64,000 nucleotides of DNA, taken from Acinetobacter puyangensis. GTDB lineage: Bacteria > Pseudomonadota > Gammaproteobacteria > Pseudomonadales > Moraxellaceae. The translations under genes and the position numbers were made by a program. The DNA lies in assembly GCF_900096995.1 (NCBI RefSeq), contig NZ_OANT01000011.1, forward strand, positions 1 through 64,000. Direction: 5' to 3'. The notes beneath the pieces were generated by a model, which worked only from the letters and a program-made list of their open reading frames with translations, had not been told where the DNA came from and made no database searches. Each line of letters starts with the position of its first letter. Position 1 is the stretch's first letter. Below, in pieces: positions 1 through 64,000 of this stretch.

Positions 1-471
1 CTACAACATGCTGCGGGTGTAGCAGGATTTGAAGGTGCACAAGTCATCAGTAATGATGATTTTTGGACCACGGACATGGATATTTTTATTCCTGCAGCAC
101 TGGAAGGGCAGATCACTGTTGAAAGAGCACAAAACATCAAGGCAAAATTAATCCTTGAAGGTGCCAACGGTCCAACCTATATCGAGGCCGATGATATCCT
201 GACGCAAAGAAATATTATTGTTGTACCGGATGTGGTATGCAATTCGGGTGGTGTAACAGTCAGTTATTTTGAATGGGTGCAGGATATGGCAAGTTTCTTC
301 TGGAGTGAAGAAGAAATCAATCAACGTCTGGATAAACTCATGGTTCAGGTGGTGGATGATGTCTGGAACATGGCCAATCAACATCTTTGTTCACTGCGTA
401 CCGCTGCCTATATTCTTGCATGTCGCCGTATTTTGACCGCACGTAAAGAACGTGGTGTATTTCCGGGATAA
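1..471 (+). CDS. Glutamate dehydrogenase, C-terminal part (partial)
   Basis: Reading frame 1 is open from the first base, so the gene begins upstream of the window; 156 residues are visible. The sequence has the C-terminal NAD(P)-binding half typical of the Glu/Leu/Phe/Val dehydrogenase family, including a segment ending in LEGANGP and the DVVCNSGGVTVSYFEW stretch characteristic of glutamate dehydrogenases. The enzyme interconverts glutamate and 2-oxoglutarate plus ammonia in the cytoplasm. Cofactor preference cannot be judged from this fragment. It is followed by a short AT-rich gap and a convergent LysR-type gene, so it appears to be the last gene of its transcription unit. Confidence 0.9.
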   Translation, partial: LQHAAGVAGFEGAQVISNDDFWTTDMDIFIPAALEGQITVERAQNIKAKLILEGANGPTYIEADDILTQRNIIVVPDVVCNSGGVTVSYFEWVQDMASFFWSEEEINQRLDKLMVQVVDDVWNMANQHLCSLRTAAYILACRRILTARKERGVFPG

Positions 472-555
472 TATCTAAATTGATAAAATATCCTATTTAC
501 GATTTATATATGCAGTGATGATTTACTCAAAAATAATCACTGCATGATTCTGAAA

Positions 556-1560
556 TCATATGCTATTCCATGGTGCCTGCTGCCATCTTTCAAGTAAAAA
601 ATCACTGAATACAGTCAGTCGGCGTGGAACTGGTTCTCTTCGTGCTCGTACAAGACTGATTTTCGAGGCACTTCCCTCCCAGTCAGGTAGTATGCGTACT
701 AGTTGGCCGCTGCGCAGTTCTTCATGAATATCCCAGGTTTCTCGCATAGAGATTCCTAGTCCGGCCAGGCACCACTCATGTAAAACCTCACCATTGTCGC
801 TACATAGTGGACCACTTACCATAACCGTCTGTTCATACTTATCATTACGAAACGTCCAATTATTCTGTAATAGCCCAGGATATGCAAACACCAGACAATT
901 ATGTTGACTCAATTGCTCGATATGGGTAGGGCATCCATAGGCCTTAATGTAATTTGGTGAGGCAACAATAATACGTCGATTATCCGTTATCCTTCTGGCA
1001 AGCAATCTTGAATCTGCTAACTCTCCTATACGAATAGCTAGATCCAAATCATCACGATATAAATCCTGTATATGATCCGAAAGACGTAAATCAAATCCAA
1101 CTTTTGGGTATAAGCGGCAAAAATCGGTGATTGCCGGCGCTACAAATTTGCGTCCGAACGGGGCTGGAGCGGTCAAACGTATATTGCCGGTCAGTTCCTG
1201 ACTGCCACCTCTTGCCAATTCTTTAACTTCTTCCAAAACTGACAGGGCGACACGCGCTCTTTCGGCAATAGCGCGCCCCTCGTCCGTGATGCGCAGGTTA
1301 CGGGTGTTCCGTTCAAACAAGGTGGTTCCGAGAGCACCTTCCAACCTAGCGATTTGCTTGCTGACGACTTTGGGCGCAATTTGGAGGTCTCTAGCCGCTG
1401 CCGAAAAGCTTTGGCGGTCAACCACGTGCAGGAAAACGGCGAGATCATCATTACGCAATTTATTTGGGCCATTTTGGAGTAAGTGTTTGTCGATTTTAGG
1501 CACTTTGAAGCATAAAGTAAATCGTCCAGAATGACTGTTGACCATGTTCATCCGGCGCAT
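556..1560 (-). CDS. LysR-family transcriptional regulator
   Basis: An N-terminal winged HTH (RNDDLAVFLHVVDRQSFSAAA onwards, with the KQIARLEGALGTTLFER recognition region) is followed by a LysR substrate-binding domain, which defines a LysR-type regulator. It is divergent from the DJ-1/MFS pair that starts at 1623 and probably controls it, as is usual for divergent LysR genes. The start is uncertain. The ATG at 1560 has an AAGG about ten bases upstream and gives 334 aa. A TTG at 1458, right before RNDDL, would give the family's normal length of about 300 aa. Base composition lies between that of the AT-rich surroundings and the GC-rich target genes. The effector is unknown. Confidence 0.88.
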   Translation of the reverse strand: MRRMNMVNSHSGRFTLCFKVPKIDKHLLQNGPNKLRNDDLAVFLHVVDRQSFSAAARDLQIAPKVVSKQIARLEGALGTTLFERNTRNLRITDEGRAIAERARVALSVLEEVKELARGGSQELTGNIRLTAPAPFGRKFVAPAITDFCRLYPKVGFDLRLSDHIQDLYRDDLDLAIRIGELADSRLLARRITDNRRIIVASPNYIKAYGCPTHIEQLSQHNCLVFAYPGLLQNNWTFRNDKYEQTVMVSGPLCSDNGEVLHEWCLAGLGISMRETWDIHEELRSGQLVRILPDWEGSASKISLVRARREPVPRRLTVFSDFLLERWQQAPWNSI

Positions 1561-1622
1561 ACAACTCGACCTTGTTGCCGAGTACCAGAGCAACTTTCAT
1601 CAAACTTCTAAGGAGCCATGAG

Positions 1623-2336
1623 ATGTCACAGCGCATACTCTTTGTATTGACCAGTCATGATAGGAAAAGCGTTGCAAACGCTCCCGAGGGCGTGCCCAGC
1701 GGCTTCTATTTGTCTGAGGTGACTCACCCGCACAAAGTTCTCACCGAGGCAGGATTCAGCATCGATTTTGTCAGTCCAAAGGGTGGTAAGACCCATGTCG
1801 ATGGGTTGAACCTGAACGATCCGGTGAATGCTGAATTCTGGAACGACCCCACGCTTCGCGCGGCCACTGAAAACACGTTGGCACCGTCGCAGATCGATCC
1901 CGATGTCTACGATGCGATCTTCTATGCCGGTGGTCACGCAACGATGTGGGATTTTCCTGACAATGCAGAGTTGGCATCAATCGCGGCCCGCATCTATGAG
2001 CGGGGTGGCGTAGTATCCGCAGTTTGCCATGGCGCGGCTGGATTGATGAACATCAAGCTCTCCGATGGTCGCTATCTGGTCACAGGCAAAAAAGTCTCGG
2101 CCTTCACCCATGATGAGGAGCGCGCGGTCGGATTGTACGACATCGTGCCGTTTCTGCTGGCTGATGTTCTCGAAGAACGTGGAGCGAAGCATCTGCCGGC
2201 AGCAAACTTCGAAGCCCAGGTCGTCGTAAGTGATCGGCTTGTAACTGGGCAGAACCCTGCGTCGGCCAAAGGCGTAGCCGAAGCAATACTGTCTCTGTTG
2301 GTATCCAGCACGCTCATAGGCGGGCCTAAGCCATGA
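1623..2336 (+). CDS. DJ-1/PfpI-family protein (class I glutamine amidotransferase-like, Hsp31-like)
   Basis: A 237-aa protein of the DJ-1/PfpI superfamily. The nucleophile elbow AVCHGAAG carries Cys135-His136, and the FYAGGHATMWDFPDN loop is typical of the HchA/Hsp31-like branch. Members act as glyoxalase III/deglycase-type stress enzymes or as chaperones; which applies here cannot be told. The ATG at 1623 has AAGGAG eight bases upstream, which is better than the ATG at 1572. Its stop overlaps the next start (ATGA at 2333-2336), so the two genes are translationally coupled. The DNA is strikingly GC-rich compared with genes after 3600, suggesting horizontal transfer together with the MFS gene. 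Confidence 0.9.
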   Translation: MSQRILFVLTSHDRKSVANAPEGVPSGFYLSEVTHPHKVLTEAGFSIDFVSPKGGKTHVDGLNLNDPVNAEFWNDPTLRAATENTLAPSQIDPDVYDAIFYAGGHATMWDFPDNAELASIAARIYERGGVVSAVCHGAAGLMNIKLSDGRYLVTGKKVSAFTHDEERAVGLYDIVPFLLADVLEERGAKHLPAANFEAQVVVSDRLVTGQNPASAKGVAEAILSLLVSSTLIGGPKP

Positions 2337-3502
2337 ATGAGCGTATGCCTTTCGTCATCTACGTCTTCGCACTCTGCGCTTTTGCGCTGGGTTTTACCGA
2401 GTTCGTGACTATCGGTCTGGTGTCCAACATTTCGGCGGATCTTCATACCAGCATTAGCCAAGTGGGGACGGCGGTGACGGCCTATGCGCTGGGCGCGGTG
2501 ATCGGCGCGCCAGGGCTGACGGCGCTTGCAACGCGTTGGCCGCGTAAGCGGCTGCTTTTGGTGGCCATGGGCTTGTTCACACTTGGCAATGCGATAGTGA
2601 GCTTATCGGAGGCATTGACGCCGATGCTCATTGCTCGTTTCACTTCCGGACTCGGCCATGGCGTTTTCCTTGCCGTAGCTTCGAGCGTTGCCACACAACT
2701 TGTCGGTCGCAATCGTGCCGGTGCCGCCGTCGCCGTTGTGTTCGGTGGATTGACACTTGCTCTGGCTCTGGGCGTACCCTTGGGAACATACCTCGGCAGT
2801 CTTCTGAATTGGCAGGTGATCTTTATGGCGGTAGCTGCCAGCGGCGCCATCGGTTTTATGGGATTGCTCTTCCTGATGCCGACCGATCACAATGACGCCT
2901 CTGCTCAGGCCAATGCAATGGACGGGCTCAAGACTATGTTCAATCCGCGCCTACTGGCAGGCGCAGGTATCACGGTTTTGGCTTATGCCGGTTCATTCGC
3001 ACTCTACACCTACATCTCACCTATTCTCTTGCAAGTGACACAGGTTGGCGAAAGCACCAGCAGCCTGCTCATGCTCTGTTATGGCATCATGGCAGCCATC
3101 GGCAACATTTGGGGTGGACGCCTGACGGACCGCAAGGGGGCTGATTATGCCGTGATGGTGGCGTTGGTTGGGCTGGCCGTAGTTCTGCTTGCTATATGGG
3201 TGTCAGCCTCATCACTTGTGCTGATGGTATTGCTGGTCGGATTGTTAGGTGCTCTGACCTATGCGGCTGTCCCAGCGCTTCAGGCACGTGTGATAGGCCT
3301 ATCTCATGACGATGCACCGCAGGCATCTGCGGTTGCCGCAGGGCTAAACATTGCCGGATTTAACGGTGGCATCGCCTTAGGGTCAATTTTGGGAGGCATT
3401 GCTCTGGAAAGTGCCGGCCTTATGAGCACTGCATGGGTCGGAGCGGCTATTGTTACTTTGGGTATATTCTGGATGTTATGGCAGAAATATCGGTTTAGAT
3501 AA
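2333..3502 (+). CDS. MFS transporter, DHA1-type drug/sugar efflux
   Basis: A 389-aa polytopic membrane protein with about twelve hydrophobic segments. It has the MFS loop between TM2 and TM3 (LATRWPRKRLLL) and the equivalent GRLTDRKG in the second half. The overall pattern resembles AraJ/YdhP-like DHA1 exporters of the inner membrane. The start overlaps the preceding DJ-1 stop by four bases, which implies co-expression. The pairing of a DJ-1/Hsp31-like enzyme with an exporter suggests detoxification of a reactive or toxic compound, but no substrate can be assigned. Base composition is GC-rich like its partner and unlike the rest of the window. Confidence 0.9.
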   Translation: MNERMPFVIYVFALCAFALGFTEFVTIGLVSNISADLHTSISQVGTAVTAYALGAVIGAPGLTALATRWPRKRLLLVAMGLFTLGNAIVSLSEALTPMLIARFTSGLGHGVFLAVASSVATQLVGRNRAGAAVAVVFGGLTLALALGVPLGTYLGSLLNWQVIFMAVAASGAIGFMGLLFLMPTDHNDASAQANAMDGLKTMFNPRLLAGAGITVLAYAGSFALYTYISPILLQVTQVGESTSSLLMLCYGIMAAIGNIWGGRLTDRKGADYAVMVALVGLAVVLLAIWVSASSLVLMVLLVGLLGALTYAAVPALQARVIGLSHDDAPQASAVAAGLNIAGFNGGIALGSILGGIALESAGLMSTAWVGAAIVTLGIFWMLWQKYRFR

Positions 3503-3631
3503 ATTCCGATATTTAGCCGTCTTACTAATAGAAATATGAATCAATAGGTTGATGTCGATAAAACAAAAATCGGCATAAATTTTAAGTCTGAGCACAAATT
3601 GCTAAATGATGAAACATATTTAGGCTTGGTA

Positions 3632-4990
3632 TCACTTACCAATACAAAACGATCCGAAAATCTTACCGAGTAAATCATCTGCACTAAAATCACCTGTAAT
3701 CTCACTCAGTGCATTTTGTGCCAGACGCAGTGACTCAGCCACCAGTTCACCGGCATGATAGTCTACCAACTGAATACGGGCCTCTGAGAGATAGTTTTGA
3801 GTGCGCTGCATGGCATCCAAATGTCGGGTACGGGCAATAAAGGTGTCTTCTTCTGGCTGGAAGCCTGCATATTGCGTCACCACATCCACCAGTTGTTCAA
3901 TGCCCTGATTTTGTTTTGCAGATAATACGACGCGCTGATAATCCTGCAACTGATCAATATGCGCTGCGGTTGCGGTCAAATCACATTTATTGGCAATTAA
4001 AATCAGCCGTTTTGGGTCCATATATTCGGCAAAAAACTGTTCTGCCAACTGCAATGGCTGTTGTTCCTGACTCAGATCATAAACAAATAGCAGTAAATCT
4101 GCCTGTTCAATCGCTTTATAAGCACGGCGGATACCTTCTTGTTCTACCACATCCCCAGTATCCCTTAAACCAGCGGTATCGGTTAATGTGATCGGTAAAC
4201 CTTTTAGACTGATTTTTTCATGTAATACATCACGGGTGGTACCTGCAATATCCGTTACAATGGCACGATCTACCCCGGCAAGCGCATTGAGTAAACTGGA
4301 TTTTCCGGCATTCGGTTTACCGGCAATCACTACCTGCAAGCCTTCACGTAATAGCTGTCCCTGACGTGCTGATTGCTGTACATTTTTGACCGCCATTTGC
4401 ACATCTTCCAGCAAGGCCAGAATTTTGCCATCGGCCAAGAAATCAATTTCTTCTTCGGGGAAATCAATGGCAGCTTCGACATGCAAACGTAGATGAATCA
4501 GTTTTTCCAGTACTGCATTGACACGCTCGGAAAATGCACCCTGTAAAGAGCGTACCGCAGACCGTGCTGCGGCTTGTGAAGTGGCATCAATCAAATCGGC
4601 AATGGCTTCGGCCTGGACTAGATCCATCTTGCCATTTTCAAAGGCACGCATGGAAAATTCGCCGGCTTTGGCAGCTGTTGCACCCAGTTGTAGAACCCGA
4701 GCGAGCAGGGCATTTTGAATGACAGGTCCACCATGCCCCTGGAGTTCCACCACATCTTCTCCGGTAAATGAATGTGGATTCGGGAAACACAATACCAAGC
4801 CCTCATCCATCACTTCATCCGTCTCATCAAGAAACTGACGAAAGCCGGCCATTCTGGCGGGGGCTAAAGTCTTACCCGTTAAAGCTTCGGCAATCACAAA
4901 TGCTTTAGGCCCTGAAAGGCGAATCACACCGACACCACCACGGCCTGGCGGAGTTGCAATCGCAGCAATAGTAGAATTGGTGGCGAGCAT
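3632..4990 (-). CDS. mnmE: tRNA modification GTPase MnmE
   Basis: MnmE works with MnmG to form 5-(carboxy)methylaminomethyluridine at the wobble position of certain tRNAs. An N-terminal tetrahydrofolate-binding domain (IAAIATPPGRGGVGVIRLSGP) is followed by a helical domain. Inserted in that is a G domain with P-loop GKPNAGKSS, switch DTAGLRD and NKCD. The protein ends in the conserved CIGK, whose Cys is the family hallmark. The start at 4990 (452 aa) is preferred over 4996 because AGGA then sits eight bases upstream rather than two. It is the last gene of the leftward rpmH-rnpA-yidD-yidC-mnmE series, separated from yidC by a hairpin that may attenuate transcription. Confidence 0.97.
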   Translation of the reverse strand: MLATNSTIAAIATPPGRGGVGVIRLSGPKAFVIAEALTGKTLAPARMAGFRQFLDETDEVMDEGLVLCFPNPHSFTGEDVVELQGHGGPVIQNALLARVLQLGATAAKAGEFSMRAFENGKMDLVQAEAIADLIDATSQAAARSAVRSLQGAFSERVNAVLEKLIHLRLHVEAAIDFPEEEIDFLADGKILALLEDVQMAVKNVQQSARQGQLLREGLQVVIAGKPNAGKSSLLNALAGVDRAIVTDIAGTTRDVLHEKISLKGLPITLTDTAGLRDTGDVVEQEGIRRAYKAIEQADLLLFVYDLSQEQQPLQLAEQFFAEYMDPKRLILIANKCDLTATAAHIDQLQDYQRVVLSAKQNQGIEQLVDVVTQYAGFQPEEDTFIARTRHLDAMQRTQNYLSEARIQLVDYHAGELVAESLRLAQNALSEITGDFSADDLLGKIFGSFCIGK

Positions 4991-5024
4991 GGGCATGGTC
5001 CTGTATCAAAATCGAGGCAATAAA

Positions 5025-5058
5025 AAATCCGCCTAAGATTATCATCTTAAGCGGATTT
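5025..5058 (-). terminator. Hairpin between yidC and mnmE
   Basis: Two 15-base arms (5025-5039 and 5044-5058) pair with one mismatch around a four-base loop. Read on the minus strand, the stem is followed by a run of T (ATTTTTTATT). This is a rho-independent terminator shape directly after yidC. It probably reduces rather than abolishes read-through into mnmE, because no separate strong promoter is obvious in the short gap. Confidence 0.7.
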
Positions 5059-5074
5059 ATTCAGCTAGTTTAGC

Positions 5075-6796
5075 TTAATTTGCAACTTTCGCTGCACGTT
5101 CTTTTTCCGCATTCTTATTGATAAACCATTGTTGTAAAATGGTAATACTGTTGTTGACAATCCAGTATAAAACCAGACCAGCAGGGAAGAACAGCATAAA
5201 GACTGTGAAAATGATCGGCATTAAACGAAATACCTTGGCTTGCATTGGATCGGCAGGTTGCGGATTCAGCATTTGCTGAACGAACATGGTGATCCCCATT
5301 AATAACGGCAGAATGAACCATGGATCCATTGCCGATAAATCTTGAATCCACAGAATCCATGGCGCATGACGCAATTCCACACTTTCCATCAGCACCCAGT
5401 ACAAGGCCAGGAAAATCGGCATTTGCAATAATAATGGCAGACAACCGGACAAAGGATTAACCTGTTCACGTTTATATAACGCCATCATTTCTTGAGAAAA
5501 CCGCATACGGTCTTCGCCAAATTCTTCTTTCATGCGCTGCATTTCGGGTGCAATAACCCGCATTTTTGCCATCGAACGATAACTTTTTGCAGATAATGGC
5601 CATAAAATCAATTTCACCAGAATCGTCAATAGAATGATTGACCAGCCCCAGTTTCCTACGATTTTATGAAAGAACTCAAGTCCCCAGAACAATGGCTGTG
5701 CAATCGGCCATAACCAGCCATAATCAACCGTTTGATTTAAACCAGCTGCCAGATCTTTCAATTCTGATTGAATTTTAGGGCCAGAATATAAAGTTGCACC
5801 GATATCGTATTGTTTGCCAGCAGGCACATTGACCAAGGGTGAACGGAATCCAATAATATGATAATCACCCGTATTACGGGATTCTAAATGCGCAGTATAA
5901 TTGGCATCGGGTACCCATGCAGATACAAAGTAATGCTGGACAATCGCAACCCAGCCACCTTTGCTTTGCTGGTTTAACTTTTCTTCATTAAAGTTGGTAA
6001 ATTTCAGCTTGTTATAATGCTCATCCTGCGTACCCCAAGCGCCGCCCAAATAGGTTCCAAGGGTAAAAATCCCCTGATCCGATTTACCCGGATCTTCTGC
6101 GCTGTCACGTTTTAACTGAGCGAACATTTGACCTTGCCAGTTGGCATTACTGCGGTTCACAATGCGATAGTTAACCGCAATTGGAAAATCACCTTGGGTA
6201 AAGCTAAAGGTTTTAATGATTTCCACGCCATCGGCAGTTTTATAGACCAGTGGGACTTCAAGCACTTGCTGTGCTTTGTCGTCTTTGTCCTTTACAGTTT
6301 TTGCATCAGTCAAACCATAGGAAGTTTTTGCGACTTCATAAAGTGGTCTGCCTTGCGCGCTTTGGTCGGGTCCATTGGTACCAATTAGACCAGATTGTGC
6401 AATATAGACATGTTTGTCATTTTGCAGCATGACAAAGGGTTGATCACTGTCTTTACTCTTGTCATGCGTCAGTAATTCCAGACGAACAATATCGCCACCT
6501 TTGGGATCAATCCATACATTATATTTGTCTGTTTTTACAGAAACAAGTTGATGTGTCACAGATGGCGCTGTGCTTGCTGCCGCAGCGGGTGTCACATTCG
6601 ACTGTGGAATATCTGTTGCAGCAGTATTTGTTTGTTGCGTTGGAAGATCCGCCGAGTTATTACCAGCTTGTGCTACCACCGCAGGCGGTGTTTCAACATT
6701 TGCTTTATGGCCATAATCCTGTTGCCAGGCCAAAATCAGCAAATATGCAGTCACAAACATGGCACCGAGAATCGCAAACCTGGCCCATTGTTGCAT
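5075..6796 (-). CDS. yidC: Membrane protein insertase YidC
   Basis: A 573-aa inner-membrane insertase that works alone or with SecYEG. An N-terminal transmembrane segment (residues about 5-25) is followed by a long periplasmic beta domain with a Thr/Ala/Pro-rich linker near residues 40-85. The conserved C-terminal 60KD_IMP domain begins about residue 365 (YGWLWPIAQPLFWGLEFFHK) and has five membrane segments and the cytoplasmic KSYRSMAKMR loop. Length and architecture are normal for gammaproteobacterial YidC. It sits between yidD and mnmE in the canonical origin-proximal order. Confidence 0.97.
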   Translation of the reverse strand: MQQWARFAILGAMFVTAYLLILAWQQDYGHKANVETPPAVVAQAGNNSADLPTQQTNTAATDIPQSNVTPAAAASTAPSVTHQLVSVKTDKYNVWIDPKGGDIVRLELLTHDKSKDSDQPFVMLQNDKHVYIAQSGLIGTNGPDQSAQGRPLYEVAKTSYGLTDAKTVKDKDDKAQQVLEVPLVYKTADGVEIIKTFSFTQGDFPIAVNYRIVNRSNANWQGQMFAQLKRDSAEDPGKSDQGIFTLGTYLGGAWGTQDEHYNKLKFTNFNEEKLNQQSKGGWVAIVQHYFVSAWVPDANYTAHLESRNTGDYHIIGFRSPLVNVPAGKQYDIGATLYSGPKIQSELKDLAAGLNQTVDYGWLWPIAQPLFWGLEFFHKIVGNWGWSIILLTILVKLILWPLSAKSYRSMAKMRVIAPEMQRMKEEFGEDRMRFSQEMMALYKREQVNPLSGCLPLLLQMPIFLALYWVLMESVELRHAPWILWIQDLSAMDPWFILPLLMGITMFVQQMLNPQPADPMQAKVFRLMPIIFTVFMLFFPAGLVLYWIVNNSITILQQWFINKNAEKERAAKVAN

Positions 6797-6834
6797 AGTG
6801 TTTACCCTAAATTTTAAATAGAGGTTGAATTGTA

Positions 6835-7122
6835 TTAACGTTCACGCAAGGGTACATAAACGTAAGAAATTTGAGAATCATAAAGTTGAAACGAAATACA
6901 TCGTAAAGGTTTTGGCGGCACCGGATCATAGCCATAACCACCCCAAGGATGACAACGACACACCCGTCTTGTACTCAAATAAACTCCCTTTACCGTACCA
7001 TGAATATGTAACGCTTCAATAGCATATTGAGAACAGGTTGGAATATAACGACAACGTGGTCCAAGTAGCGGACTAATCACAATTTGATAAAAGCGGATAC
7101 ACCAATGTAATATTTTTTGCAT
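6835..7122 (-). CDS. yidD: Membrane protein insertion efficiency factor YidD
   Basis: A 95-aa protein with the YidD hallmarks: an amphipathic N-terminal helix ([19 protein letters not shown]), the [11 protein letters not shown] motif with paired Cys, and a [15 protein letters not shown] motif. The family is thought to assist insertion of inner-membrane proteins together with YidC. It lies between rnpA (12 bases away) and yidC on the same strand. The C-terminal tail is a little divergent. The overlapping frames on the plus strand are not coding. Confidence 0.93.
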
Positions 7123-7134
7123 TGGTTCACTCTA

Positions 7135-7533
7135 CTATAAGGTAGATAAAGCTTTATTTTGTTGGAGTTTATTTTTGGCGAGTAGACGCTTTAATTTATT
7201 CCACGCCATATTTAATTGTTGCTGCAATTCTGCATTAGATATTTGCTCAATCCCAACTTTTGGCATCACAACAATATCTAAACCCAACAATTGATGCTGG
7301 TTTAAGCGAAAACTTTCACGACTAATACGTTTCACACGATTGCGCTCATGCGCACGTCGCACTTTTTTCTTAGCCACCACCAAACCAATACGACGCGAAT
7401 CTGTATCAGGTGATAAACTGGCTAAAATCAAAAAGCTAGGTTGGTGCACTTTAAATAAAGTGTGATTAAATACACCTGCATAATCTTTAGCGCAACGTAA
7501 ACGCACGTCTTTACCAAAAGAATAAAGTGCCAT
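7135..7533 (-). CDS. rnpA: Ribonuclease P protein component
   Basis: A 132-aa basic protein, the protein subunit of RNase P that helps the catalytic RNA cleave tRNA 5' leaders. It has the [18 protein letters not shown]-terminus and the signature RNR box in [15 protein letters not shown]. It follows rpmH after 36 bases, in the classical rpmH-rnpA arrangement found in nearly all bacteria, and is followed closely by yidD. The length is normal for the family, with a Lys/Gln-rich tail. Confidence 0.96.
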
Positions 7534-7569
7534 ACAACCTTGTCAACGCAGTCTTAACAGTATAATAAA

Positions 7570-7704
7570 TTATACTGTTAAGCTGTGACGACCTTTTGCA
7601 CGACGACGTGCAAGCACTTGACGACCAGCTTTAGTCGCCATACGAGCGCGGAAACCGTGAACGCGTTTGCGTTTTAATTCACTCGGTTGGAATGTACGTT
7701 TCAT
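7570..7704 (-). CDS. rpmH: 50S ribosomal protein L34
   Basis: A 44-codon gene with ATG at 7702-7704 and TAA at 7570-7572. The product begins [14 protein letters not shown] and contains [21 protein letters not shown], the near-invariant L34 sequence. It is the first gene of the leftward series and the last gene before oriC. A GTTTCACC-type spacer leads into the AT-rich origin upstream, where its promoter must lie. It is too short for a generic gene-length filter but unambiguous. Confidence 0.97.
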
Positions 7705-8453
7705 GGTGAAACTCCAAATCAATCATCTCTATAAAGGTGCGCAATTTTAGTCGTCTGTACCGGATGTGTCAATGCAAAACCCAATAAACTTGCTAAGTTT
7801 CGTTCAAAAAAAGCAAGAATGTTTGAATTTAAATTCAAAAACGTTATTTTAAATTTAAAACTTGCTTGTGTTGTATTTAATTTTGAATTCAAACTTGAGT
7901 TAACTGATATAAAGTTATCAACACTTCTAAATTCAAACAAATTCTTTCAAGATCAATTATAAAGTCTATGTAATACAAGCTATCTATGCTGTTTTATTGC
8001 TACAGATAGCATTAAAAGATATGAACACAGTCAATAGCGGTCACATCAAGCATGATATTTTTGAATTCAAATTTAAACTTTATCAAGTTTTCCCCAGTTT
8101 ACGGGCTTCTTATAATTAAATTTATAAATTTAAAATTTAAACTTATTATTATTAGCACCCGAAATAACTGTGGAAAGGGCTATTTTCTTTAAATTTATTA
8201 TAAGAATAGCGTGTGGATAAGTTTGTTTGCTTTAAAAGATTAAATTGTGGATAAGTTTGTGCTATATTTTATCCACAAGTTGTGATTAAAGTTATCCACA
8301 TGCTGTTTTGAATTTAAATTTAGTGTTGTCTGTGGATATTTTGCACATCCGTTGCGTATAACTTATGACAGCTGTTGATAACTTCGTTAGAATGGCGACC
8401 CTCTTGTATGGTGCAAGACGATTTTTGAATTTAAAAGAGATAGGGGACAAACT
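7705..8453. other. Chromosomal replication origin region (oriC)
   Basis: This 750-base AT-rich gap between rpmH and dnaA has no coding potential. Consensus DnaA boxes (TTATCCACA or its complement) are at 8212-8220(-), 8246-8254(-), 8269-8277(+) and 8292-8300(+). Weaker ones are at 7915-7923 (TTATCAACA), 8331-8339 (one mismatch) and 8373-8381 (TGTTGATAA). Interspersed are many copies of a TTGAATTTAAA-type motif, several forming perfect palindromes (7822-7839; 7847-7860), suitable for strand opening. The box at 8373-8381 is just before a TAGAAT -10-like hexamer upstream of dnaA, consistent with autoregulation. Position and content match origins between rpmH and dnaA in gammaproteobacteria. Confidence 0.93.
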
Positions 8454-9830
8454 ATGCTTTGGGCAGAATGCTTAGTACGTTTACGACAAGAGTTGTCTGA
8501 TAACGTCTTTGCGATGTGGATACGTCCTCTGCATGCAGAACAGTCTGGTGAAACATTAAAATTGTTTGCACCGAACCCCTATTGGACAAATTATATTCAA
8601 AAAAACCATTTGGAATTAATTTCTATTTTGGTGGAGCAAATTTCCCAAGGACAAATTCGACATGTGGAAGTGCTGGTTGATTCCCGCCCAGGTGCAATTG
8701 TAAATGTGCAGTCAACACCCGCCACAACAACAGCTGCTTTATCCTCTAATGTGCCTGCCACTAAAGTGACTTCACAGCAGGAAGCCCCTGCAAAAAATGC
8801 AAAAAAACGACAACTGAATCCTTTATTTACCTTTTCTTTGTTTGTGGAAGGTCGTTCTAACCAGATGGCGGCTGAGACTTGTCGTAAAGTATTAACCCAA
8901 TTGGGTGCACCGCAGCATAATCCTTTATTTTTATATGGTCCCACTGGTTTGGGTAAAACTCACTTGATGCAAGCTGTGGGTAATGCATTATTACAGGTAC
9001 GCCCTAATGCCCGTGTCATGTACATGACCGCAGAAAGTTTTGTACAGGATTTTGTCAGTTCCCTGCAGCGCGGTAAAGTTGAAGAGTTTAAGAAAAATTG
9101 TCGTTCTCTGGATTTAATGCTGGTCGATGATATTCATTTACTGGCCGGTAAAGAAGCCAGTTTAGTTGAGTTTTTTTATACGTTTAATGCTTTGCTGGAT
9201 GAGTCGAAACAAATTATTTTAACCTCCGATCGTTATCCAAAAGAAATGAAAGGATTGCTGGATGATCGTTTGGTTTCGCGCTTTTCTTGGGGGTTATCGG
9301 TGGGTATTGAACCGCCAGATATTGAAACTCGCATCGAAATTTTATTAAAAAAAGCTGAAAGCAATCATGTTGATTTGCCACGCAATTGTGCTTTGTTTAT
9401 TGCCCAACAGGTGGTTGCCAATGTGCGTGAGCTTGAGGGTGCACTAAACAAAGTTGTGGCGATCGCCCGTTTTAAAGGAACGCCGATTGATCTTGATGTG
9501 GTGCGAGAATCTTTAAAAGATGTGTTGGCGATTCGCGCCAGAACCATTAGTGTGGAAAATATCCAGCGAGTGGTGAGTGAATATTTTCGTATTCCCTTAA
9601 AAGAATTAACCGGACCTAAACGTACCCGGATTTATGCTCGTCCCCGTCAATTGGCGATGGGCCTGGCACGTGAGCTGACCGGGGATAGTTTTCCGGAAAT
9701 TGGTATGGCATTTGGTGGGCGCGATCATAGTACCGTGATGCATGCTTGTGAAAAAGTACAAAGCCTGCGCGATGAAGATCCAACATTTAATGAAGATTAT
9801 AAAAACTTAATGCGTTTGTTGCAAAGTTAG
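8454..9830 (+). CDS. dnaA: Chromosomal replication initiator DnaA
   Basis: A 458-aa initiator that binds DnaA boxes and opens oriC. Domain I is at residues 1-85 (LWAECLVRLRQELSDNVFAMWI), followed by a variable Ala/Thr-rich linker. The AAA+ domain has Walker A GPTGLGKTH and Walker B LMLVDDIHLL. C-terminal domain IV carries the DnaA signature (MGLARELTGDSFPEIGMAFG then GRDHSTVMHA). The ATG at 8454 follows a purine-rich GATAGGGG site. It lies directly after the origin and 109 bases before dnaN. Confidence 0.98.
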   Translation: MLWAECLVRLRQELSDNVFAMWIRPLHAEQSGETLKLFAPNPYWTNYIQKNHLELISILVEQISQGQIRHVEVLVDSRPGAIVNVQSTPATTTAALSSNVPATKVTSQQEAPAKNAKKRQLNPLFTFSLFVEGRSNQMAAETCRKVLTQLGAPQHNPLFLYGPTGLGKTHLMQAVGNALLQVRPNARVMYMTAESFVQDFVSSLQRGKVEEFKKNCRSLDLMLVDDIHLLAGKEASLVEFFYTFNALLDESKQIILTSDRYPKEMKGLLDDRLVSRFSWGLSVGIEPPDIETRIEILLKKAESNHVDLPRNCALFIAQQVVANVRELEGALNKVVAIARFKGTPIDLDVVRESLKDVLAIRARTISVENIQRVVSEYFRIPLKELTGPKRTRIYARPRQLAMGLARELTGDSFPEIGMAFGGRDHSTVMHACEKVQSLRDEDPTFNEDYKNLMRLLQS

Positions 9831-9939
9831 CGGTATAACAATCAACACTTGTGATTTTTAAGATCGCAATTATTCTTATGTTCTCACTAAAACTCGGTTA
9901 GAATAGCCCTAGTTTTGTATTTGCCTTGAGGATTGAGAC

Positions 9940-11085
9940 GTGCGATTAAAAATAGCCAAAGAAACCTTATTAAATGTGCTTGCTCATGTGATGGGTGCGG
10001 TTGAACGTCGTCATACTTTAAATATTCTCTCCAATGTCAAAGTACAGGTGTCTGAAACCCAACTGACCATTACTGGTTCGGATTTAGAGGTTGAACTAGT
10101 GGCAAGTGCGACCTTGGAAGCCGGCGCATGTTTACAGGCAGGCGAAAGTACAGTACCTGCGCGTAAACTGATGGATATCTGCAAATCTTTGCCGAATGCT
10201 GCATTGATTGATTTGCAGGTGACAGAAGATCAGCGCTGTATCATTATGTCCGGACAAAGCCGTTTTGTGCTGGGTACACTGGCAGCCGAAGATTATCCAC
10301 TGTTAAGTACAGAACAAATTCAGGGAATGCAAGTTCATGTTTCACAACGTGAATTAAAGCGTTTATTTGAAAAAACTGCATTTGCCATGGCGGTACAGGA
10401 TGTACGTTTTTATTTAACTGGCACATTGCTGGAAATTGAACAAAATAAACTGCGTGCAGTGACCACAGATGGGCATCGTTTGGCACTTTGTGAAACAGAA
10501 GCGCAATCTACTGCACAAAATGCCATTCAAGCCATTGTGCCACGTAAAGCAGTAGGTGAGTTACAGCGCCTGTTAACGGTGGAAGATTTACCTTTAACTT
10601 TACTCATTGGTCGTGAGTTATTGAATGTAAGTATCGAATTACCGGCACGAGAAAAAGAATCTGCAATTGTGGTTCGATTTACCACCAAACTGATTGATGG
10701 TAAATTCCCTGATTATCGTCGTGTGGTCCCTCGTGGAGGCGATAAAATTGCTACATTGGCACATGATGCATTTAAACAATCCTTACAACGTGTGGCAATT
10801 TTAAGTAATGAAAAATTACGGGGCGTTTTCCTGAATTTTAATCACGACAGCTTACAACTACGTGCCAATAACCCGGAACAAGACGAAGCAGTTGAAGATT
10901 TCGTCATGCAATATCAAGGCGAAAACTTAGAGATGTCATTCAATGCCCAATATATTCTTGATGTATTGAATGCACTGGATGGCGATGATGTACAAATGCA
11001 AATGTCTGAAGCCAATCAATCTGTTTTAATGCAGGATCCAAGTCAGCCAACACAAACTTATGTTGTGATGCCAATGCGTGTCTAA
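9940..11085 (+). CDS. dnaN: DNA polymerase III beta sliding clamp
   Basis: A 381-aa sliding clamp that tethers DNA polymerases to template as a dimeric ring. The sequence has the three repeated clamp domains and ends in the typical PMRV, where the conserved C-terminus reaches the partner-binding pocket. The start codon is GTG (9940-9942), preceded by GAGGATTGAG; the product starts [11 protein letters not shown], matching the family's N-terminus, so GTG is correct. A TAGAAT -10-like hexamer lies in the dnaA-dnaN gap, so dnaN may have its own promoter. recF follows two bases after the stop. Confidence 0.98.
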
Positions 11086-11087
11086 AT

Positions 11088-12161
11088 ATGCTATTGCATA
11101 AGCTGCGTATCGAGCGATTAAGAAACTTACAAGCGGTTGCACTGGATCAGTTGCAGCCGTTTAATGTCTTTTATGGTGCCAATGGTTCAGGCAAAACCTC
11201 GATTCTCGAAGCCATTCATCTATTGGCTACAGGACGCTCATTTCGCACGTATACCCCAAAACATTATATTCAATATCATCAAAACGACACGGTGGTGTTT
11301 GCCCAGTCCAGCGAGTATCGCATCGGTTTGCAAAAAATGAATAGTGGCGAACAGATTATGCGGGTCAATGGCGATACTGTGGCAACACAAGGTCAACTGG
11401 CCAAAATTTTACCGGTACAGGTGATAGAACCGCAAAGTACCGATATTATCGATCAAGGCGCAAAACCCAGACGACAAATGCTGGACTGGTTAATGTTCCA
11501 CGTGGAACCGGATTTTTATCCGATTTGGCAAAATTATTCCCGTGCCTTAAAACAGCGTAATTCATTACTCAAAAGCTATCCCGTACCGCGAGAACAGGTC
11601 AAAATCTGGGATCAGGTATTGGCACAAGAAGGTGAGCGCATTCATATGCTGCGTGACATTATCGTGGATCGTTGGCAAGTAGATGTACAGCAGGAATTAA
11701 ACTATTTATTACCTGATGTACAGATTGATCTGGAATATTATGCAGGGTTTTCTACGGAACTCGGATTGGCACAACAGCTCGATCAGGAATTACAAAAAGA
11801 CATTGATCGACGTCTGACGCATCATGGTGCACACCGGGCCGATTTACGATTAAAAACAGCAATTGGCTATGCAGATGATGTATTATCACGGGGGCAAAAA
11901 AAGTTATTAATCATTGCATTAAAACTGGCCCAAATTAGCATGTTGAATAGGTCAAACAAGGAAACTGTGGTATTATTGGATGATCTAACAGCAGAACTAG
12001 ATTCGCAGGCACAACAACGATTAATTAGCCGTTTGCATCAGTTGGGTAGTCAGGTTTTCCTTACCACTTTAGATCAACATGCAGTGCAAATATGCTTGGA
12101 TCAACAACATATGCGCTATCAATTGTTTTGTGTGGAATCTGGACAAGTCAGTCCAATTTAA
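11088..12161 (+). CDS. recF: DNA replication and repair protein RecF
   Basis: A 357-aa SMC-like ATPase that loads RecA at gaps with RecO and RecR. It has the N-terminal [12 protein letters not shown] start and Walker [18 protein letters not shown] followed by ATGRSFR. The C-terminal signature is [16 protein letters not shown], with the [12 protein letters not shown] Walker B/D-loop. The start is two bases after the dnaN stop, indicating one transcript. It is slightly divergent in the middle, as is usual for RecF. Confidence 0.97.
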
Positions 12162-14666
<2,505 letters not shown>

Positions 14667-14733
14667 AATACGCCATTAGAGGCGTTCATACACTTTAAAA
14701 TTAGACGACAAAAACTAGTTTAATGGCTATTAA

Positions 14734-14770
14734 AAAGCAGGCGATTCGTTAAGAATCGCCTGCTTTGTTT
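14734..14770 (+). terminator. Rho-independent terminator after gyrB
   Basis: A perfect 14-base-pair stem (14734-14747 with 14753-14766), loop GTTAA, is followed by TTGTTTC-type T-rich sequence. It is placed 68 bases after the gyrB stop and before the convergent small gene at 14796. The upstream arm has an A run, so it could also serve the minus-strand gene. Confidence 0.85.
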
Positions 14771-14795
14771 CTGATTTAAAAAGTATTATATAAAT

Positions 14796-15044
14796 TTATT
14801 GTGCCTGAGTCTGCCAACGTTGTTGAGCTTCACTTGCAGAGATATTTAAAATTACTTTATCATTTTGAATATCCTGAATCCAGGAGGTCGGAATATAATG
14901 ATGCTGACCGTCAGCATCTTCGTCATTTTTGATCAGTTTGACTTGATCTTGACCTTCTAAATGATCGACACGTCCGACATGTTCATGATCAGAACCGAGT
15001 ACTTCTGCATGTTCTTGAATTGAATTTGGATCTAAAGTCGCCAT
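14796..15044 (-). CDS. DUF2171-family small protein
   Basis: An 82-aa soluble acidic protein with the DUF2171/PRC-barrel-like pattern: IQEHAEVLGSDHEHVGRVDHLEG, then KLIKNDEDADGQHHYIPTSWI. The function of the family is unknown; members are often stress-associated. The start at 15044 is chosen over 15056 because GGAG, lying inside the longer version's first codons, is well spaced before it. It stands alone, convergent with gyrB. Confidence 0.8.
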   Translation of the reverse strand: MATLDPNSIQEHAEVLGSDHEHVGRVDHLEGQDQVKLIKNDEDADGQHHYIPTSWIQDIQNDKVILNISASEAQQRWQTQAQ

Positions 15045-15824
15045 GGTATTCTCCATATTTATGTCTTTTGATTAAGGGTGGAACCAAATTTAAATGTTTT
15101 ATTCAGTTCCAGTACTCACTAAGCTAATATGAATTGACGTTAAGAAATAGACCAGAAAGATCACGTTATGTAAGATTGATAGTAGATTCTATTAAAGCGA
15201 TTATTATTTTAACAAAGTATTATATTTCAATAATTTAATTAAAATCCATAAAATTATGATGAAGATAATCAAGCAGTTGTATTTGTAATAAAACATATCA
15301 CTTCACTGTTCATGTAACCACGGTGAGATCTTGTATAACGTACATGCTTGATTTCTTACAAGTCATCAGTTGTTCATATCATTCTGGTCTAGGATCTAAA
15401 AAATACCTCCTTCTATAACGAATGTTATTGAGTTATCCACAGCGTAAAGATTAAATTTATTTTGAAGAAGGAAAGCATTGATATCTTATTTTTAAATTCA
15501 AAACATGGAATTAATTGATAAAATTTTGTGGATAACTTTGTATTTGAATTTAAAAAAATTAGTGCTATAAAATTATACTTGCGTTTTGCACAAGTTTATC
15601 CACAGTTTAAGTTTTTTAAATTTAAAATGAAAAATATTTCTTGCTGCTTTAATTATCCACATTGCTTTAAATTTAAAAGTGGCGTTATAGGGGGGAATTT
15701 TTTGAATTTAAAAAATAAGTGGGGCGGTGTGTGACTTTGGTTTAAAAATAAAACACGCTATAATATTTGATTATTTTATTGCCTAATTTTAGGTCTTCTT
15801 TTACTGTCGTCACTTAGCGGAAAT
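15045..15824. other. Intergenic region with a second DnaA-box cluster
   Basis: No gene is supported in these 780 bases. Four perfect DnaA boxes occur: 15433-15441(+), 15527-15535(-), 15596-15604(+) and 15653-15661(+). They are mixed with copies of the oriC-type AT-rich motif (about 15489-15503, 15542-15557, 15615-15630, 15665-15680, 15699-15716). A sigma70-like promoter for purE (TTTGGT at 15736, 17-base spacer, TATAAT at 15759-15764) ends the region. The first part (15060-15420) shows only AT-rich sequence. Confidence 0.8.
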
Positions 15825-16346
15825 ATGCCAATGAATGCGGTCAATACTGCCGATGCACAACCTTTAGTGGGAATTATCATGGGGTCTCAATCGGATTGGG
15901 CAACACTGGAACATACAGCAAATATGCTCGAACAACTTGAAGTTCCTTTTGAGGCAGAAGTAGTGTCAGCCCATCGTACACCCGACCGTTTATTTGAATA
16001 TGCAGAAACCGCGCGGCAACGTGGTATTCAGGTGATTATTGCCGGTGCTGGTGGTGCAGCACATTTACCTGGTATGTGCGCCGCCAAAACAGATTTACCA
16101 GTGCTTGGCGTACCCGTGAAATCATCGATTTTAAATGGTGTGGATTCGTTATTGTCGATTGTACAAATGCCGGCCGGGATTGCAGTCGGTACTTTGGCAA
16201 TTGGTCCTGCCGGTGCGACGAATGCAGCAATTCTGGCAGCACAGATTATTGCTTTAAATCATCCAGAAATTGCCGAAAATATAGCAGCTTTTCGTGCTGC
16301 ACAAACTGCAAAAGTAGCAAACAATAATATTCCGGGTCAGGCATAA
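15825..16346 (+). CDS. purE: N5-carboxyaminoimidazole ribonucleotide mutase
   Basis: A 173-aa class I PurE that converts N5-CAIR to CAIR in de novo purine synthesis. It has the conserved [25 protein letters not shown] and [13 protein letters not shown] motifs and a C-terminal helical tail. The start at 15825 (MPMNAV) could alternatively be the ATG six bases later. purK follows after 12 bases; PurK supplies the N5-CAIR substrate, so the two act in sequence. The TATAAT promoter at 15759 is the probable start of this operon, next to the DnaA-box cluster. Confidence 0.96.
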
Positions 16347-16358
16347 GGACGATTCAAC

Positions 16359-17492
16359 ATGACAACAACCACAATCGGTATTTTTGGTGGGGGTCAATTG
16401 GGTCGAATGATGGCCCAAGCTGCCTTACCATTAAATATTAAATGTACTTTTTTTGAAGCAAAAACAGATTGTCCTGCGGCAGCTTTAGGTCGTGTCATCT
16501 CATCTCGGACAGACCATGGTTTACAGGATTTTATTGCCAGTGCCGATGTATTTAGTCTGGAATTTGAAAATACACCGCTTGCTGATGTCGATGTTTTACG
16601 CCAGAACAAAAGTCTGTTCCCACCTCGTCCGGCGTTAGCAACTGCACAAAATCGTCTTTTGGAAAAAGCACTGTTTGATGCGTTAAATATTCCTGTTGCA
16701 GCCTATCGTGCTGTTGATAGTTTAGCCAGTTTAAAACAGGCTGTTGCCGATCTAGGCTTACCGATTGTGCTTAAAACTGCAACCGGTGGTTATGATGGCA
16801 AAGGGCAGTTCGTATTGCGTGAAGCTGATCAGATTGAACAGGCTTGGGCAGAATTGGGCCCTGCAAAAAGTTTGATTGCAGAAAGTTTTGTACAATTTTC
16901 TCGGGAAGTATCCATTATTGCGGTACGTGGACAGGATGGTGAGGTACGTACTTGGGATCTTGCTGAAAATCATCATCATCATGGCATTTTATCTCATTCC
17001 ATTGTACCTGCACCAGATAGTCAAGACTTGCAGCCTGTGGCACAGGATTATATTACCCGCTTATTGCATCACCTCAATTATGTGGGCGTGTTGACACTGG
17101 AATTATTTGTCACAGAACAGGGTTTATATGCCAATGAAATGGCACCTCGAGTTCATAATTCTGGACATTGGTCGATTGAAGGCGCTGTTTGTTCTCAATT
17201 TGAAAACCATATTCGTGCAGTCGCGGGTTTACCTTTAGGCTCAACACAGACGGTTCGACCAACTGTGATGATCAATATCATTGGTCAATATCCCAAAACT
17301 GAAGAAGTATTGGCTTTGTCCGGTGCTCATCTGCATCTTTATGATAAATCTGAACGCACTGGACGAAAAATTGGACATATTACCTTGATGCCAATGGATA
17401 GTAATGATCTGACTTCTTTGTGTACTCAACTGGCAAAAATCTTACCAGAACCCTTAGCTTTAACAGAAAAAATTCAAATAAATGTCGACTAG
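16359..17492 (+). CDS. purK: N5-carboxyaminoimidazole ribonucleotide synthase
   Basis: A 377-aa ATP-grasp enzyme that makes N5-CAIR from AIR, bicarbonate and ATP. The N-terminal Rossmann-like IGIFGGGQLGRMMA and the ATP-grasp KTATGGYDGKGQ loop are visible, as are the metal-binding ELFVTEQGLYANEMAPRVHNSGHW and the EGAVCSQFENH region. Length and motif order are normal. It overlaps no other gene, and is co-directional with and close to purE. Confidence 0.96.
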   Translation: MTTTTIGIFGGGQLGRMMAQAALPLNIKCTFFEAKTDCPAAALGRVISSRTDHGLQDFIASADVFSLEFENTPLADVDVLRQNKSLFPPRPALATAQNRLLEKALFDALNIPVAAYRAVDSLASLKQAVADLGLPIVLKTATGGYDGKGQFVLREADQIEQAWAELGPAKSLIAESFVQFSREVSIIAVRGQDGEVRTWDLAENHHHHGILSHSIVPAPDSQDLQPVAQDYITRLLHHLNYVGVLTLELFVTEQGLYANEMAPRVHNSGHWSIEGAVCSQFENHIRAVAGLPLGSTQTVRPTVMINIIGQYPKTEEVLALSGAHLHLYDKSERTGRKIGHITLMPMDSNDLTSLCTQLAKILPEPLALTEKIQINVD

Positions 17493-17546
17493 GTCTAAAA
17501 AATAAACATATAATGCAATTTAGTTAACATAAATCGCATTTATTTC

Positions 17547-17635
17547 TTGCAAATCCTGAGTGATTTGCTATACTTTGTTTTATTAGAACTGCTTTTTAGT
17601 TTATACGGTAACACACCCCTGTTACCGTTTTTTTT
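17547..17635 (+). ncRNA. Candidate small RNA or orphan promoter-terminator pair
   Basis: A strong extended promoter (TTGCAA 17547-17552, 16-base spacer, TGC plus TATACT at 17569-17574) is followed about 30 bases after the likely start by a terminator: stem ACGGTAAC 17605-17612 with GTTACCGT 17621-17628, then eight T. The predicted transcript is about 50 nt with no reading frame. Alternatively the hairpin may simply terminate purEK and the promoter may be fortuitous. Confidence 0.45.
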
Positions 17636-17884
17636 GCCTACGATTTTCTGTCCTTTTCTTTTCGCATATTCATTATTAACATTCTTATTAGATACACGGA
17701 TTTTTATATTCATTATTTTAAAATGATTATAAATATTGTTTTTCATCTGTTTGTTATATTGTGGCAAAAATATTGCTTTATAAATATTTTTGGGTTGATA
17801 CAAAAACATAGCGGAAGTTATATGCTATAACGGCCTAGAATATTTTTACTATGATTAAATTATCACATTTAAGGTTTTAACATC
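17636..17884. other. AT-rich leader region before guaD
   Basis: No gene is supported here. A weak reading frame on the minus strand spanning 17540-17809 is Lys/Asn-rich low-complexity sequence, typical of non-coding AT-rich DNA. The guaD promoter probably lies near 17810-17850, where TATATGCTATAACG is found. Confidence 0.5.
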
Positions 17885-19192
17885 ATGAAGTCTAATGTCG
17901 CCATTCGCAGTCAATTTCTGGATATACAGCAATTGGTTGAGCAAGCAGAATATATTGCAGATCAGGTACGTTATCTAAAAGATGGTCTATTATTGATTCA
18001 GGATGGGAAAATTAGCTGGTTTGGTGAGTGGCAGGAAGGGCAACAATATGTGACGGATTCGTTCCACGTGGAACATTATCCGGATCAGTTGATTATTCCG
18101 GGTTTTCTTGATACGCATATTCATTATCCGCAAACCGAAATGATTGGTGCGTATGGCGAACAGTTGCTGGAATGGCTGGATACCTATACTTTTCCAACAG
18201 AAATTCAGTTTCAGGATCGGGATCATGCCGATAAAATTGCCAAAATTTTTATTCAGGAATTATTGAAAAACGGTACTACTACTGCTTTGGTATTTTGTAC
18301 TGTGGAATTACAATCGGTGGATGCCTTATTTGAAGAAGCAGAAAAATATAATATGCGTATTATTGCCGGTAAGGTAATGATGGATCGTTTTGCTCCTGAG
18401 GCGCTGCTGGATACCGCAGAATCTAGTTACCATGACTCCAAAGCACTGATTGAAAAATGGCACAATAACGGGCGTGCTTTATATGCAATTACCCCGCGAT
18501 TTGCACCGACATCGACAGCTGAGCAACTGAAAAAAGCAGGACAATTAAAACAGGAATTTCCTGATGTGTATGTACATACACATTTAAGCGAAAATAAAAA
18601 TGAAATTGCTTGGGTAAAAGAATTGTATCCAGAACAAAAAGGTTATCTGGATGTTTACGATCATTACGGTTTAACCGGTAAAAAATCGGTGTTTGCGCAT
18701 TGTGTACATCTGGAAGAGCAGGAGTGGGATTGCATGCATGCCACCGATTCCGCCATTGCATTTTGTCCAACCTCAAATTTATTTTTAGGCAGTGGTCTTT
18801 TTCCACTAAAAACTGCATGGCAAAAACAGGTCAAGCTGGGATTGGGTACCGATATTGGGGCAGGTACATCCTTTAGCTTATTACAAACTGCAAATGAGGC
18901 ATATAAGGTTCAGCAGTTACAAGGCTATAGTCTTTCTGCATTTGAAGCGTTTTATCATGCAACACTTGGTAGCGCAAAGGCATTGGATTTAGACGATAAG
19001 CTAGGTAACTTTAATGTTGGTAAAGAAGCAGATTTTGTGGTCTTGGATTTAAATGCCACGGTACTACAACAGTTACGTCAAAGCACCACAAAAAATATTG
19101 AAGACAAATTATTTGCTTTATTTACCCTTGGTGATGATCGTAATGTATTGGCAACCTATGTATATGGACAAAAGGTTTATCAGCGTGAATGA
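17885..19192 (+). CDS. guaD: Guanine deaminase
   Basis: A 435-aa amidohydrolase that converts guanine to xanthine and ammonia. The metal-binding HxH is in PGFLDTHIHYPQTEMIGAYG, with the guanine-deaminase-specific LLEWLDTYTFPTE following. Further metal ligands sit in VHTHLSENKNEI and FAHCVHLEE, and the catalytic Asp in LGLGTDIGAGTSFS. The family normally has about 430-440 residues. It lies in a run of purine genes (purE, purK, hpt), consistent with purine salvage and catabolism. A small GTG-initiated frame overlaps its last eight bases. Confidence 0.95.
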   Translation: MKSNVAIRSQFLDIQQLVEQAEYIADQVRYLKDGLLLIQDGKISWFGEWQEGQQYVTDSFHVEHYPDQLIIPGFLDTHIHYPQTEMIGAYGEQLLEWLDTYTFPTEIQFQDRDHADKIAKIFIQELLKNGTTTALVFCTVELQSVDALFEEAEKYNMRIIAGKVMMDRFAPEALLDTAESSYHDSKALIEKWHNNGRALYAITPRFAPTSTAEQLKKAGQLKQEFPDVYVHTHLSENKNEIAWVKELYPEQKGYLDVYDHYGLTGKKSVFAHCVHLEEQEWDCMHATDSAIAFCPTSNLFLGSGLFPLKTAWQKQVKLGLGTDIGAGTSFSLLQTANEAYKVQQLQGYSLSAFEAFYHATLGSAKALDLDDKLGNFNVGKEADFVVLDLNATVLQQLRQSTTKNIEDKLFALFTLGDDRNVLATYVYGQKVYQRE

Positions 19193-19316
19193 GAAAACAA
19201 AGAGTGCAAAATCAAATTCAATCAAGAGAATTGCTGGATTGGTGGGCGTTATGTGTGTCTTGCTTTTGCTTAAACAGGATCAATCGCAAAAAAATCCACC
19301 AACTAAAGCGGATTAG
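19185..19316 (+). CDS. Hypothetical 43-aa membrane peptide
   Basis: A GTG start at 19185 overlaps the end of guaD by eight bases in another frame. The product has a basic N-terminus (NEKTKSAKSNSIKR), one hydrophobic segment (IAGLVGVMCVLLLL), then a polar tail. Overlap with guaD suggests translational coupling. No family is recognised and no clear Shine-Dalgarno is present beyond GCGTGAATGAG, so it could be non-coding. Confidence 0.4.
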   Translation: MNEKTKSAKSNSIKRIAGLVGVMCVLLLLKQDQSQKNPPTKAD

Positions 19317-19384
19317 TCATGAATATTGTGCATGATTGCATTAAAATATCCCTCGTACCATCCATAGACAACGAAAGGTAAGCC

Positions 19385-19918
19385 ATGGCTGCACAAATGG
19401 AAGTAATGATTTCTCAACAGGAAATTATACAACGAATAGAAGACATGGCTGAGAAAATTAATCAGTTCTATCAAAATAGCGATAAAGAGCTGGTGTTGAT
19501 TGGCTTACTGCGTGGATCATTTATTTTTATGGCAGATTTATGCCGTTATCTTGATAAGCCCCACGAACTGGATTTTATGACGGTGTCAAGTTACGGTACC
19601 AAAACCAAATCGACCCGTGATGTCAGAATCTTAAAAGATCTGGATGGCGAAATTCGCGGTAAAGATGTTCTGGTTGTGGAAGACATCATCGATTCTGGCA
19701 ATACCTTAAGTAAAGTGATTGAAATTTTAAAAACCCGAGAACCGAACAGTATCGAATTGTGTACGTTGATTTCCAAACCCTCACGTCGTGAAATTAATAT
19801 TCCGGTGAGATTTATAGGGTTTGAGGTTGAAGATAAGTTTATTGTGGGTTATGGACTAGATTATGCACAGAAATATCGCCATTTGCCTTTTATTGCACAT
19901 ATTCTAGAAATAGATTGA
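19385..19918 (+). CDS. hpt: Hypoxanthine phosphoribosyltransferase
   Basis: A 177-aa purine salvage enzyme that transfers phosphoribose from PRPP to hypoxanthine (and guanine). The PRPP-binding motif [14 protein letters not shown] is diagnostic of type I phosphoribosyltransferases. The flexible loop region [13 protein letters not shown] and the C-terminal [15 protein letters not shown] are typical of Hpt. AAAGGTAAGCC precedes the ATG. It follows guaD in a purine-related stretch and has its own gap, so it is probably transcribed separately. Confidence 0.95.
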
Positions 19919-19993
19919 TTTTTATGCACAATAACGCTACATAAAAGTGCAAATTTTCCCTATATTTTTTAATGTGTTTCTTGAATACTTTGG

Positions 19994-20260
19994 GGGTCTG
20001 TTGACACTTCGTCTATGATTGCGACAGTGGCTGTTTTTTGGGTGATACTAGGCATGAATAGTGAGATTTAGTTTTTCTAAATGAACTATTCATAACGACG
20101 TAGCATCAAAAAACAACCCTGTCCCGAAGGGTTGTGGTTAAAATTCCCTCATACGTCGTTATGAAATTTGCTAATAGAACCACTATTACCTGCGTTTCAT
20201 GCCTAGTCTGAAGAAATTTTAGCCGACAACGCAATCCATTTATGAAATATCAACAGACCC
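19994..20260 (+). mobile_element. 267-bp MITE-like element, copy 1
   Basis: Bounded by the inverted repeats GGGTCTGTTGA and TCAACAGACCC, exactly 267 bases long and non-coding. A second copy of identical length lies inverted at 49582-49848 and is similar along its whole length by eye, including shared blocks such as ATACTAGGCATGAATAGTGA, CTGTCCCGAAGGGTT and CTGAAGAAATTTTAGCC. Ends of this type resemble IS5-group insertion sequences, which would mobilise it in trans. No clean target duplication is visible. It ends 32 bases before the start of the next gene. Confidence 0.85.
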
Positions 20261-20292
20261 TTGTACACAAAACATAAAGGGAGAAACATAAT

Positions 20293-20544
20293 ATGCTGTC
20301 TTTAATTTGGGCCATTATTATCGGTTTTATTGCAGGTCTTATTGCAAGAGCCATTCATCCTGGAGAGGATAAAGCAGGCTTCATTGTCACCACTTTACTG
20401 GGGATTATAGGTTCTCTTGCTGCGACCTATGGTGGTCGAGCATTGGGTTGGTATGCAGAGAATGAAGCGGCTGGCTTTATTGCATCGGTTGTTGGCGCAA
20501 TCGTGATTCTGTTTATTTATAACCTGATCAGTAAGAAAGCTTAA
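20293..20544 (+). CDS. GlsB/YeaQ/YmgE-family small membrane protein
   Basis: An 83-aa protein with three hydrophobic segments in the transglycosylase-associated (GlsB/YeaQ) pattern: IIGFIAGLIARAIHPGEDKAGFIVTTLLGIIGS, then a Gly-rich second half ending in a helix. The family is stress-induced in many bacteria; its molecular role is unknown. It has a clear GGGAG site before the ATG. The MITE-like element inserted just upstream may alter or supply its promoter. Confidence 0.88.
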   Translation: MLSLIWAIIIGFIAGLIARAIHPGEDKAGFIVTTLLGIIGSLAATYGGRALGWYAENEAAGFIASVVGAIVILFIYNLISKKA

Positions 20545-20557
20545 TTTTTTTAAATTC

Positions 20558-20612
20558 ATTAGGGCTTGAGGAAAATTTCTTTAGTTTAGTAGAAAGTCGA
20601 ATCAGCCCTAAT
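20558..20612. terminator. Long inverted repeat between convergent genes
   Basis: ATTAGGGCT (20558-20566) and AGCCCTAAT (20604-20612) form a 9-base stem enclosing 37 bases with further weak pairing. It lies between the ends of the GlsB-type gene and the minus-strand gene and overlaps the latter's stop codon. It is a plausible bidirectional terminator but has no long T run. Confidence 0.4.
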
Positions 20613-21237
20613 TTATTTGCTCAATACTCTGATTAATATGTTGCATCAGTGACGTCAATTGCTGACGAGAAATTCGTGTTTCAAATAGTGTGGTTAACCA
20701 GTTACTTTGATGTTTTTTGATATCTTGTATATTTTTCGCATTTTCAATTGCAATAATTAAATTTTTTGCCATTAACCCGGCATATTGTTTTAAGGTTTGT
20801 TGCATTAAAATTTTGATTTCCTCAAAGCTTAATATCGGTAATTCACTGATAATCTCTACAACAGGTTGTTCAATTTTTTCTACAATTACAGATTGTTCAA
20901 CTACAGACTGCTTAACAGAATTTTCAGCAACATTTATGGTTTCATTAGATTCCGAGCTATTTTGTGCTATTGATGACTCAGATTTTGAGATACACGTAAC
21001 GTGTTGCATTGTTAAAGTTCGATCTGAACTTGTTGTTTTAACAGCGTAGATTAGTCCCAATTGCAGTAAAATTTGATAGTTTTCGATACTGGCAATCTTG
21101 TTATACGCTTCTGAATGGTGTTGTTTAAGATCATCCGATTCTAATAGCAATAATAAAGTACGGGCACGTGCAGATAATCGCAAACGTCTTTGCTGAAGCT
21201 CTTCTGTACCTGAGATAGTACGTTTGTAGTGATACAT
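20608..21237 (-). CDS. Hypothetical protein, 209 aa
   Basis: No family is recognised. The N-terminal 60 residues are basic and helical (SARARTLLLLLESDDL), reminiscent of a regulatory or DNA-associated domain but without a convincing HTH. The middle is a low-complexity Ser/Glu/Val region (residues about 85-130). The C-terminal 75 residues are helical (EEIKILMQQTLKQYAGLMAKNLIIAIENA). There is no signal peptide or membrane segment, so it should be cytoplasmic. It is divergent from the MaoC gene at 21427. The gene looks real from its length and codon use. Confidence 0.7.
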   Translation of the reverse strand: MYHYKRTISGTEELQQRRLRLSARARTLLLLLESDDLKQHHSEAYNKIASIENYQILLQLGLIYAVKTTSSDRTLTMQHVTCISKSESSIAQNSSESNETINVAENSVKQSVVEQSVIVEKIEQPVVEIISELPILSFEEIKILMQQTLKQYAGLMAKNLIIAIENAKNIQDIKKHQSNWLTTLFETRISRQQLTSLMQHINQSIEQIN

Positions 21238-21426
21238 AAAAATACTTCACAAAATTTTTGATTTAAATTAGCAAGCTAAAATGACAGGTTGGTGACTTAA
21301 GTTTTTATTTTTTAAGTAAAAATTTGATGGATTTATCAGTTTTTATTAAATTGATGAAAATTTTAACCAAAATAGATTTTAAACATTGTATAGTTTTTAA
21401 TAGTGTATTTTGATAGATACCTTGCT

Positions 21427-21891
21427 ATGCAGAAATTGTATTTGGAAGATTTAAACGTCGGTGATCGTTTTGTTAGTCGTGAATATGAATTAACAGAAGA
21501 AAAAATAAAAAGTTTTGCAAAGGAATATGATCCGCAACCTTTTCATTTAGATGCAGATGCCGCAACAAAGCATCCGATTTTTCAGGGTTTAGCAGGGAGT
21601 GGCTGGCAAACCGCAGCCATTACCATGCGCCTTTGGACAGAATGTATGCCACTCGCAGGTGGATTGGTTGGCTTTGGTGGTGATATACAGTGGAAATTGC
21701 CAACACGCGTCAATGATCGTCTGCATATTGAAGTCGAAATTACAGATATTCGACGCTCGAAATCCAAACCACTACAGGGTGTAGTGTCCTATTTGACTTT
21801 AACGAAAAATCAGCATGGACAGGTTGTACAACAATCAACCACCAATGTACTGGTCTGGAGTAAGGAAGCGCCCAATTTACCTGAATATTAA
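21427..21891 (+). CDS. MaoC-family dehydratase
   Basis: A 154-aa hotdog-fold protein with the MaoC motifs: YDPQPFHLDADAA (catalytic Asp-His) and GLAGSGWQTAAITMRL. Members hydrate or dehydrate acyl-CoA thioesters. The substrate is unknown. The ATG at 21427 is preferred over 21403 because the family begins with YLEDLNVGDRF close to the N-terminus. It stands alone, followed by a strong bidirectional terminator. Confidence 0.9.
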   Translation: MQKLYLEDLNVGDRFVSREYELTEEKIKSFAKEYDPQPFHLDADAATKHPIFQGLAGSGWQTAAITMRLWTECMPLAGGLVGFGGDIQWKLPTRVNDRLHIEVEITDIRRSKSKPLQGVVSYLTLTKNQHGQVVQQSTTNVLVWSKEAPNLPEY

Positions 21892-21922
21892 ATCAGTTCA
21901 GTGCGAAATGAGATCAGACATA

Positions 21923-21957
21923 AAAAAAGCTTAGTCAAGTTGGACTAAGCTTTTTTA
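21923..21957. terminator. Bidirectional rho-independent terminator
   Basis: AAAAAAGCTTAGTC and GACTAAGCTTTTTT form a perfect 14-base stem around a six-base loop, with A and T runs on both sides. It lies between the convergent MaoC gene and the minus-strand solute-binding protein gene and can serve both. Confidence 0.85.
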
Positions 21958-21979
21958 ATTTTAGATAGAAATCCTGTCT

Positions 21980-22978
21980 TTATTCGCCTGCAAGTGAACA
22001 TTCAAAGTTTGAAGGTTCGGCACTACAACGCGCACGTTTTAAAACAGCCGTCATTGAGGCATCGTAGATACCTTGTTTGGTCAACGCAATACGGGAATCA
22101 CGCATCAATTTTTGATAGCCTTCTTTATCTCCGGCAGGAATGTCCATTTTATATTTTGCCGGGATCGCAGCTTCGAGTTTGGCAATGGTACTAAAGGATT
22201 TTGGCAACTGTTTTACAAACCAATCACGGGATTTTTGTCCGAAACCAGTAGGGAATTTACTTGGATTTACAATAACATTGCCGGTAACTTGCAGGATTGG
22301 AAAGTTGACCATGGCGCCCTTGGACCCTAAACCTTTATATAATTCCAGGGGTTTGAATGCATAGGCTGGCGCACCAATAATATCCACCTGTCCGTTATTG
22401 AATTTTGAACCAAAATTTGTAACATCAGAAGAAACAGGTTGTGCACCAATCTGTTGAACCATCTTTTTCTGGGCCTGATCGTAATCTAGCACAGCAATTT
22501 TTTTACCGGCAGCTTTTGCTACAGTATTGATGCTACGGTCATTAACGAATAAGTAAGCAGCCCCCATTGGTGCAATACCGACAACTTCATAACGTTTGTT
22601 TGCACTAACCATTTTGGCTGCATTACGGCTATTTAAGGCAAAGCTAATGGCACTTTGCGCCACTTTATTGTTGGGAACGCCACCGATAGAGTCAATGGAA
22701 CCAACAAATTTATTATATTCACGACCTCGCATTGCGGTTAGGCTGACACCATCGCATTTCCCAGCCTTAAAATCTTCATTTGCAACGCGTTCATCGGTAT
22801 AGGGCTTTAAACTGACATCTGCACCCCAAGCTTTGGCTTGTAAGGCCCATTCTTTCAATTGTTGATATGATTCACCTTGCGCACCTAATAAATCGAAAAC
22901 ACACACGGTCGCTGCTTGAGTATTACTGACTGCAGCAAAAGCTGAGGTTGCCATTATCACAAGAGCCAATTTTTTCAT
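21980..22978 (-). CDS. Putative periplasmic solute-binding protein
   Basis: A 332-aa secreted protein. The N-terminus MKKLALVIMATSAFAAVSNTQA is a signal peptide with cleavage after TQA. The mature protein has an alternating alpha/beta pattern like periplasmic binding proteins (ATVCVFDLLGAQGESY; GKKIAVLDYDQAQKKMVQQ), and two Cys near the C-terminus could form a disulfide. It resembles Acinetobacter proteins annotated as putative solute-binding proteins. No transporter genes are adjacent, so partner and ligand are unknown. Confidence 0.8.
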   Translation of the reverse strand: MKKLALVIMATSAFAAVSNTQAATVCVFDLLGAQGESYQQLKEWALQAKAWGADVSLKPYTDERVANEDFKAGKCDGVSLTAMRGREYNKFVGSIDSIGGVPNNKVAQSAISFALNSRNAAKMVSANKRYEVVGIAPMGAAYLFVNDRSINTVAKAAGKKIAVLDYDQAQKKMVQQIGAQPVSSDVTNFGSKFNNGQVDIIGAPAYAFKPLELYKGLGSKGAMVNFPILQVTGNVIVNPSKFPTGFGQKSRDWFVKQLPKSFSTIAKLEAAIPAKYKMDIPAGDKEGYQKLMRDSRIALTKQGIYDASMTAVLKRARCSAEPSNFECSLAGE

Positions 22979-23267
22979 CTTTCAATCATCCTAATCAGAT
23001 TTTTTATTTTGGGAGGAAAAGATCCTTATCCAACACACTAAAATAATATATTGCAAATCCTGAAAAGAATAGAGTAATTACTCCAAAATTAGCAGCTTTT
23101 TGTACAATTTCCTTTAAATATTGATGAAATTCACGCTCGATGATCATTTTATTTTGTTTGTCTCAGATTTTTTGATTCGTCACAGGCTTATTTGAGTACG
23201 AATATAATTTCTATACACTCCAGAAATTGATTACAATGCCCCAGTCTTGATAATTATCCTACTCGTA

Positions 23268-25187
23268 ATGATACAACTGCAAAATTTAGCGATTCGACGT
23301 GGTTCCCGTGCACTGTTTCAACATGCCAACATGCAAATTCATCCTGGCTGGAAAGTGGGTCTAACCGGGGTAAATGGTGCAGGAAAATCATCCCTATTTG
23401 CAGCTTTATTGGGGCAACTCAGTGCCGATGAAGGTGAGCTTATTCGTCCGCAGACATGGACTGTGGCGCATATGGCCCAGGAAATCGAAGCACTTGATGT
23501 TACTGCACTGGATTTTGTGCTGGCGGGCGATGATGAATACTGGACGATCTGGCAACAATTGCAAGACAGTGATCGTTTAAGCACAGATCAACTGGCGCAT
23601 TTACATGGCCGTTTTGATGAGATTCATGGTTATGCAGCGCCTGCTAAAGCAGCACAATTATTGGCTGGTCTGGGCTTTATGGAGCAACAACTTAGCCACA
23701 CAGTAAAAAGTTTTTCCGGTGGTTGGCGGATGCGTTTAAATCTGGCTCGAACCCTGATGAGTCGTTCCGATTTATTATTACTTGATGAACCGACCAACCA
23801 TTTGGATCTTGATGCGATCTTATGGCTGGAAGACTGGCTGAAGGCTTATTCCGGTACATTGGTACTGATTTCGCATGACCGAGATTTTCTCGATGCGGTC
23901 ACCGATCATATTTTGCATATTGAGAATGGTGAGCTGACGCTTTATACCGGTAATTATTCTACGTTTGAAACCACGCGTAGCGAGCGTCTGGCACAACATC
24001 AACAAGCATTTGAAAAACAGCAAGAAACTCGGGCACATCTACAAAAATTTATTGACCGGTTTAAAGCCAAAGCGACCAAAGCACGGCAGGCGCAAAGCCG
24101 TATTAAGCAACTGGAACGGATGCAAACACTTGCACCTGCACATGTGGATACGCCTTTTACCTTTAGTTTTCGTGAACCGTCCAAAATGAGTTCACCGTTA
24201 TTGATGTTGCATGATGCAAGTATAGGTTATGCAGGCAAAGTGATTGCTGAAAAAATTAATCTGCAAATTACTCCAAGTACCCGTTTGGGTTTGCTCGGGA
24301 TGAATGGGGCAGGCAAATCAACATTAATTAAATCATTGGTCGGCGATTTACCGCTTTTAGCGGGTGAACGTCAGGCATCGGAATTACTCAATATCGGTTA
24401 TTTTGCCCAGCATCAAATGGATGCACTGGATGATCAAGCCAGCCCGATGTTACAACTTGCCCGAATTGCTGATAAAAGTATTTCTGAAGCTGCTTTACGC
24501 TCATTTTTAGGCAGTTTTGGTTTTAGTGGTGAGCGTATGGACACGCCGTGCCAAAGCTTTTCGGGTGGAGAACGGGCACGTCTGGCCTTGTCCTTGATTG
24601 TGTGGCAGCGTCCCAATGTCTTGATTCTGGATGAACCGACCAACCATCTGGATCTGGATATGCGTCATGCTTTAACCATGGCATTACAAGACTTTGATGG
24701 GGCGGTGGTGCTGGTTTCACATGAACGTCAATTAATTGCTTCGGTCTGTGATGATTTGCTGTTGGTTCATGGTGGCCAATGTACCGCATTTGAGGGGGAT
24801 TTGCAGGATTATGCCAAATGGCTAAGAGAAGCACGCCAACAGCATATCAATGCACAAAATGCCTTACAACAAAGTCAATCTTCTGAAATTAAAGTGCAAA
24901 AGGTGGACAAAGAAGCGCAACGTAAGGAAGCTGCTCGCCGCCGTGAATTAACCCGTCCGATTCGTAAGCATATTGAAAAAATTGAAAGTCAGATTGAGAA
25001 AATTCAGCCACGTTTATTACAGATTGATGTGCAATTGGCCGATACAGCATTGTATGAGGCCCAGCGCAAAGACGATCTATTGAAGTTGATGAATGAGCAG
25101 TCCGAATTAAAAACTCAACAGGCACTATTGGAAGAGCAAATGCTGGAATTGATGATGGAACTAGAAACGCTGGAAGACGGTTTTTAG
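23268..25187 (+). CDS. ABC-F family ATPase, YheS type
   Basis: A 639-aa protein with two ABC domains and no membrane segments. Walker A motifs are GVNGAGKSSLF and GMNGAGKSTLI, with signatures SFSGGWRMRLNLA and SFSGGERARLALS. Walker B motifs are LLLLDEPTNHLDLD and LILDEPTNHLDLD. The linker QSRIKQLERM and the C-terminal coiled coil (residues about 545-635) match YheS rather than EttA. ABC-F proteins act on the ribosome as translation factors. The ATG at 23268 matches the family N-terminus (MIQLQNLAIRRG) better than 23247. Confidence 0.93.
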   Translation: MIQLQNLAIRRGSRALFQHANMQIHPGWKVGLTGVNGAGKSSLFAALLGQLSADEGELIRPQTWTVAHMAQEIEALDVTALDFVLAGDDEYWTIWQQLQDSDRLSTDQLAHLHGRFDEIHGYAAPAKAAQLLAGLGFMEQQLSHTVKSFSGGWRMRLNLARTLMSRSDLLLLDEPTNHLDLDAILWLEDWLKAYSGTLVLISHDRDFLDAVTDHILHIENGELTLYTGNYSTFETTRSERLAQHQQAFEKQQETRAHLQKFIDRFKAKATKARQAQSRIKQLERMQTLAPAHVDTPFTFSFREPSKMSSPLLMLHDASIGYAGKVIAEKINLQITPSTRLGLLGMNGAGKSTLIKSLVGDLPLLAGERQASELLNIGYFAQHQMDALDDQASPMLQLARIADKSISEAALRSFLGSFGFSGERMDTPCQSFSGGERARLALSLIVWQRPNVLILDEPTNHLDLDMRHALTMALQDFDGAVVLVSHERQLIASVCDDLLLVHGGQCTAFEGDLQDYAKWLREARQQHINAQNALQQSQSSEIKVQKVDKEAQRKEAARRRELTRPIRKHIEKIESQIEKIQPRLLQIDVQLADTALYEAQRKDDLLKLMNEQSELKTQQALLEEQMLELMMELETLEDGF

Positions 25188-25217
25188 GAATAATCGTACA
25201 GGGAAAAGGGTTCATCA

Positions 25218-25896
25218 ATGAAGCAGGTTATCTTGGCACAAACGCAGCATATTCAGTCGATTATAGATTTGGTCAATCAGGTTAAGTAAACTATCATGCA
25301 GTGTATTAAAAAATAAAAGATTAGTTACGCCGGAGTCTTACATTATTTACTCATATATTAGAATTAACCTTCGGTTCGACCTACTTTTCTTTCGGGAAAA
25401 GTAGGCAAAACCATTTGTCAGTTGCAAACTCGGTCAAATACTATTATTAATTAAATGCATTGAAAAACGTTATTAAAAAAATGTAATCCTGACCTCGAAC
25501 AAGCAACTGACGTTTCCACGTCTCATATTTCTTCTATTTATCTAATATTGAACAAAAAAGATGTTTGATGATGCGTTAGTCATAGCCTGTGTACATATTG
25601 AAAAGCATCTGGATTATGCCTATATCAGTATGTTGAGTACCCATATTAATTATCAGAATCAGGGTATTGGCAAAACCATGCTATCAGCAGCCGAGCAATT
25701 TATTGGGGAAAATCTGTCAGTTCAATATATTGAAATGTCGTTACTTTCCGCACGTAAGGAATTAATCGCATTCTATCAACGACGTGGTTATCAACTCAAT
25801 GGACAGGTTCAGGCTTATCCATCTGATGCAGGTGTAGGAACACCACGGATTGATGATTTATACGTGCTGACGATGCGAAAGAATCGGGTTTTTTAG
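25218..25896 (+). pseudogene. GNAT N-acetyltransferase, disrupted
   Basis: The first fragment (25218-25289, ATG to TAA) reads MKQVILAQTQHIQSIIDLVN, a typical GNAT N-terminus, then breaks off. The second (25561-25896) carries the acetyl-CoA-binding core (STHINYQNQGIGKTMLSAAEQF) and the C-terminal FYQRRGYQLNGQ. About 45 residues expected between them are missing and replaced by some 270 bases of non-coding sequence with inverted repeats. The 111-aa C-terminal piece could be translated, but a complete fold is unlikely. The downstream gene on the other strand is unrelated. Confidence 0.75.
25290..25550. repeat. Non-coding repeat-like insert inside the GNAT gene
   Basis: This stretch contains a hairpin, CCTACTTTTC with GGGAAAAGTAGG around 25380-25405, and a larger inverted pair, GTCAGTTGC (25417-25425) with GCAACTGAC (25503-25511), followed by related flanks on both sides. 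It has no open frame and interrupts an otherwise recognisable gene, which suggests an inserted intergenic-type repeat with loss of the original sequence. Confidence 0.55.
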
Positions 25897-25919
25897 ATTT
25901 CGTGTCAAGTATATGTCGA

Positions 25920-26408
25920 TTATTGAGGCAATCTAAAATAAGAATAACTGACATTTTTATCTTTATACACATCATGACTTCTTTGTTTAAAGTCAGAGAC
26001 CCAGTTTTGTCCACTGTAGCCTGCGATATGACCGTATTTATGCTTTTGGGTGCGATGAATAATATAAATATCACCTTCTTTGGGCTGATCAAAAGAAGGT
26101 TTGATTTGACGATATCCTAATGATAATAGGGTATTTCCCCAATCTGAGGCAGCAACGGGATGGGATTGAATTTTTGCCCCGGCAGATTGCAGTGCAATAC
26201 GAATACTTTTTGCACATTTACTGCTACTGGTTTGACGATTGATATTTTTTAACTTATTGGTGAATTCATCCAGATTGAAATATTTAGCTGCCAAACCACG
26301 CATACCGCTAAACGGTCCCGAATGCGGCGTTGACGACTCGACAATCACTTGTGCTGGAGGTGTAGTATTTAGATAAGCGGCTTCAGAGGTAGAATAATCG
26401 TAAATCAT
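25920..26408 (-). CDS. Putative cysteine amidase (NlpC/CHAP-like, possible T6SS Tae-type)
   Basis: A 162-aa protein with a catalytic-looking Cys in SSKCAKSIRIALQSAG (Cys65) and His in HKYGHIAGYSGQNWVSDF (His127), the order and spacing of small papain-like peptidoglycan amidases. It has no signal peptide, which for a peptidoglycan enzyme would fit export by another route such as type VI secretion. However, no immunity gene, VgrG or PAAR is seen nearby. It is convergent with the broken GNAT gene. Assignment to the superfamily is moderately sure; the effector role is inference. Confidence 0.6.
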   Translation of the reverse strand: MIYDYSTSEAAYLNTTPPAQVIVESSTPHSGPFSGMRGLAAKYFNLDEFTNKLKNINRQTSSSKCAKSIRIALQSAGAKIQSHPVAASDWGNTLLSLGYRQIKPSFDQPKEGDIYIIHRTQKHKYGHIAGYSGQNWVSDFKQRSHDVYKDKNVSYSYFRLPQ

Positions 26409-26531
26409 AACAACATCATGAAATCTAAGACGGCAGTATAAATAACATAAATCTCTTCAAAAAGGCACAAATGTAATATTTTGAAATATTATTACATTGC
26501 AATTTTATCTTTTTTACTTTGTCTGCATTGA

Positions 26532-27680
26532 TTAAATATGCGTTATCGCCCCCAAAACACGAACGCCTTTTGCACCAGTGACCGCAGGTAAATTACCAGA
26601 TAATCCTTCACAAAAACGCATTGCTAACCAGGCAAAGGCAGTGGCTTCCACCCATGTCGGTGCGAGTCCCAGCACTTCTGTGGTTTGTACACTCCATTCA
26701 TGTTTGCGCAAACGCCAGCGTAATTGTTCCAGTAGATGGCTATTAAATGCGCCACCACCACAGACATAGACTTCACCTGTTGGCATGATGTCCTTACTAC
26801 GATAAATGGCTTTCTTGATTGCCCTTGTGGTGAGTTTCATCAAGGTTGCCTGTATATTTTCCGGGGTATCTTCTAATTCATCATATTCAAGTTCATTGCG
26901 CCAATCGGCAAGCTGGTCATCAAGCCATTCCAGATTAAAATCTTCTCGTCCGGTACTTTTAGGGGGTTCTTTGGAAAAATATTCATGGGCCTGCAAGCGA
27001 TCTAGTAATGATCGGATTGGGTGTCCATAGGCCGCCCAATTGCCATTTTCATCATAGGGATTGCCTGTATAACGCTCACACCAAGCATCCATCAGGATAT
27101 TGGCAGGCCCGGTGTCATAGCCATAGACAGCATCAGATTGACCCGCTGGTAGCATGGTAATATTGGCAATTCCACCCAGATTGAGAATGACCCGATGAAT
27201 GGAATCATGCTGGAATAAGGTTTGATGGAAAGCAGGAACCAGTGGCGCACCTTGTCCACCTGCTGCCAGATCACGACTACGGAAATCATATACCACCGGA
27301 ATGTTGGTTAATTCCGTAATTAAATGCGGATCACCAATTTGCAGGCTAAAACCACTTTCCGGACGATGACGAATAGTTTGACCATGAGACCCAATGGCAC
27401 GAATTTTCGTGCGATCCAGTTGATTCTCATCAATCAGGCGATTAATGCCTTCCCCGATCATACGACCCAATGCCACATGAACAATGCCCATGCGGTCAAT
27501 TTCATTATCATCAGGTAAAGTCAGTGCCATAAGCTGGTCACGTAAATCTTCTTCGAATTGCAATGTTAGGGTGGCGTGTAACTTGATTTTATAGGATGCC
27601 AAAGGATCAAAAGATGCAGCAACCAGATCAAGTCCATCCATGCTCGTGCCTGTCATTACGCCAATATATAATGAAGTCAT
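26532..27680 (-). CDS. anmK: Anhydro-N-acetylmuramic acid kinase
   Basis: A 382-aa kinase that opens and phosphorylates 1,6-anhydro-MurNAc in peptidoglycan recycling. The N-terminus YIGVMTGTSMDGLDLV is the family hallmark. The phosphate-binding region (GGIANITML) and VYVCGGGAFNSHLLEQL are also present. The ATG at 27680 is the family start; the longer frame to 27812 would run into tyrS on the other strand. It is divergent from tyrS with a 77-base shared promoter region. Confidence 0.96.
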   Translation of the reverse strand: MTSLYIGVMTGTSMDGLDLVAASFDPLASYKIKLHATLTLQFEEDLRDQLMALTLPDDNEIDRMGIVHVALGRMIGEGINRLIDENQLDRTKIRAIGSHGQTIRHRPESGFSLQIGDPHLITELTNIPVVYDFRSRDLAAGGQGAPLVPAFHQTLFQHDSIHRVILNLGGIANITMLPAGQSDAVYGYDTGPANILMDAWCERYTGNPYDENGNWAAYGHPIRSLLDRLQAHEYFSKEPPKSTGREDFNLEWLDDQLADWRNELEYDELEDTPENIQATLMKLTTRAIKKAIYRSKDIMPTGEVYVCGGGAFNSHLLEQLRWRLRKHEWSVQTTEVLGLAPTWVEATAFAWLAMRFCEGLSGNLPAVTGAKGVRVLGAITHI

Positions 27681-27757
27681 GCTGTCGATGCCTGCATTTG
27701 CCGAAAAAAATGTTAGTATATCGCACAAATTGAAAGTTATAACTATTGGATTTTGTG

Positions 27758-28972
27758 ATGAGTACTTTTCTACCCGCCGAAGAACAACTTGCCCTGATTC
27801 AACGTGGCACACATGAGATTGTTTCTGAAGAAGATTTATTGAAAAAATTGAAACAAAACCGTCCCTTACGGATTAAGGCCGGTTTTGATCCGACAGCACC
27901 AGATTTGCATCTGGGGCACACGGTTTTAATTAATAAACTGAAAGTATTTCAGGACTTGGGCCATGAAGTTTTATTTCTGATCGGCGATTATACTGCCATG
28001 ATCGGCGATCCAACGGGTAAAAGTGCGACGCGTCCACCATTGTCCCGCGAACAGGTAGAAGAAAACGCCAAAACCTATCAGGAACAAGTGTTTAAAATTC
28101 TTGATCCGGCCAAAACCAAAGTGGTGTTTAACTCGGAATGGTTTAGCCAGAAATCTGCGGCAGATCTGATTCAACTGGCAAGCCAGCAAACCGTTGCCCG
28201 TATGCTGGAACGAAATGATTTCTCCCAGCGTTATCAAAGTGAACAACCGATTGCAATCCATGAATTTTTATATCCACTGGTACAAGGCTATGATTCTGTT
28301 GCACTACAGGCCGATGTAGAACTTGGCGGTACTGATCAAACCTTTAACCTGTTGATGGGACGTACCTTACAAGGCCGTTTTGATCAAGAGCCACAAGTCT
28401 GTATTACTGTACCGATTCTCGAAGGTTTGGATGGCGTGAAAAAAATGTCTAAATCTTTGGGGAACTATATCGGGGTGTTTGATGCACCGGGTGCAATGTA
28501 CCAAAAAATATTGTCCATGCCGGATAGTTTGATTGAACGCTATTTTGAATTACTCAGTTTTAAAACCATGGATGAAATTGAGGCTTTACTTAAAGAAATG
28601 GCAGAAGGACGTAATCCGCAGGAGATCAAGCGTATTTTGGCATTGGAACTGGTGGAGCGCTTCCATGATGCCGATGCGGCTGCCAATGCACATAAGAGTG
28701 CCGGCAATCGTATTGTGGATGGTGAAATTCCGGAGGATATTCCGGAAGTGAGCATTTCATTAAGTGAAAATGGCACAGAAATCTTTATTTCTTCCATCTT
28801 ACGTTTGGCAAATCTCACCAAAAATGCTGCGCAAGCCAAAGATGCTGTTGCGCGAGGCGCTGTAAAAGTCGATGGGGAGGTGGTCGATGCGTCATTCTCG
28901 GTAAATGAGCCAAAAACAGTGGTCATTCAGGCAGGTAAAAAAGCCATTGCACGAGTGACTTTTGTTGCTTAA
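27758..28972 (+). CDS. tyrS: Tyrosyl-tRNA synthetase
   Basis: A 404-aa class I aminoacyl-tRNA synthetase. The HIGH motif appears as HLGHTVL in [18 protein letters not shown] and the KMSKS loop as [11 protein letters not shown]-terminal S4-like RNA-binding domain (residues about 340-404, [21 protein letters not shown]) completes it. This is the TyrRS subgroup common in Acinetobacter and Pseudomonas. The ATG at 27758 ([10 protein letters not shown]) is preferred to 27746. A hairpin about 55 bases after the stop may terminate it. Confidence 0.96.
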
Positions 28973-28979
28973 TGGGATC

Positions 28980-29062
28980 TTGCATTTGCTTGTTTTTTGT
29001 TCTATATTAAATCTAACTTGGAGGAGAGGTTAGGTAGCTGTCACTACCCAACCCTTGTTTTC
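28980..29062 (+). ncRNA. Candidate small RNA (possible type I antitoxin) downstream of tyrS
   Basis: A sigma70-like promoter (TTGCAT 28980-28985, 17-base spacer, TATATT 29003-29008) starts eight bases after the tyrS stop. A hairpin follows: 29028-29037 with 29044-29053, GGTTAGGTAG pairing CTACCCAACC with one mismatch, then CTTGTTTTCTT. The predicted RNA of about 48 nt ends at the stop codon of a small hydrophobic frame on the opposite strand. The hairpin could instead only terminate tyrS. Confidence 0.45.
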
Positions 29063-29128
29063 TTAGTATGCTGATCTAGCGATCAGTACCAAGAGAACAA
29101 TTACAATGATAAAGGTAAGTCGGGTCAT
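29063..29128 (-). CDS. 21-aa hydrophobic peptide, candidate type I toxin
   Basis: ATG at 29126-29128, TAA at 29063-29065. The product starts MTRLTF, has a run of Ile/Val/Leu (residues 5-17) and ends ARSAY, i.e. a single membrane-spanning peptide. The Shine-Dalgarno TTGGAGAG is ideally spaced. Its presumed 5' leader contains a stable hairpin (29165-29197), and its 3' end abuts a candidate convergent RNA. These are features of type I toxins, but conservation is unknown. Confidence 0.45.
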   Translation of the reverse strand: MTRLTFIIVIVLLVLIARSAY

Positions 29129-29412
29129 TGTATCTCTCCAAGGCATTTGTAACATTTAACTGTTACGGGTCATTAACGCCGTAAGGCGTTAACCCGTGTA
29201 TTGAAAACGATAATATTTGAATAATCAAGTTTAAAAAATGAACATCCCAGAAAATCCGACAAAGTGATTTGTGCTCATTGATAGAAAATAAATTTATTTA
29301 TAAATCAATTAAATAGTATTAATTTAAAAAATAATTGTAAATAAAATGATACTTTTTCCAATCTCAATTGTTATATAAGTAAGACCATTCAAGATTCTTG
29401 TCGTAGATCAGT
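29129..29412. other. AT-rich gap with a leader hairpin
   Basis: It contains a stem-loop with ACGGGT...ACCCGT outer and TAACGCC...GGCGTTA inner arms, loop GTAA (29165-29197). Upstream, TATTAT on the minus strand could be a -10 for the small peptide gene. The remainder (29220-29410) is featureless AT-rich sequence before fecR's end. Confidence 0.5.
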
Positions 29413-30384
29413 TTATTTGGCTTTTACGGTCACAATATAATCACTGTAACTATTGAGCTGCACGGGCAAAATCTGTGTCATTTGTTCAAGAATTTGTTGG
29501 GTGTTGTCCAGAGAGTAGGTGCCTGATACTTTAAGTGTTTGTAAGGTCTGATCACAGTGAATATAACCACGATGATATTCGGAAACTTGTTTAAGAAAAT
29601 CACATAATGGGATTTGTTCAACCACCAGTTTATTTCTAATCCATGCCAGTTGTAATGAATCCGCCGGACTTGGATTGATTTGCGGCTGATCCGGGTTGAA
29701 CTGAACTTGCCAGCCGGATTTCAAAATGATCGCCGGGTTGATTTGATCAGAACTGATTTTGACAGAGCCCTCATATACCGCTATAGCCAAATCTTTTTTA
29801 GATTGTTTGACCGTAAATTGTGTGCCGAGTGGCTGAATCACAGTATTGTTGCTATGCACTTGTAACGCAGGGAGGTGCGGATATTTATGACCTGTTTCGA
29901 CAAAGATCTGGCCCTTTAATACATCAATTTTACGGGTATTTGCATCAAAATCTACAGCACTATTGCTGGCTAAAACAAGCTGGGTGCCATCTGAAAGCTG
30001 GATATGCCTGATTTCACCCACTTTAGTGCTGTAATCTGCTGTCCAGATCGCCAGATAATGTTGTTGATAGATCACAAAACCGATCCCCAGAATTGCACAT
30101 AAGGCGCTGCCTTTTTTGATCCATTCAGTTAGGCTAGGAGAATCTTGACCTAATAAAATCTTTTGCTGTTGTTTGGGGACTTGTTCAAATTGTTGGTTAA
30201 AGCCATTTAATAATTGCCATGCTTGCTCGTGATCGGGATGCGCCTGTCGCCAATTCAGACAGGCGTGTTGATCGTCTTCACTGGCATCTTCTGCCCATAA
30301 GCGTGCCTGCCATTGACTGGCCTGTAATAAAATTTCTTCGGGAATGATGTGCTGTTGTCGCTTAGCATCAAATTTACTATTCAT
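29413..30384 (-). CDS. fecR: FecR-family sigma factor regulator (transmembrane sensor)
   Basis: A 323-aa protein with an N-terminal cytoplasmic anti-sigma domain (EILLQASQWQARLWAEDASEDD, ACLNWRQAHPDHEQAW), one membrane segment about residues 92-106 (SALCAILGIGFVIYQQ), and a periplasmic FecR domain (GEIRHIQLSDGTQLVLASNSAV). It ends with a secretin/TonB short N-terminal-like region (VSGTYSLDN). It passes the signal from a TonB receptor to the ECF sigma factor. Its start overlaps the fecI stop by eight bases. It is used here as a family label; the cognate receptor is probably the one at 31218. Confidence 0.9.
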   Translation of the reverse strand: MNSKFDAKRQQHIIPEEILLQASQWQARLWAEDASEDDQHACLNWRQAHPDHEQAWQLLNGFNQQFEQVPKQQQKILLGQDSPSLTEWIKKGSALCAILGIGFVIYQQHYLAIWTADYSTKVGEIRHIQLSDGTQLVLASNSAVDFDANTRKIDVLKGQIFVETGHKYPHLPALQVHSNNTVIQPLGTQFTVKQSKKDLAIAVYEGSVKISSDQINPAIILKSGWQVQFNPDQPQINPSPADSLQLAWIRNKLVVEQIPLCDFLKQVSEYHRGYIHCDQTLQTLKVSGTYSLDNTQQILEQMTQILPVQLNSYSDYIVTVKAK

Positions 30385-30901
30385 TCTGAATGGCCAAAAT
30401 ACAGCTTAATAATGCACGAGCAATATATTTCTCTACAGAAGATACAGAAATATTTAACATTTCTGCAATTTGTTTATAAGTTTTGCCTTCGAGTCGATGC
30501 AGTAAGAAGGCTTGTTTCACTGCCACGGGTAATTTTGACAATGCTAGATCTAATTGTAGCAGGGTTTCAATAATAAGGTATTGCTGTTCTGCGGAAGGCG
30601 CTTCCAGCGCAGGATAATCCTGTAATGTTTGTAGATAAGCTTGCTCTACACAAAAACGCCGATAGCGATCAATGATTAATCCCTTAGCAATTTTAACCAG
30701 ATATTGACGTGATATTTCATCCGGGGGGAGGTTCTCCATGAGAAATAATCTCAGCCAGGTATCGTGTGCGATATCCGCAGCATGATCTGACCCGCCCAGT
30801 TTCTTTTGCAACCAATGATATAACCATGTCTGATGATGTTGATAAAGCTGTGAAAGTTTCAATTGCTTGGAAGATGTTATTGTAGACATAATATTTGTCA
30901 T
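30377..30901 (-). CDS. fecI: FecI-family ECF RNA polymerase sigma factor
   Basis: A 174-aa iron-starvation sigma factor. Region 2 (LYQHHQTWLYHWLQKKLGG, DIAHDTWLRLF) and region 4 (LSKLPVAVKQAFLLHRLEGK, then an HTH ending SVSSVEKYIARAL) are complete. The start is put at 30901 (30889 is possible) rather than 30955, because a Fur box at 30913-30931 would otherwise lie inside the gene. It is translationally coupled to fecR and divergent from the TonB receptor gene, which it probably transcribes. Confidence 0.9.
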   Translation of the reverse strand: MTNIMSTITSSKQLKLSQLYQHHQTWLYHWLQKKLGGSDHAADIAHDTWLRLFLMENLPPDEISRQYLVKIAKGLIIDRYRRFCVEQAYLQTLQDYPALEAPSAEQQYLIIETLLQLDLALSKLPVAVKQAFLLHRLEGKTYKQIAEMLNISVSSVEKYIARALLSCILAIQNE

Positions 30902-30912
30902 ATTTTGCAAAT

Positions 30913-30931
30913 AATAATGATTATCATTTAT
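30913..30931. promoter_or_regulatory. Fur box upstream of fecI
   Basis: AATAATGATTATCATTTAT matches the 19-base Fur consensus GATAATGATAATCATTATC at 14 positions by manual alignment. It lies just before the chosen fecI start, so Fur-Fe(II) would repress fecIR when iron is plentiful. Confidence 0.75.
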
Positions 30932-31217
30932 AGCATTAAAATTTATAATAGGCAATTACTATTTCTACCAAGTTAACGTAACAGTGTAAAAATTTATATC
31001 TTATTCTCTCATGGTAATTGATCTTTAGTCTATTGTTTTTTATTAATAAAAAATATTTTATGTCTGTCTTTTTTCAGAAAGTTTGAACAAGTATAAATAC
31101 AAATGAGAAATATTTTAAAAATTATTTAAAAAAATATTGAGGTTTTTTCATTCTCATACGGAATAGTAAGTGAAAGGTAAATTTTTTTAGCAATCTTTTA
31201 TACGTTGTGAGATTAAA

Positions 31218-33929
31218 ATGAAAAAAACTGTAATTGGTGGGGTTAAGCAAGGTTTTCGGGTATCTGCGCTGGCATTGGCAGTACACAGTAGTTTCTTGAT
31301 GGTCGGTACGTTTTGTGCCCAGCAGGCATTTGCCAGCGAACAGCAAGTTAATACCTATAATATTGCTGCGGGGAGTTTGGATCGTGTGCTGAATAGTTTC
31401 GCCAATCAGGCGCAGATCGATATGAGTATTGATGGGCGTTTGACTGCCGGCAAAAGCAGTGATGGTTTAAGTGGACAATATAATATCGAGCAGGGACTTG
31501 CCACAATACTTAAAAAAACAAATTTACAGGTGCAAAAGAATAATAAGGGTTATGTTCTATTAGAAAAAACATCAGCGCAAATACAACAACAATCTCGAAC
31601 AAACCCAACAAACCACCTGACAACATCCAATGAAGGTCACGTTACTGCTTTACCTGTCATTGTAGTGACAGCCATAGATGATGATCCAAGAGAAGACTCA
31701 AAAAACAATTATGGGGTCAATCGTTCCAGCAGTGCGACTAAACTGGATCTGGCACTCAAAGATACACCGCAAAGCATCACCATTATTACCCAGAAACAGA
31801 TTGAGGAACAGGCACTGACGGATGTCAATAAAATATTGGAAGCCACGCCGGGCGTAACCGTACAAAACTATGGCGTACCGGGTGCAGGACGTGCGACATT
31901 CTATTCCCGAGGTTATGAAATTAATAATGTGATGGTGGATGGCGCACCGACATTGATTAGTGGTTCTCGTGGAATGGAAATATTAGCAGGTATGGATACG
32001 GTGATTTATGACCGTGTTGAAGTCACTCGAGGTTCTACCGGCCTAAGCACCGGAACAGGAGATCCCTCTGCCAGCATTAACTTTGTACGTAAACGCCCGG
32101 GACTTGAAGCAGAACGCAGTGCCAAAATTAGTTATGGGCGCTGGGATAAAAAACGAGTAGAGCTGGATGTATCACAGCCTTTCACCAGCGATGGCAGTAT
32201 TCGGGGGCGTTTTGTTGCAGCCTATGGGCAAGGCGATAGCTATATTGACCGGATACAGGAAGAAAGTAAGATTTTCTATGGGATTGTAGAGGCAGATCTT
32301 GGGGATAAAACTACTGTAGCCTTAGGTGGGACATGGTATGACAAAGATGTTGATGATGCCAGTCCACATATGACAGCAGGAGCAACAAATGCATACTCTA
32401 GTACAGGGATATTTGATGGTGGAAAACGCTGGAATGCCGCAGCTGACTGGTCATATTCTCATATGCGTAACTGGAATACCTTTTTAACTTTAAATCATCA
32501 ATTTAATGATCACTGGAAACTGACTACGAACTATCAATATAGTAAAAACACTCCGGATAGACTTTGGGGAATTGTAGGAAATGAGTGGTATAACGAAGAA
32601 TATAATACAGCAAATTTTAGTATTGGTCGGGAAAATCCTGCATCCAAAGTACAAAACCTAGATATTACCTTGCTGGGAAAATTTGATTTATTTGGACGTG
32701 AAGCGCAGATAGCCACAGGGATTAATGGTTATGATGCAAGACAAAAAAATCCGATATATGAAACGCTAGGAGGAAGCCGAGTTAATTGTACAATGCAATA
32801 TACTCAATATGGCTGTGCTCATCTAGATGGTTGGAATGGTGATGTGCCCTATCCACAAAGACAGGAAGGTTCTAGGTTTGCTAGAATATATGGATATGAT
32901 ACATTCGGGACAGCTGCATCAATAAATCATAATAAAGAAAAACAATATGGATATTTTTTAAGTACAAAACTTGAACCACTACAGAATTTAAAGGTTATTT
33001 TAGGTACCCGATATAATCATTATAAGATTGAACAGGAAAAAGTTCTTTTTAATGGTCAGGTTGCTGATATTTATAGTTATGACTGGAATCCAAAAGATAA
33101 ATGGATACCTTATGCCGGTTTAATTTATAATCTCACAGAAAATACCACAGCTTATGCTAGCTATACTGGAATATATAAAACACAATTAGAAAAAGATATT
33201 AATGATAAATTTTTACCTTTTATTGAAGGTAATTCCTATGAAATTGGTTTTAAAAGCACATTATTTGATAATAGATTAAATTTGGCCACTGCAATATTTA
33301 GAATGAAAGAAGATAATTATCCCTATGTAATGTTTAATGTCCCTATAAATCCAGAAACAGGACAACAATATCGCTGTACGCCCACAGAGGGCACTGTTTG
33401 TGAAATTAAATATGCTTCAGAGGGGCCTACGATCAGTGGATTTGAGATATCTGCACAAGGATCACTGACACCAGAATGGTTAATTAATGCAGGTTATACC
33501 TATTTACATATAGATCAAGTAGATGGAGATGCTAGATCAGCATCATATTCTATGTCAACAGGTGATTATAGTTATGAAAGACCAAAACATGCTATCAACT
33601 TGTCTACAAGTTATCAAGCCACAGAAGATCTAACATTAGGTGGATCTATACGTTGGAAATATAAAACAGTACAAGGAATTAGTAATTGTCGGATGCAAGG
33701 GGATGGTACAGAAAGTTGTACGTCAACTAAAGAAAGACGTGAAAATTTAATTGGAAATCAGGGGAGTTTTACAGTTTTTGACCTAATGGCTAGATATAAA
33801 ATTAATGAAAACATTATTGCAGGATTAAATATTAATAATCTATTTGATAAAGCCTACAAAAAGAATCGATTATCCAGTCTTTATGGTGAACCTCTTAATG
33901 TCACATTCTCATTAAGCACTAGATTTTAA
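31218..33929 (+). CDS. TonB-dependent siderophore-type receptor with signalling domain
   Basis: A 903-aa outer-membrane receptor. A signal peptide ends near residue 40 (QQAFA). An STN signalling domain follows (residues about 50-115: YNIAAGSLDRVLNSFANQAQ to NNKGYVLLE), then a TonB box-like PVIVVTA. The plug (LKDTPQSITIITQKQIEEQ; VEVTRGSTGLSTGTGDPSASI) matches the siderophore-receptor subfamily of FhuE/FpvA type, and a beta-barrel ends in Phe. The STN domain lets it signal to FecR/FecI next door. The second half is AT-richer than the first. The ligand may be the catechol siderophore made downstream or heme delivered by the adjacent secreted protein. Confidence 0.93.
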   Translation: MKKTVIGGVKQGFRVSALALAVHSSFLMVGTFCAQQAFASEQQVNTYNIAAGSLDRVLNSFANQAQIDMSIDGRLTAGKSSDGLSGQYNIEQGLATILKKTNLQVQKNNKGYVLLEKTSAQIQQQSRTNPTNHLTTSNEGHVTALPVIVVTAIDDDPREDSKNNYGVNRSSSATKLDLALKDTPQSITIITQKQIEEQALTDVNKILEATPGVTVQNYGVPGAGRATFYSRGYEINNVMVDGAPTLISGSRGMEILAGMDTVIYDRVEVTRGSTGLSTGTGDPSASINFVRKRPGLEAERSAKISYGRWDKKRVELDVSQPFTSDGSIRGRFVAAYGQGDSYIDRIQEESKIFYGIVEADLGDKTTVALGGTWYDKDVDDASPHMTAGATNAYSSTGIFDGGKRWNAAADWSYSHMRNWNTFLTLNHQFNDHWKLTTNYQYSKNTPDRLWGIVGNEWYNEEYNTANFSIGRENPASKVQNLDITLLGKFDLFGREAQIATGINGYDARQKNPIYETLGGSRVNCTMQYTQYGCAHLDGWNGDVPYPQRQEGSRFARIYGYDTFGTAASINHNKEKQYGYFLSTKLEPLQNLKVILGTRYNHYKIEQEKVLFNGQVADIYSYDWNPKDKWIPYAGLIYNLTENTTAYASYTGIYKTQLEKDINDKFLPFIEGNSYEIGFKSTLFDNRLNLATAIFRMKEDNYPYVMFNVPINPETGQQYRCTPTEGTVCEIKYASEGPTISGFEISAQGSLTPEWLINAGYTYLHIDQVDGDARSASYSMSTGDYSYERPKHAINLSTSYQATEDLTLGGSIRWKYKTVQGISNCRMQGDGTESCTSTKERRENLIGNQGSFTVFDLMARYKINENIIAGLNINNLFDKAYKKNRLSSLYGEPLNVTFSLSTRF

Positions 33930-34107
33930 ATAAAGGAGGATTAATATGATTTGGCCATAAATTATTAGGTAAAATTATCACTAAATAATATAATTTTTAT
34001 TAAACATGGGCTTATAAATATTGTCTAGTGATTTTATATGTTAAATATATTTTATCATTAATGATAAAATATTAGTTATAATAAATTAATTTAAAAAGGT
34101 ATAGAAA
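33930..34107. promoter_or_regulatory. Leader with minicistron and 26-bp palindrome
   Basis: Directly after the receptor stop there is a very strong Shine-Dalgarno (AAAGGAGG) and ATG, but only a four-codon frame (MIWP, stop). A perfect 26-base palindrome at 34047-34072 (arms ATATTTTATCATT and AATGATAAAATAT) lies 35 bases before the next start. It could be an operator for an iron-responsive or other regulator, or an RNA hairpin. Confidence 0.5.
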
Positions 34108-34914
34108 ATGCGTAAACATACATTAAAAATAGGCTTAATTGCTGTAACCCTTCTAGCAACTTCGATTGTATCAGCAGGCGTTGACTTCAAGACTAATCTA
34201 ACCAGCTATAATTTCCAAACTGAATCAGCAAATGTATTGGGCGGTTATAAAGGAAACTTTACTTATGGCGGTACGGATTATGGTGAAAGCAAGAATGCTG
34301 CACTAAATTTAACAACCTTAGGTGCAGGACTAACTCGCCATACAGGAAATGCTGATGCTACACCAAATGCAACCTATGCATTCTATAAACAACCGAACTC
34401 TGTAGTGATTGCAAATGCAGCCCGTGGTCTAAATGATTTCAATGATCGTCAGGTTGTTAAAGCTGTAGTTGGTACACCAACAGTGAAAAGTACCCTTCCA
34501 ACCAATGCAATCTATGATTATACAGGAAAGGTATTTAATCATATTGCTGGAACAGAAGGCGATTTAGTTTATCAGGTTAAGAAGGTGGGTAGCACAGTTA
34601 CAGGTTCTGGTTCCGTTAGTGGTATTTCGGGAGCTCGTCCAACAGTTGGTGCATTTACTTTAGGTGGTACACTGGATCAGGTAACATTTGACAATAATCT
34701 AAAAGCAACAGGTAATGCAACATTGACTTTAGTTGATAGCTCTGGCACCACAGTATTTCAAGATACTAAATATGATATTGGTATTTTTGGACCAGGTGCA
34801 GCAGAAATTGGTGGTGGTATCTACACCAAACAGGGTAGTACAGTTGCCAATGATCTCCAGCTTCAACGTCTAATTGGTGGTTATGCTTTTGGTGGTGCTA
34901 AAACTACCCCTTAA
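34108..34914 (+). CDS. Secreted Slam-dependent hemophilin-like protein
   Basis: A 268-aa exported protein. The N-terminal signal peptide (RKHTLKIGLIAVTLLATSIVSAG) has no lipobox Cys, so the product should be soluble rather than a lipoprotein. The C-terminal half is a Gly/Thr-rich beta structure with FGPGAAEIGGGIYTK and a final GGYAFGGAKTTP. That is the TbpB/hemophilin-type handle recognised by Slam transporters. The next gene encodes a Slam, supporting this reading. Hemophilins bind heme and hand it to a TonB receptor. A siderophore- or metal-binding role is also possible, because the locus otherwise makes a siderophore. Confidence 0.72.
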   Translation: MRKHTLKIGLIAVTLLATSIVSAGVDFKTNLTSYNFQTESANVLGGYKGNFTYGGTDYGESKNAALNLTTLGAGLTRHTGNADATPNATYAFYKQPNSVVIANAARGLNDFNDRQVVKAVVGTPTVKSTLPTNAIYDYTGKVFNHIAGTEGDLVYQVKKVGSTVTGSGSVSGISGARPTVGAFTLGGTLDQVTFDNNLKATGNATLTLVDSSGTTVFQDTKYDIGIFGPGAAEIGGGIYTKQGSTVANDLQLQRLIGGYAFGGAKTTP

Positions 34915-34968
34915 ACAAGTAGACCCTTTGATCAGATATTCTCCTAAACTTCGTATCTGATTGATTAG

Positions 34969-34999
34969 CCGAGTAAACAATTTTTGTTTGCTCGGTCTA
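34969..34999 (+). terminator. Hairpin between hemophilin-like gene and Slam gene
   Basis: CCGAGTAAACA (34969-34979) pairs with TGTTTGCTCGG (34985-34995) with one G-T pair. The downstream sequence TCTAAG is not T-rich, so this is probably a partial terminator or processing site that lowers Slam expression relative to its abundant substrate. Confidence 0.5.
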
Positions 35000-35070
35000 A
35001 GTATTAAAAATTCTCCTTTAGTTTACCTTTATCAATTATAAAGCTGCATCATCCTTTGGGTTACGTGTGT

Positions 35071-36597
35071 ATGAAAGTAAAAGTCGTGGTTAATCGCAAA
35101 AATCAAAGAAAAAATCTATTATTATTAATGACTCTATTGATGTGTTTAGGGGGCGTCAATAGCCATGCTAATACAACAACTAAACTTCCTGAAAAAGCTA
35201 TTCAGCCTTTGGATAATCTGGATAGACTATCTCCTGATTTTCTCAATAAAGATCGCTTGATTGAATCAGAGCAAAAACGTAAGAGAAATCTTGAAACGCA
35301 ACAAAAAATAAAAGAGCAAGAACCTGTTAAGATAACAGATGAGGATGTTAGAAATAATCCAAATATTGCAGAAATTATTATTAATGAATCCATTCAGAAT
35401 CAGGACTGGAAAACACTGGAAAAAGTTTTAGCATTATATCAACAGTCACCAGATCATGATCCTATGGCGGTTCTATATGCTAAAGGTGCTTTATTTCGGC
35501 ATCAAGGAAAGTTGAAACAAGCGATTAAAAGTTTTCAGAAAATGCTGGAAACGGATTCTAGTCTAGATTATGTGCGATTTGATATCGCAGCAATGATGTT
35601 TGAAAATGGACAATATCGTGATGCCGAACAAATTCTGACTAGAACAAAAAATAATCCTCAGATAGAACAAGGATTTCGTACTTTGGCAGAGCAATTACTT
35701 AAGCAGATTCAGGAATATGAACAAGTAAGAGGAAAATTTCGATTAAGGATATTGCATAATGATAATATTAATCAGGCAACAGATTTGAGGGATTTGTATA
35801 TTAATGGAGAGCGATTAGTCAAAAGAGATGAGAATATGCCTCAGTCTTCTGTGGGTACCAACTATGCAATGGATCTGCAACAATCTGTAAATATACAAGG
35901 GAATCATTCATTTAGTTGGGGCTTAAGATTTAATGGCTTAAGTTATGCCAGTATGCATGATTATGATGAACAAAATATTGGTGTGGATTTCGGTTATAAA
36001 TGGCAGGATGTAAACTCTTGGTTCTCTATTGGTCCGATTGCCGATTGGCGTTGGTTAAATCAGAAACGTTATATCAACGCTGGAGGTGTTGCAGTTGAGT
36101 ATGGCACTAGTTTGAATCCTAAATGGCAATTTACACTCAATGGAACATGGTTAAACAAGTCTTATAAAGATCCAATATATTATGATTTTGAGGGAAATGG
36201 TTATACTCTTTCTACAAATCTGATACATGTTTTGTCTCAGGATTCATTTCTTTTAGGAGGATTAAGTTTTAATAAAGATGACCTTAATCTTGATGCAGAA
36301 AAATTTGATAGTTATGGTGCGAGTCTAGGATATGTAAAAGACTGGAAAAATGGTTTTAATCTTCTGACATTTAATCAATTTGGATTGCGTAAATATGATG
36401 GTAAAGATGCAGTTTTTGGTACAGTAAGAGAAGATAAGTATTTTAATGCTGTAATCAATGTGGGACATAAAAAACTCAATTTCTGGAAAGTTGAACCCAA
36501 AGTTGGTTTTCAATATGAATATGTGAATAGTAATCTTGATGAATTTTACACTAAGATTATCCGCCAATGGATGCTAACATTTGAACGAAAATTTTAG
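35071..36597 (+). CDS. Slam outer-membrane transporter (DUF560, TPR plus beta-barrel)
   Basis: A 508-aa protein. The signal peptide (LLLLMTLLMCLGGVNSHA) is followed by a charged coil (residues about 60-105). A TPR-like helical region comes next (AVLYAKGALFRHQGKLKQAIKSFQKML; FDIAAMMFENGQYRDAEQIL). From about residue 225 there is a DUF560 beta-barrel of about 14 strands ending in FERKF. Slams move specific substrates across the outer membrane. The ATG at 35071 is used; an upstream TTG would add five residues. Adjacent placement to the hemophilin-like gene identifies its probable cargo. Confidence 0.88.
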   Translation: MKVKVVVNRKNQRKNLLLLMTLLMCLGGVNSHANTTTKLPEKAIQPLDNLDRLSPDFLNKDRLIESEQKRKRNLETQQKIKEQEPVKITDEDVRNNPNIAEIIINESIQNQDWKTLEKVLALYQQSPDHDPMAVLYAKGALFRHQGKLKQAIKSFQKMLETDSSLDYVRFDIAAMMFENGQYRDAEQILTRTKNNPQIEQGFRTLAEQLLKQIQEYEQVRGKFRLRILHNDNINQATDLRDLYINGERLVKRDENMPQSSVGTNYAMDLQQSVNIQGNHSFSWGLRFNGLSYASMHDYDEQNIGVDFGYKWQDVNSWFSIGPIADWRWLNQKRYINAGGVAVEYGTSLNPKWQFTLNGTWLNKSYKDPIYYDFEGNGYTLSTNLIHVLSQDSFLLGGLSFNKDDLNLDAEKFDSYGASLGYVKDWKNGFNLLTFNQFGLRKYDGKDAVFGTVREDKYFNAVINVGHKKLNFWKVEPKVGFQYEYVNSNLDEFYTKIIRQWMLTFERKF

Positions 36598-36804
36598 ACA
36601 AAAATCATATAAATGAATTCAGTTCAACGAGTAAGAGGAAAATATGACAGAGAGATAAACAAGATATCGCAATTCTTATACAGAATACAGTTTTTAAGAT
36701 TTCAACGAAAAGCTAAACTCTTTTGGCTTCAAATTAAAATAACGACCTAGCCACACGTCTCTAGCCATTGGTCATTTTCGTCAACAAAACGTGAGTGAAA
36801 TCCC

Positions 36805-37974
36805 ATGCGTCTGGAAAAATATTACTCTAGCCAACAATGGCAAAAAATTCAGGAATTTGCTGCAAACAAAACCAGTCCTTTTCTACTGGTGGATCTTCAA
36901 AAGATTCAACATAAATATTGCGAGCTTACACATTGCTTTCCGCAGGCAAAAGTGTTTTATGCAGTAAAGGCCAATCCCAGTATCGAAATTATCAAACGCT
37001 TAAGGGATTTGGGCAGTAATTTTGATGTTGCTTCTACCTATGAATTAGATCGTGTATTGCAATGTGAAGTTCCCCCGGATCGCATTTCTTATGGCAATAC
37101 CATCAAAAAAATAGCCGATGTCAAATATGCCTATGAACAAGGGGTACGTTTATTTGTGACAGATGCCATTGCCGATCTGCATCAAATCGCCGAAGTTGCA
37201 CCAAACTCTCGAGTCTTTGTCCGAGTTTTAATGGAGTCTGGTACAACAGCAGAATGGCCTTTGTCACGTAAATTCGGCTGTGATCCGGATATGGCGGTCG
37301 ATTTGATGGTACAAGCCAAAAAATTAGGACTCATTCCATACGGCGTTTCTTTTCATGTGGGAAGTCAGCAAAAAGATGTCACAGTATGGAAAACTGCACT
37401 GGATAAAGTGAAACATATTTTTGAAGTATTGTCTGATCAACATCAGATTGAACTTGAGTTAATTAATATGGGCGGCGGCTTTCCTGCACGTTATCTGGCA
37501 GATATTCATTCTATACAAACCTATGCCAATCAGATTATTACCTATTTACAGCAAAATTTTGTGCAAAGAACGCCTACCTTATTTTTGGAACCCGGCCGTT
37601 CATTGGTCGGCGATGCAGGTGTGTTGGTCTCGGAGATTGTCTTGATTGCCAATAAATCTTATCAGGATGCAAAACGTTGGATATATACCGATGTGGGTGT
37701 ATTTAACGGATTAATCGAAACATTAGGCGAAACCACTAAATATCCAATCTATACACCTAAAATGGCGGAGCAATCGCAAAAAACACATGCAATTTTGGCA
37801 GGGCCGACCTGTGATTCGACAGATATTATGTATGAAAAAATCCCTTATCCCTTGCCTGTTAATTTAAGCATCGGTGATCGTTTATATTGGCTCAGTACGG
37901 GAGCGTATACGACTTCGTATTGTTCTGTGGAGTTTAATGGTTATCCGCCACTAAGAACGTATTATCTGGAATAA
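36805..37974 (+). CDS. Ornithine/lysine decarboxylase, fold-III PLP enzyme
   Basis: A 389-aa group IV decarboxylase. The PLP Lys55 is in FYAVKANPS. The phosphate-binding GGGFPARY and the EPGRSLVG motif are present, and the partner-subunit active site is GPTCDSTD (Cys336, Asp337), as in eukaryotic-type ornithine decarboxylases. It would yield putrescine or cadaverine. Placement beside a catechol siderophore locus with a free-standing condensation protein suggests it may supply the diamine core; a general polyamine role is equally possible. No Fur box is obvious before it. A hairpin follows. Confidence 0.85.
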   Translation: MRLEKYYSSQQWQKIQEFAANKTSPFLLVDLQKIQHKYCELTHCFPQAKVFYAVKANPSIEIIKRLRDLGSNFDVASTYELDRVLQCEVPPDRISYGNTIKKIADVKYAYEQGVRLFVTDAIADLHQIAEVAPNSRVFVRVLMESGTTAEWPLSRKFGCDPDMAVDLMVQAKKLGLIPYGVSFHVGSQQKDVTVWKTALDKVKHIFEVLSDQHQIELELINMGGGFPARYLADIHSIQTYANQIITYLQQNFVQRTPTLFLEPGRSLVGDAGVLVSEIVLIANKSYQDAKRWIYTDVGVFNGLIETLGETTKYPIYTPKMAEQSQKTHAILAGPTCDSTDIMYEKIPYPLPVNLSIGDRLYWLSTGAYTTSYCSVEFNGYPPLRTYYLE

Positions 37975-37996
37975 TCCGTTTCTATGGTTTTGTCTG

Positions 37997-38020
37997 GCTC
38001 AGTGCATTGCTGCACTGAGC
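37997..38020 (+). terminator. Hairpin after the decarboxylase gene
   Basis: GCTCAGTGCA and TGCACTGAGC form a perfect 10-base stem with loop TTGC, 23 bases after the stop. It is followed by TTGGGT, with no long T run, so termination may be incomplete. The gap onward to 38218 has no supported gene. Confidence 0.6.
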
Positions 38021-38217
38021 TTGGGTGTGGATCAAACAGGATTGCCCACTTGTTGTGGAGTCACCACAAGTTGTGATTGGATTGAGTACAGAAGCAAGCA
38101 GTTTAATGTCCACTTTAATTTAGAACAGCCCGTGATCGTTAGGCCAACACCTAAGGTTATGATTAAAAATGCGTTAAGTTTTGATGTAATTAATATCTTT
38201 TTGCGTGAGATATACTG

Positions 38218-39027
38218 TTATTCCTGTTCATCCATAATACGATGTCGTTCATCGTGATAGTGTTCTTCGCTATAGCCATGTCGCCAATACGGAACGGCGT
38301 ATAGGTTGTGTTTATCAATCTGGTATTGATGACGTAAAATTTTTCTTAACGTCACCACTTTATTGTTTTCACCTGCCAATGAGACGGAAATTATTTGATT
38401 TTGCCAGTCTAGTTTGGCAAGTGAATCGATGATTTGAGTTTGAATGTCTTGCTGTGTAGATAACCAGAATATTTCAAATCCAGAGGGTGTCTCTAATGGT
38501 TGTTGATCTTCTTGATGCTCAATGTCTATCCAGACTTGTCCTTTGGCTGTTGCCGATAATTGTTTCAATGATGCTGCAATCATGGGTAAAGCAGACAAAT
38601 CTCCTATAAAAATAAAATAATTCGCCTGAGCATTGTATCGGTTTGGTCCTCCAGGGCCTGCTAGCCCTAAAAAATCTCCAGGTTTGGCATGGACTGCCCA
38701 GTTTGCTGCAATGCCGAAGTCCTGATGGCGAACAAAATCAACCACTAGCAACTGATTTTTCGGGACAAAATCACGAATGGTATAGGTACGGGTAATAGGG
38801 CGTTGTCCTTGTGGCCAGACGATTTTCCCATGTTCATCGCGAAAGGGGAGTAGAGGAATGGTCTGATCTTTTTGTGGGAAAAACAATTTGATATGTGCAC
38901 CGCCCTGATCCGTGGGAAAATCAGTAAAGTCCGTACTGGAAAAAAATATACGCTGCATATTTGGGCTTATTTGTATTGAAGACTGTACTTGAATAAGACG
39001 TGCTCTTGTATTTGATGGGGGGTTCAT
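38218..39027 (-). CDS. Siderophore-interacting protein (FAD ferric-siderophore reductase)
   Basis: A 269-aa flavoprotein of the SIP/ViuB family. The FAD-binding motif RPITRTYTIRDF and the GPGGPNRY loop are visible, followed by an NAD(P)H-binding-like C-terminal domain ending in the typical YWRHGYSEEHYHDE. It reduces ferric catechol complexes in the cytoplasm, releasing iron. It is divergent from the condensation gene, with a Fur-like palindrome in between. Confidence 0.93.
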   Translation of the reverse strand: MNPPSNTRARLIQVQSSIQISPNMQRIFFSSTDFTDFPTDQGGAHIKLFFPQKDQTIPLLPFRDEHGKIVWPQGQRPITRTYTIRDFVPKNQLLVVDFVRHQDFGIAANWAVHAKPGDFLGLAGPGGPNRYNAQANYFIFIGDLSALPMIAASLKQLSATAKGQVWIDIEHQEDQQPLETPSGFEIFWLSTQQDIQTQIIDSLAKLDWQNQIISVSLAGENNKVVTLRKILRHQYQIDKHNLYAVPYWRHGYSEEHYHDERHRIMDEQE

Positions 39028-39114
39028 CTTTTCATAATACCTTTGATTTTTATTAAAAAATAATTTTTTCCTTTAAATTTTGCTTTAAAACAATTAAATT
39101 ATCTTTAGATTATT

Positions 39115-39133
39115 GCAAATATAACTCATTTGC
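39115..39133. promoter_or_regulatory. Fur-like palindrome between SIP and condensation gene
   Basis: GCAAATATAACTCATTTGC carries the outer GCAAAT...ATTTGC arms common in gammaproteobacterial Fur boxes. The perfect inverted repeat extends to ATTGCAAAT (39112-39120) and ATTTGCAAT (39128-39136). It sits in the divergent promoter region and would allow joint iron repression of both genes. Confidence 0.65.
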
Positions 39134-39316
39134 AATTGTTAATTATTGTATTTTATGTTGAAAGATACATGATTGCAATAGAGCGTAGCCGGTTTGTATT
39201 GTTGATTCATTTTCAAAATGGTCAATACAACCCGATGTAGAGTGATTTTCATCATATAAAAAATCATTGCTTTACTGTTTTTAGACAATTTATAAATAAA
39301 TATTATAGGTAGATTT

Positions 39317-40636
39317 ATGCAGATTAAGACATCCGAACCTTTAACTCGTGCACAACACAGCATGTGGGTGGGACATCAACATCATGGCAGTTTGCCCTTT
39401 CATACCGCGGAATGGTTGGTCATAGAGGGACCTCTCAATCGTGAGTTGTTTCATCAAGCTGTTACGGCCACGTTGACAGAGGCAAAGGCTTTACATTGGC
39501 GAGTGGTGGAGCGAAATGGCAAATTTTATCGACAAGATGATGTCCCTGTTCGTGAACCTGATTTCATCGATTTATCTGCACTCAATGAAGTGGCATTGAA
39601 TCAATGGCTAGAACAACACGTGATGCCTGCATTTGATCCGGTGCAGGGACATTTGTACGACTATACATTTGTGCATTTGGATCAACAGCGATATGGCATG
39701 TTCTTAAGAGCGCATCATGTCGCACTGGATGGTTATGCTTACGGATTGTTAATTAACCGTTTTATTGATTATTATCAGGCGCTGTGTCATCAGGTTGATT
39801 TAAAAAATAAACCCTTTGATCATTACTCGAAATTTTTAGCAGAAGAACAGCAATATCTGGACTCTGCTCAAGCTGAGGCAGATCTGATTTTCTGGAAGCA
39901 AAACTTTTCAGGTGAATTGGCGCCAAAGAAACGGTTAAAGCGATCTTTAAAAGAACCTTTTACACAGGGCTATCGTTTTGAGGATGTGATTGATCTGACC
40001 ACACAACAACAATTAAATACTCTGGCTTCTGAGCTAAAATTACCCAGTGCAATGATCGTTATGGCAGTCTTTATGGCATATATGATCAAGCAGGAAGATC
40101 ATCATCAACAATGTTTTGGCATTCCACTGTTATCGAGATTGGGAACATCGGCATTAAGAATACCCTGTTTAACCATGAATATTATCCCTTTACGCTTGGA
40201 TACGACTGGTAGCGAGAATTTATCCGAAATAGTTGCCTTGCTGGCCACACGCTTTACACAAATCCGTCCTTACCAGCGCTGTTACTTTGAGCAATTGCGT
40301 TTTGTACTTGAGGACTTTCAACCATTTGAGAATATTTTATTTGGACCGGTTGTCAACTGGATTCCCTTTCCTTTACCTGAACATTTTGAAGGTTGTCAGC
40401 TTAAAAAAACCACCATTTCCGCTGGACCAATTGAAGACTTTGATATGGCGATTTCAAATAAACTGGTCGATGGGCAGGAACGTTTATATTTAGCGATTGA
40501 TGGGCATCCTGAACTTTATACTGTGCAAAGCCTTGAACACTATTGGCATGATGTGATGGCGATGTTAAAACATTGGTTGGATCAACCTTCTCTATGTTTG
40601 AAAGATTTAAATATTCGTGTTCCTCTGCCAAAATAA
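39317..40636 (+). CDS. Free-standing NRPS condensation protein (VibH-type amide synthase)
   Basis: A 439-aa single condensation domain with no adenylation or carrier domain. The catalytic HHxxxDG is RAHHVALDG (His133, His134, Asp138). Downstream motifs such as GIPLLSRLG and the FGPVVNWIPFPLP region are also present. VibH in vibriobactin synthesis is a stand-alone condensation domain that joins carrier-bound 2,3-dihydroxybenzoate to a soluble polyamine. The neighbouring genes make exactly that activated acyl group, so a diamine or polyamine acceptor is likely here. A hairpin spans its stop codon (40622-40648). Confidence 0.88.
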   Translation: MQIKTSEPLTRAQHSMWVGHQHHGSLPFHTAEWLVIEGPLNRELFHQAVTATLTEAKALHWRVVERNGKFYRQDDVPVREPDFIDLSALNEVALNQWLEQHVMPAFDPVQGHLYDYTFVHLDQQRYGMFLRAHHVALDGYAYGLLINRFIDYYQALCHQVDLKNKPFDHYSKFLAEEQQYLDSAQAEADLIFWKQNFSGELAPKKRLKRSLKEPFTQGYRFEDVIDLTTQQQLNTLASELKLPSAMIVMAVFMAYMIKQEDHHQQCFGIPLLSRLGTSALRIPCLTMNIIPLRLDTTGSENLSEIVALLATRFTQIRPYQRCYFEQLRFVLEDFQPFENILFGPVVNWIPFPLPEHFEGCQLKKTTISAGPIEDFDMAISNKLVDGQERLYLAIDGHPELYTVQSLEHYWHDVMAMLKHWLDQPSLCLKDLNIRVPLPK

Positions 40637-40690
40637 TGTTGGCAGAGGATTGAGGAAGTTCATCAGTAGGATGTTGTGAATATTCTTGAT

Positions 40691-41464
40691 CTAGACCCCT
40701 AACGTGGCGCCACCATCTACGACCAGTTCGTGCATGGTGATTTGTTTGGCTTGATCTGAAAGTAAAAATAATACTGCATTGGCGATATCTTCAGGTTCTG
40801 CGATTCGTTGTAAAGGAATGCCGGTACGATATTGTGTTAGGTCACCTTCAATCACACTTTTGGGCGGATGGTCATCTGTCCAAAGTTGGCGTTGCATTGC
40901 TGTGAGCGTCGAGCCGGGTAAAACTAAATTGCATCGAATACCGTAAGGTGCAAGCTCCAAGGCAAGATTTTTAAAATAATGGCTCAAAGCCGCTTTGGTG
41001 GTGGCATACAAGCCCATATTCATACGGGGGATCAGGGCTGCATTTGAGCTGATAGTGACAATGACACCTTTTTGGTTTTTGATCATTTCTCTGGCAACCC
41101 ATTGCGATAATAAAATAGGACCTAAAAAATTTGAATTTAGGTTGTGCTGCCATTGCTGCAAATTGCTATCAAGCAGGCTGCCCATGTGTAGAATACCTGC
41201 TGCATTGATTAAGCCAGTGATAGGTACATGCTTAAATTTTGATTGTTCAATTTGTTTGATTAAACTTTCTGTATGGTAAATATCGTGCGTAATATGTTCA
41301 AAATTTTGCGTATATATCTCCTGATATTGTTGAGAGAATTGCCATTTGCCGAGATCGGGTTGTCGGTCAATCCCAATAACTAAATGTCCTTGTTGCAATA
41401 ATTTTTCGACGATTACTGCACCTATGCCTTGGGCGGCACCTGTCACAATATATAAAGCAGTCAT
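40691..41464 (-). CDS. entA: 2,3-dihydro-2,3-dihydroxybenzoate dehydrogenase
   Basis: A 257-aa short-chain dehydrogenase that makes 2,3-dihydroxybenzoate. It has the NAD motif VTGAAQGIGAVI, NAAGILHMGSLL, and a catalytic Tyr-Lys in GLYATTKAALSHY. EntA-like specificity is supported by GILHMG and by adjacency to entC, entE and the isochorismatase gene. It is divergent from entC across a Fur-box-rich promoter. Confidence 0.93.
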   Translation of the reverse strand: MTALYIVTGAAQGIGAVIVEKLLQQGHLVIGIDRQPDLGKWQFSQQYQEIYTQNFEHITHDIYHTESLIKQIEQSKFKHVPITGLINAAGILHMGSLLDSNLQQWQHNLNSNFLGPILLSQWVAREMIKNQKGVIVTISSNAALIPRMNMGLYATTKAALSHYFKNLALELAPYGIRCNLVLPGSTLTAMQRQLWTDDHPPKSVIEGDLTQYRTGIPLQRIAEPEDIANAVLFLLSDQAKQITMHELVVDGGATLGV

Positions 41465-41499
41465 AATTCGGTCCTATATTTTTGAAGACTGTTAATCAT

Positions 41500-41560
41500 A
41501 AGTAATGATTATTATATTCAATTGTAAATGATAATATATATTTATTGATAATCATTTGAT
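41500..41560. promoter_or_regulatory. Fur-box cluster between entA and entC
   Basis: Three overlapping Fur-like stretches are visible: AAGTAATGATTATTATATT (41500-41518), AAATGATAATATATAT (41526-41541) and ATTGATAATCATTTGATAA (41544-41562). They share GATAAT/ATTATC hexamers and lie in the divergent promoter, so both directions should be repressed by Fur when iron is sufficient. Confidence 0.75.
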
Positions 41561-41667
41561 AAATTGAATGGGGCATGCTAGATTTTAGGGCTTAAGCACT
41601 ATGGACAGATTATTCTTAACAGGAATGTTGCATTTATTACATTGTAGAAAAAGATGCGAGACGAATT

Positions 41668-42891
41668 ATGTCAATCCAACAACCCTGGTTTAAAAATGCA
41701 TTACATATTAAGAAACAAAATTTATTTGAATCGGATCAAGCTGGTTTTGTTTTTGCTGCACCCACAGGCACTATTTCGAGTAAGAAAATATATAAAAATA
41801 TTGATTTCTTGAATCATCCAGAGCTTACATTTCAACAGCAACTTACGCAGTGGTTAACACAATCAAAATTATTGTTACAGCAAGAAATAAGTGCTTCTAA
41901 TAATCATGATTTAATCATTGTTGGTGGTTTACCCTTTGATGCACGTGATTTACCTGAACTGTCCATTGCAGAAGCGAGTAATACACACGTGTCAAATCAG
42001 GCCCGAAGTTGTCAGTTCAATGCTAAACAAACTGGCGTAAAAGCGAAATTAATCCCTGCTGCTCAAATTTATACAGAAGGGGTTAGCCAGCTAGTCGATT
42101 TAATTCACGAAAAAAAGCTTAAAAAAGCAGTCTTGGCAAGAGCAATGGATCTTTCGCTGGATGAAAGAATAGATGTAGTCGATGTCTTTTGTCATTTACT
42201 GGATACCAATCCTGAAGGCTATACCTTTGCTTTATCACAGCAGCCCCAAAAACAGGGCTGGTTTATGGGTGCAAGTCCGGAATTGTTGATTGCCAAACAA
42301 AATGAACAGATTTTTAGTCATCCTGTCGCCGGTACATTGGCAAGGCATCCAGATCAGGCAATCGATAACGCCCGCGCAGCAGAATTGCTGGCATCTGCTA
42401 AAGATCAACATGAACATGCAATGGTGATCGAAGCAATCGCAGATCAGTTAACGCCGTTTTGTAAAACCCTGCATATTCCCAAACAACCTGCTTTGCTTCA
42501 AACCCAAACCCTTTGGCATTTGGCAACAAAAATTCAGGGTACAGTAAAAGATCCGGATCTGCATATCTTTGATCTGGTATCAATTTTACATCCTACGCCA
42601 GCAGTGTGTGGCGAACCTGCGCAATTGGCACGAGAATTAATCGCAAGTCTAGAACCGTTTCATCGCAGCTTATTTGCCGGGGCCATCGGGTGGAGTGATG
42701 CACAGGGCAATGGTGCTTGGTCTGTCACTGTTCGTTGTGGTCGGATTTTTGAGCAGCAGATTCGATTATATGCTGGTGCAGGTATTGTGTCGGCTTCCAA
42801 ACCTGAACTTGAACTGAATGAAACAGCTGCAAAATTTCAAACCATGCTGAATGCATTAGGATTAAAAGCAGAACAACTGATTTATATTTAA
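41668..42891 (+). CDS. entC: Isochorismate synthase
   Basis: A 407-aa chorismate-utilising enzyme that makes isochorismate, the first step to 2,3-dihydroxybenzoate. It has the conserved KKAVLARAMDLSL and GASPELLIAKQNEQIFSHPVAGT. The C-terminal core has HPTPAVCGEPAQLARE and FAGAIGWSDAQGNGAWSVTVRCG. The length is normal for EntC/DhbC. It is followed closely by entE (about 30 bases), isochorismatase and carrier genes in one operon. Confidence 0.95.
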   Translation: MSIQQPWFKNALHIKKQNLFESDQAGFVFAAPTGTISSKKIYKNIDFLNHPELTFQQQLTQWLTQSKLLLQQEISASNNHDLIIVGGLPFDARDLPELSIAEASNTHVSNQARSCQFNAKQTGVKAKLIPAAQIYTEGVSQLVDLIHEKKLKKAVLARAMDLSLDERIDVVDVFCHLLDTNPEGYTFALSQQPQKQGWFMGASPELLIAKQNEQIFSHPVAGTLARHPDQAIDNARAAELLASAKDQHEHAMVIEAIADQLTPFCKTLHIPKQPALLQTQTLWHLATKIQGTVKDPDLHIFDLVSILHPTPAVCGEPAQLARELIASLEPFHRSLFAGAIGWSDAQGNGAWSVTVRCGRIFEQQIRLYAGAGIVSASKPELELNETAAKFQTMLNALGLKAEQLIYI

Positions 42892-42919
42892 ATGAAATGA
42901 GAAAATGAAAGGATTTTTT

Positions 42920-44602
42920 ATGTCAACTCAATCCATCCAAGATAGTGATGCATGCATGAAAATAATCGATGGCGTAGTTGCATATCCGCCAGAATTTGTA
43001 GAGAAGTATAAAAAAACAGGATATTGGCGAGGGCAAACCATTCAAGATTTTTTTACAGACTGTGTTAAAAAATATGGCAACACGATAGCGATTATTTGTG
43101 GTGAAAGACATTTGAGCTATGCCCAGTTAAATCAGCAAATTGATCAATTGGTTGCTTATTTGCAGCAATTAGGCTATCGCGCTGGTGAGCGTGCTGTGAT
43201 TCAACTACCGAATATAGCAGAATTTTTTATTGCCTATTTTGCGACAATTCGTTTGGGTATGCTGCCAGTCATGAGTTTGCCTGCACATCGCCATGCAGAA
43301 GTAAGTCATTTTATTGATCAAACCCAGGCTAAATTATATATTTGTGCAGATAAATATTTGGGTTTTGACTATCGACATCTGGCGAGAACCTGTCAGCAGC
43401 GTTGCCCAACTTTACAGCATGTACTTGTAGTCGGTGCTCCCGAAGAGTTTATTGCTTGGCCGGACCTTACGCAAAATACAATGGATGGTATTTCTGTGAC
43501 GGTACCGAAAATAGATGCAGGTCAGGTTGCTTTTTTTCAATTGTCAGGAGGGAGTACTGGCACACCTAAATTAATCCCACGAACACATGATGATTATCTT
43601 TATAGTGTGCGGGCAAGTGCAGATATTTGCCAGTTGAATACATTGACTAGAATGCTGATGGTATTACCAGTGGCGCATAACTTTAGTCTAAGTTCACCTG
43701 GTTCACTTGGGCTGTTTTTTGCTGGAGGAACTTTGGTTTTGGCTTCGGATCCTTCTCCCACCACTTGTTTTAAGCTTATTGATCAACATCAGGTCAACCA
43801 TGTCGCACTCGTCCCCGCTCTGGCTGCAACGTGGGTCGAAAGCATACAGCAAGGTGCAGATAATATTTTTTCTAAAATTGATATTTTACAGGTCGGTGGA
43901 GCACGTCTAGCAGATGCATTGGCACGCCAATTGATCAACCAATATCAATGTAGATTACAGCAAGTTTTTGGCATGGCCGAAGGGCTGGTGAACTACACAC
44001 GTTATGATGATCCGTTGGAAAGCATTATTTCAACACAAGGTCAGCCGATTAGTGCGGATGATGAGATTAAAGTGGTGGATGATGCAGATGTTGAAGTTCC
44101 AGCAGGTGAAATCGGACATTTATTAACACGTGGTCCATACACCATTCGAGGCTATTACAAGGCGGATGAACATAATAGAAAATCCTTTACCAGCGACGGC
44201 TTTTATCGTACTGGTGATCTGGTTCGAATCACAAATGAAGGTAATATTGTTGTAGAAGGGCGAAGCAAAGATCAAATTAATCGGGGCGGAGAAAAAATAG
44301 CCACAGAAGAAGTAGAACAGGTTTTAAATCAACATACACAAGTGATTCAATCCGCTTTAGTGGCCATGCCTGATCAGATCTTGGGAGAAAAAAGCTGTGC
44401 TTTTGTGCAATGGCGTGCAGAGTCATCAGATGCAAGCCCCGTTCGTTTGCAGATGCAATTAAGACAGTTTGTCCAACAGCATGGATTAGCTACATTTAAA
44501 ATTCCCGATCGTATTGAGTTCGTTGAAAAGATGCCTTATACCGCATTGGGTAAAATTGACAAAAAAATATTAAGAAAACAAGTCATTGAGAAAACAGCTT
44601 AA
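42920..44602 (+). CDS. entE: 2,3-dihydroxybenzoate-AMP ligase
   Basis: A 560-aa adenylating enzyme that activates 2,3-dihydroxybenzoate and loads it on an aryl carrier protein. Its motifs include FFQLSGGSTGTPKLIPRTHDDY (P-loop), VFGMAEGLVNYTR, the YRTGDLVR core Asp and the C-terminal catalytic Lys in YTALGKIDKK. The region GVVAYPPEFVEKYKKTGYWRGQT is the typical N-terminus. ATG 42920 follows AAAGGA at good spacing, better than 42905. Confidence 0.95.
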   Translation: MSTQSIQDSDACMKIIDGVVAYPPEFVEKYKKTGYWRGQTIQDFFTDCVKKYGNTIAIICGERHLSYAQLNQQIDQLVAYLQQLGYRAGERAVIQLPNIAEFFIAYFATIRLGMLPVMSLPAHRHAEVSHFIDQTQAKLYICADKYLGFDYRHLARTCQQRCPTLQHVLVVGAPEEFIAWPDLTQNTMDGISVTVPKIDAGQVAFFQLSGGSTGTPKLIPRTHDDYLYSVRASADICQLNTLTRMLMVLPVAHNFSLSSPGSLGLFFAGGTLVLASDPSPTTCFKLIDQHQVNHVALVPALAATWVESIQQGADNIFSKIDILQVGGARLADALARQLINQYQCRLQQVFGMAEGLVNYTRYDDPLESIISTQGQPISADDEIKVVDDADVEVPAGEIGHLLTRGPYTIRGYYKADEHNRKSFTSDGFYRTGDLVRITNEGNIVVEGRSKDQINRGGEKIATEEVEQVLNQHTQVIQSALVAMPDQILGEKSCAFVQWRAESSDASPVRLQMQLRQFVQQHGLATFKIPDRIEFVEKMPYTALGKIDKKILRKQVIEKTA

Positions 44603-44633
44603 ATCTTAATGCAATTAAATAGGTAGACTACAA

Positions 44634-45272
44634 ATGGCCATCCCCCGTATCGCAAGCTATCCCATGCCCCATGTGGAGAGTTTTCCCCAGAATAAAGTAA
44701 ATTGGACGGTTGATTCAAAACGTGCAGTTCTACTCGTTCATGATTTACAGCAATATTTTCTTGATTTTTTCGATGTCACACAAGCCCCTATTCTTGATCT
44801 GGTTTCCAATTGTCGTCAATTAATCAAGCATTGTCATGCAGCCGATATTCCGGTTTATTATACTGCCCAGCTCGGGGATCAAAGTTCAGAACATCGGCAA
44901 TTATTAACCGATTTTTGGGGCAAGGGATTATCAGCAGATCCTCAATTAACGCAAATCCTCCCGGAAGTTGCACCCCAATCACAGGATATCGTGTTGACCA
45001 AATGGCGCTATAGTGCTTTCAAAAAAAGTGATTTTGAACAACAAATTAAACAGGCAGATCGAGATCAATTAATTGTCTGTGGCGTATATGCACATATTGG
45101 TTGTTTATTGACAGCAGCGGAAGCTTTTATGCTGGATATTCAACCTTTTTTAGTTGGAGATGCAATTGCTGATTTTAGCGTAGAAGAACATCTATATGCT
45201 TTGAATTATGCAGCGGGGCGTTGCGCAAAAGTGATGGATACCCATACGGTGATTGCCGAAATTAATGAGTAG
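44634..45272 (+). CDS. Isochorismatase (stand-alone, EntB N-domain)
   Basis: A 212-aa isochorismatase that hydrolyses isochorismate to 2,3-dihydro-2,3-dihydroxybenzoate. It has the N-terminal IPRIASYPMPH typical of EntB/DhbB. The catalytic Asp is in VLLVHDLQQYFLDFF, the Lys in LTKWRYSAF, and CGVYAHIGCLLTA follows. In EntB the carrier domain is fused; here the protein stops after the isochorismatase domain and a separate carrier gene overlaps its end by eight bases. Confidence 0.93.
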   Translation: MAIPRIASYPMPHVESFPQNKVNWTVDSKRAVLLVHDLQQYFLDFFDVTQAPILDLVSNCRQLIKHCHAADIPVYYTAQLGDQSSEHRQLLTDFWGKGLSADPQLTQILPEVAPQSQDIVLTKWRYSAFKKSDFEQQIKQADRDQLIVCGVYAHIGCLLTAAEAFMLDIQPFLVGDAIADFSVEEHLYALNYAAGRCAKVMDTHTVIAEINE

Positions 45273-45513
45273 AGTAGAGCAAATGAAACCACAAAAATGG
45301 ACACTTGAACAGATACAGCAGGCCGTTGCCGAGCAACTTAAAATTGAGTCGAATGAAATCCAAGATGATGATAACTTATTATTATTAGGATTGGACTCGG
45401 TCAGTTTGATGACACTGGTCGGGCAATGGCGAGATGCAGGGGCCAATATCGAATTTCAGGATTTGATTGAGGAACCAACACTGAGAGATTGGCTACAGCG
45501 TCTGAATGATTAA
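45265..45513 (+). CDS. Aryl carrier protein
   Basis: An 82-aa carrier (76 aa if the ATG at 45283 is used). The phosphopantetheine attachment Ser is in LLLLGLDSVSLMTLV, followed by EFQDLIEEPTLRDWL. It is the equivalent of the C-terminal domain of EntB/VibB and would carry 2,3-dihydroxybenzoate from EntE to the condensation protein. Its start overlaps the isochorismatase stop, keeping 1:1 translation. No phosphopantetheinyl transferase gene is in the window. Confidence 0.9.
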   Translation: MSRVEQMKPQKWTLEQIQQAVAEQLKIESNEIQDDDNLLLLGLDSVSLMTLVGQWRDAGANIEFQDLIEEPTLRDWLQRLND

Positions 45514-46000
45514 GATTTCTATTTTTCTTGAGATCTATAATGCAGCCTCAAATCTGTTGTATAAGAGCAATACGTTACAAAGTCTAATCATGGCATAAAT
45601 TTTTCTCCGCCTTGCCGTAGATGATGCAAGGCAGGATATACAATAGTTTTTTATGAAGAAAAGCGGAGATTGGGTTGATGATGTAGAAAAGAGACTGTTG
45701 ATCTGGCTTTTCTATGAAGCGATATAAAAGTAAACATATAGCGCAAGCTTTGGTGCTTGTCTGAATACCTGCAACTTTAGTGGCAAGCGAATAAATTCCA
45801 TAAAAAATATGATACTATTTTAAACACATACTTTTTGTCAGGGATAGTGCGAAGCGGTAGAAATATGTAGGAAAAAAAAGTTGATTCTTTTGAAAAAACA
45901 TACAAATTGCCACTTTGTTTATGCCGAAATCGGTCTATATTAATGCTGAAAGCAGATTAAAGAGAAATGTAATTTTTAATTCTAAGAAGGGAGTATCACA
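45514..46000. other. Intergenic gap after the siderophore operon
   Basis: No gene is supported. GCCTTGC (45609-45615) and GCAAGGC (45626-45632) form a stem that may end the ent operon, though no T run follows directly. The rest is AT-rich. A TATATT hexamer near 45936 could belong to the universal stress protein promoter. Confidence 0.45.
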
Positions 46001-46444
46001 ATGGCTTATCAACATATTTTAGTTCCAGTCGATGGTTCAGACACATCTTTAGTTGCAGTAAAACAGGCTGCCGATCTTGCAAAAGCGTTTGGAAGCAAAG
46101 TCACTGCAATTTGCGTATTAACCTTGGACCCATTTATTGGGGTAGAATTTATTAATACCCAAGATATGCGGGACGATTATCTTAAACAGGCAAGACTGGG
46201 TGTTCAGCAAATTCTTGATCAGGCAAAACAACAATTTGCCCAAGAAGGAATTGATGTAGATACGCAAATTGTCGAAGGACAAATTATTCATAAGGAAATT
46301 GTGGGTGCGGCAGAACAGTTACATGCAGATTTATTGGTGATTGGTTCTCATGGTCGCAAAGGCATTAAAAAAATGGTTCTGGGAAGTGTTGCGCAAAGCG
46401 TTTTAGGTGAAATTAGTATTCCTGTTCTGGTGGTACGTGGCTAA
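46001..46444 (+). CDS. Universal stress protein, UspA family
   Basis: A 147-aa single Usp domain beginning YQHILVPVDGSDTSLVAVKQA, with the ATP-binding GSHGRKGIKKMVLGSVAQSVL motif near the C-terminus. Such proteins are cytoplasmic and induced by starvation or stress; binding of ATP is suggested by the intact G-2x-G-9x-G(S/T) motif. AAGAAGGGAG precedes the ATG. It is monocistronic and followed by a terminator. Confidence 0.95.
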   Translation: MAYQHILVPVDGSDTSLVAVKQAADLAKAFGSKVTAICVLTLDPFIGVEFINTQDMRDDYLKQARLGVQQILDQAKQQFAQEGIDVDTQIVEGQIIHKEIVGAAEQLHADLLVIGSHGRKGIKKMVLGSVAQSVLGEISIPVLVVRG

Positions 46445-46468
46445 ATATTTCTTTGTATAGCGCAGTTT

Positions 46469-46492
46469 AGGCATCCATTCGGATGCCTTTCA
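46469..46492 (+). terminator. Terminator after universal stress protein gene
   Basis: AGGCATCC (46469-46476), loop ATTC, GGATGCCT (46481-46488), then TTCATATTTTG. A short perfect stem with T-rich tail, 25 bases after the stop. Confidence 0.75.
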
Positions 46493-46665
46493 TATTTTGT
46501 TGGTACATGAAAAGCAATATCCAAGCAGAGTTCAAATGAAATGAAGCAGTAGTAACACAAATAACTGCATAAAATCATACCAGAACCCTCATATGTATGG
46601 TCCTACAATGTAATACATTGATCATTTGTTTTAGCCACTACATGATAAATAATGGAGAAGTTTTG

Positions 46666-47373
46666 ATGCTAAAAAAAATCGTTGAAAAAGTAGTGCTGAT
46701 GAGCAGTATTGGCTTAACCGGCCTTGCATGTATGTCACTGGCCAATGCGGATAATGATCGTAGAATTATTAATTTACAGGCTGAGGCTGTGCGTGAAGTC
46801 GCAAATGATGAAATGCAAGCCGTGCTCTATACCGAATTAAATGAAAAAGATGCCTCTGTACTGGCCAATAAAATCAATACAGTGATTAATCAGGCGATTG
46901 ACACGGCGAAACAATATCCAAAAGTACACATTAAAACCGGTAATCAAAATACTTATCCTGTTTATAATGATAAACGTCAACTGGTTAACTGGCGTGGACG
47001 TGCCGAGGTGGTGCTAAACAGTCAGGATTTTAAACAAACCAGTGAGTTGGTTGCGAAATTACAAAATCGATTACAGCTGCAAGGCATCAGTTTTGATGTT
47101 TCGGATGCACAGCGCCAAAAAGTCGAAGATGAATTGTATATAGAAGCGTCTAGAGCCTTCCAGCAACGTGCACAATTGCTCGTCACACCATGGAATGCCA
47201 GCAAATACGAATTGGTGAACTTACAACTCAATACCAGTGGTGGCTATCGACCTATGCCGATGTATGCCAAAGCTGCGGTTTCATTACAATCTGCCGATAT
47301 AGAAAGTCAAAATATTGAGGCTGGCAATAGTGAGATTAAAGTGGTGGCCAATGGGAGTATTCAATTACAGTAA
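46666..47373 (+). CDS. SIMPL (DUF541) domain periplasmic protein
   Basis: A 235-aa exported protein. The signal peptide spans MLKKIVEKVVLMSSIGLTGLACMSLANA; the mature part is a SIMPL domain (INLQAEAVREVANDEMQAVLYTE, SFDVSDAQRQKVEDELYIEASRAF). Homologues occur in oxidative-stress and outer-membrane contexts; the role is unknown. The ATG at 46666 follows GGAG and gives a normal signal peptide, unlike 46597. The Cys in the hydrophobic region (LACMS) could raise the question of a lipobox, but the LANA cleavage site fits better. Confidence 0.85.
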   Translation: MLKKIVEKVVLMSSIGLTGLACMSLANADNDRRIINLQAEAVREVANDEMQAVLYTELNEKDASVLANKINTVINQAIDTAKQYPKVHIKTGNQNTYPVYNDKRQLVNWRGRAEVVLNSQDFKQTSELVAKLQNRLQLQGISFDVSDAQRQKVEDELYIEASRAFQQRAQLLVTPWNASKYELVNLQLNTSGGYRPMPMYAKAAVSLQSADIESQNIEAGNSEIKVVANGSIQLQ

Positions 47374-47432
47374 GTGACGTGTCATGCTGCCTGAGGCTAG
47401 GCAGGCAGCATAAAGACCATACTTATTAGAGA

Positions 47433-47783
47433 TTAATCTTCCAACAGATCAAGCACGACTTGTGTGACGTCTTGAGATAAATCCCGATCATTAAAAATTT
47501 CAAAGGCAGTAATGGTGACATCAGTATTGGAAGGCAACTCTTTTTGTTCTTGTTCAATCAGTTGTTGTATCGGTAAAATGGTTTGTTTGATGGCAAATAA
47601 ATCAATTTCTTCATAGTCAATTAAATCACCATCAATATTTAATTCTGCCTTTAGAATATACGGGTGAATAATGGTGGGAATAATCGACTGGATATCGGTA
47701 ATGTCGAACAGCGAAATTTCACGTTCTTCATCATTTTTACCCAAGTTCTCTCGTGCTTCAATGATAACGTGATAATAAGCCAT
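47433..47783 (-). CDS. Hypothetical acidic protein, 116 aa
   Basis: A soluble acidic protein (AYYHVIIEARENLGKNDEE, then alternating strands such as ILKAELNIDGDLIDYEEIDLFAIKQTI). No family is recognised. The ATG at 47783 is preceded by GAGGACAG, better than 47837. Alternating beta strands and a helix around residues 75-85 suggest a small alpha/beta domain. It lies alone between two unrelated genes. Confidence 0.7.
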   Translation of the reverse strand: MAYYHVIIEARENLGKNDEEREISLFDITDIQSIIPTIIHPYILKAELNIDGDLIDYEEIDLFAIKQTILPIQQLIEQEQKELPSNTDVTITAFEIFNDRDLSQDVTQVVLDLLED

Positions 47784-47921
47784 TTTTCTGTCCTCAAAGT
47801 CTAATTTGTATTCAAATTTACTATGCGCAAATCTCAAAACTTAAGCAAGTGATTTTTGTTATTAATCCCGCTTAATATAGGCCAGCCCTAGCAGTCTATA
47901 AAAATTATAAGCATAAGCGCT

Positions 47922-48263
47922 TTAATTCTGGCTACGAAACACGAAATAGACGCATCCCATCAAACAGACTCCCGCCCATAAATAATCCAGTTTAAACGGC
48001 TGTTTAAATAAAAAAATCATAAAAGGCACAAATACTAAAAGTGTAATCACTTCTTGGGAAATTTTCATCTCACCCAATGACCAGCCCTGTTCTGCCAATA
48101 AACGTGTCGCAGGAACCATAAAACTATATTCAAATAGTGCGATGGCCCAACCGAATAAAATAGCTTGCCACAATGGGGCATCATGTAAATATTTTAAATG
48201 CCCATACCAGGCCAGTGTCATGAAACAATTGGAGATAATCAATAAGATAAAGGGTAGGCTCAT
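47922..48263 (-). CDS. DUF486 family inner-membrane protein
   Basis: A 113-aa protein with four hydrophobic helices. The pattern (NCFMTLAWYGHLKYL, GWAIALFEYSFMVPATRLLAEQGWSLGEMKISQEVITLLVF) matches DUF486, a small relative of the DMT superfamily. Substrate is unknown. It precedes the enoyl-CoA hydratase gene product only in position (same strand, 48 bases apart, hydratase gene upstream), so the two may be co-transcribed. Confidence 0.88.
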   Translation of the reverse strand: MSLPFILLIISNCFMTLAWYGHLKYLHDAPLWQAILFGWAIALFEYSFMVPATRLLAEQGWSLGEMKISQEVITLLVFVPFMIFLFKQPFKLDYLWAGVCLMGCVYFVFRSQN

Positions 48264-48311
48264 GGCAGCACCAAAAAGATGTTTAGCAGCCGATTTTAAC
48301 TGAATTAAGCT

Positions 48312-49130
48312 TTATTGACCTTTAAATTGAGGTTTCCGTTTTTGCTGCATTGCCAGCACACCCTCTATTGCATCCTGAGATTTTAATAAAGGTTCTAAAT
48401 GCTGTGGCAAGCGTGCTAATGCTTGTGTGACGCCTAGATCAAATGCTTCATGTGCGGCGGCCAGACTGGCTTGTACTGCCAGAGGTGCAGCATGGCTAAT
48501 GGATTGTGCCAAGGCAATGGCACGCGCGAACAATTGTTCTGCTGGGCAGATTTCTGTGATTAGGTTCATTTTTAATGCAGTTTGAGCATCAAAACTATCG
48601 CCTGTTAAAATATAGCGCATGGCATTTGACCAGCCTGCGGCCTGTACAAAACGCGCCGTTGCGCCGCCAAAAGGTAAAATACCACGCTGGACTTCCATTT
48701 GTGCAAAATGGCTATTGTCTGCCGCAATCGCAATATCTGCATTGAGCATTAACTCTATACCTGCGGTAAAGCAAGTTCCTTGTACAGCAACAATCACTGG
48801 CTTGGTGCGATGTTTAGCACTGGTGCCCCATGGATTGATTTTATCTTGAGGAAATAAAGATTGACCGGATTGTAAAAAGGGCTGTAACTGGAATAAATCC
48901 AGACCTGCGGTAAAATGTTCACCATGGGCAAAAATCACTGCACAGCGTAATTGTGGATTATTCTCATAGTCGGTCAAGGCTTGTGCTAATGCTTCGATCA
49001 TAAAACTATCAAAGGCATTGCGTTTTTCTACCCGATCCAGTCCAATCAGAAAAATATGCTGTTTTTGTTCTGTGCTTACTTTGCCTTGTTGCGTATCCAT
49101 TTTATTATCACTTTTAGCCTGAATATTCAT
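48312..49130 (-). CDS. Enoyl-CoA hydratase/isomerase family protein
   Basis: A 272-aa crotonase-fold protein. The oxyanion-hole segments are AHGEHFTAGLDLFQL and VQGTCFTAGIELML. The region FAQMEVQRGILPFGGATARF has the position where a catalytic Glu is usual (EVQRGILP), so hydratase or isomerase activity is plausible. The start is uncertain: ATG at 49130 or at 49100; neither has a clear ribosome site. Physiological substrate is unknown. Confidence 0.88.
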   Translation of the reverse strand: MNIQAKSDNKMDTQQGKVSTEQKQHIFLIGLDRVEKRNAFDSFMIEALAQALTDYENNPQLRCAVIFAHGEHFTAGLDLFQLQPFLQSGQSLFPQDKINPWGTSAKHRTKPVIVAVQGTCFTAGIELMLNADIAIAADNSHFAQMEVQRGILPFGGATARFVQAAGWSNAMRYILTGDSFDAQTALKMNLITEICPAEQLFARAIALAQSISHAAPLAVQASLAAAHEAFDLGVTQALARLPQHLEPLLKSQDAIEGVLAMQQKRKPQFKGQ

Positions 49131-49277
49131 TACTACAGCATAATCTAGGGTAGTCGTCAGCTAGCAAGTTGTAAATATTTCTATTGATTCACTAAACGTC
49201 TTTGCAATAAGTGATATAAAAAAATTCCCATTTATAAATAATGCCTCCTTTACGTTATACATGGCTCGCCAATTTTT

Positions 49278-49462
49278 AAAAGCAGGGTCGTCAAGTTTAA
49301 GATGCCGTTATTCCTGACTTGCGATGCTTTAGTCGCATCTCAGGACTCTAGAGCGTTCACAATAGTTTTACTTATGTATACTGTACTGGATGCTCGATCA
49401 AGTCGAGCATGACGAGTCAGATTTTTAGCTGAACATTGTTTCGCAAGGACAGCCCTGCTTTT
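49278..49462. repeat. Inverted-repeat-bounded element with REP-like palindromes
   Basis: AAAGCAGGG-type left end (from 49278) and CCCTGCTTTT right end (49453-49462) are perfect 10-base inverted repeats. Inside are two hairpins: GATGC...GCATC with outer CCTGA...TCAGG (about 49313-49344), and TGCTCGA-TCAAG-TCGAGCA (49391-49409). No coding frame is present. It looks like a small palindromic intergenic repeat. Confidence 0.6.
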
Positions 49463-49581
49463 TCAAAAGAGGATCTTATAAAAAGAGATAAATCAAAATT
49501 TTAATGATTTTTGTTGTGTACAGAGAAAAAATTTATAGAACAACTATCTTTTATGGATTAGCCTTGTTATCGTTTTATATT

Positions 49582-49848
49582 GGGTCTATTGACATTTCAT
49601 AAATAGATTGCGTTATAGGCTAAAATTTCTTCAGACTAGGCACAAAGCGAAGTCAATGGTTATTCCCTTGTCGAGCTTTGTAACGATGTATGGGGGAATT
49701 TTAGCCATAACCCTTCGGGACAGGGTCGTTTTTTGACGCTACGTCGTTATGAATAGTTCATTTAGAATGACTAAATTTCACTATTCATGCCTAGTATCGC
49801 CTAAAAAACGGCCACTGGCGCAAACATAGATGAAGTATCAATAGACCC
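49582..49848 (-). mobile_element. 267-bp MITE-like element, copy 2 (inverted)
   Basis: Bounded by GGGTCTATTGA and TCAATAGACCC. Its reverse complement aligns over its full length with the element at 19994-20260, differing mainly in a central stretch and scattered bases. No clear target duplication. It ends 58 bases before mpl. The rest of the 49131-49906 gap outside this element and the 49278-49462 repeat shows no gene. Confidence 0.85.
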
Positions 49849-49906
49849 TAATTTTTTGCAAGATAAATCACGCCAAATACGTGAATGAGAGAAGTGAGAA
49901 AGAAAG

Positions 49907-51271
49907 ATGCATCTGCATATCCTGGGTATTTGTGGCACATTTATGGGTTCGTTGGCATTGTTGGCTAGAGCACTTGGACATACTGTGACAGGCAGCGACC
50001 AAAATGTTTACCCACCCATGTCGACCCAACTAGAGAATGCAGGCATTGCTCTGATGCAGGGCTATGATCGTAGTCATTTACAACCGCATCCGGATTTGGT
50101 TGTTGTTGGAAATGCTATGAAACGCGGTATCGATGCCGTCGAATATATGCTAGATGCAGGCTTGCCATATACTTCAGGACCACAATTTCTGGCAGATCAT
50201 GTATTGCAGGGCAAACATGTTTTAGGTGTGGCAGGTACTCATGGTAAAACCACGACCACAACCATGCTAGCCTGGGTGCTGGATCAGGCGGGTTTAAATC
50301 CCGGATTTCTAATTGGTGGTGTACCGCTTGGTTTTAGTCAAAGTGCCCGTTTGGGTGGTGATTATTTCGTGGTTGAGGCGGATGAATATGATTCGGCATT
50401 TTTTGATAAGCGTTCAAAGTTTGTACACTATCATCCACGTACAGCGATTTTAAATAATCTTGAATTTGATCATGCCGATATTTTTGATGATCTGGCTGCG
50501 ATTCAAAAGCAGTTCCATCATCTGGTGCGTACGATTCCAAGTACTGGACGAATTATTGCACCAATTAGCGAAACCAATATTGATGAAGTCTTACAAATGG
50601 GCTGCTGGACGCCTGTTGTACGGACCAGTTTACAGGCAAATGATCAGGCCGAAGTATCTGCCGAATTACTTTCTGCGGATGGTAGCCATTTTAAAGTGTT
50701 GCAACATGGTCAGGTGAAAGGTGAAGTCAAATGGAACATGACCGGGCAGCATAGTGTGGCCAATGCATTGGCAACCATTGCTGCGGCTGAACATGTCGGT
50801 GTTGAAATTGCCCAAGCCTGTGATGCCTTATCTAGTTTTGGTGGCGTTAAGCGTCGCATGGAATTACTGGGCACCATTCATGGCATTGAAGTTTATGATG
50901 ATTTTGCTCATCATCCGACAGCGATTGAAACCACACTCGATGGTGCCAGAAAACGTTTGGGTGAACGCCGTCTGTGGGCGATTATTGAACCACGCTCGAA
51001 TACCATGCGTATGGGCAGCCATAAAGATGGCTTGGCATATTCGGCACGTCTTGCCGATGAAGTGATCTGGTATCAGCCTGCGGGTCTGGACTGGGATTTA
51101 CAACCTATTGTTGATGCTGCGCCAAATCATGCCCAAGTCAGCCAGTCACTGGACGATATTATTACTCGTGTTAAAAACGAAGCGAAAGCAGGCGATGCAG
51201 TGGTAATCATGTCTAATGGTGGTTTCGGCGGATTACATCAAAAATTGATTACGGCATTGCAAGTACCTTAA
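49907..51271 (+). CDS. mpl: Murein peptide ligase (UDP-MurNAc:L-Ala-gamma-D-Glu-mDAP ligase)
   Basis: A 454-aa Mur-ligase-family enzyme that attaches recycled tripeptide to UDP-MurNAc. The N-terminal HILGICGTFMGSLALLARALGH is typical of Mpl (MurC-like but distinct). The ATP-binding loop GTHGKTTTTTMLAW, EADEYDSAFFDKRSKF and the C-terminal YDDFAHHPTAIETTLDG and EPRSNTMRMG motifs follow. It joins anmK in the same window as a peptidoglycan-recycling function. The MITE-like element lies directly upstream. Confidence 0.96.
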   Translation: MHLHILGICGTFMGSLALLARALGHTVTGSDQNVYPPMSTQLENAGIALMQGYDRSHLQPHPDLVVVGNAMKRGIDAVEYMLDAGLPYTSGPQFLADHVLQGKHVLGVAGTHGKTTTTTMLAWVLDQAGLNPGFLIGGVPLGFSQSARLGGDYFVVEADEYDSAFFDKRSKFVHYHPRTAILNNLEFDHADIFDDLAAIQKQFHHLVRTIPSTGRIIAPISETNIDEVLQMGCWTPVVRTSLQANDQAEVSAELLSADGSHFKVLQHGQVKGEVKWNMTGQHSVANALATIAAAEHVGVEIAQACDALSSFGGVKRRMELLGTIHGIEVYDDFAHHPTAIETTLDGARKRLGERRLWAIIEPRSNTMRMGSHKDGLAYSARLADEVIWYQPAGLDWDLQPIVDAAPNHAQVSQSLDDIITRVKNEAKAGDAVVIMSNGGFGGLHQKLITALQVP

Positions 51272-51299
51272 ATCAACGAAATAGGGGTAATATGATTCG

Positions 51300-52457
51300 A
51301 TGTTGTTAAACTCGGCAGCCAATGATTTCGTATTACTTGTTCCTATATGTTTGATTTTTATTGGTGTTTTTTCGATCATCTTATGGTTGCAACACCGTCA
51401 AATACACTCATTATTCTGGTTAGCGATCGGCGCAGTCAGTGCCGGTGCAGGCTTGCTTGGGCAAAGTCTTATTCCTGCTGAGGCTTTGTTTAAATGGGCC
51501 TTCTGGTTAGCATTTATCTATCTGACGACATTTATTGCCTTGGCACAAGCCATTGCTTTACGCTTTCATACACAGATTTCATGGTCTTTTTGCTTCGTTA
51601 TACTGGTTTTAAATCAGATTGGCATATTTTATTATTCTTTTATCGATGAGCAGATTAGCGTACGCTATGCGATCAATGGTCTCAGTATTTTTCTGATTTT
51701 TAGCCATATTTTACCTGCAATTTATCGCGCTAAAATGCGACACCAATTTGATCAATGGTTGAAAAGATGTGCTGTGCTGATGATGGCGTGCCTTTTCTTC
51801 CGAGAAGTCCTGCTCATTTATTTAGTGTTTAATGTCAATCCAACCTTTAATTATAGCCAATCCTATATCGGGTTTTTAACCCAATTTATTGGACTATTTT
51901 TTCAGTTACTCTTTGCAGCTTTATTAATCGGAACAGGCATTCAGGATACCTTAATCGCCCTAGATAAAGAACGAAATTTTGATGATTTAACGGGGATTTT
52001 AAATCGGCGTTCATTCTTTGAAAAAGCCAGTCATTATTTACCAGTTGATTCAAAGCATAGCAATGTACTTTTCATGTGTGATATTGATTATTTTAAACAA
52101 GTGAATGATCAATATGGGCATGCTGCGGGAGATCAGGTATTAAAATTTTTTGCAGATAAAGTCTCTTCATTACTGAGATCAAATGATCTGTTTGCCAGAA
52201 TAGGCGGGGAGGAGTTCGTCTGTATCTTATGTGATGTCTCTTTGCCGCAGGCATTAGAGATCATTGAAAATATACGTCATATTTTAAGTACAAACGTTGT
52301 TTCTCCTGAAATACCAGTTCTGGTTACGGCAAGTTTTGGTGCTGTTCAGTTGGACCAATACAATGTATTAGAAGATGCCTTGAAACATGCTGACCAGCTC
52401 ATGTATCAGGCCAAACTTGCCGGACGTGATAATATTCAACATCGGTTAATAAAATAG
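51300..52457 (+). CDS. Diguanylate cyclase (membrane GGDEF protein)
   Basis: A 385-aa protein. The first about 215 residues form six or seven membrane helices (ANDFVLLVPICLIFIGVFSIILW onwards), a probable sensor. The C-terminal GGDEF domain begins DDLTGILNRRSFFEKA and has the active-site variant IGGEEF, with FDDLTGILNRR and FMCDIDYFKQVNDQYGHAAGD as expected for an active cyclase making c-di-GMP. The sequence lacks an obvious RxxD inhibitory site five residues before GGEEF (LFARIGGEEF). It starts 28 bases after mpl and may be co-transcribed. Confidence 0.92.
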   Translation: MLLNSAANDFVLLVPICLIFIGVFSIILWLQHRQIHSLFWLAIGAVSAGAGLLGQSLIPAEALFKWAFWLAFIYLTTFIALAQAIALRFHTQISWSFCFVILVLNQIGIFYYSFIDEQISVRYAINGLSIFLIFSHILPAIYRAKMRHQFDQWLKRCAVLMMACLFFREVLLIYLVFNVNPTFNYSQSYIGFLTQFIGLFFQLLFAALLIGTGIQDTLIALDKERNFDDLTGILNRRSFFEKASHYLPVDSKHSNVLFMCDIDYFKQVNDQYGHAAGDQVLKFFADKVSSLLRSNDLFARIGGEEFVCILCDVSLPQALEIIENIRHILSTNVVSPEIPVLVTASFGAVQLDQYNVLEDALKHADQLMYQAKLAGRDNIQHRLIK

Positions 52458-52486
52458 ATACAGCTTTTTTGTTTCACGTGGAACAA

Positions 52487-52780
52487 TTATTCAGCAGGAT
52501 ATAAAACATCACTAAAGCTAGAATCGCGTCTAAACATCGCATCGGCATAAGCGCAAATCGGAACAATGGTGACTTTTCTTTCACGTGCAAAGGCAATGGC
52601 AGCATCGAATAATAACCGTGCGACACCTTGTCCGCGTAATGAATCATCGACCCAAGTGTGATCAATGCTAAAATGATTGGGTGTATTCCAGAAATAGCTT
52701 AGTTCGGCAATTTTCTGATGATTTGAGTCGTTGATAAAAAAGCTGCCATTTTGTGTGTTGTCTTGATGTTGAATGTTCAT
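52487..52780 (-). CDS. Small GNAT-family acetyltransferase (YidJ/Yjdj type)
   Basis: A 97-aa Gcn5-related protein of the short type. A strand segment (SIDHTWVDDSLRGQGVARLLFDAAIAFAR) contains the acetyl-CoA pyrophosphate-binding QxxGxA-like turn RGQGVA; the ending KVTIVPICAYADAMFRRD is typical of the family. Substrate is unknown. It is convergent with the diguanylate cyclase gene. Confidence 0.88.
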   Translation of the reverse strand: MNIQHQDNTQNGSFFINDSNHQKIAELSYFWNTPNHFSIDHTWVDDSLRGQGVARLLFDAAIAFARERKVTIVPICAYADAMFRRDSSFSDVLYPAE

Positions 52781-52994
52781 CTAAAACCTAAACTGAAAAA
52801 AATAATAGAGGGCTATATTAAAAAATGAGTATAAGCTTAAAATTGAAGAGGTGATAAGGTAAATCTGCTCAAGTGGATAATGAGAGTCTTCGCATGCTTG
52901 GTTCGGTATAAAATAGAAGTTGATACATAAAATTTACTTTTAAAGCATCAACTTTTTGATTAATAACATTTAATTTTACTATTTAAATGGATGA

Positions 52995-53804
52995 TCAATA
53001 AAGAAAATTGGAGATTTTATTCGCAGTCTCAATCACTTCTATTGCAATCTTATTTTTAAAAGTATCCTCATCATAAGTGCTAACAGGGCAACTGACGGAT
53101 AAGACAGCCACCATTTCTTGGGAAAGTTGGCGGTAAATTGGTGCAGCACATGCGGCAATATCGTGATTATAGTGGCCCCAACTGGTCATGGATTTTTGTG
53201 TCCGTACATAGTCTAAGCGTTTCAATAGCTCTTTAAGATTTTTAGGAGTTAAATCAGAAAACGTATCCCAATCCTGAAACTTTTTATAACGTTTGCGCAC
53301 TTCTGCTTCGGAAAGATTAGACAGTAATAATTGACCAATGACAGTTGCATGTGCAGGCCAGCGGGTACCGACATGAATATTACTGGTGAAATGTCCTATG
53401 GATTGCACATTATTAATAAAAACAATATGGGTGCCTTCGAGAATCGATAAATGAATCGCAATTTTAATGCGATCACGCAGATCTTTCATGATCGGTGTGG
53501 AAATATCGGTAAGCGAAAGTTTAGATAAATGGTTAAAACCAAGCTCCATTACTTTGGAATCCAGCGAATATGTTTTCTGTGAAGTTTTTTTCAAATAACC
53601 GCACGACTCAAGGGTATAAATCAAGCGAAATGCACTAGAACGGTTCACTTCAATTAATTCTGCGATTTCTGAAATCGTCATTTCGTTGGCGTGATCATTG
53701 AATGCTTCCAATATTGCTAAACCACGCATAAGCCTAGGAACTAAATAGCGTTCTTCATTTTTATCTGAATCTGAGTGATTAAATTCTTCAAATTGGGAGA
53801 CCAT
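52995..53804 (-). CDS. IclR-family transcriptional regulator
   Basis: A 269-aa regulator. An N-terminal winged HTH (VPRLMRGLAILEAFNDHANEMTISEIAELIEVNRSSAFRLIYTLE) is followed by an IclR effector-binding domain (VGTRWPAHATVIGQLLLSNLS; IAACAAPIYRQ). ATG 53804 has AAGGA upstream and is preferred to 53855. It is divergent from the catabolic operon starting at 54067 and most likely controls it in response to a pathway compound. Two similar palindromes lie in the shared region. Confidence 0.93.
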   Translation of the reverse strand: MVSQFEEFNHSDSDKNEERYLVPRLMRGLAILEAFNDHANEMTISEIAELIEVNRSSAFRLIYTLESCGYLKKTSQKTYSLDSKVMELGFNHLSKLSLTDISTPIMKDLRDRIKIAIHLSILEGTHIVFINNVQSIGHFTSNIHVGTRWPAHATVIGQLLLSNLSEAEVRKRYKKFQDWDTFSDLTPKNLKELLKRLDYVRTQKSMTSWGHYNHDIAACAAPIYRQLSQEMVAVLSVSCPVSTYDEDTFKNKIAIEVIETANKISNFLY

Positions 53805-53886
53805 GGATAAAAAATTCCTTAATGGTTGATTGATTTGATTTGGTGCAAGGAGCACCTTTTTTTAACATTAAAAACAGTATCTCTAA

Positions 53887-54051
53887 TTTTATATATAAAA
53901 CTTTTTTTAGCTTGTAAAATGTGTAACATAATATTTCATTTTCTATATATGTTTGAATTATATGTATATCTATTTATTGACATAAAAATAAAATGGGGTT
54001 TATGCTCTAGTTATGTTTTACGGATTAAATTATGTTTTGTATATAAAACAT
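53887..54051. promoter_or_regulatory. Paired palindromes in the IclR/catabolic operon promoter region
   Basis: TTTTATATATAAAA (53887-53900) is followed by C, and a related sequence (54032-54051) has 7-base arms ATGTTTT and AAAACAT around GTATAT. Both contain TTTT, A or G, TATATAAAAC. Two copies of a palindrome in a divergent region controlled by an adjacent IclR gene suggest operator sites. The second is 15 bases before the ferredoxin start. Confidence 0.55.
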
Positions 54052-54066
54052 TTTGAGGGTTAAAGT

Positions 54067-54375
54067 ATGAGCTGGATTTCTGTTTGCAATGTTGATGATG
54101 TGAATGAAGATCAACCCAAAGCAATAGAAATTGATGACAAAAAAATTGGTGTTTTTTTGCTCGAAGATAATTTCTATGCGATAGAAAATGTTTGTCCTCA
54201 TGCTTATGCACTTTTGACCGAAGGCTTTATCGAAGACCAAAACGTTGAATGTCCGTTGCATGAAGCAATCTTTGATATCCCAACAGGTGAGCTGAAAAGT
54301 GGACCGGGATGCCGAAATCTATGTACTTACCCTGTTCGTGTTGAAGGACAGGATGTCCAAATTCAGTTGAATTAA
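54067..54375 (+). CDS. Rieske-type [2Fe-2S] ferredoxin
   Basis: A 102-aa Rieske ferredoxin that carries electrons from a reductase to an oxygenase. Cluster ligands are Cys43 and His45 (CPH) and Cys62 and His65 (CPLH). The length and the VCPHAYALLTEG and CPLHEAIFDIPTGE motifs are of the BphF/CarAc type. It is the first gene of the cluster and is paired with the oxygenase at 54703 and reductase at 57506. Confidence 0.95.
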   Translation: MSWISVCNVDDVNEDQPKAIEIDDKKIGVFLLEDNFYAIENVCPHAYALLTEGFIEDQNVECPLHEAIFDIPTGELKSGPGCRNLCTYPVRVEGQDVQIQLN

Positions 54376-54390
54376 GAAGGAGTGGATTTA

Positions 54391-54690
54391 ATGAAAGCAT
54401 TTAATCAAAAACTGGCAATGTGGATGAATCCGACGCCTTCAAAAGAAGCCGGAATCAATAATATTCAAATTCCGGGACAAGTCGAACATTTGGTTTGGCA
54501 AACCCGATACAAAGAACCTTCTTCTTATGAACAAGATCTGGTGCAACAACTGATTCAGGCATTTAGCACAGGGGTGACTGAACTGGATCAACTGGTGAAT
54601 CAATTGAATCAACAAGGTTTTCGTCAGGAATCGGGTGAGTTTTGGACTGTCGAACAGTTTAGTGAAGAAATGCAGCGTTTGGGTTATTAA
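54391..54690 (+). CDS. Small recombinase-like HTH protein (oxygenase-associated)
   Basis: A 99-aa protein between ferredoxin and oxygenase. The N-terminal half is extended and Pro/Gln-rich; the C-terminal half is helical with a possible HTH (SYEQDLVQQLIQAF, GVTELDQLVNQLNQQGF, SGEFWTVEQFSEEM). Similar small proteins annotated as recombinase-like HTH proteins accompany such operons in Acinetobacter. ATG 54391 has AAGGAG at good spacing. Function is unknown; a structural or regulatory partner of the oxygenase is possible. Confidence 0.75.
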   Translation: MKAFNQKLAMWMNPTPSKEAGINNIQIPGQVEHLVWQTRYKEPSSYEQDLVQQLIQAFSTGVTELDQLVNQLNQQGFRQESGEFWTVEQFSEEMQRLGY

Positions 54691-54702
54691 GGGGTAAGGA
54701 CA

Positions 54703-55776
54703 ATGAATATGCAAGCCAATATCGAAACTGATGTAGCAAGCTATCTGGATCTGGGCTTAAGAGATCAATGGCATCCGGTACTTTCAAGTTGGGAAGTGGG
54801 GGCAAATCCTGTTGGGATTACCCGTCTGGGCGAGAATATTGTGGTGTGGCGTGATACCGATGGAAAAATCCATGCACTTGAAGATCGCTGTCCGCATCGT
54901 GGTGCCCGTCTATCTTTGGGCTGGAATCTTGGCGATCGCGTCGCTTGCTGGTACCACGGTGTTGAAGTCAATGCCGAAGGTACAGTAGCCGATGTGCCGG
55001 CCGTACATGCATGCCCGTTGAAAGGTAGCCAGTGTGTAAAAAGTTATCCCGTGATTGAAAAACATGATGCAATTTTTATCTGGTTTGGTATTGATCCCAA
55101 TGAAGCACCCAAAGATTTACATTTCCCCGAACAATTGGCAAGTGAGGAATGGAGTGCTTTCCTGTGTCAGGCAGACTGGAAAGTTAATCATCAATATGCC
55201 ATCGATAATGTAATGGATCCTATGCACGGTACCTATTTGCATTGTACCTCGCATTCTATGGCAGAAGGTGAACGTACCGCAGAAATGAAACATCGCACCA
55301 CCAAAGATGGTTTTATTTTTGAGAAGGAAGGTCAGACTGGCGTCAATTTTGACTGGGTGGAATATGGTAATACCGGCGCTAGCTGGCTCAGACTTTCTAT
55401 TCCTTACCGTAAGGAATTTGGTCCAGGAGGTGTGTTCTGGATTGTCGGTTTTGCAACCCCAATCGATGCTAATAATACCCGTGTTTTCTTTTGGAGATGT
55501 CGTCAGGTTACTGGCTGGCAACGTCATGTATGGCGGTTTATGTATCGCAACCATCTGGAAAAATTACATTGGGATGTGCTGGAACAAGACCGCATTATTC
55601 TGGAAAACCTTGCACCGAATGCACGTCAGCATGAGTTTTTATATCAGCATGATGTGGGCTTGTCACGGTTACGTCGCTTAATGAAAAAAGAAGCTGAAAA
55701 GCAATTGAAAAAAATTGCTGCCTTAAAGACAGCTTCTGCTGAGCTGATTCCGATGCAGGACGCTGCTCATGTCTGA
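54703..55776 (+). CDS. Rieske non-heme iron oxygenase, catalytic subunit
   Basis: A 357-aa alpha subunit with no separate beta subunit. The Rieske domain has CPH (Cys63, His65) and CWYH (Cys82, His85). The catalytic domain has Asp172 and the iron ligands His175 and His180 in DPMHGTYLH. The likely third ligand is Asp296 in LEQD. A small alpha-only oxygenase with a Rieske ferredoxin and FAD reductase fits the carbazole-dioxygenase or O-demethylase-like groups. Substrate is unknown. Its end overlaps the next start by eight bases. Confidence 0.94.
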   Translation: MNMQANIETDVASYLDLGLRDQWHPVLSSWEVGANPVGITRLGENIVVWRDTDGKIHALEDRCPHRGARLSLGWNLGDRVACWYHGVEVNAEGTVADVPAVHACPLKGSQCVKSYPVIEKHDAIFIWFGIDPNEAPKDLHFPEQLASEEWSAFLCQADWKVNHQYAIDNVMDPMHGTYLHCTSHSMAEGERTAEMKHRTTKDGFIFEKEGQTGVNFDWVEYGNTGASWLRLSIPYRKEFGPGGVFWIVGFATPIDANNTRVFFWRCRQVTGWQRHVWRFMYRNHLEKLHWDVLEQDRIILENLAPNARQHEFLYQHDVGLSRLRRLMKKEAEKQLKKIAALKTASAELIPMQDAAHV

Positions 55777-56536
55777 TTATCCACAATTGTTGCAAGGCAA
55801 AAAAATTATTGTCACCGGCGCAGCACGTGGTCTGGGACGTAGTTTTGCAGAAGCGATTGCACAGGCGGGTGCCGAGGTTGTAATGGCAGATATTTTAACC
55901 GATGTCTTGCAGTCTGAAGTACAGCTTTTGCAGGAAAAAGGTTTGCCTGTGTCTGGCACCAGTTTGGATTTGGCCAATCAGGATTCTATTTGTGCTGCGG
56001 TTGATTTTGCACAGGAAAAAATGTCCGCTATTGATGGTCTGGTCAATTGTGCAGCGCTTGCAACAGGTGTTGGTGGTAAGGACATGATGGACTATGACAG
56101 TGATTTATGGGATCGAGTCATGACCGTAAATGTCAAAGGTAGCTGGTTAATGACTCAGGCTTGCGTTCCTTATTTAAAGCAAAGCAAGGCTGGAAAAATT
56201 GTCAATATTGCCTCTGATACGGCACTTTGGGGTGCACCTAAGCTCATGGCATATGTCGCTAGTAAAGGCGCAATTTTGTCTATGACACGCTCCATGGCAA
56301 GAGAATTGGGTGAATTTAATATTTGCGTGAATACCATTTCTCCAGGATTAACGCTGGTTGAAGCCACCGAATATGTGCCACAACAACGTCATCAGCAGTA
56401 TGTCACTGGGCGAGCGATTCAGCGGCCTCAGCATCCTGATGATTTGAATGGTACAGCCTTGTATTTGTTATCAGATTTAGCATCGTTTGTCACTGGACAG
56501 AATATTCCAGTGAATGGTGGTTTCGTCTTTAATTAA
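55769..56536 (+). CDS. Short-chain dehydrogenase, likely cis-dihydrodiol dehydrogenase
   Basis: A 255-aa SDR with the NAD motif TGAARGLGRSFA, NCAALATG and an intact catalytic YVASKGA (Tyr/Lys). It overlaps the oxygenase by eight bases, so they are co-translated. Oxidation of a dihydrodiol produced by the dioxygenase is a natural role. Alternatively it may oxidise a side-chain alcohol. Confidence 0.9.
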   Translation: MSDYPQLLQGKKIIVTGAARGLGRSFAEAIAQAGAEVVMADILTDVLQSEVQLLQEKGLPVSGTSLDLANQDSICAAVDFAQEKMSAIDGLVNCAALATGVGGKDMMDYDSDLWDRVMTVNVKGSWLMTQACVPYLKQSKAGKIVNIASDTALWGAPKLMAYVASKGAILSMTRSMARELGEFNICVNTISPGLTLVEATEYVPQQRHQQYVTGRAIQRPQHPDDLNGTALYLLSDLASFVTGQNIPVNGGFVFN

Positions 56537-56547
56537 GGAGATTACCG

Positions 56548-57477
56548 ATGATTACGGGAATCGAAATTTTAAAATTTGGTGTAGAAGATCGCACACTAGC
56601 ACAAAAATTTTTAACGGATTTTGGTTTAAAAGCAACGGCCTCTGATCTTGACGGTGCAGATTTATTCCAAACGCAAAATGGTAGCAAACTCTATCTGTTT
56701 GATATTGATGATGAGCGCTTGCCTGCGGCAATCGAAGCCGGTTCAACCTTACGTGAAGTTGTATGGGGCGTAGAGTCTGTCGAAGATCTTACAGATTTGG
56801 CAAAAAATCTTCAGGCTGAACAAGGCTTTCAACACACAGACAGCATGGTGCAATGTCTGGATCCCAATGGCATGACCATTACTTTTCAGTCCTCTATTGT
56901 ACATACCTTACCCGAACTTAAAGCAGAAGGGATTAATCAGTACGGCAGAATTGAGCGGATTAATGCGGCCAGTCCAGTCTATGAACAAGGTGAGCCTATT
57001 TCGATTGGTCATGTGGTGTTTTTTACCCCGGATTTAGCCAAAACAGAAAACTTCTATAAAGAAAAGTTAGGTTTCTTTCTTTCAGATGCCTACAAAGATC
57101 GTGGCGCGTTTTTACGCTGTCGTGGTACAGGTTATCACCATGATTTGTTTTTATTGTCGGTTCCCAATAAACCTGCCGGTTTAAATCATGTGGCTTTTGT
57201 GGTGCGGGATATTCATGAAGTGATTGGCGGTGGTTTGAATATGAATCGTGCCAAATGGTCAACCTTTATTGGTCCGGGTCGTCATCCGATTTCTTCTGCA
57301 TATTTCTGGTATGTGCATTCACCTTTGGGCGGTGCTTTTGAATATTACACCAATGATGATTATCTGACAGAAGAATGGCAACCCCGTATCGAGGAACATC
57401 GCTTGGAATTGTTTACAGAGTGGGCAATTGAAGGTGGTCTGGACCACGATACACGTCGTCAGATCAAAGCGGGTTAA
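56548..57477 (+). CDS. Extradiol-type ring-cleavage dioxygenase (VOC superfamily)
   Basis: A 309-aa two-domain vicinal-oxygen-chelate protein. The second domain has a complete iron triad: His155 (IGHVVF), His214 (LNHVAF) and Glu265 (AFEYY), as in BphC/catechol 2,3-dioxygenases, so it should be an active extradiol enzyme. The N-terminal domain is degenerate, as usual. It follows the SDR by 11 bases and precedes the reductase. It would open a catechol-like ring formed by the upstream enzymes. Confidence 0.9.
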   Translation: MITGIEILKFGVEDRTLAQKFLTDFGLKATASDLDGADLFQTQNGSKLYLFDIDDERLPAAIEAGSTLREVVWGVESVEDLTDLAKNLQAEQGFQHTDSMVQCLDPNGMTITFQSSIVHTLPELKAEGINQYGRIERINAASPVYEQGEPISIGHVVFFTPDLAKTENFYKEKLGFFLSDAYKDRGAFLRCRGTGYHHDLFLLSVPNKPAGLNHVAFVVRDIHEVIGGGLNMNRAKWSTFIGPGRHPISSAYFWYVHSPLGGAFEYYTNDDYLTEEWQPRIEEHRLELFTEWAIEGGLDHDTRRQIKAG

Positions 57478-57505
57478 TGCACAGATGAGTCAGGAGGGGG
57501 AAGCT

Positions 57506-58717
57506 ATGGAAAGAGTGGTTGTCATTGGTGCCGGACAGGCAGCAGGCTGGGCAGTATATACGCTTAGACAACAAGGGTTTAATGGAGAAATTCATGTCGT
57601 TTCTAATGAAGACATGGCATTTTATGAACGCCCACCCTTATCAAAACAAGTGCTGGCAAAAGAAGCAAGTTATGACAGTTTAAATTTATTCTCGCCGGAA
57701 CAGGTACAGGGCTTTTCGATTGAATGGCATAAACCTGATGTGGCCATCGAAATAGACCGTAACAGTAAGCAGGTCGTGCTGCAAAGTGGCAAGGTTTTGC
57801 CTTATGACAAGCTGTTAATTGCAACAGGCAGCCGGGCGCGTATACCGGTTCAGACCTGGCAATTTATGCCGAATGTGGTGACTTTGCGTAATGTACAGGA
57901 TTGCGAACGTCTGGCGGCAATTTTTGAACAATCGGACAACATTGCCATTATTGGTGGTGGCTGGATTGGGCTGGAAATTGCGGCAACCGGAAGGAAACAG
58001 GGCAAGAATGTGCATCTGTTTGAATATGGTGAGCGTTTATGTGCACGCAGTGTTAGTCCGGAAGTTTCAGCATTTTTAAAACAGATACATGAAGCACAAG
58101 GCATACATATTCATTTGAATTGCCAAAAATTGCATCTAATCGAAACCTCACAACAGAAAATCGAAATTTCAGAAGGTGATATACAGGCCCACACATTTGA
58201 TTGTGTGGTAGTCGGTGCTGGTGCCGAGATTGCCAAGGAATTAGCCTGCAATGCCGGTCTGGAGGTGAAAGATGGCATTGTGGTGAACCACTTTGGGCAA
58301 ACCTCTGATCAGGATATTTATGCTGCCGGTGATGTCGCAATCCATCCGACCTTGGGCTTTTGTATTCAATCTTGGGCAAATGCACAAAATCAAGCCATTG
58401 CCGCTGCCAAATCCATGTTGGGTGTAGCAACTGAATATAGCGATATTCCGTGGTTATGGTCGGATCAATACCATTTCAACATACAGATTTTAGGTACATA
58501 TCAGCCAGAGGAAGTGCAAACACTGGTGATACGTAAAACAGGTGATTCGCAAATAAGTTATTTGTATCTTGATGAAAATCAAAAACTTATAAACTTGATC
58601 GCGGTGAATGATTCTAAACTTGTCAAGCTTGCGAAACGCTGGATGCAAGCTGGAACACATTTAGATTCCGAGCAATTAGAAAATCCAGAATTTAATGTCA
58701 TGAAATTAAAACCATAA
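57506..58717 (+). CDS. FAD-dependent ferredoxin reductase
   Basis: A 403-aa reductase of the BphA4/CarAd type. It has the FAD motif RVVVIGAGQAAGWAVYTL, the NAD motif AIIGGGWIGLEIAATG and YAAGDVA near the C-terminus. It would pass electrons from NAD(P)H to the Rieske ferredoxin at 54067. ATG 57506 has a GGAGGGGG Shine-Dalgarno; the longer frame to 57428 overlaps the dioxygenase gene and is not preferred. Confidence 0.93.
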   Translation: MERVVVIGAGQAAGWAVYTLRQQGFNGEIHVVSNEDMAFYERPPLSKQVLAKEASYDSLNLFSPEQVQGFSIEWHKPDVAIEIDRNSKQVVLQSGKVLPYDKLLIATGSRARIPVQTWQFMPNVVTLRNVQDCERLAAIFEQSDNIAIIGGGWIGLEIAATGRKQGKNVHLFEYGERLCARSVSPEVSAFLKQIHEAQGIHIHLNCQKLHLIETSQQKIEISEGDIQAHTFDCVVVGAGAEIAKELACNAGLEVKDGIVVNHFGQTSDQDIYAAGDVAIHPTLGFCIQSWANAQNQAIAAAKSMLGVATEYSDIPWLWSDQYHFNIQILGTYQPEEVQTLVIRKTGDSQISYLYLDENQKLINLIAVNDSKLVKLAKRWMQAGTHLDSEQLENPEFNVMKLKP

Positions 58718-58762
58718 GCATCAAATTCTGAATTTTCGAGCCAGGTTGAAGGATATACAGAT

Positions 58763-59998
58763 ATGGGTAGTGAAGATGAAACAAAAACTGGATTAAAGCA
58801 TTGGATTCCTGCTTTTGTCTTGATGGTGTGTGTGGTACTCGCATTTTTCGACAAAATCAGTATAGCAGTGTTGTTTTCTGATCCACATTTCCAGAGTTCG
58901 ATGGGGATTGGAGAAGATAAAGCCAAACTTGGATGGTTAATGACCAGTTTCTTGTTGGCTTATGGATTTTCCTCCATTTTTCTGAGTTTTTTAGGGGATA
59001 TTTTTAGTCCTAAAAAATTATTGTTCTGGAGCGTTACCTCATGGGGTTTACTCATGTTGTGTATGGGCTTTACCGAACATTATGGTGGCATGCTGTTGTT
59101 ACGTGTTTTGCTGGGTTTGGCAGAAGGTCCTTTATTTGCGCTGGCATATACCATCGTCAAACAAACTTATACCGATCGTCAGCAGGCTCGTGCATCAACC
59201 ATGTTTCTTCTTGGAACGCCAATCGGTGCATTTTTAGGTTTCCCCATCACGGCGTATGTATTGGCCAATTACGACTGGCATACCACCTTTTTTGTGATGG
59301 CTGTGCTGACCCTGATTGCTCTAATTGCCATTGTGCTGGGCTTACGTAATCTTGAACTGAAAAAGACACGTGATTTACAGCGCAGTGGTGAGATTAAACA
59401 GATTGATTTTCAGGGTCATATCAAGAATACCAAAATGTTGCTGAGTAACAATGCATTCTGGCTGGTATGTATTTTTAATATTGCCATGATGACTTATCTC
59501 TGGGGTCTCAATAGCTGGGTACCATCTTATCTGATGCAGGACAAAGGATTTAATTTAAAAGAATTTGGTATCTATTCGAGTTTCCCATTTATCGCAATGC
59601 TGATTGGTGAAGTAATCGGTGCATTTCTTTCTGACAAGTTTGGTCGTCGTGCGATACAGGTTTCAGGTGGTTTGCTGGTTGCAGGCATATTTATGTATGT
59701 CATGGTGATCATGAGTGCACCCGTTCTGATTGTTTTAGCGATGTCGATCAGTGCGATGGCATGGGGATTTGGTGCATCGGCTATCTTTGCCTTATTAGCT
59801 CGTGTGACGACAGCTGATGTCGGGGCAACCGCAGGTGGAATTTTTAATGGTCTGGGTAACTTTGCCAGTGCAATTGCGCCAGTGTTGATTGGCTATATTG
59901 TCATGCAAACCTCAAATTTTAATCTGGGTATTACTTTCCTGGCTGTTGTTGCTGTCTTGGGATCGTTCTTCCTCATTCCTTTATTGAAACGTTATTAA
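58763..59998 (+). CDS. MFS transporter (anion:cation symporter-like)
   Basis: A 411-aa polytopic inner-membrane transporter with twelve hydrophobic segments. LAYGFSSIFLSFLGDIFSPKKLL is the TM2-3 loop and GEVIGAFLSDKFGRRAIQ the second. The pattern resembles ACS-family (hexuronate/aromatic acid) transporters. It lies mid-cluster and probably imports the growth substrate or exports an intermediate. AAGGATAT precedes the ATG. Confidence 0.9.
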   Translation: MGSEDETKTGLKHWIPAFVLMVCVVLAFFDKISIAVLFSDPHFQSSMGIGEDKAKLGWLMTSFLLAYGFSSIFLSFLGDIFSPKKLLFWSVTSWGLLMLCMGFTEHYGGMLLLRVLLGLAEGPLFALAYTIVKQTYTDRQQARASTMFLLGTPIGAFLGFPITAYVLANYDWHTTFFVMAVLTLIALIAIVLGLRNLELKKTRDLQRSGEIKQIDFQGHIKNTKMLLSNNAFWLVCIFNIAMMTYLWGLNSWVPSYLMQDKGFNLKEFGIYSSFPFIAMLIGEVIGAFLSDKFGRRAIQVSGGLLVAGIFMYVMVIMSAPVLIVLAMSISAMAWGFGASAIFALLARVTTADVGATAGGIFNGLGNFASAIAPVLIGYIVMQTSNFNLGITFLAVVAVLGSFFLIPLLKRY

Positions 59999-60023
59999 TC
60001 TGATTTAAACAGGAGTAAATCGT

Positions 60024-60557
60024 ATGACTACGAAACCAGAAACTTTTGAATCATGGGTACAACCAGAAGATCAAAGTTTGGAACAATGGATTAGTTCCCG
60101 GATTGCCAGATTTGAAACACGTAAATATGACTTTGATGCATTGAAGTTTCAGGCCGATTATGATCCAAAATACCGTCGTGCACAAATGCGTTATATGGGT
60201 ACGGGGGCAACCGGTGTTGCTAAGGACAATAATACCGTACAGGCAGAAAACTTTACCTTCTCGACCATGGTGTTGCCACCGCAATGCGAAGGACCGCTGC
60301 ATATTCATCATGACGTTGAAGAAGTATTTTTTATGCTGCATGGTGAAATAGACCTATTTATTGAGCATAACGGTGAAAAATTCTCTACACGACTGAAAGA
60401 GCGTGATTTGATTTCGATTCCACCGGGTATTTATCGTGGTCTGTATAACCCGAGTCAGGATGATGAAGCCTTGATGTGTGTGATGTTGGGAGCTGGTAAA
60501 CCGACCATTCCAAATTATCCACCTGAACATCCACTGTCCAAAATCAAACGTAATTAA
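60024..60557 (+). CDS. Cupin-domain protein
   Basis: A 177-aa protein with a single cupin domain. Motif 1 PLHIHHDVEEVFFMLHGEIDLF and motif 2 ISIPPGIYRGLYNPSQ are readable. The metal-binding His-x-His and Glu are present in motif 1; motif 2 has Tyr in place of the usual His (PPGIYRG). It may be a dioxygenase, isomerase or binding protein of the pathway; the exact role is not assignable. Confidence 0.85.
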   Translation: MTTKPETFESWVQPEDQSLEQWISSRIARFETRKYDFDALKFQADYDPKYRRAQMRYMGTGATGVAKDNNTVQAENFTFSTMVLPPQCEGPLHIHHDVEEVFFMLHGEIDLFIEHNGEKFSTRLKERDLISIPPGIYRGLYNPSQDDEALMCVMLGAGKPTIPNYPPEHPLSKIKRN

Positions 60558-60580
60558 TGGTTTTATCGTTGGGAGAGCAG

Positions 60581-61408
60581 ATGATGACTCTAATTGAAAA
60601 GTTGGCACATTATCCGGTGAAGACGGTCAGTCTGAATGGTGTTCAGCAAGGCTATCGGGAATCGGGCGAAGGTCCATATCTGGTTTTACTACACGGGATT
60701 AGCTCGGGTTCGGGGTCATGGATCAATCAGCTTGAGCAATTGAGTCATCATTATCATGTGATTGCCTGGGATGCACCGGGTTATGGCTTGTCCGATTGTC
60801 TGAATAATTCGCAACCGAGTGCAAAAGATTATGCCGAGCGTTTAAAAGGCTTGCTGGATGTTCTTGGTGCAGATCAGGTCGTTCTGGTTGGTCATTCGCT
60901 GGGTGCCATGCAGGCCAGTGCTTTTGCCTATGCTTATCCTGAGCGGGTCAAACAATTGGTGATTGCCAATGTAGCACAAGGCTATCAGCGTCACAGCGAG
61001 CAAGAAAAAGCGAAGGTATTTGCCAAACGACCTCAACTGCTGGCAAAGCTTGGTGCCTATGGTCTGGCAAAAGCGCGAGGTCCACATATGCTGTATCAAC
61101 ATGAACCGCAGGCACTGACACTGATTACCAGCGTCATGGAAAAATTACGTCTGGAAGGATTTACTCAAGCCTCTTATTTACTGGCCTATGACGAAATTCG
61201 TAATTATATAAAGGATCTAAAAGTTCCGTGCGTGGTGATTGCTGCAAAACAGGATGAGATCACGCCGCCTGAAAATATTCGACGTTTGGTACAGGAAATG
61301 GCAACGCAGCAGTTTCTTCAAATCAATCAGGCTGGTCATTTAAGTTATCTCGATCAACCTGAACAATTTAATCAAATTATTTTATCTGCACAATCAGCAA
61401 CCTTGTAA
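60581..61408 (+). CDS. Alpha/beta hydrolase, MhpC/BphD-like
   Basis: A 275-aa alpha/beta-hydrolase. The oxyanion segment is LLHGISSGSGSW and the nucleophile elbow is VGHSLGAMQA (Ser). The catalytic His is in QAGHLSYLDQP and an Asp near KQDEITPP. MhpC-type enzymes hydrolyse meta-ring-cleavage products, which suits the adjacent extradiol dioxygenase. ATG 60581 follows GGGAGAG. Confidence 0.9.
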   Translation: MMTLIEKLAHYPVKTVSLNGVQQGYRESGEGPYLVLLHGISSGSGSWINQLEQLSHHYHVIAWDAPGYGLSDCLNNSQPSAKDYAERLKGLLDVLGADQVVLVGHSLGAMQASAFAYAYPERVKQLVIANVAQGYQRHSEQEKAKVFAKRPQLLAKLGAYGLAKARGPHMLYQHEPQALTLITSVMEKLRLEGFTQASYLLAYDEIRNYIKDLKVPCVVIAAKQDEITPPENIRRLVQEMATQQFLQINQAGHLSYLDQPEQFNQIILSAQSATL

Positions 61409-61421
61409 GAAGGATATAAAT

Positions 61422-62216
61422 ATGAGCTTCCAAGTTGAAGGAAAAATCGCAGTGGTCACAGGCGGCTCGTCTGGTATTGGCTTGGCTGTGGTGGAAATTC
61501 TGGTTGCAGAAGGTGCAAGGGTTGCATGGTGCGGACGTAATCCAGAGCGTCTGGCACAGTCCAAAGACTATATTCTGGAAAAATTTCCACAGGCAGATAT
61601 TTTTGTTCAGGCCTGTAATGTACTGGACAAACAGGATGTAGAAAGATTTGCACAGCAGGTTAATACCATTTTTGGCGGTATTGATTTACTGATTAACAAT
61701 GCAGGACAAGGACGGGTTTCCAATTTTGAAAATACGCAAGATGAAGACTGGATCAAGGAAATTGAGCTGAAATATTTTAGCGTGTTATATCCCATTAAAG
61801 CCTTTTTACCGCAATTGAAATGTTCTCAATATGCATCGATTACCAATGTAAATTCCTTGCTGGCCTTACAACCCGAACCACATATGATCGCTACGTCTTC
61901 TGCCCGGGCGGCGCTATTGAATTTAACCCATTCGCTGGCGCATGAGTTCTCTCAATTTCATATCCGTGTCAATTCAATTTTATTGGGTATGGTGGAATCT
62001 GCGCAGTGGAAAAGACGCTATCAGGAACGTACTGATCGGGACATCAGTTGGGAAGACTGGACAGCAAACATTGCCAAAAAACGTGGCATTCCAATGCAAC
62101 GGCTAGGAAAACCGGAAGAACCTGCGCATGCACTGGTTTTTCTGGCTTCACCACTGGCGTCCTATACCACAGGCGCAACCATTGATGTTTCTGGCGGCTT
62201 TAACAAGCATTTATAA
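61422..62216 (+). CDS. Atypical short-chain dehydrogenase lacking YxxxK
   Basis: A 264-aa SDR-fold protein with an intact NAD motif VVTGGSSGIGLAVVE, NNAGQGRVS and Ser145 (NVNSLLA). Where the catalytic Tyr and Lys should be, 13 and 17 residues after the Ser, it has Thr158 and Arg162 (ATSSARAAL). It is likely to be non-reductive or to use a different mechanism, or to serve as a partner subunit. It follows the hydrolase by 14 bases. Confidence 0.88.
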   Translation: MSFQVEGKIAVVTGGSSGIGLAVVEILVAEGARVAWCGRNPERLAQSKDYILEKFPQADIFVQACNVLDKQDVERFAQQVNTIFGGIDLLINNAGQGRVSNFENTQDEDWIKEIELKYFSVLYPIKAFLPQLKCSQYASITNVNSLLALQPEPHMIATSSARAALLNLTHSLAHEFSQFHIRVNSILLGMVESAQWKRRYQERTDRDISWEDWTANIAKKRGIPMQRLGKPEEPAHALVFLASPLASYTTGATIDVSGGFNKHL

Positions 62217-62240
62217 ATCAGGTAGATAAGGTAGGTAGCA

Positions 62241-63032
62241 ATGAAGCAACTGATGATGATCGGGTTTGGTGCAATGGCTTCAGAAGTGTATGCCAATTTA
62301 CCAGATGATTTAAAACTGAAATGGATTGTTGTGCCTGCCAGCAGTAAGGCAGCAGTACAGGCAAAAGTAAGTCAGGAAATTCAGGTCATTTCCAGTATAG
62401 AGGAATGTCTAGGCGAACCGGATTATGTGGTTGAAGTGGCAGGTCAGGCAGCAGTGCATGAGCACGCCAAAAAGATCTTACAACGTGGTTGGTCACTAGG
62501 ATTGATTTCTGTCGGGACATTAGCCAACCTGGATTTATTTACCGATTTAAAAGCCACTGCCGAAAAAAATGGTGCGCATTTGCATGTATTGGCAGGTGCC
62601 ATTGCCGGAATTGATGGAATTTCTGCCGCCAAAGAAGGTGGTCTGGAACGGGTCATCTATAAAGGCTGTAAAAGCCCCAAAAGCTGGCGTGGCAGTTATG
62701 CAGAACAATTGATTGATCTGGATCAGGTACGTGAAGCACAGGTGTTTTATCGCGGTACGGCACGCGATGCTGCATTGAAATTCCCCGCCAATGCCAATGT
62801 TGCAGCCACCATTGCACTGGCTGGTGTAGGCATGGATGACACGATTGTAGAACTTACTGTAGATCCAGCCATCAATAAAAACAAACATACCATTGAGGTC
62901 GAAGGTCGCTTTGGAAAAATGCAGATTGAACTGGTGGGTGTACCTCTGGAAAGCAATCCCAAGACCTCAACACTTGCTGCATTAAGTGTGATTCGGGCAT
63001 GTCGCCATAGTGTTGATGCGGTACAAATTTAA
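62241..63032 (+). CDS. L-aspartate dehydrogenase-like protein
   Basis: A 263-aa NadX-family enzyme. The Rossmann start MIGFGAMASEVYANL is followed by VGTLANLDLF and LAGAIAGIDGISAAKEGGLERVIYKGCKSP. The catalytic-domain motif is FPANANVAATIALAGVGMDD. NadX oxidises L-aspartate to iminoaspartate, or acts on similar amino acids. Its presence inside a ring-oxidation cluster is unusual and may mean that an amino-acid-like intermediate is formed. Confidence 0.88.
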   Translation: MKQLMMIGFGAMASEVYANLPDDLKLKWIVVPASSKAAVQAKVSQEIQVISSIEECLGEPDYVVEVAGQAAVHEHAKKILQRGWSLGLISVGTLANLDLFTDLKATAEKNGAHLHVLAGAIAGIDGISAAKEGGLERVIYKGCKSPKSWRGSYAEQLIDLDQVREAQVFYRGTARDAALKFPANANVAATIALAGVGMDDTIVELTVDPAINKNKHTIEVEGRFGKMQIELVGVPLESNPKTSTLAALSVIRACRHSVDAVQI

Positions 63033-63046
63033 GGATGGAGCAAGAC

Positions 63047-64000
63047 ATGATCAAAGAAATTTATGTTGCAGGTGAATGGCGTGTGGGCAAGGGCAACGTG
63101 ATTGAGAGTATTTTCCCCGCCGATCATCGTATTGTGAATGCGCAATTGTCGACTGCCAGTCTGGACGATGTAGAAGAAGCCATCCAAAAAGCCGAACAGG
63201 CATGGCGTGAACCAAGCTGGCGTAATAGTTTACCGTTTCAGCGTGCCAAGATTCTATATAAAGTCGCCGATTTGATCGAAGCACGTGCCGATGAGTTGAG
63301 TCGTCTGCAAACCCGTGACAATGGTAAACCTTTAACAGAAACCAAAGGTCTGGTATTGAGTGCCGCAGCAACCGCACGCTATGTAGCGGCTGCCTGTGAA
63401 AGCATGGACGAAGAACTGACTTCACAACGTGCCAATGATGTACTCACCATGAGTATTCATGAGCCGGTTGGTGTCGTGGCAGCGATTACGCCATGGAATT
63501 CACCGATTGCCAGCGAAGTACAAAAGTTAGCACCAGCCTTGGCGGCAGGAAATGCAGTAATTTTAAAACCAGCTGAGGCAACTTCCCTGATTGCACTGGA
63601 ACTGGCAAAGATCTTTGAACAGGCCGGATTACCAAAAGGCTTGCTCAGTGTGCTGGTAGGTAAAGGTTCTGTGGTCGGTGAAGCGATTGTTAAACATCCA
63701 TTGGTGAAAAAAATCTCTTTTACTGGTGGCACCAATACAGGACGTCATCTGGCGCATATTGCTGCGGAGAAATTGATCACTACTTCTTTGGAACTGGGTG
63801 GCAAATCTCCCACCATTATTTTAGCGGATGCCGATATCGAACTGGCGTGTAAAGGCATTGCCTATGGCATTTTTAGCTCTGCCGGACAAGCATGTATTGC
63901 TGGTTCAAGATTGTTTATCCACCGCAGTATTTATGAGCAATGTTTAGAACGCCTGATTGATATTACCCAAAATCTGACCATTGGACATCCGGAACAAGCC
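63047..64000 (+). CDS. Aldehyde dehydrogenase (partial, runs off window)
   Basis: ATG at 63047 opens a frame that continues to the window edge; about 318 residues are visible. NAD-binding and catalytic features of the ALDH superfamily are present: TPWNSPIASEVQKLAPALAAGNAVILKP, SFTGGTNTGRHL, the catalytic Glu in TSLELGGKSP and the nucleophile Cys in SSAGQACIAGSR. It starts 14 bases after the aspartate dehydrogenase-like gene. It would oxidise an aldehyde from the pathway to an acid. Confidence 0.93.
   Translation, partial: MIKEIYVAGEWRVGKGNVIESIFPADHRIVNAQLSTASLDDVEEAIQKAEQAWREPSWRNSLPFQRAKILYKVADLIEARADELSRLQTRDNGKPLTETKGLVLSAAATARYVAAACESMDEELTSQRANDVLTMSIHEPVGVVAAITPWNSPIASEVQKLAPALAAGNAVILKPAEATSLIALELAKIFEQAGLPKGLLSVLVGKGSVVGEAIVKHPLVKKISFTGGTNTGRHLAHIAAEKLITTSLELGGKSPTIILADADIELACKGIAYGIFSSAGQACIAGSRLFIHRSIYEQCLERLIDITQNLTIGHPEQA

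Follow-up and report, generated by a model that had tools for sequence, protein, structure and literature searches.

A conserved cluster of DnaA boxes interleaved with AamA target sites near oriC of Acinetobacter suggests methylation-linked control of chromosome copying

A cluster of exact DnaA boxes (TTATCCACA) interleaved with the 12-bp target palindrome of the orphan adenine methylase AamA (TTTRAATTYAAA) lies upstream of purE in the window (the whole 64-kb stretch of DNA that was analysed), and starts 6,979 bp from the start of dnaA. This conserved combination in the neighborhood of oriC suggests methylation-linked control of chromosome copying. Our preferred reading, in which our confidence is a little short of even, is that the cluster is an oriC-proximal cis element that binds DnaA and tempers initiation, and that is switched by methylation. 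To our knowledge, the timing of initiation in bacteria without SeqA is largely an open matter, and Acinetobacter includes a leading drug-resistant pathogen. The analysis names a single locus of ~300-600 bp, present in the majority of the Acinetobacter loci examined, at which an orphan methylase may control replication by way of a DnaA array.

The cluster upstream of purE

As shown in Table 1, four exact DnaA boxes were found within 229 bp, at the distance of 7 kb from dnaA given by the sequence-only reading that had first reported them near purE. The claim of that reading that this is a second cluster beside oriC also holds for the genome as a whole (3.78 Mb, 35 contigs), because oriC and the purE-upstream cluster are the only groups of at least three exact boxes within 300 bp among the 71 exact boxes present. 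The chance expectation for such a group, a Poisson estimate from the genome density, is ~1e-6 per genome, and the window contains nine exact boxes relative to 0.88 expected. The maximum obtained in 2000 dinucleotide shuffles of positions 15433-15712 was one box and two palindromes, compared to the observed four and five.

The sequence-only reading had also described a motif, TTGAATTTAAA, interleaved with the boxes and common to the cluster and oriC. The motif is indeed present in both (three exact copies in the cluster and four in oriC), but its boundary had been drawn slightly short: comparison of oriC, the cluster, and relatives extended it to the palindrome TTTRAATTYAAA. There are 24 such palindromes in the genome, of which seven are in oriC, five are in the cluster (within 222 bp), and the other 12 are scattered. 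The sequence-only reading did not recognize the repeat between the boxes as a methylase target. It also missed the richer version of the array that most of the examined loci carry elsewhere, between purK and the gene for a lytic transglycosylase.

The cluster (23% GC) is located in an AT-rich intergenic stretch between a DUF2171 gene, on the opposite strand, and purE (TIGR01162). Several boxes are present in a short intergenic stretch, as in the DnaA-box clusters (DBCs) described below, and AamA-type sites are grouped there, as in an AamA target region. A probable purE promoter begins 25 bp past the last palindrome; it was not among the matches of a promoter scan, and its region contains GCTATAAT in six of seven aligned sequences, the seventh (L011) having GTTATAAT. 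Rfam and tRNA scans of the 64-kb window gave no match. The distances between boxes and palindromes favor certain values, but the species are related and rounding pooled neighboring distances, so that this pattern supports no claim. A strong terminator-like hairpin (14 pairs) is located at 14734-14766, 3′ of gyrB and ahead of the cluster.

Table 1. Features of the purE-upstream cluster, its surroundings, and oriC in the window.
Feature	Position	Strand	Remarks
oriC AamA-type palindromes, seven	7822..8435	.	Starts 7822, 7828, 7848, 7882, 8060, 8307, 8424
DnaA-trio TAATAATAATAA	8143..8154	-	In oriC; missing from the purE-upstream cluster
oriC DnaA boxes, exact	8212..8300		8212(-), 8246(-), 8269(+), 8292(+)
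dnaA	8454..9830	+	
gyrB	ends 14666		Precedes the DUF2171 gene
DUF2171 gene, small	14796-15056	opposite to gyrB/purE	Between gyrB and the cluster
DnaA box 1, exact TTATCCACA	15433..15441	+	Identical in A. populi
AamA-type palindrome TTTRAATTYAAA	15491..15502	.	Motif is the AamA target in PMC10483419
DnaA box 2, exact	15527..15535	-	Identical in A. populi
AamA-type palindrome	15543..15554	.	Motif match
DnaA box 3, exact	15596..15604	+	Aligned exact boxes in A. populi, A. qingfengensis (L003), and L011
AamA-type palindrome	15615..15626	.	Motif match
DnaA box 4, exact	15653..15661	+	Aligned exact boxes in all seven purE-upstream sequences compared
AamA-type palindrome	15666..15677	.	Motif match
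AamA-type palindrome	15701..15712	.	Motif match
Probable purE promoter	15737..15764	+	-10 TATAAT 15759-15764, weak -35 TTGGTT 15737-15742; inferred by eye
purE	15825..16346	+	Downstream neighbor, TIGR01162

The element in related genomes

Conservation in related species, on which the sequence-only reading had staked its proposal, was found: the element is kept, at positions that differ between lineages. The closest comparison is with A. populi, the PurE protein of which is 95% identical to that of the window and in which the cluster is likewise located between gyrB and purE. The identical positions number 36/36 in the boxes and 59/60 in the palindromes, compared to 139/184 in the spacers. In A. 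qingfengensis (L003 and G259 are one genome), purE is 42 kb from dnaA on the opposite side relative to the window, and two exact boxes and three palindromes are still clustered directly upstream of purE. Within the populi/qingfengensis lineage, the cluster therefore remains with purE. Boxes 1 and 2 are not kept in the other five of the seven aligned purE-upstream sequences, and loci L002, L004, and L007 have a single exact box and a single palindrome by purE.

Of the 80 named purE loci, 75 have a cluster outside oriC with three or more features, the remainder being the three loci just described and two (L054 and L070) that end soon after purK. In most of the 80 loci, the array is located between purK and the lytic transglycosylase gene (SLT_2 domain; labeled mltB in this analysis) and is richer than the window cluster. 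The idea that the cluster is tied to purE as such was rejected genus-wide, because most of these loci have no box or palindrome upstream of purE and carry the array after purK.

Together, the 65 purK-mltB regions span 42.6 kb and contain 658 palindromes and 119 boxes, whereas no palindromes and 20 boxes are present in the other 1.2 Mb of these loci; this count used fixed gene boundaries, but the region was singled out after being seen, and the 65 regions do not amount to as many independent cases, as greedy filtering left only six mutually dissimilar arrays. There are 6-15 palindromes per region, whereas the number of boxes is two in 45/65 regions and zero in 2/65. A test on arrays chosen by motif gave 739 palindromes relative to 1.9 expected, a value that is biased because the regions were picked by motif content. 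In pairwise blastn comparisons of the purK-mltB arrays, 50% coverage was reached in only 402 of 2080 pairs. The spacing of neighboring palindromes peaks at ~20, 25, 30-31, and 36-37 bp, roughly half-turn steps, in species that are not independent.

The element is ~7 to 125 kb from dnaA in relatives, on either side. In seven genomes for which 80 kb around dnaA was compared, there is an oriC cluster and a purK-mltB cluster 17-24 kb from dnaA, and two of the seven also have a cluster 3′ of gyrB. The purE gene adjoining the array is 12-26 kb from dnaA in 36 of 38 tabulated genomes. The largest distance is that of G113, ~125 kb on the assumption of a circular contig, with the array beginning ~1.3 kb from the start of mltB. 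In two genomes (L023 and L031, the latter being the same genome as G193), mltB is apart from purK and the array stays with mltB, and in L025, L036, L043, and L050 the array is split or displaced. In genus g10, which by PurE identity is the closest to Acinetobacter among the other genera, the array is ~2.4 kb past the start of purE, as in most Acinetobacter, and therefore the purK-mltB position is probably ancestral.

Many species (for example, L187, L199, and L232) also have a small cluster of boxes and palindromes past the 3′ end of gyrB, in many cases at dnaA +6.8 to +7.1 kb, which is close to the distance of the window cluster. At least one exact box was found within 2 kb of gyrB in 36/62 loci (31/57 without the five window-type loci), and at least three features in 25/62 (23/57 without them); these counts leave out L215, which has no gyrB on the stretch, and L198 and L203, which are too short. 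By position, it is possible that the window cluster is this gyrB-downstream cluster, and it may have descended either from it or from the purK-mltB array.

The placement of purE itself also differs, in that it is left of oriC (median ~19 kb) in 28 tabulated genomes and right of oriC, after gyrB, in the window and A. populi, and it is transcribed away from oriC in either placement. In one locus (L244, G216:C82), dnaN-recF-gyrB is inverted and apart from dnaA, due to a rearrangement or an assembly error.

AamA and its target sites

The palindrome TTTRAATTYAAA was identified as the target of AamA by SMRT sequencing of A. baumannii ATCC 17978 (PMC10483419). In that strain, as here, the palindrome is concentrated in two dense regions: methylated sites were densest and signals strongest in regions 1 and 2, which contained 29 and 9 sites, respectively, region 2 being at rnpA/dnaA. 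Region 1 would correspond to the purK-mltB array, because the G187 genome contains 14 palindromes there and four in oriC, equivalent to 28 and 8 strand-specific sites, which approximates 29 and 9. In the absence of AamA, expression of dnaA, rnpA, and pitA rose 1.5-2.4 fold and was not restored by complementation, whereas for a gene named mltA the value in the aamA mutant was 1.6-fold and complementation restored it (PMC10483419). The sites were read in that work as gene-expression switches; the term oriC does not occur in its main text, and no DnaA boxes are described in the parts of it consulted. The subtype TTTGAATTCAAA, which is present in oriC of the window, is missing from the table of methylated forms in the same paper. 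Similar motifs were found to be partly methylated in all A. baumannii strains tested in another study (PMC10287943), and a matching motif is also listed in a third study of A. baumannii (PMC13227989).

The genome of the window encodes two D12-class methylases. One of them (C24:145869-147161), in the gene order nrdR-ribD-methylase-ribE, fits AamA (A1S_0222), an assignment made because nrdR is named among the neighbors of methylase genes in PMC10483419; a PDB sequence search with this candidate gave no match. An AamA orthologue (at least 82% identity) was found in 66/66 Acinetobacter and 4/4 genus g10 genomes. According to PMC10483419, some Acinetobacter species are without aamA; none of the 66 genomes examined here lacked an orthologue. 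A triple-palindrome pattern is present in 55/66 Acinetobacter and 4/4 genus g10 genomes and in 0/129 other Moraxellaceae, and a reversed-pattern control was found in 0/199 genomes. Of the 11 Acinetobacter genomes that have AamA without the triple pattern, at least G155 and G193 carry sparser arrays. AamA relatives with 30-55% identity are encoded by nine genomes from other genera, in which arrays are lacking. The methylase and the array travel together by lineage, and the arrays are confined to the lineage with AamA orthologues.

Two further observations concern adenine methylation in the window genome. An isolated palindrome, TTTAAATTTAAA, at C24:145791-145802, ends 67 bp before the aamA start, within the end of ribD, which could reflect self-regulation or chance. 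A second adenine methylase (L263, C19:132590-133348) scored above the NCBIfam Dam-family cut-off; Dam is stated to be missing from Acinetobacter in PMC10287943.

A proposed role in initiation

The purE-upstream cluster has the same combination of boxes and AamA sites as oriC, minus the DnaA-trio. In the mechanism that we propose, the element would bind DnaA close to the origin, so that initiation is tempered. The fork would pass soon after initiation and leave the AamA sites of the element hemimethylated, and hemimethylated sites would change the binding of DnaA or of a partner until AamA remethylates them. DnaA binding at this site, methylation in this species, the hemimethylation switch, and an effect on the timing of initiation are inferred.

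Simple titration of DnaA appears weak because the boxes are few, amounting to 4 of the 71 in the genome, two in most arrays, and none in two of 65; therefore, the AamA methylation sites are probably the active half of the element. Among the proposals of the sequence-only reading, titration of DnaA in the manner of datA, or reactivation as at DARS, where specifically arranged boxes promote the release of ADP, may be the mode of action. We know of no reader of hemimethylated AamA sites. SeqA was found in 0 of 31 genomes searched, with a positive E. coli control, and so any reader would be other than SeqA. A more far-reaching version, which we regard as possible but clearly less likely than the cis element as such, is an independently evolved, methylation-timed control of initiation in which AamA marks oriC and a single dedicated DnaA-binding array nearby, and a reader of hemimethylated TTTRAATTYAAA (or DnaA itself) takes the passage of the fork as a reset. 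If true, the AamA system would fill the roles of both Dam/SeqA and datA in a lineage that lacks SeqA.

Several findings count against the preferred reading of a DnaA-binding, methylation-switched element. The element adjoins a gene (purE or mltB) and may thus act on transcription, 11 of the 66 Acinetobacter genomes are without the triple pattern, and the AamA relatives of the nine genomes from other genera are not accompanied by arrays. Loci L002, L004, and L007 retain no more than one exact box and one palindrome at purE, the TTTGAATTCAAA subtype of oriC is outside the tabulated methylated forms, and the rise of dnaA expression in the aamA mutant was not restored by complementation (PMC10483419).

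Alternative explanations

The main rival to an element acting on initiation is control of the adjoining gene, in which DnaA and AamA methylation would tune a promoter (that of purE in the window, and of the lytic transglycosylase gene in most species) and so couple purine supply or wall growth to replication. We consider this unlikely, although it has more in its favor than any other alternative. A gap of ~25 bp separates the cluster from the probable purE promoter, the array lies ahead of mltB and accompanies it in the two genomes in which mltB is apart from purK, and the expression of mltA, rnpA, and dnaA was altered in the aamA mutant (PMC10483419), although the mltA of that paper is not equated with the mltB here. 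However, the neighboring gene differs by lineage, the array is ~1.3 kb from the mltB start in G113 and is split or displaced in four other loci, and 6-15 palindromes per region seems excessive for one promoter. Furthermore, the mltB homologue of the window genome (72% identical) is on another contig, for which no palindrome is listed.

A less probable alternative, to which we give little weight, is that the element marks the origin domain for segregation or nucleoid organization, the AamA-site arrays being bound by a protein that recognizes the palindrome or its hemimethylated form, with the boxes secondary. The roughly five-fold excess of palindromes over boxes in the purK-mltB regions and the half-turn spacing of the palindromes (in species that are not independent) are consistent with such a mark, whereas the density of boxes in the same regions, far above that of the rest of the loci, and the presence of the same pair of motifs in oriC argue against it.

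The sequence-only reading had also proposed an auxiliary origin or the second part of a bipartite origin, and the sharing of the motif pair with oriC and the smaller cluster 3′ of gyrB in many species would fit a module that aids the opening of oriC by DnaA looping. The comparison with oriC does not support this proposal, and we regard such a module as very unlikely. Neither a DnaA-trio beside a box nor a switch in GC skew was found at the purE-upstream cluster. A search for trios of at least three units in 15057-15824 found none, and trios of at least four units were present in 49/65 oriC regions compared to 0/65 purK-mltB arrays, the two sets having been drawn from different genome samples. 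Cumulative GC skew across the window reaches its minimum within oriC, at 8160, and the curve is steadily higher by 15-16 kb. Therefore, the purE-upstream cluster is not a second origin; in addition, the distance and side of the element vary in relatives, from 7 to ~125 kb. The motif TAAATTTAAATTTA, which gammaBOriS lists as a DnaA-trio of Acinetobacter oriC, resembles the AamA palindrome.

It is scarcely credible that the cluster is a patch of AT-rich repeats that arose by chance, or a remnant of oriC in decay. Despite its low GC content and the low blastn coverage between most arrays, the dinucleotide shuffles came nowhere near the observed counts, and between the window and A. populi it is the spacers that differ, with the motifs kept.

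Relation to known systems

DnaA-box clusters outside oriC are known from B. subtilis, in which deletion of all six oriC-proximal DBCs results in early initiation (Okumura 2012, via PMC5295017), and a single DBC reinserted at various places partly relieves it (PMC5295017). The element here differs in consisting of one main cluster with interleaved AamA sites, and methylase-target palindromes are not mentioned in the parts of the B. subtilis source consulted. The datA locus of E. coli, a negative regulator by titration or by hydrolysis of DnaA-ATP (PMC5295017, PMC4451416), is likewise a non-coding chromosomal cluster of DnaA boxes, but it is >450 kb from oriC and needs IHF, whereas the cluster here is 7 kb away and contains AamA sites. 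As with Dam/SeqA in E. coli (PMC13201069), the sites of an orphan adenine methylase are concentrated at the origin; AamA, however, is a different methylase with a 12-bp target, SeqA was not found in the genomes searched, and the richest cluster is outside oriC in most loci examined. No publication joining AamA, DnaA boxes, and this locus was found in a literature search, with most subscription journals outside its reach. The present analysis joins the AamA methylome, with its two dense regions read as gene switches, to the architecture of the origin, two subjects that are separate in the literature searched.

The purK-mltB arrays may also account for some of the CRISPR arrays reported in A. 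baumannii. Those described in PMC8891609 contain 3-4 spacers and a repeat given as ATTTTGAATTTAAAA or as its complement. The AamA palindrome is included in this repeat, and judging from the motif these arrays are probably purK-mltB arrays (for example, L077:11834-12213) that were misread.

Two other arrangements of exact boxes were seen. A further locus, at G155:C20:20571-20604 and G157:C8:1525260-1525293, contains an exact DnaA box flanked by halves of the AamA palindrome. In the window genome, on a contig other than that of oriC, two opposed exact DnaA boxes (C23:128401-128425) are 16 bp apart from start to start, an arrangement that could be a DARS-like core.
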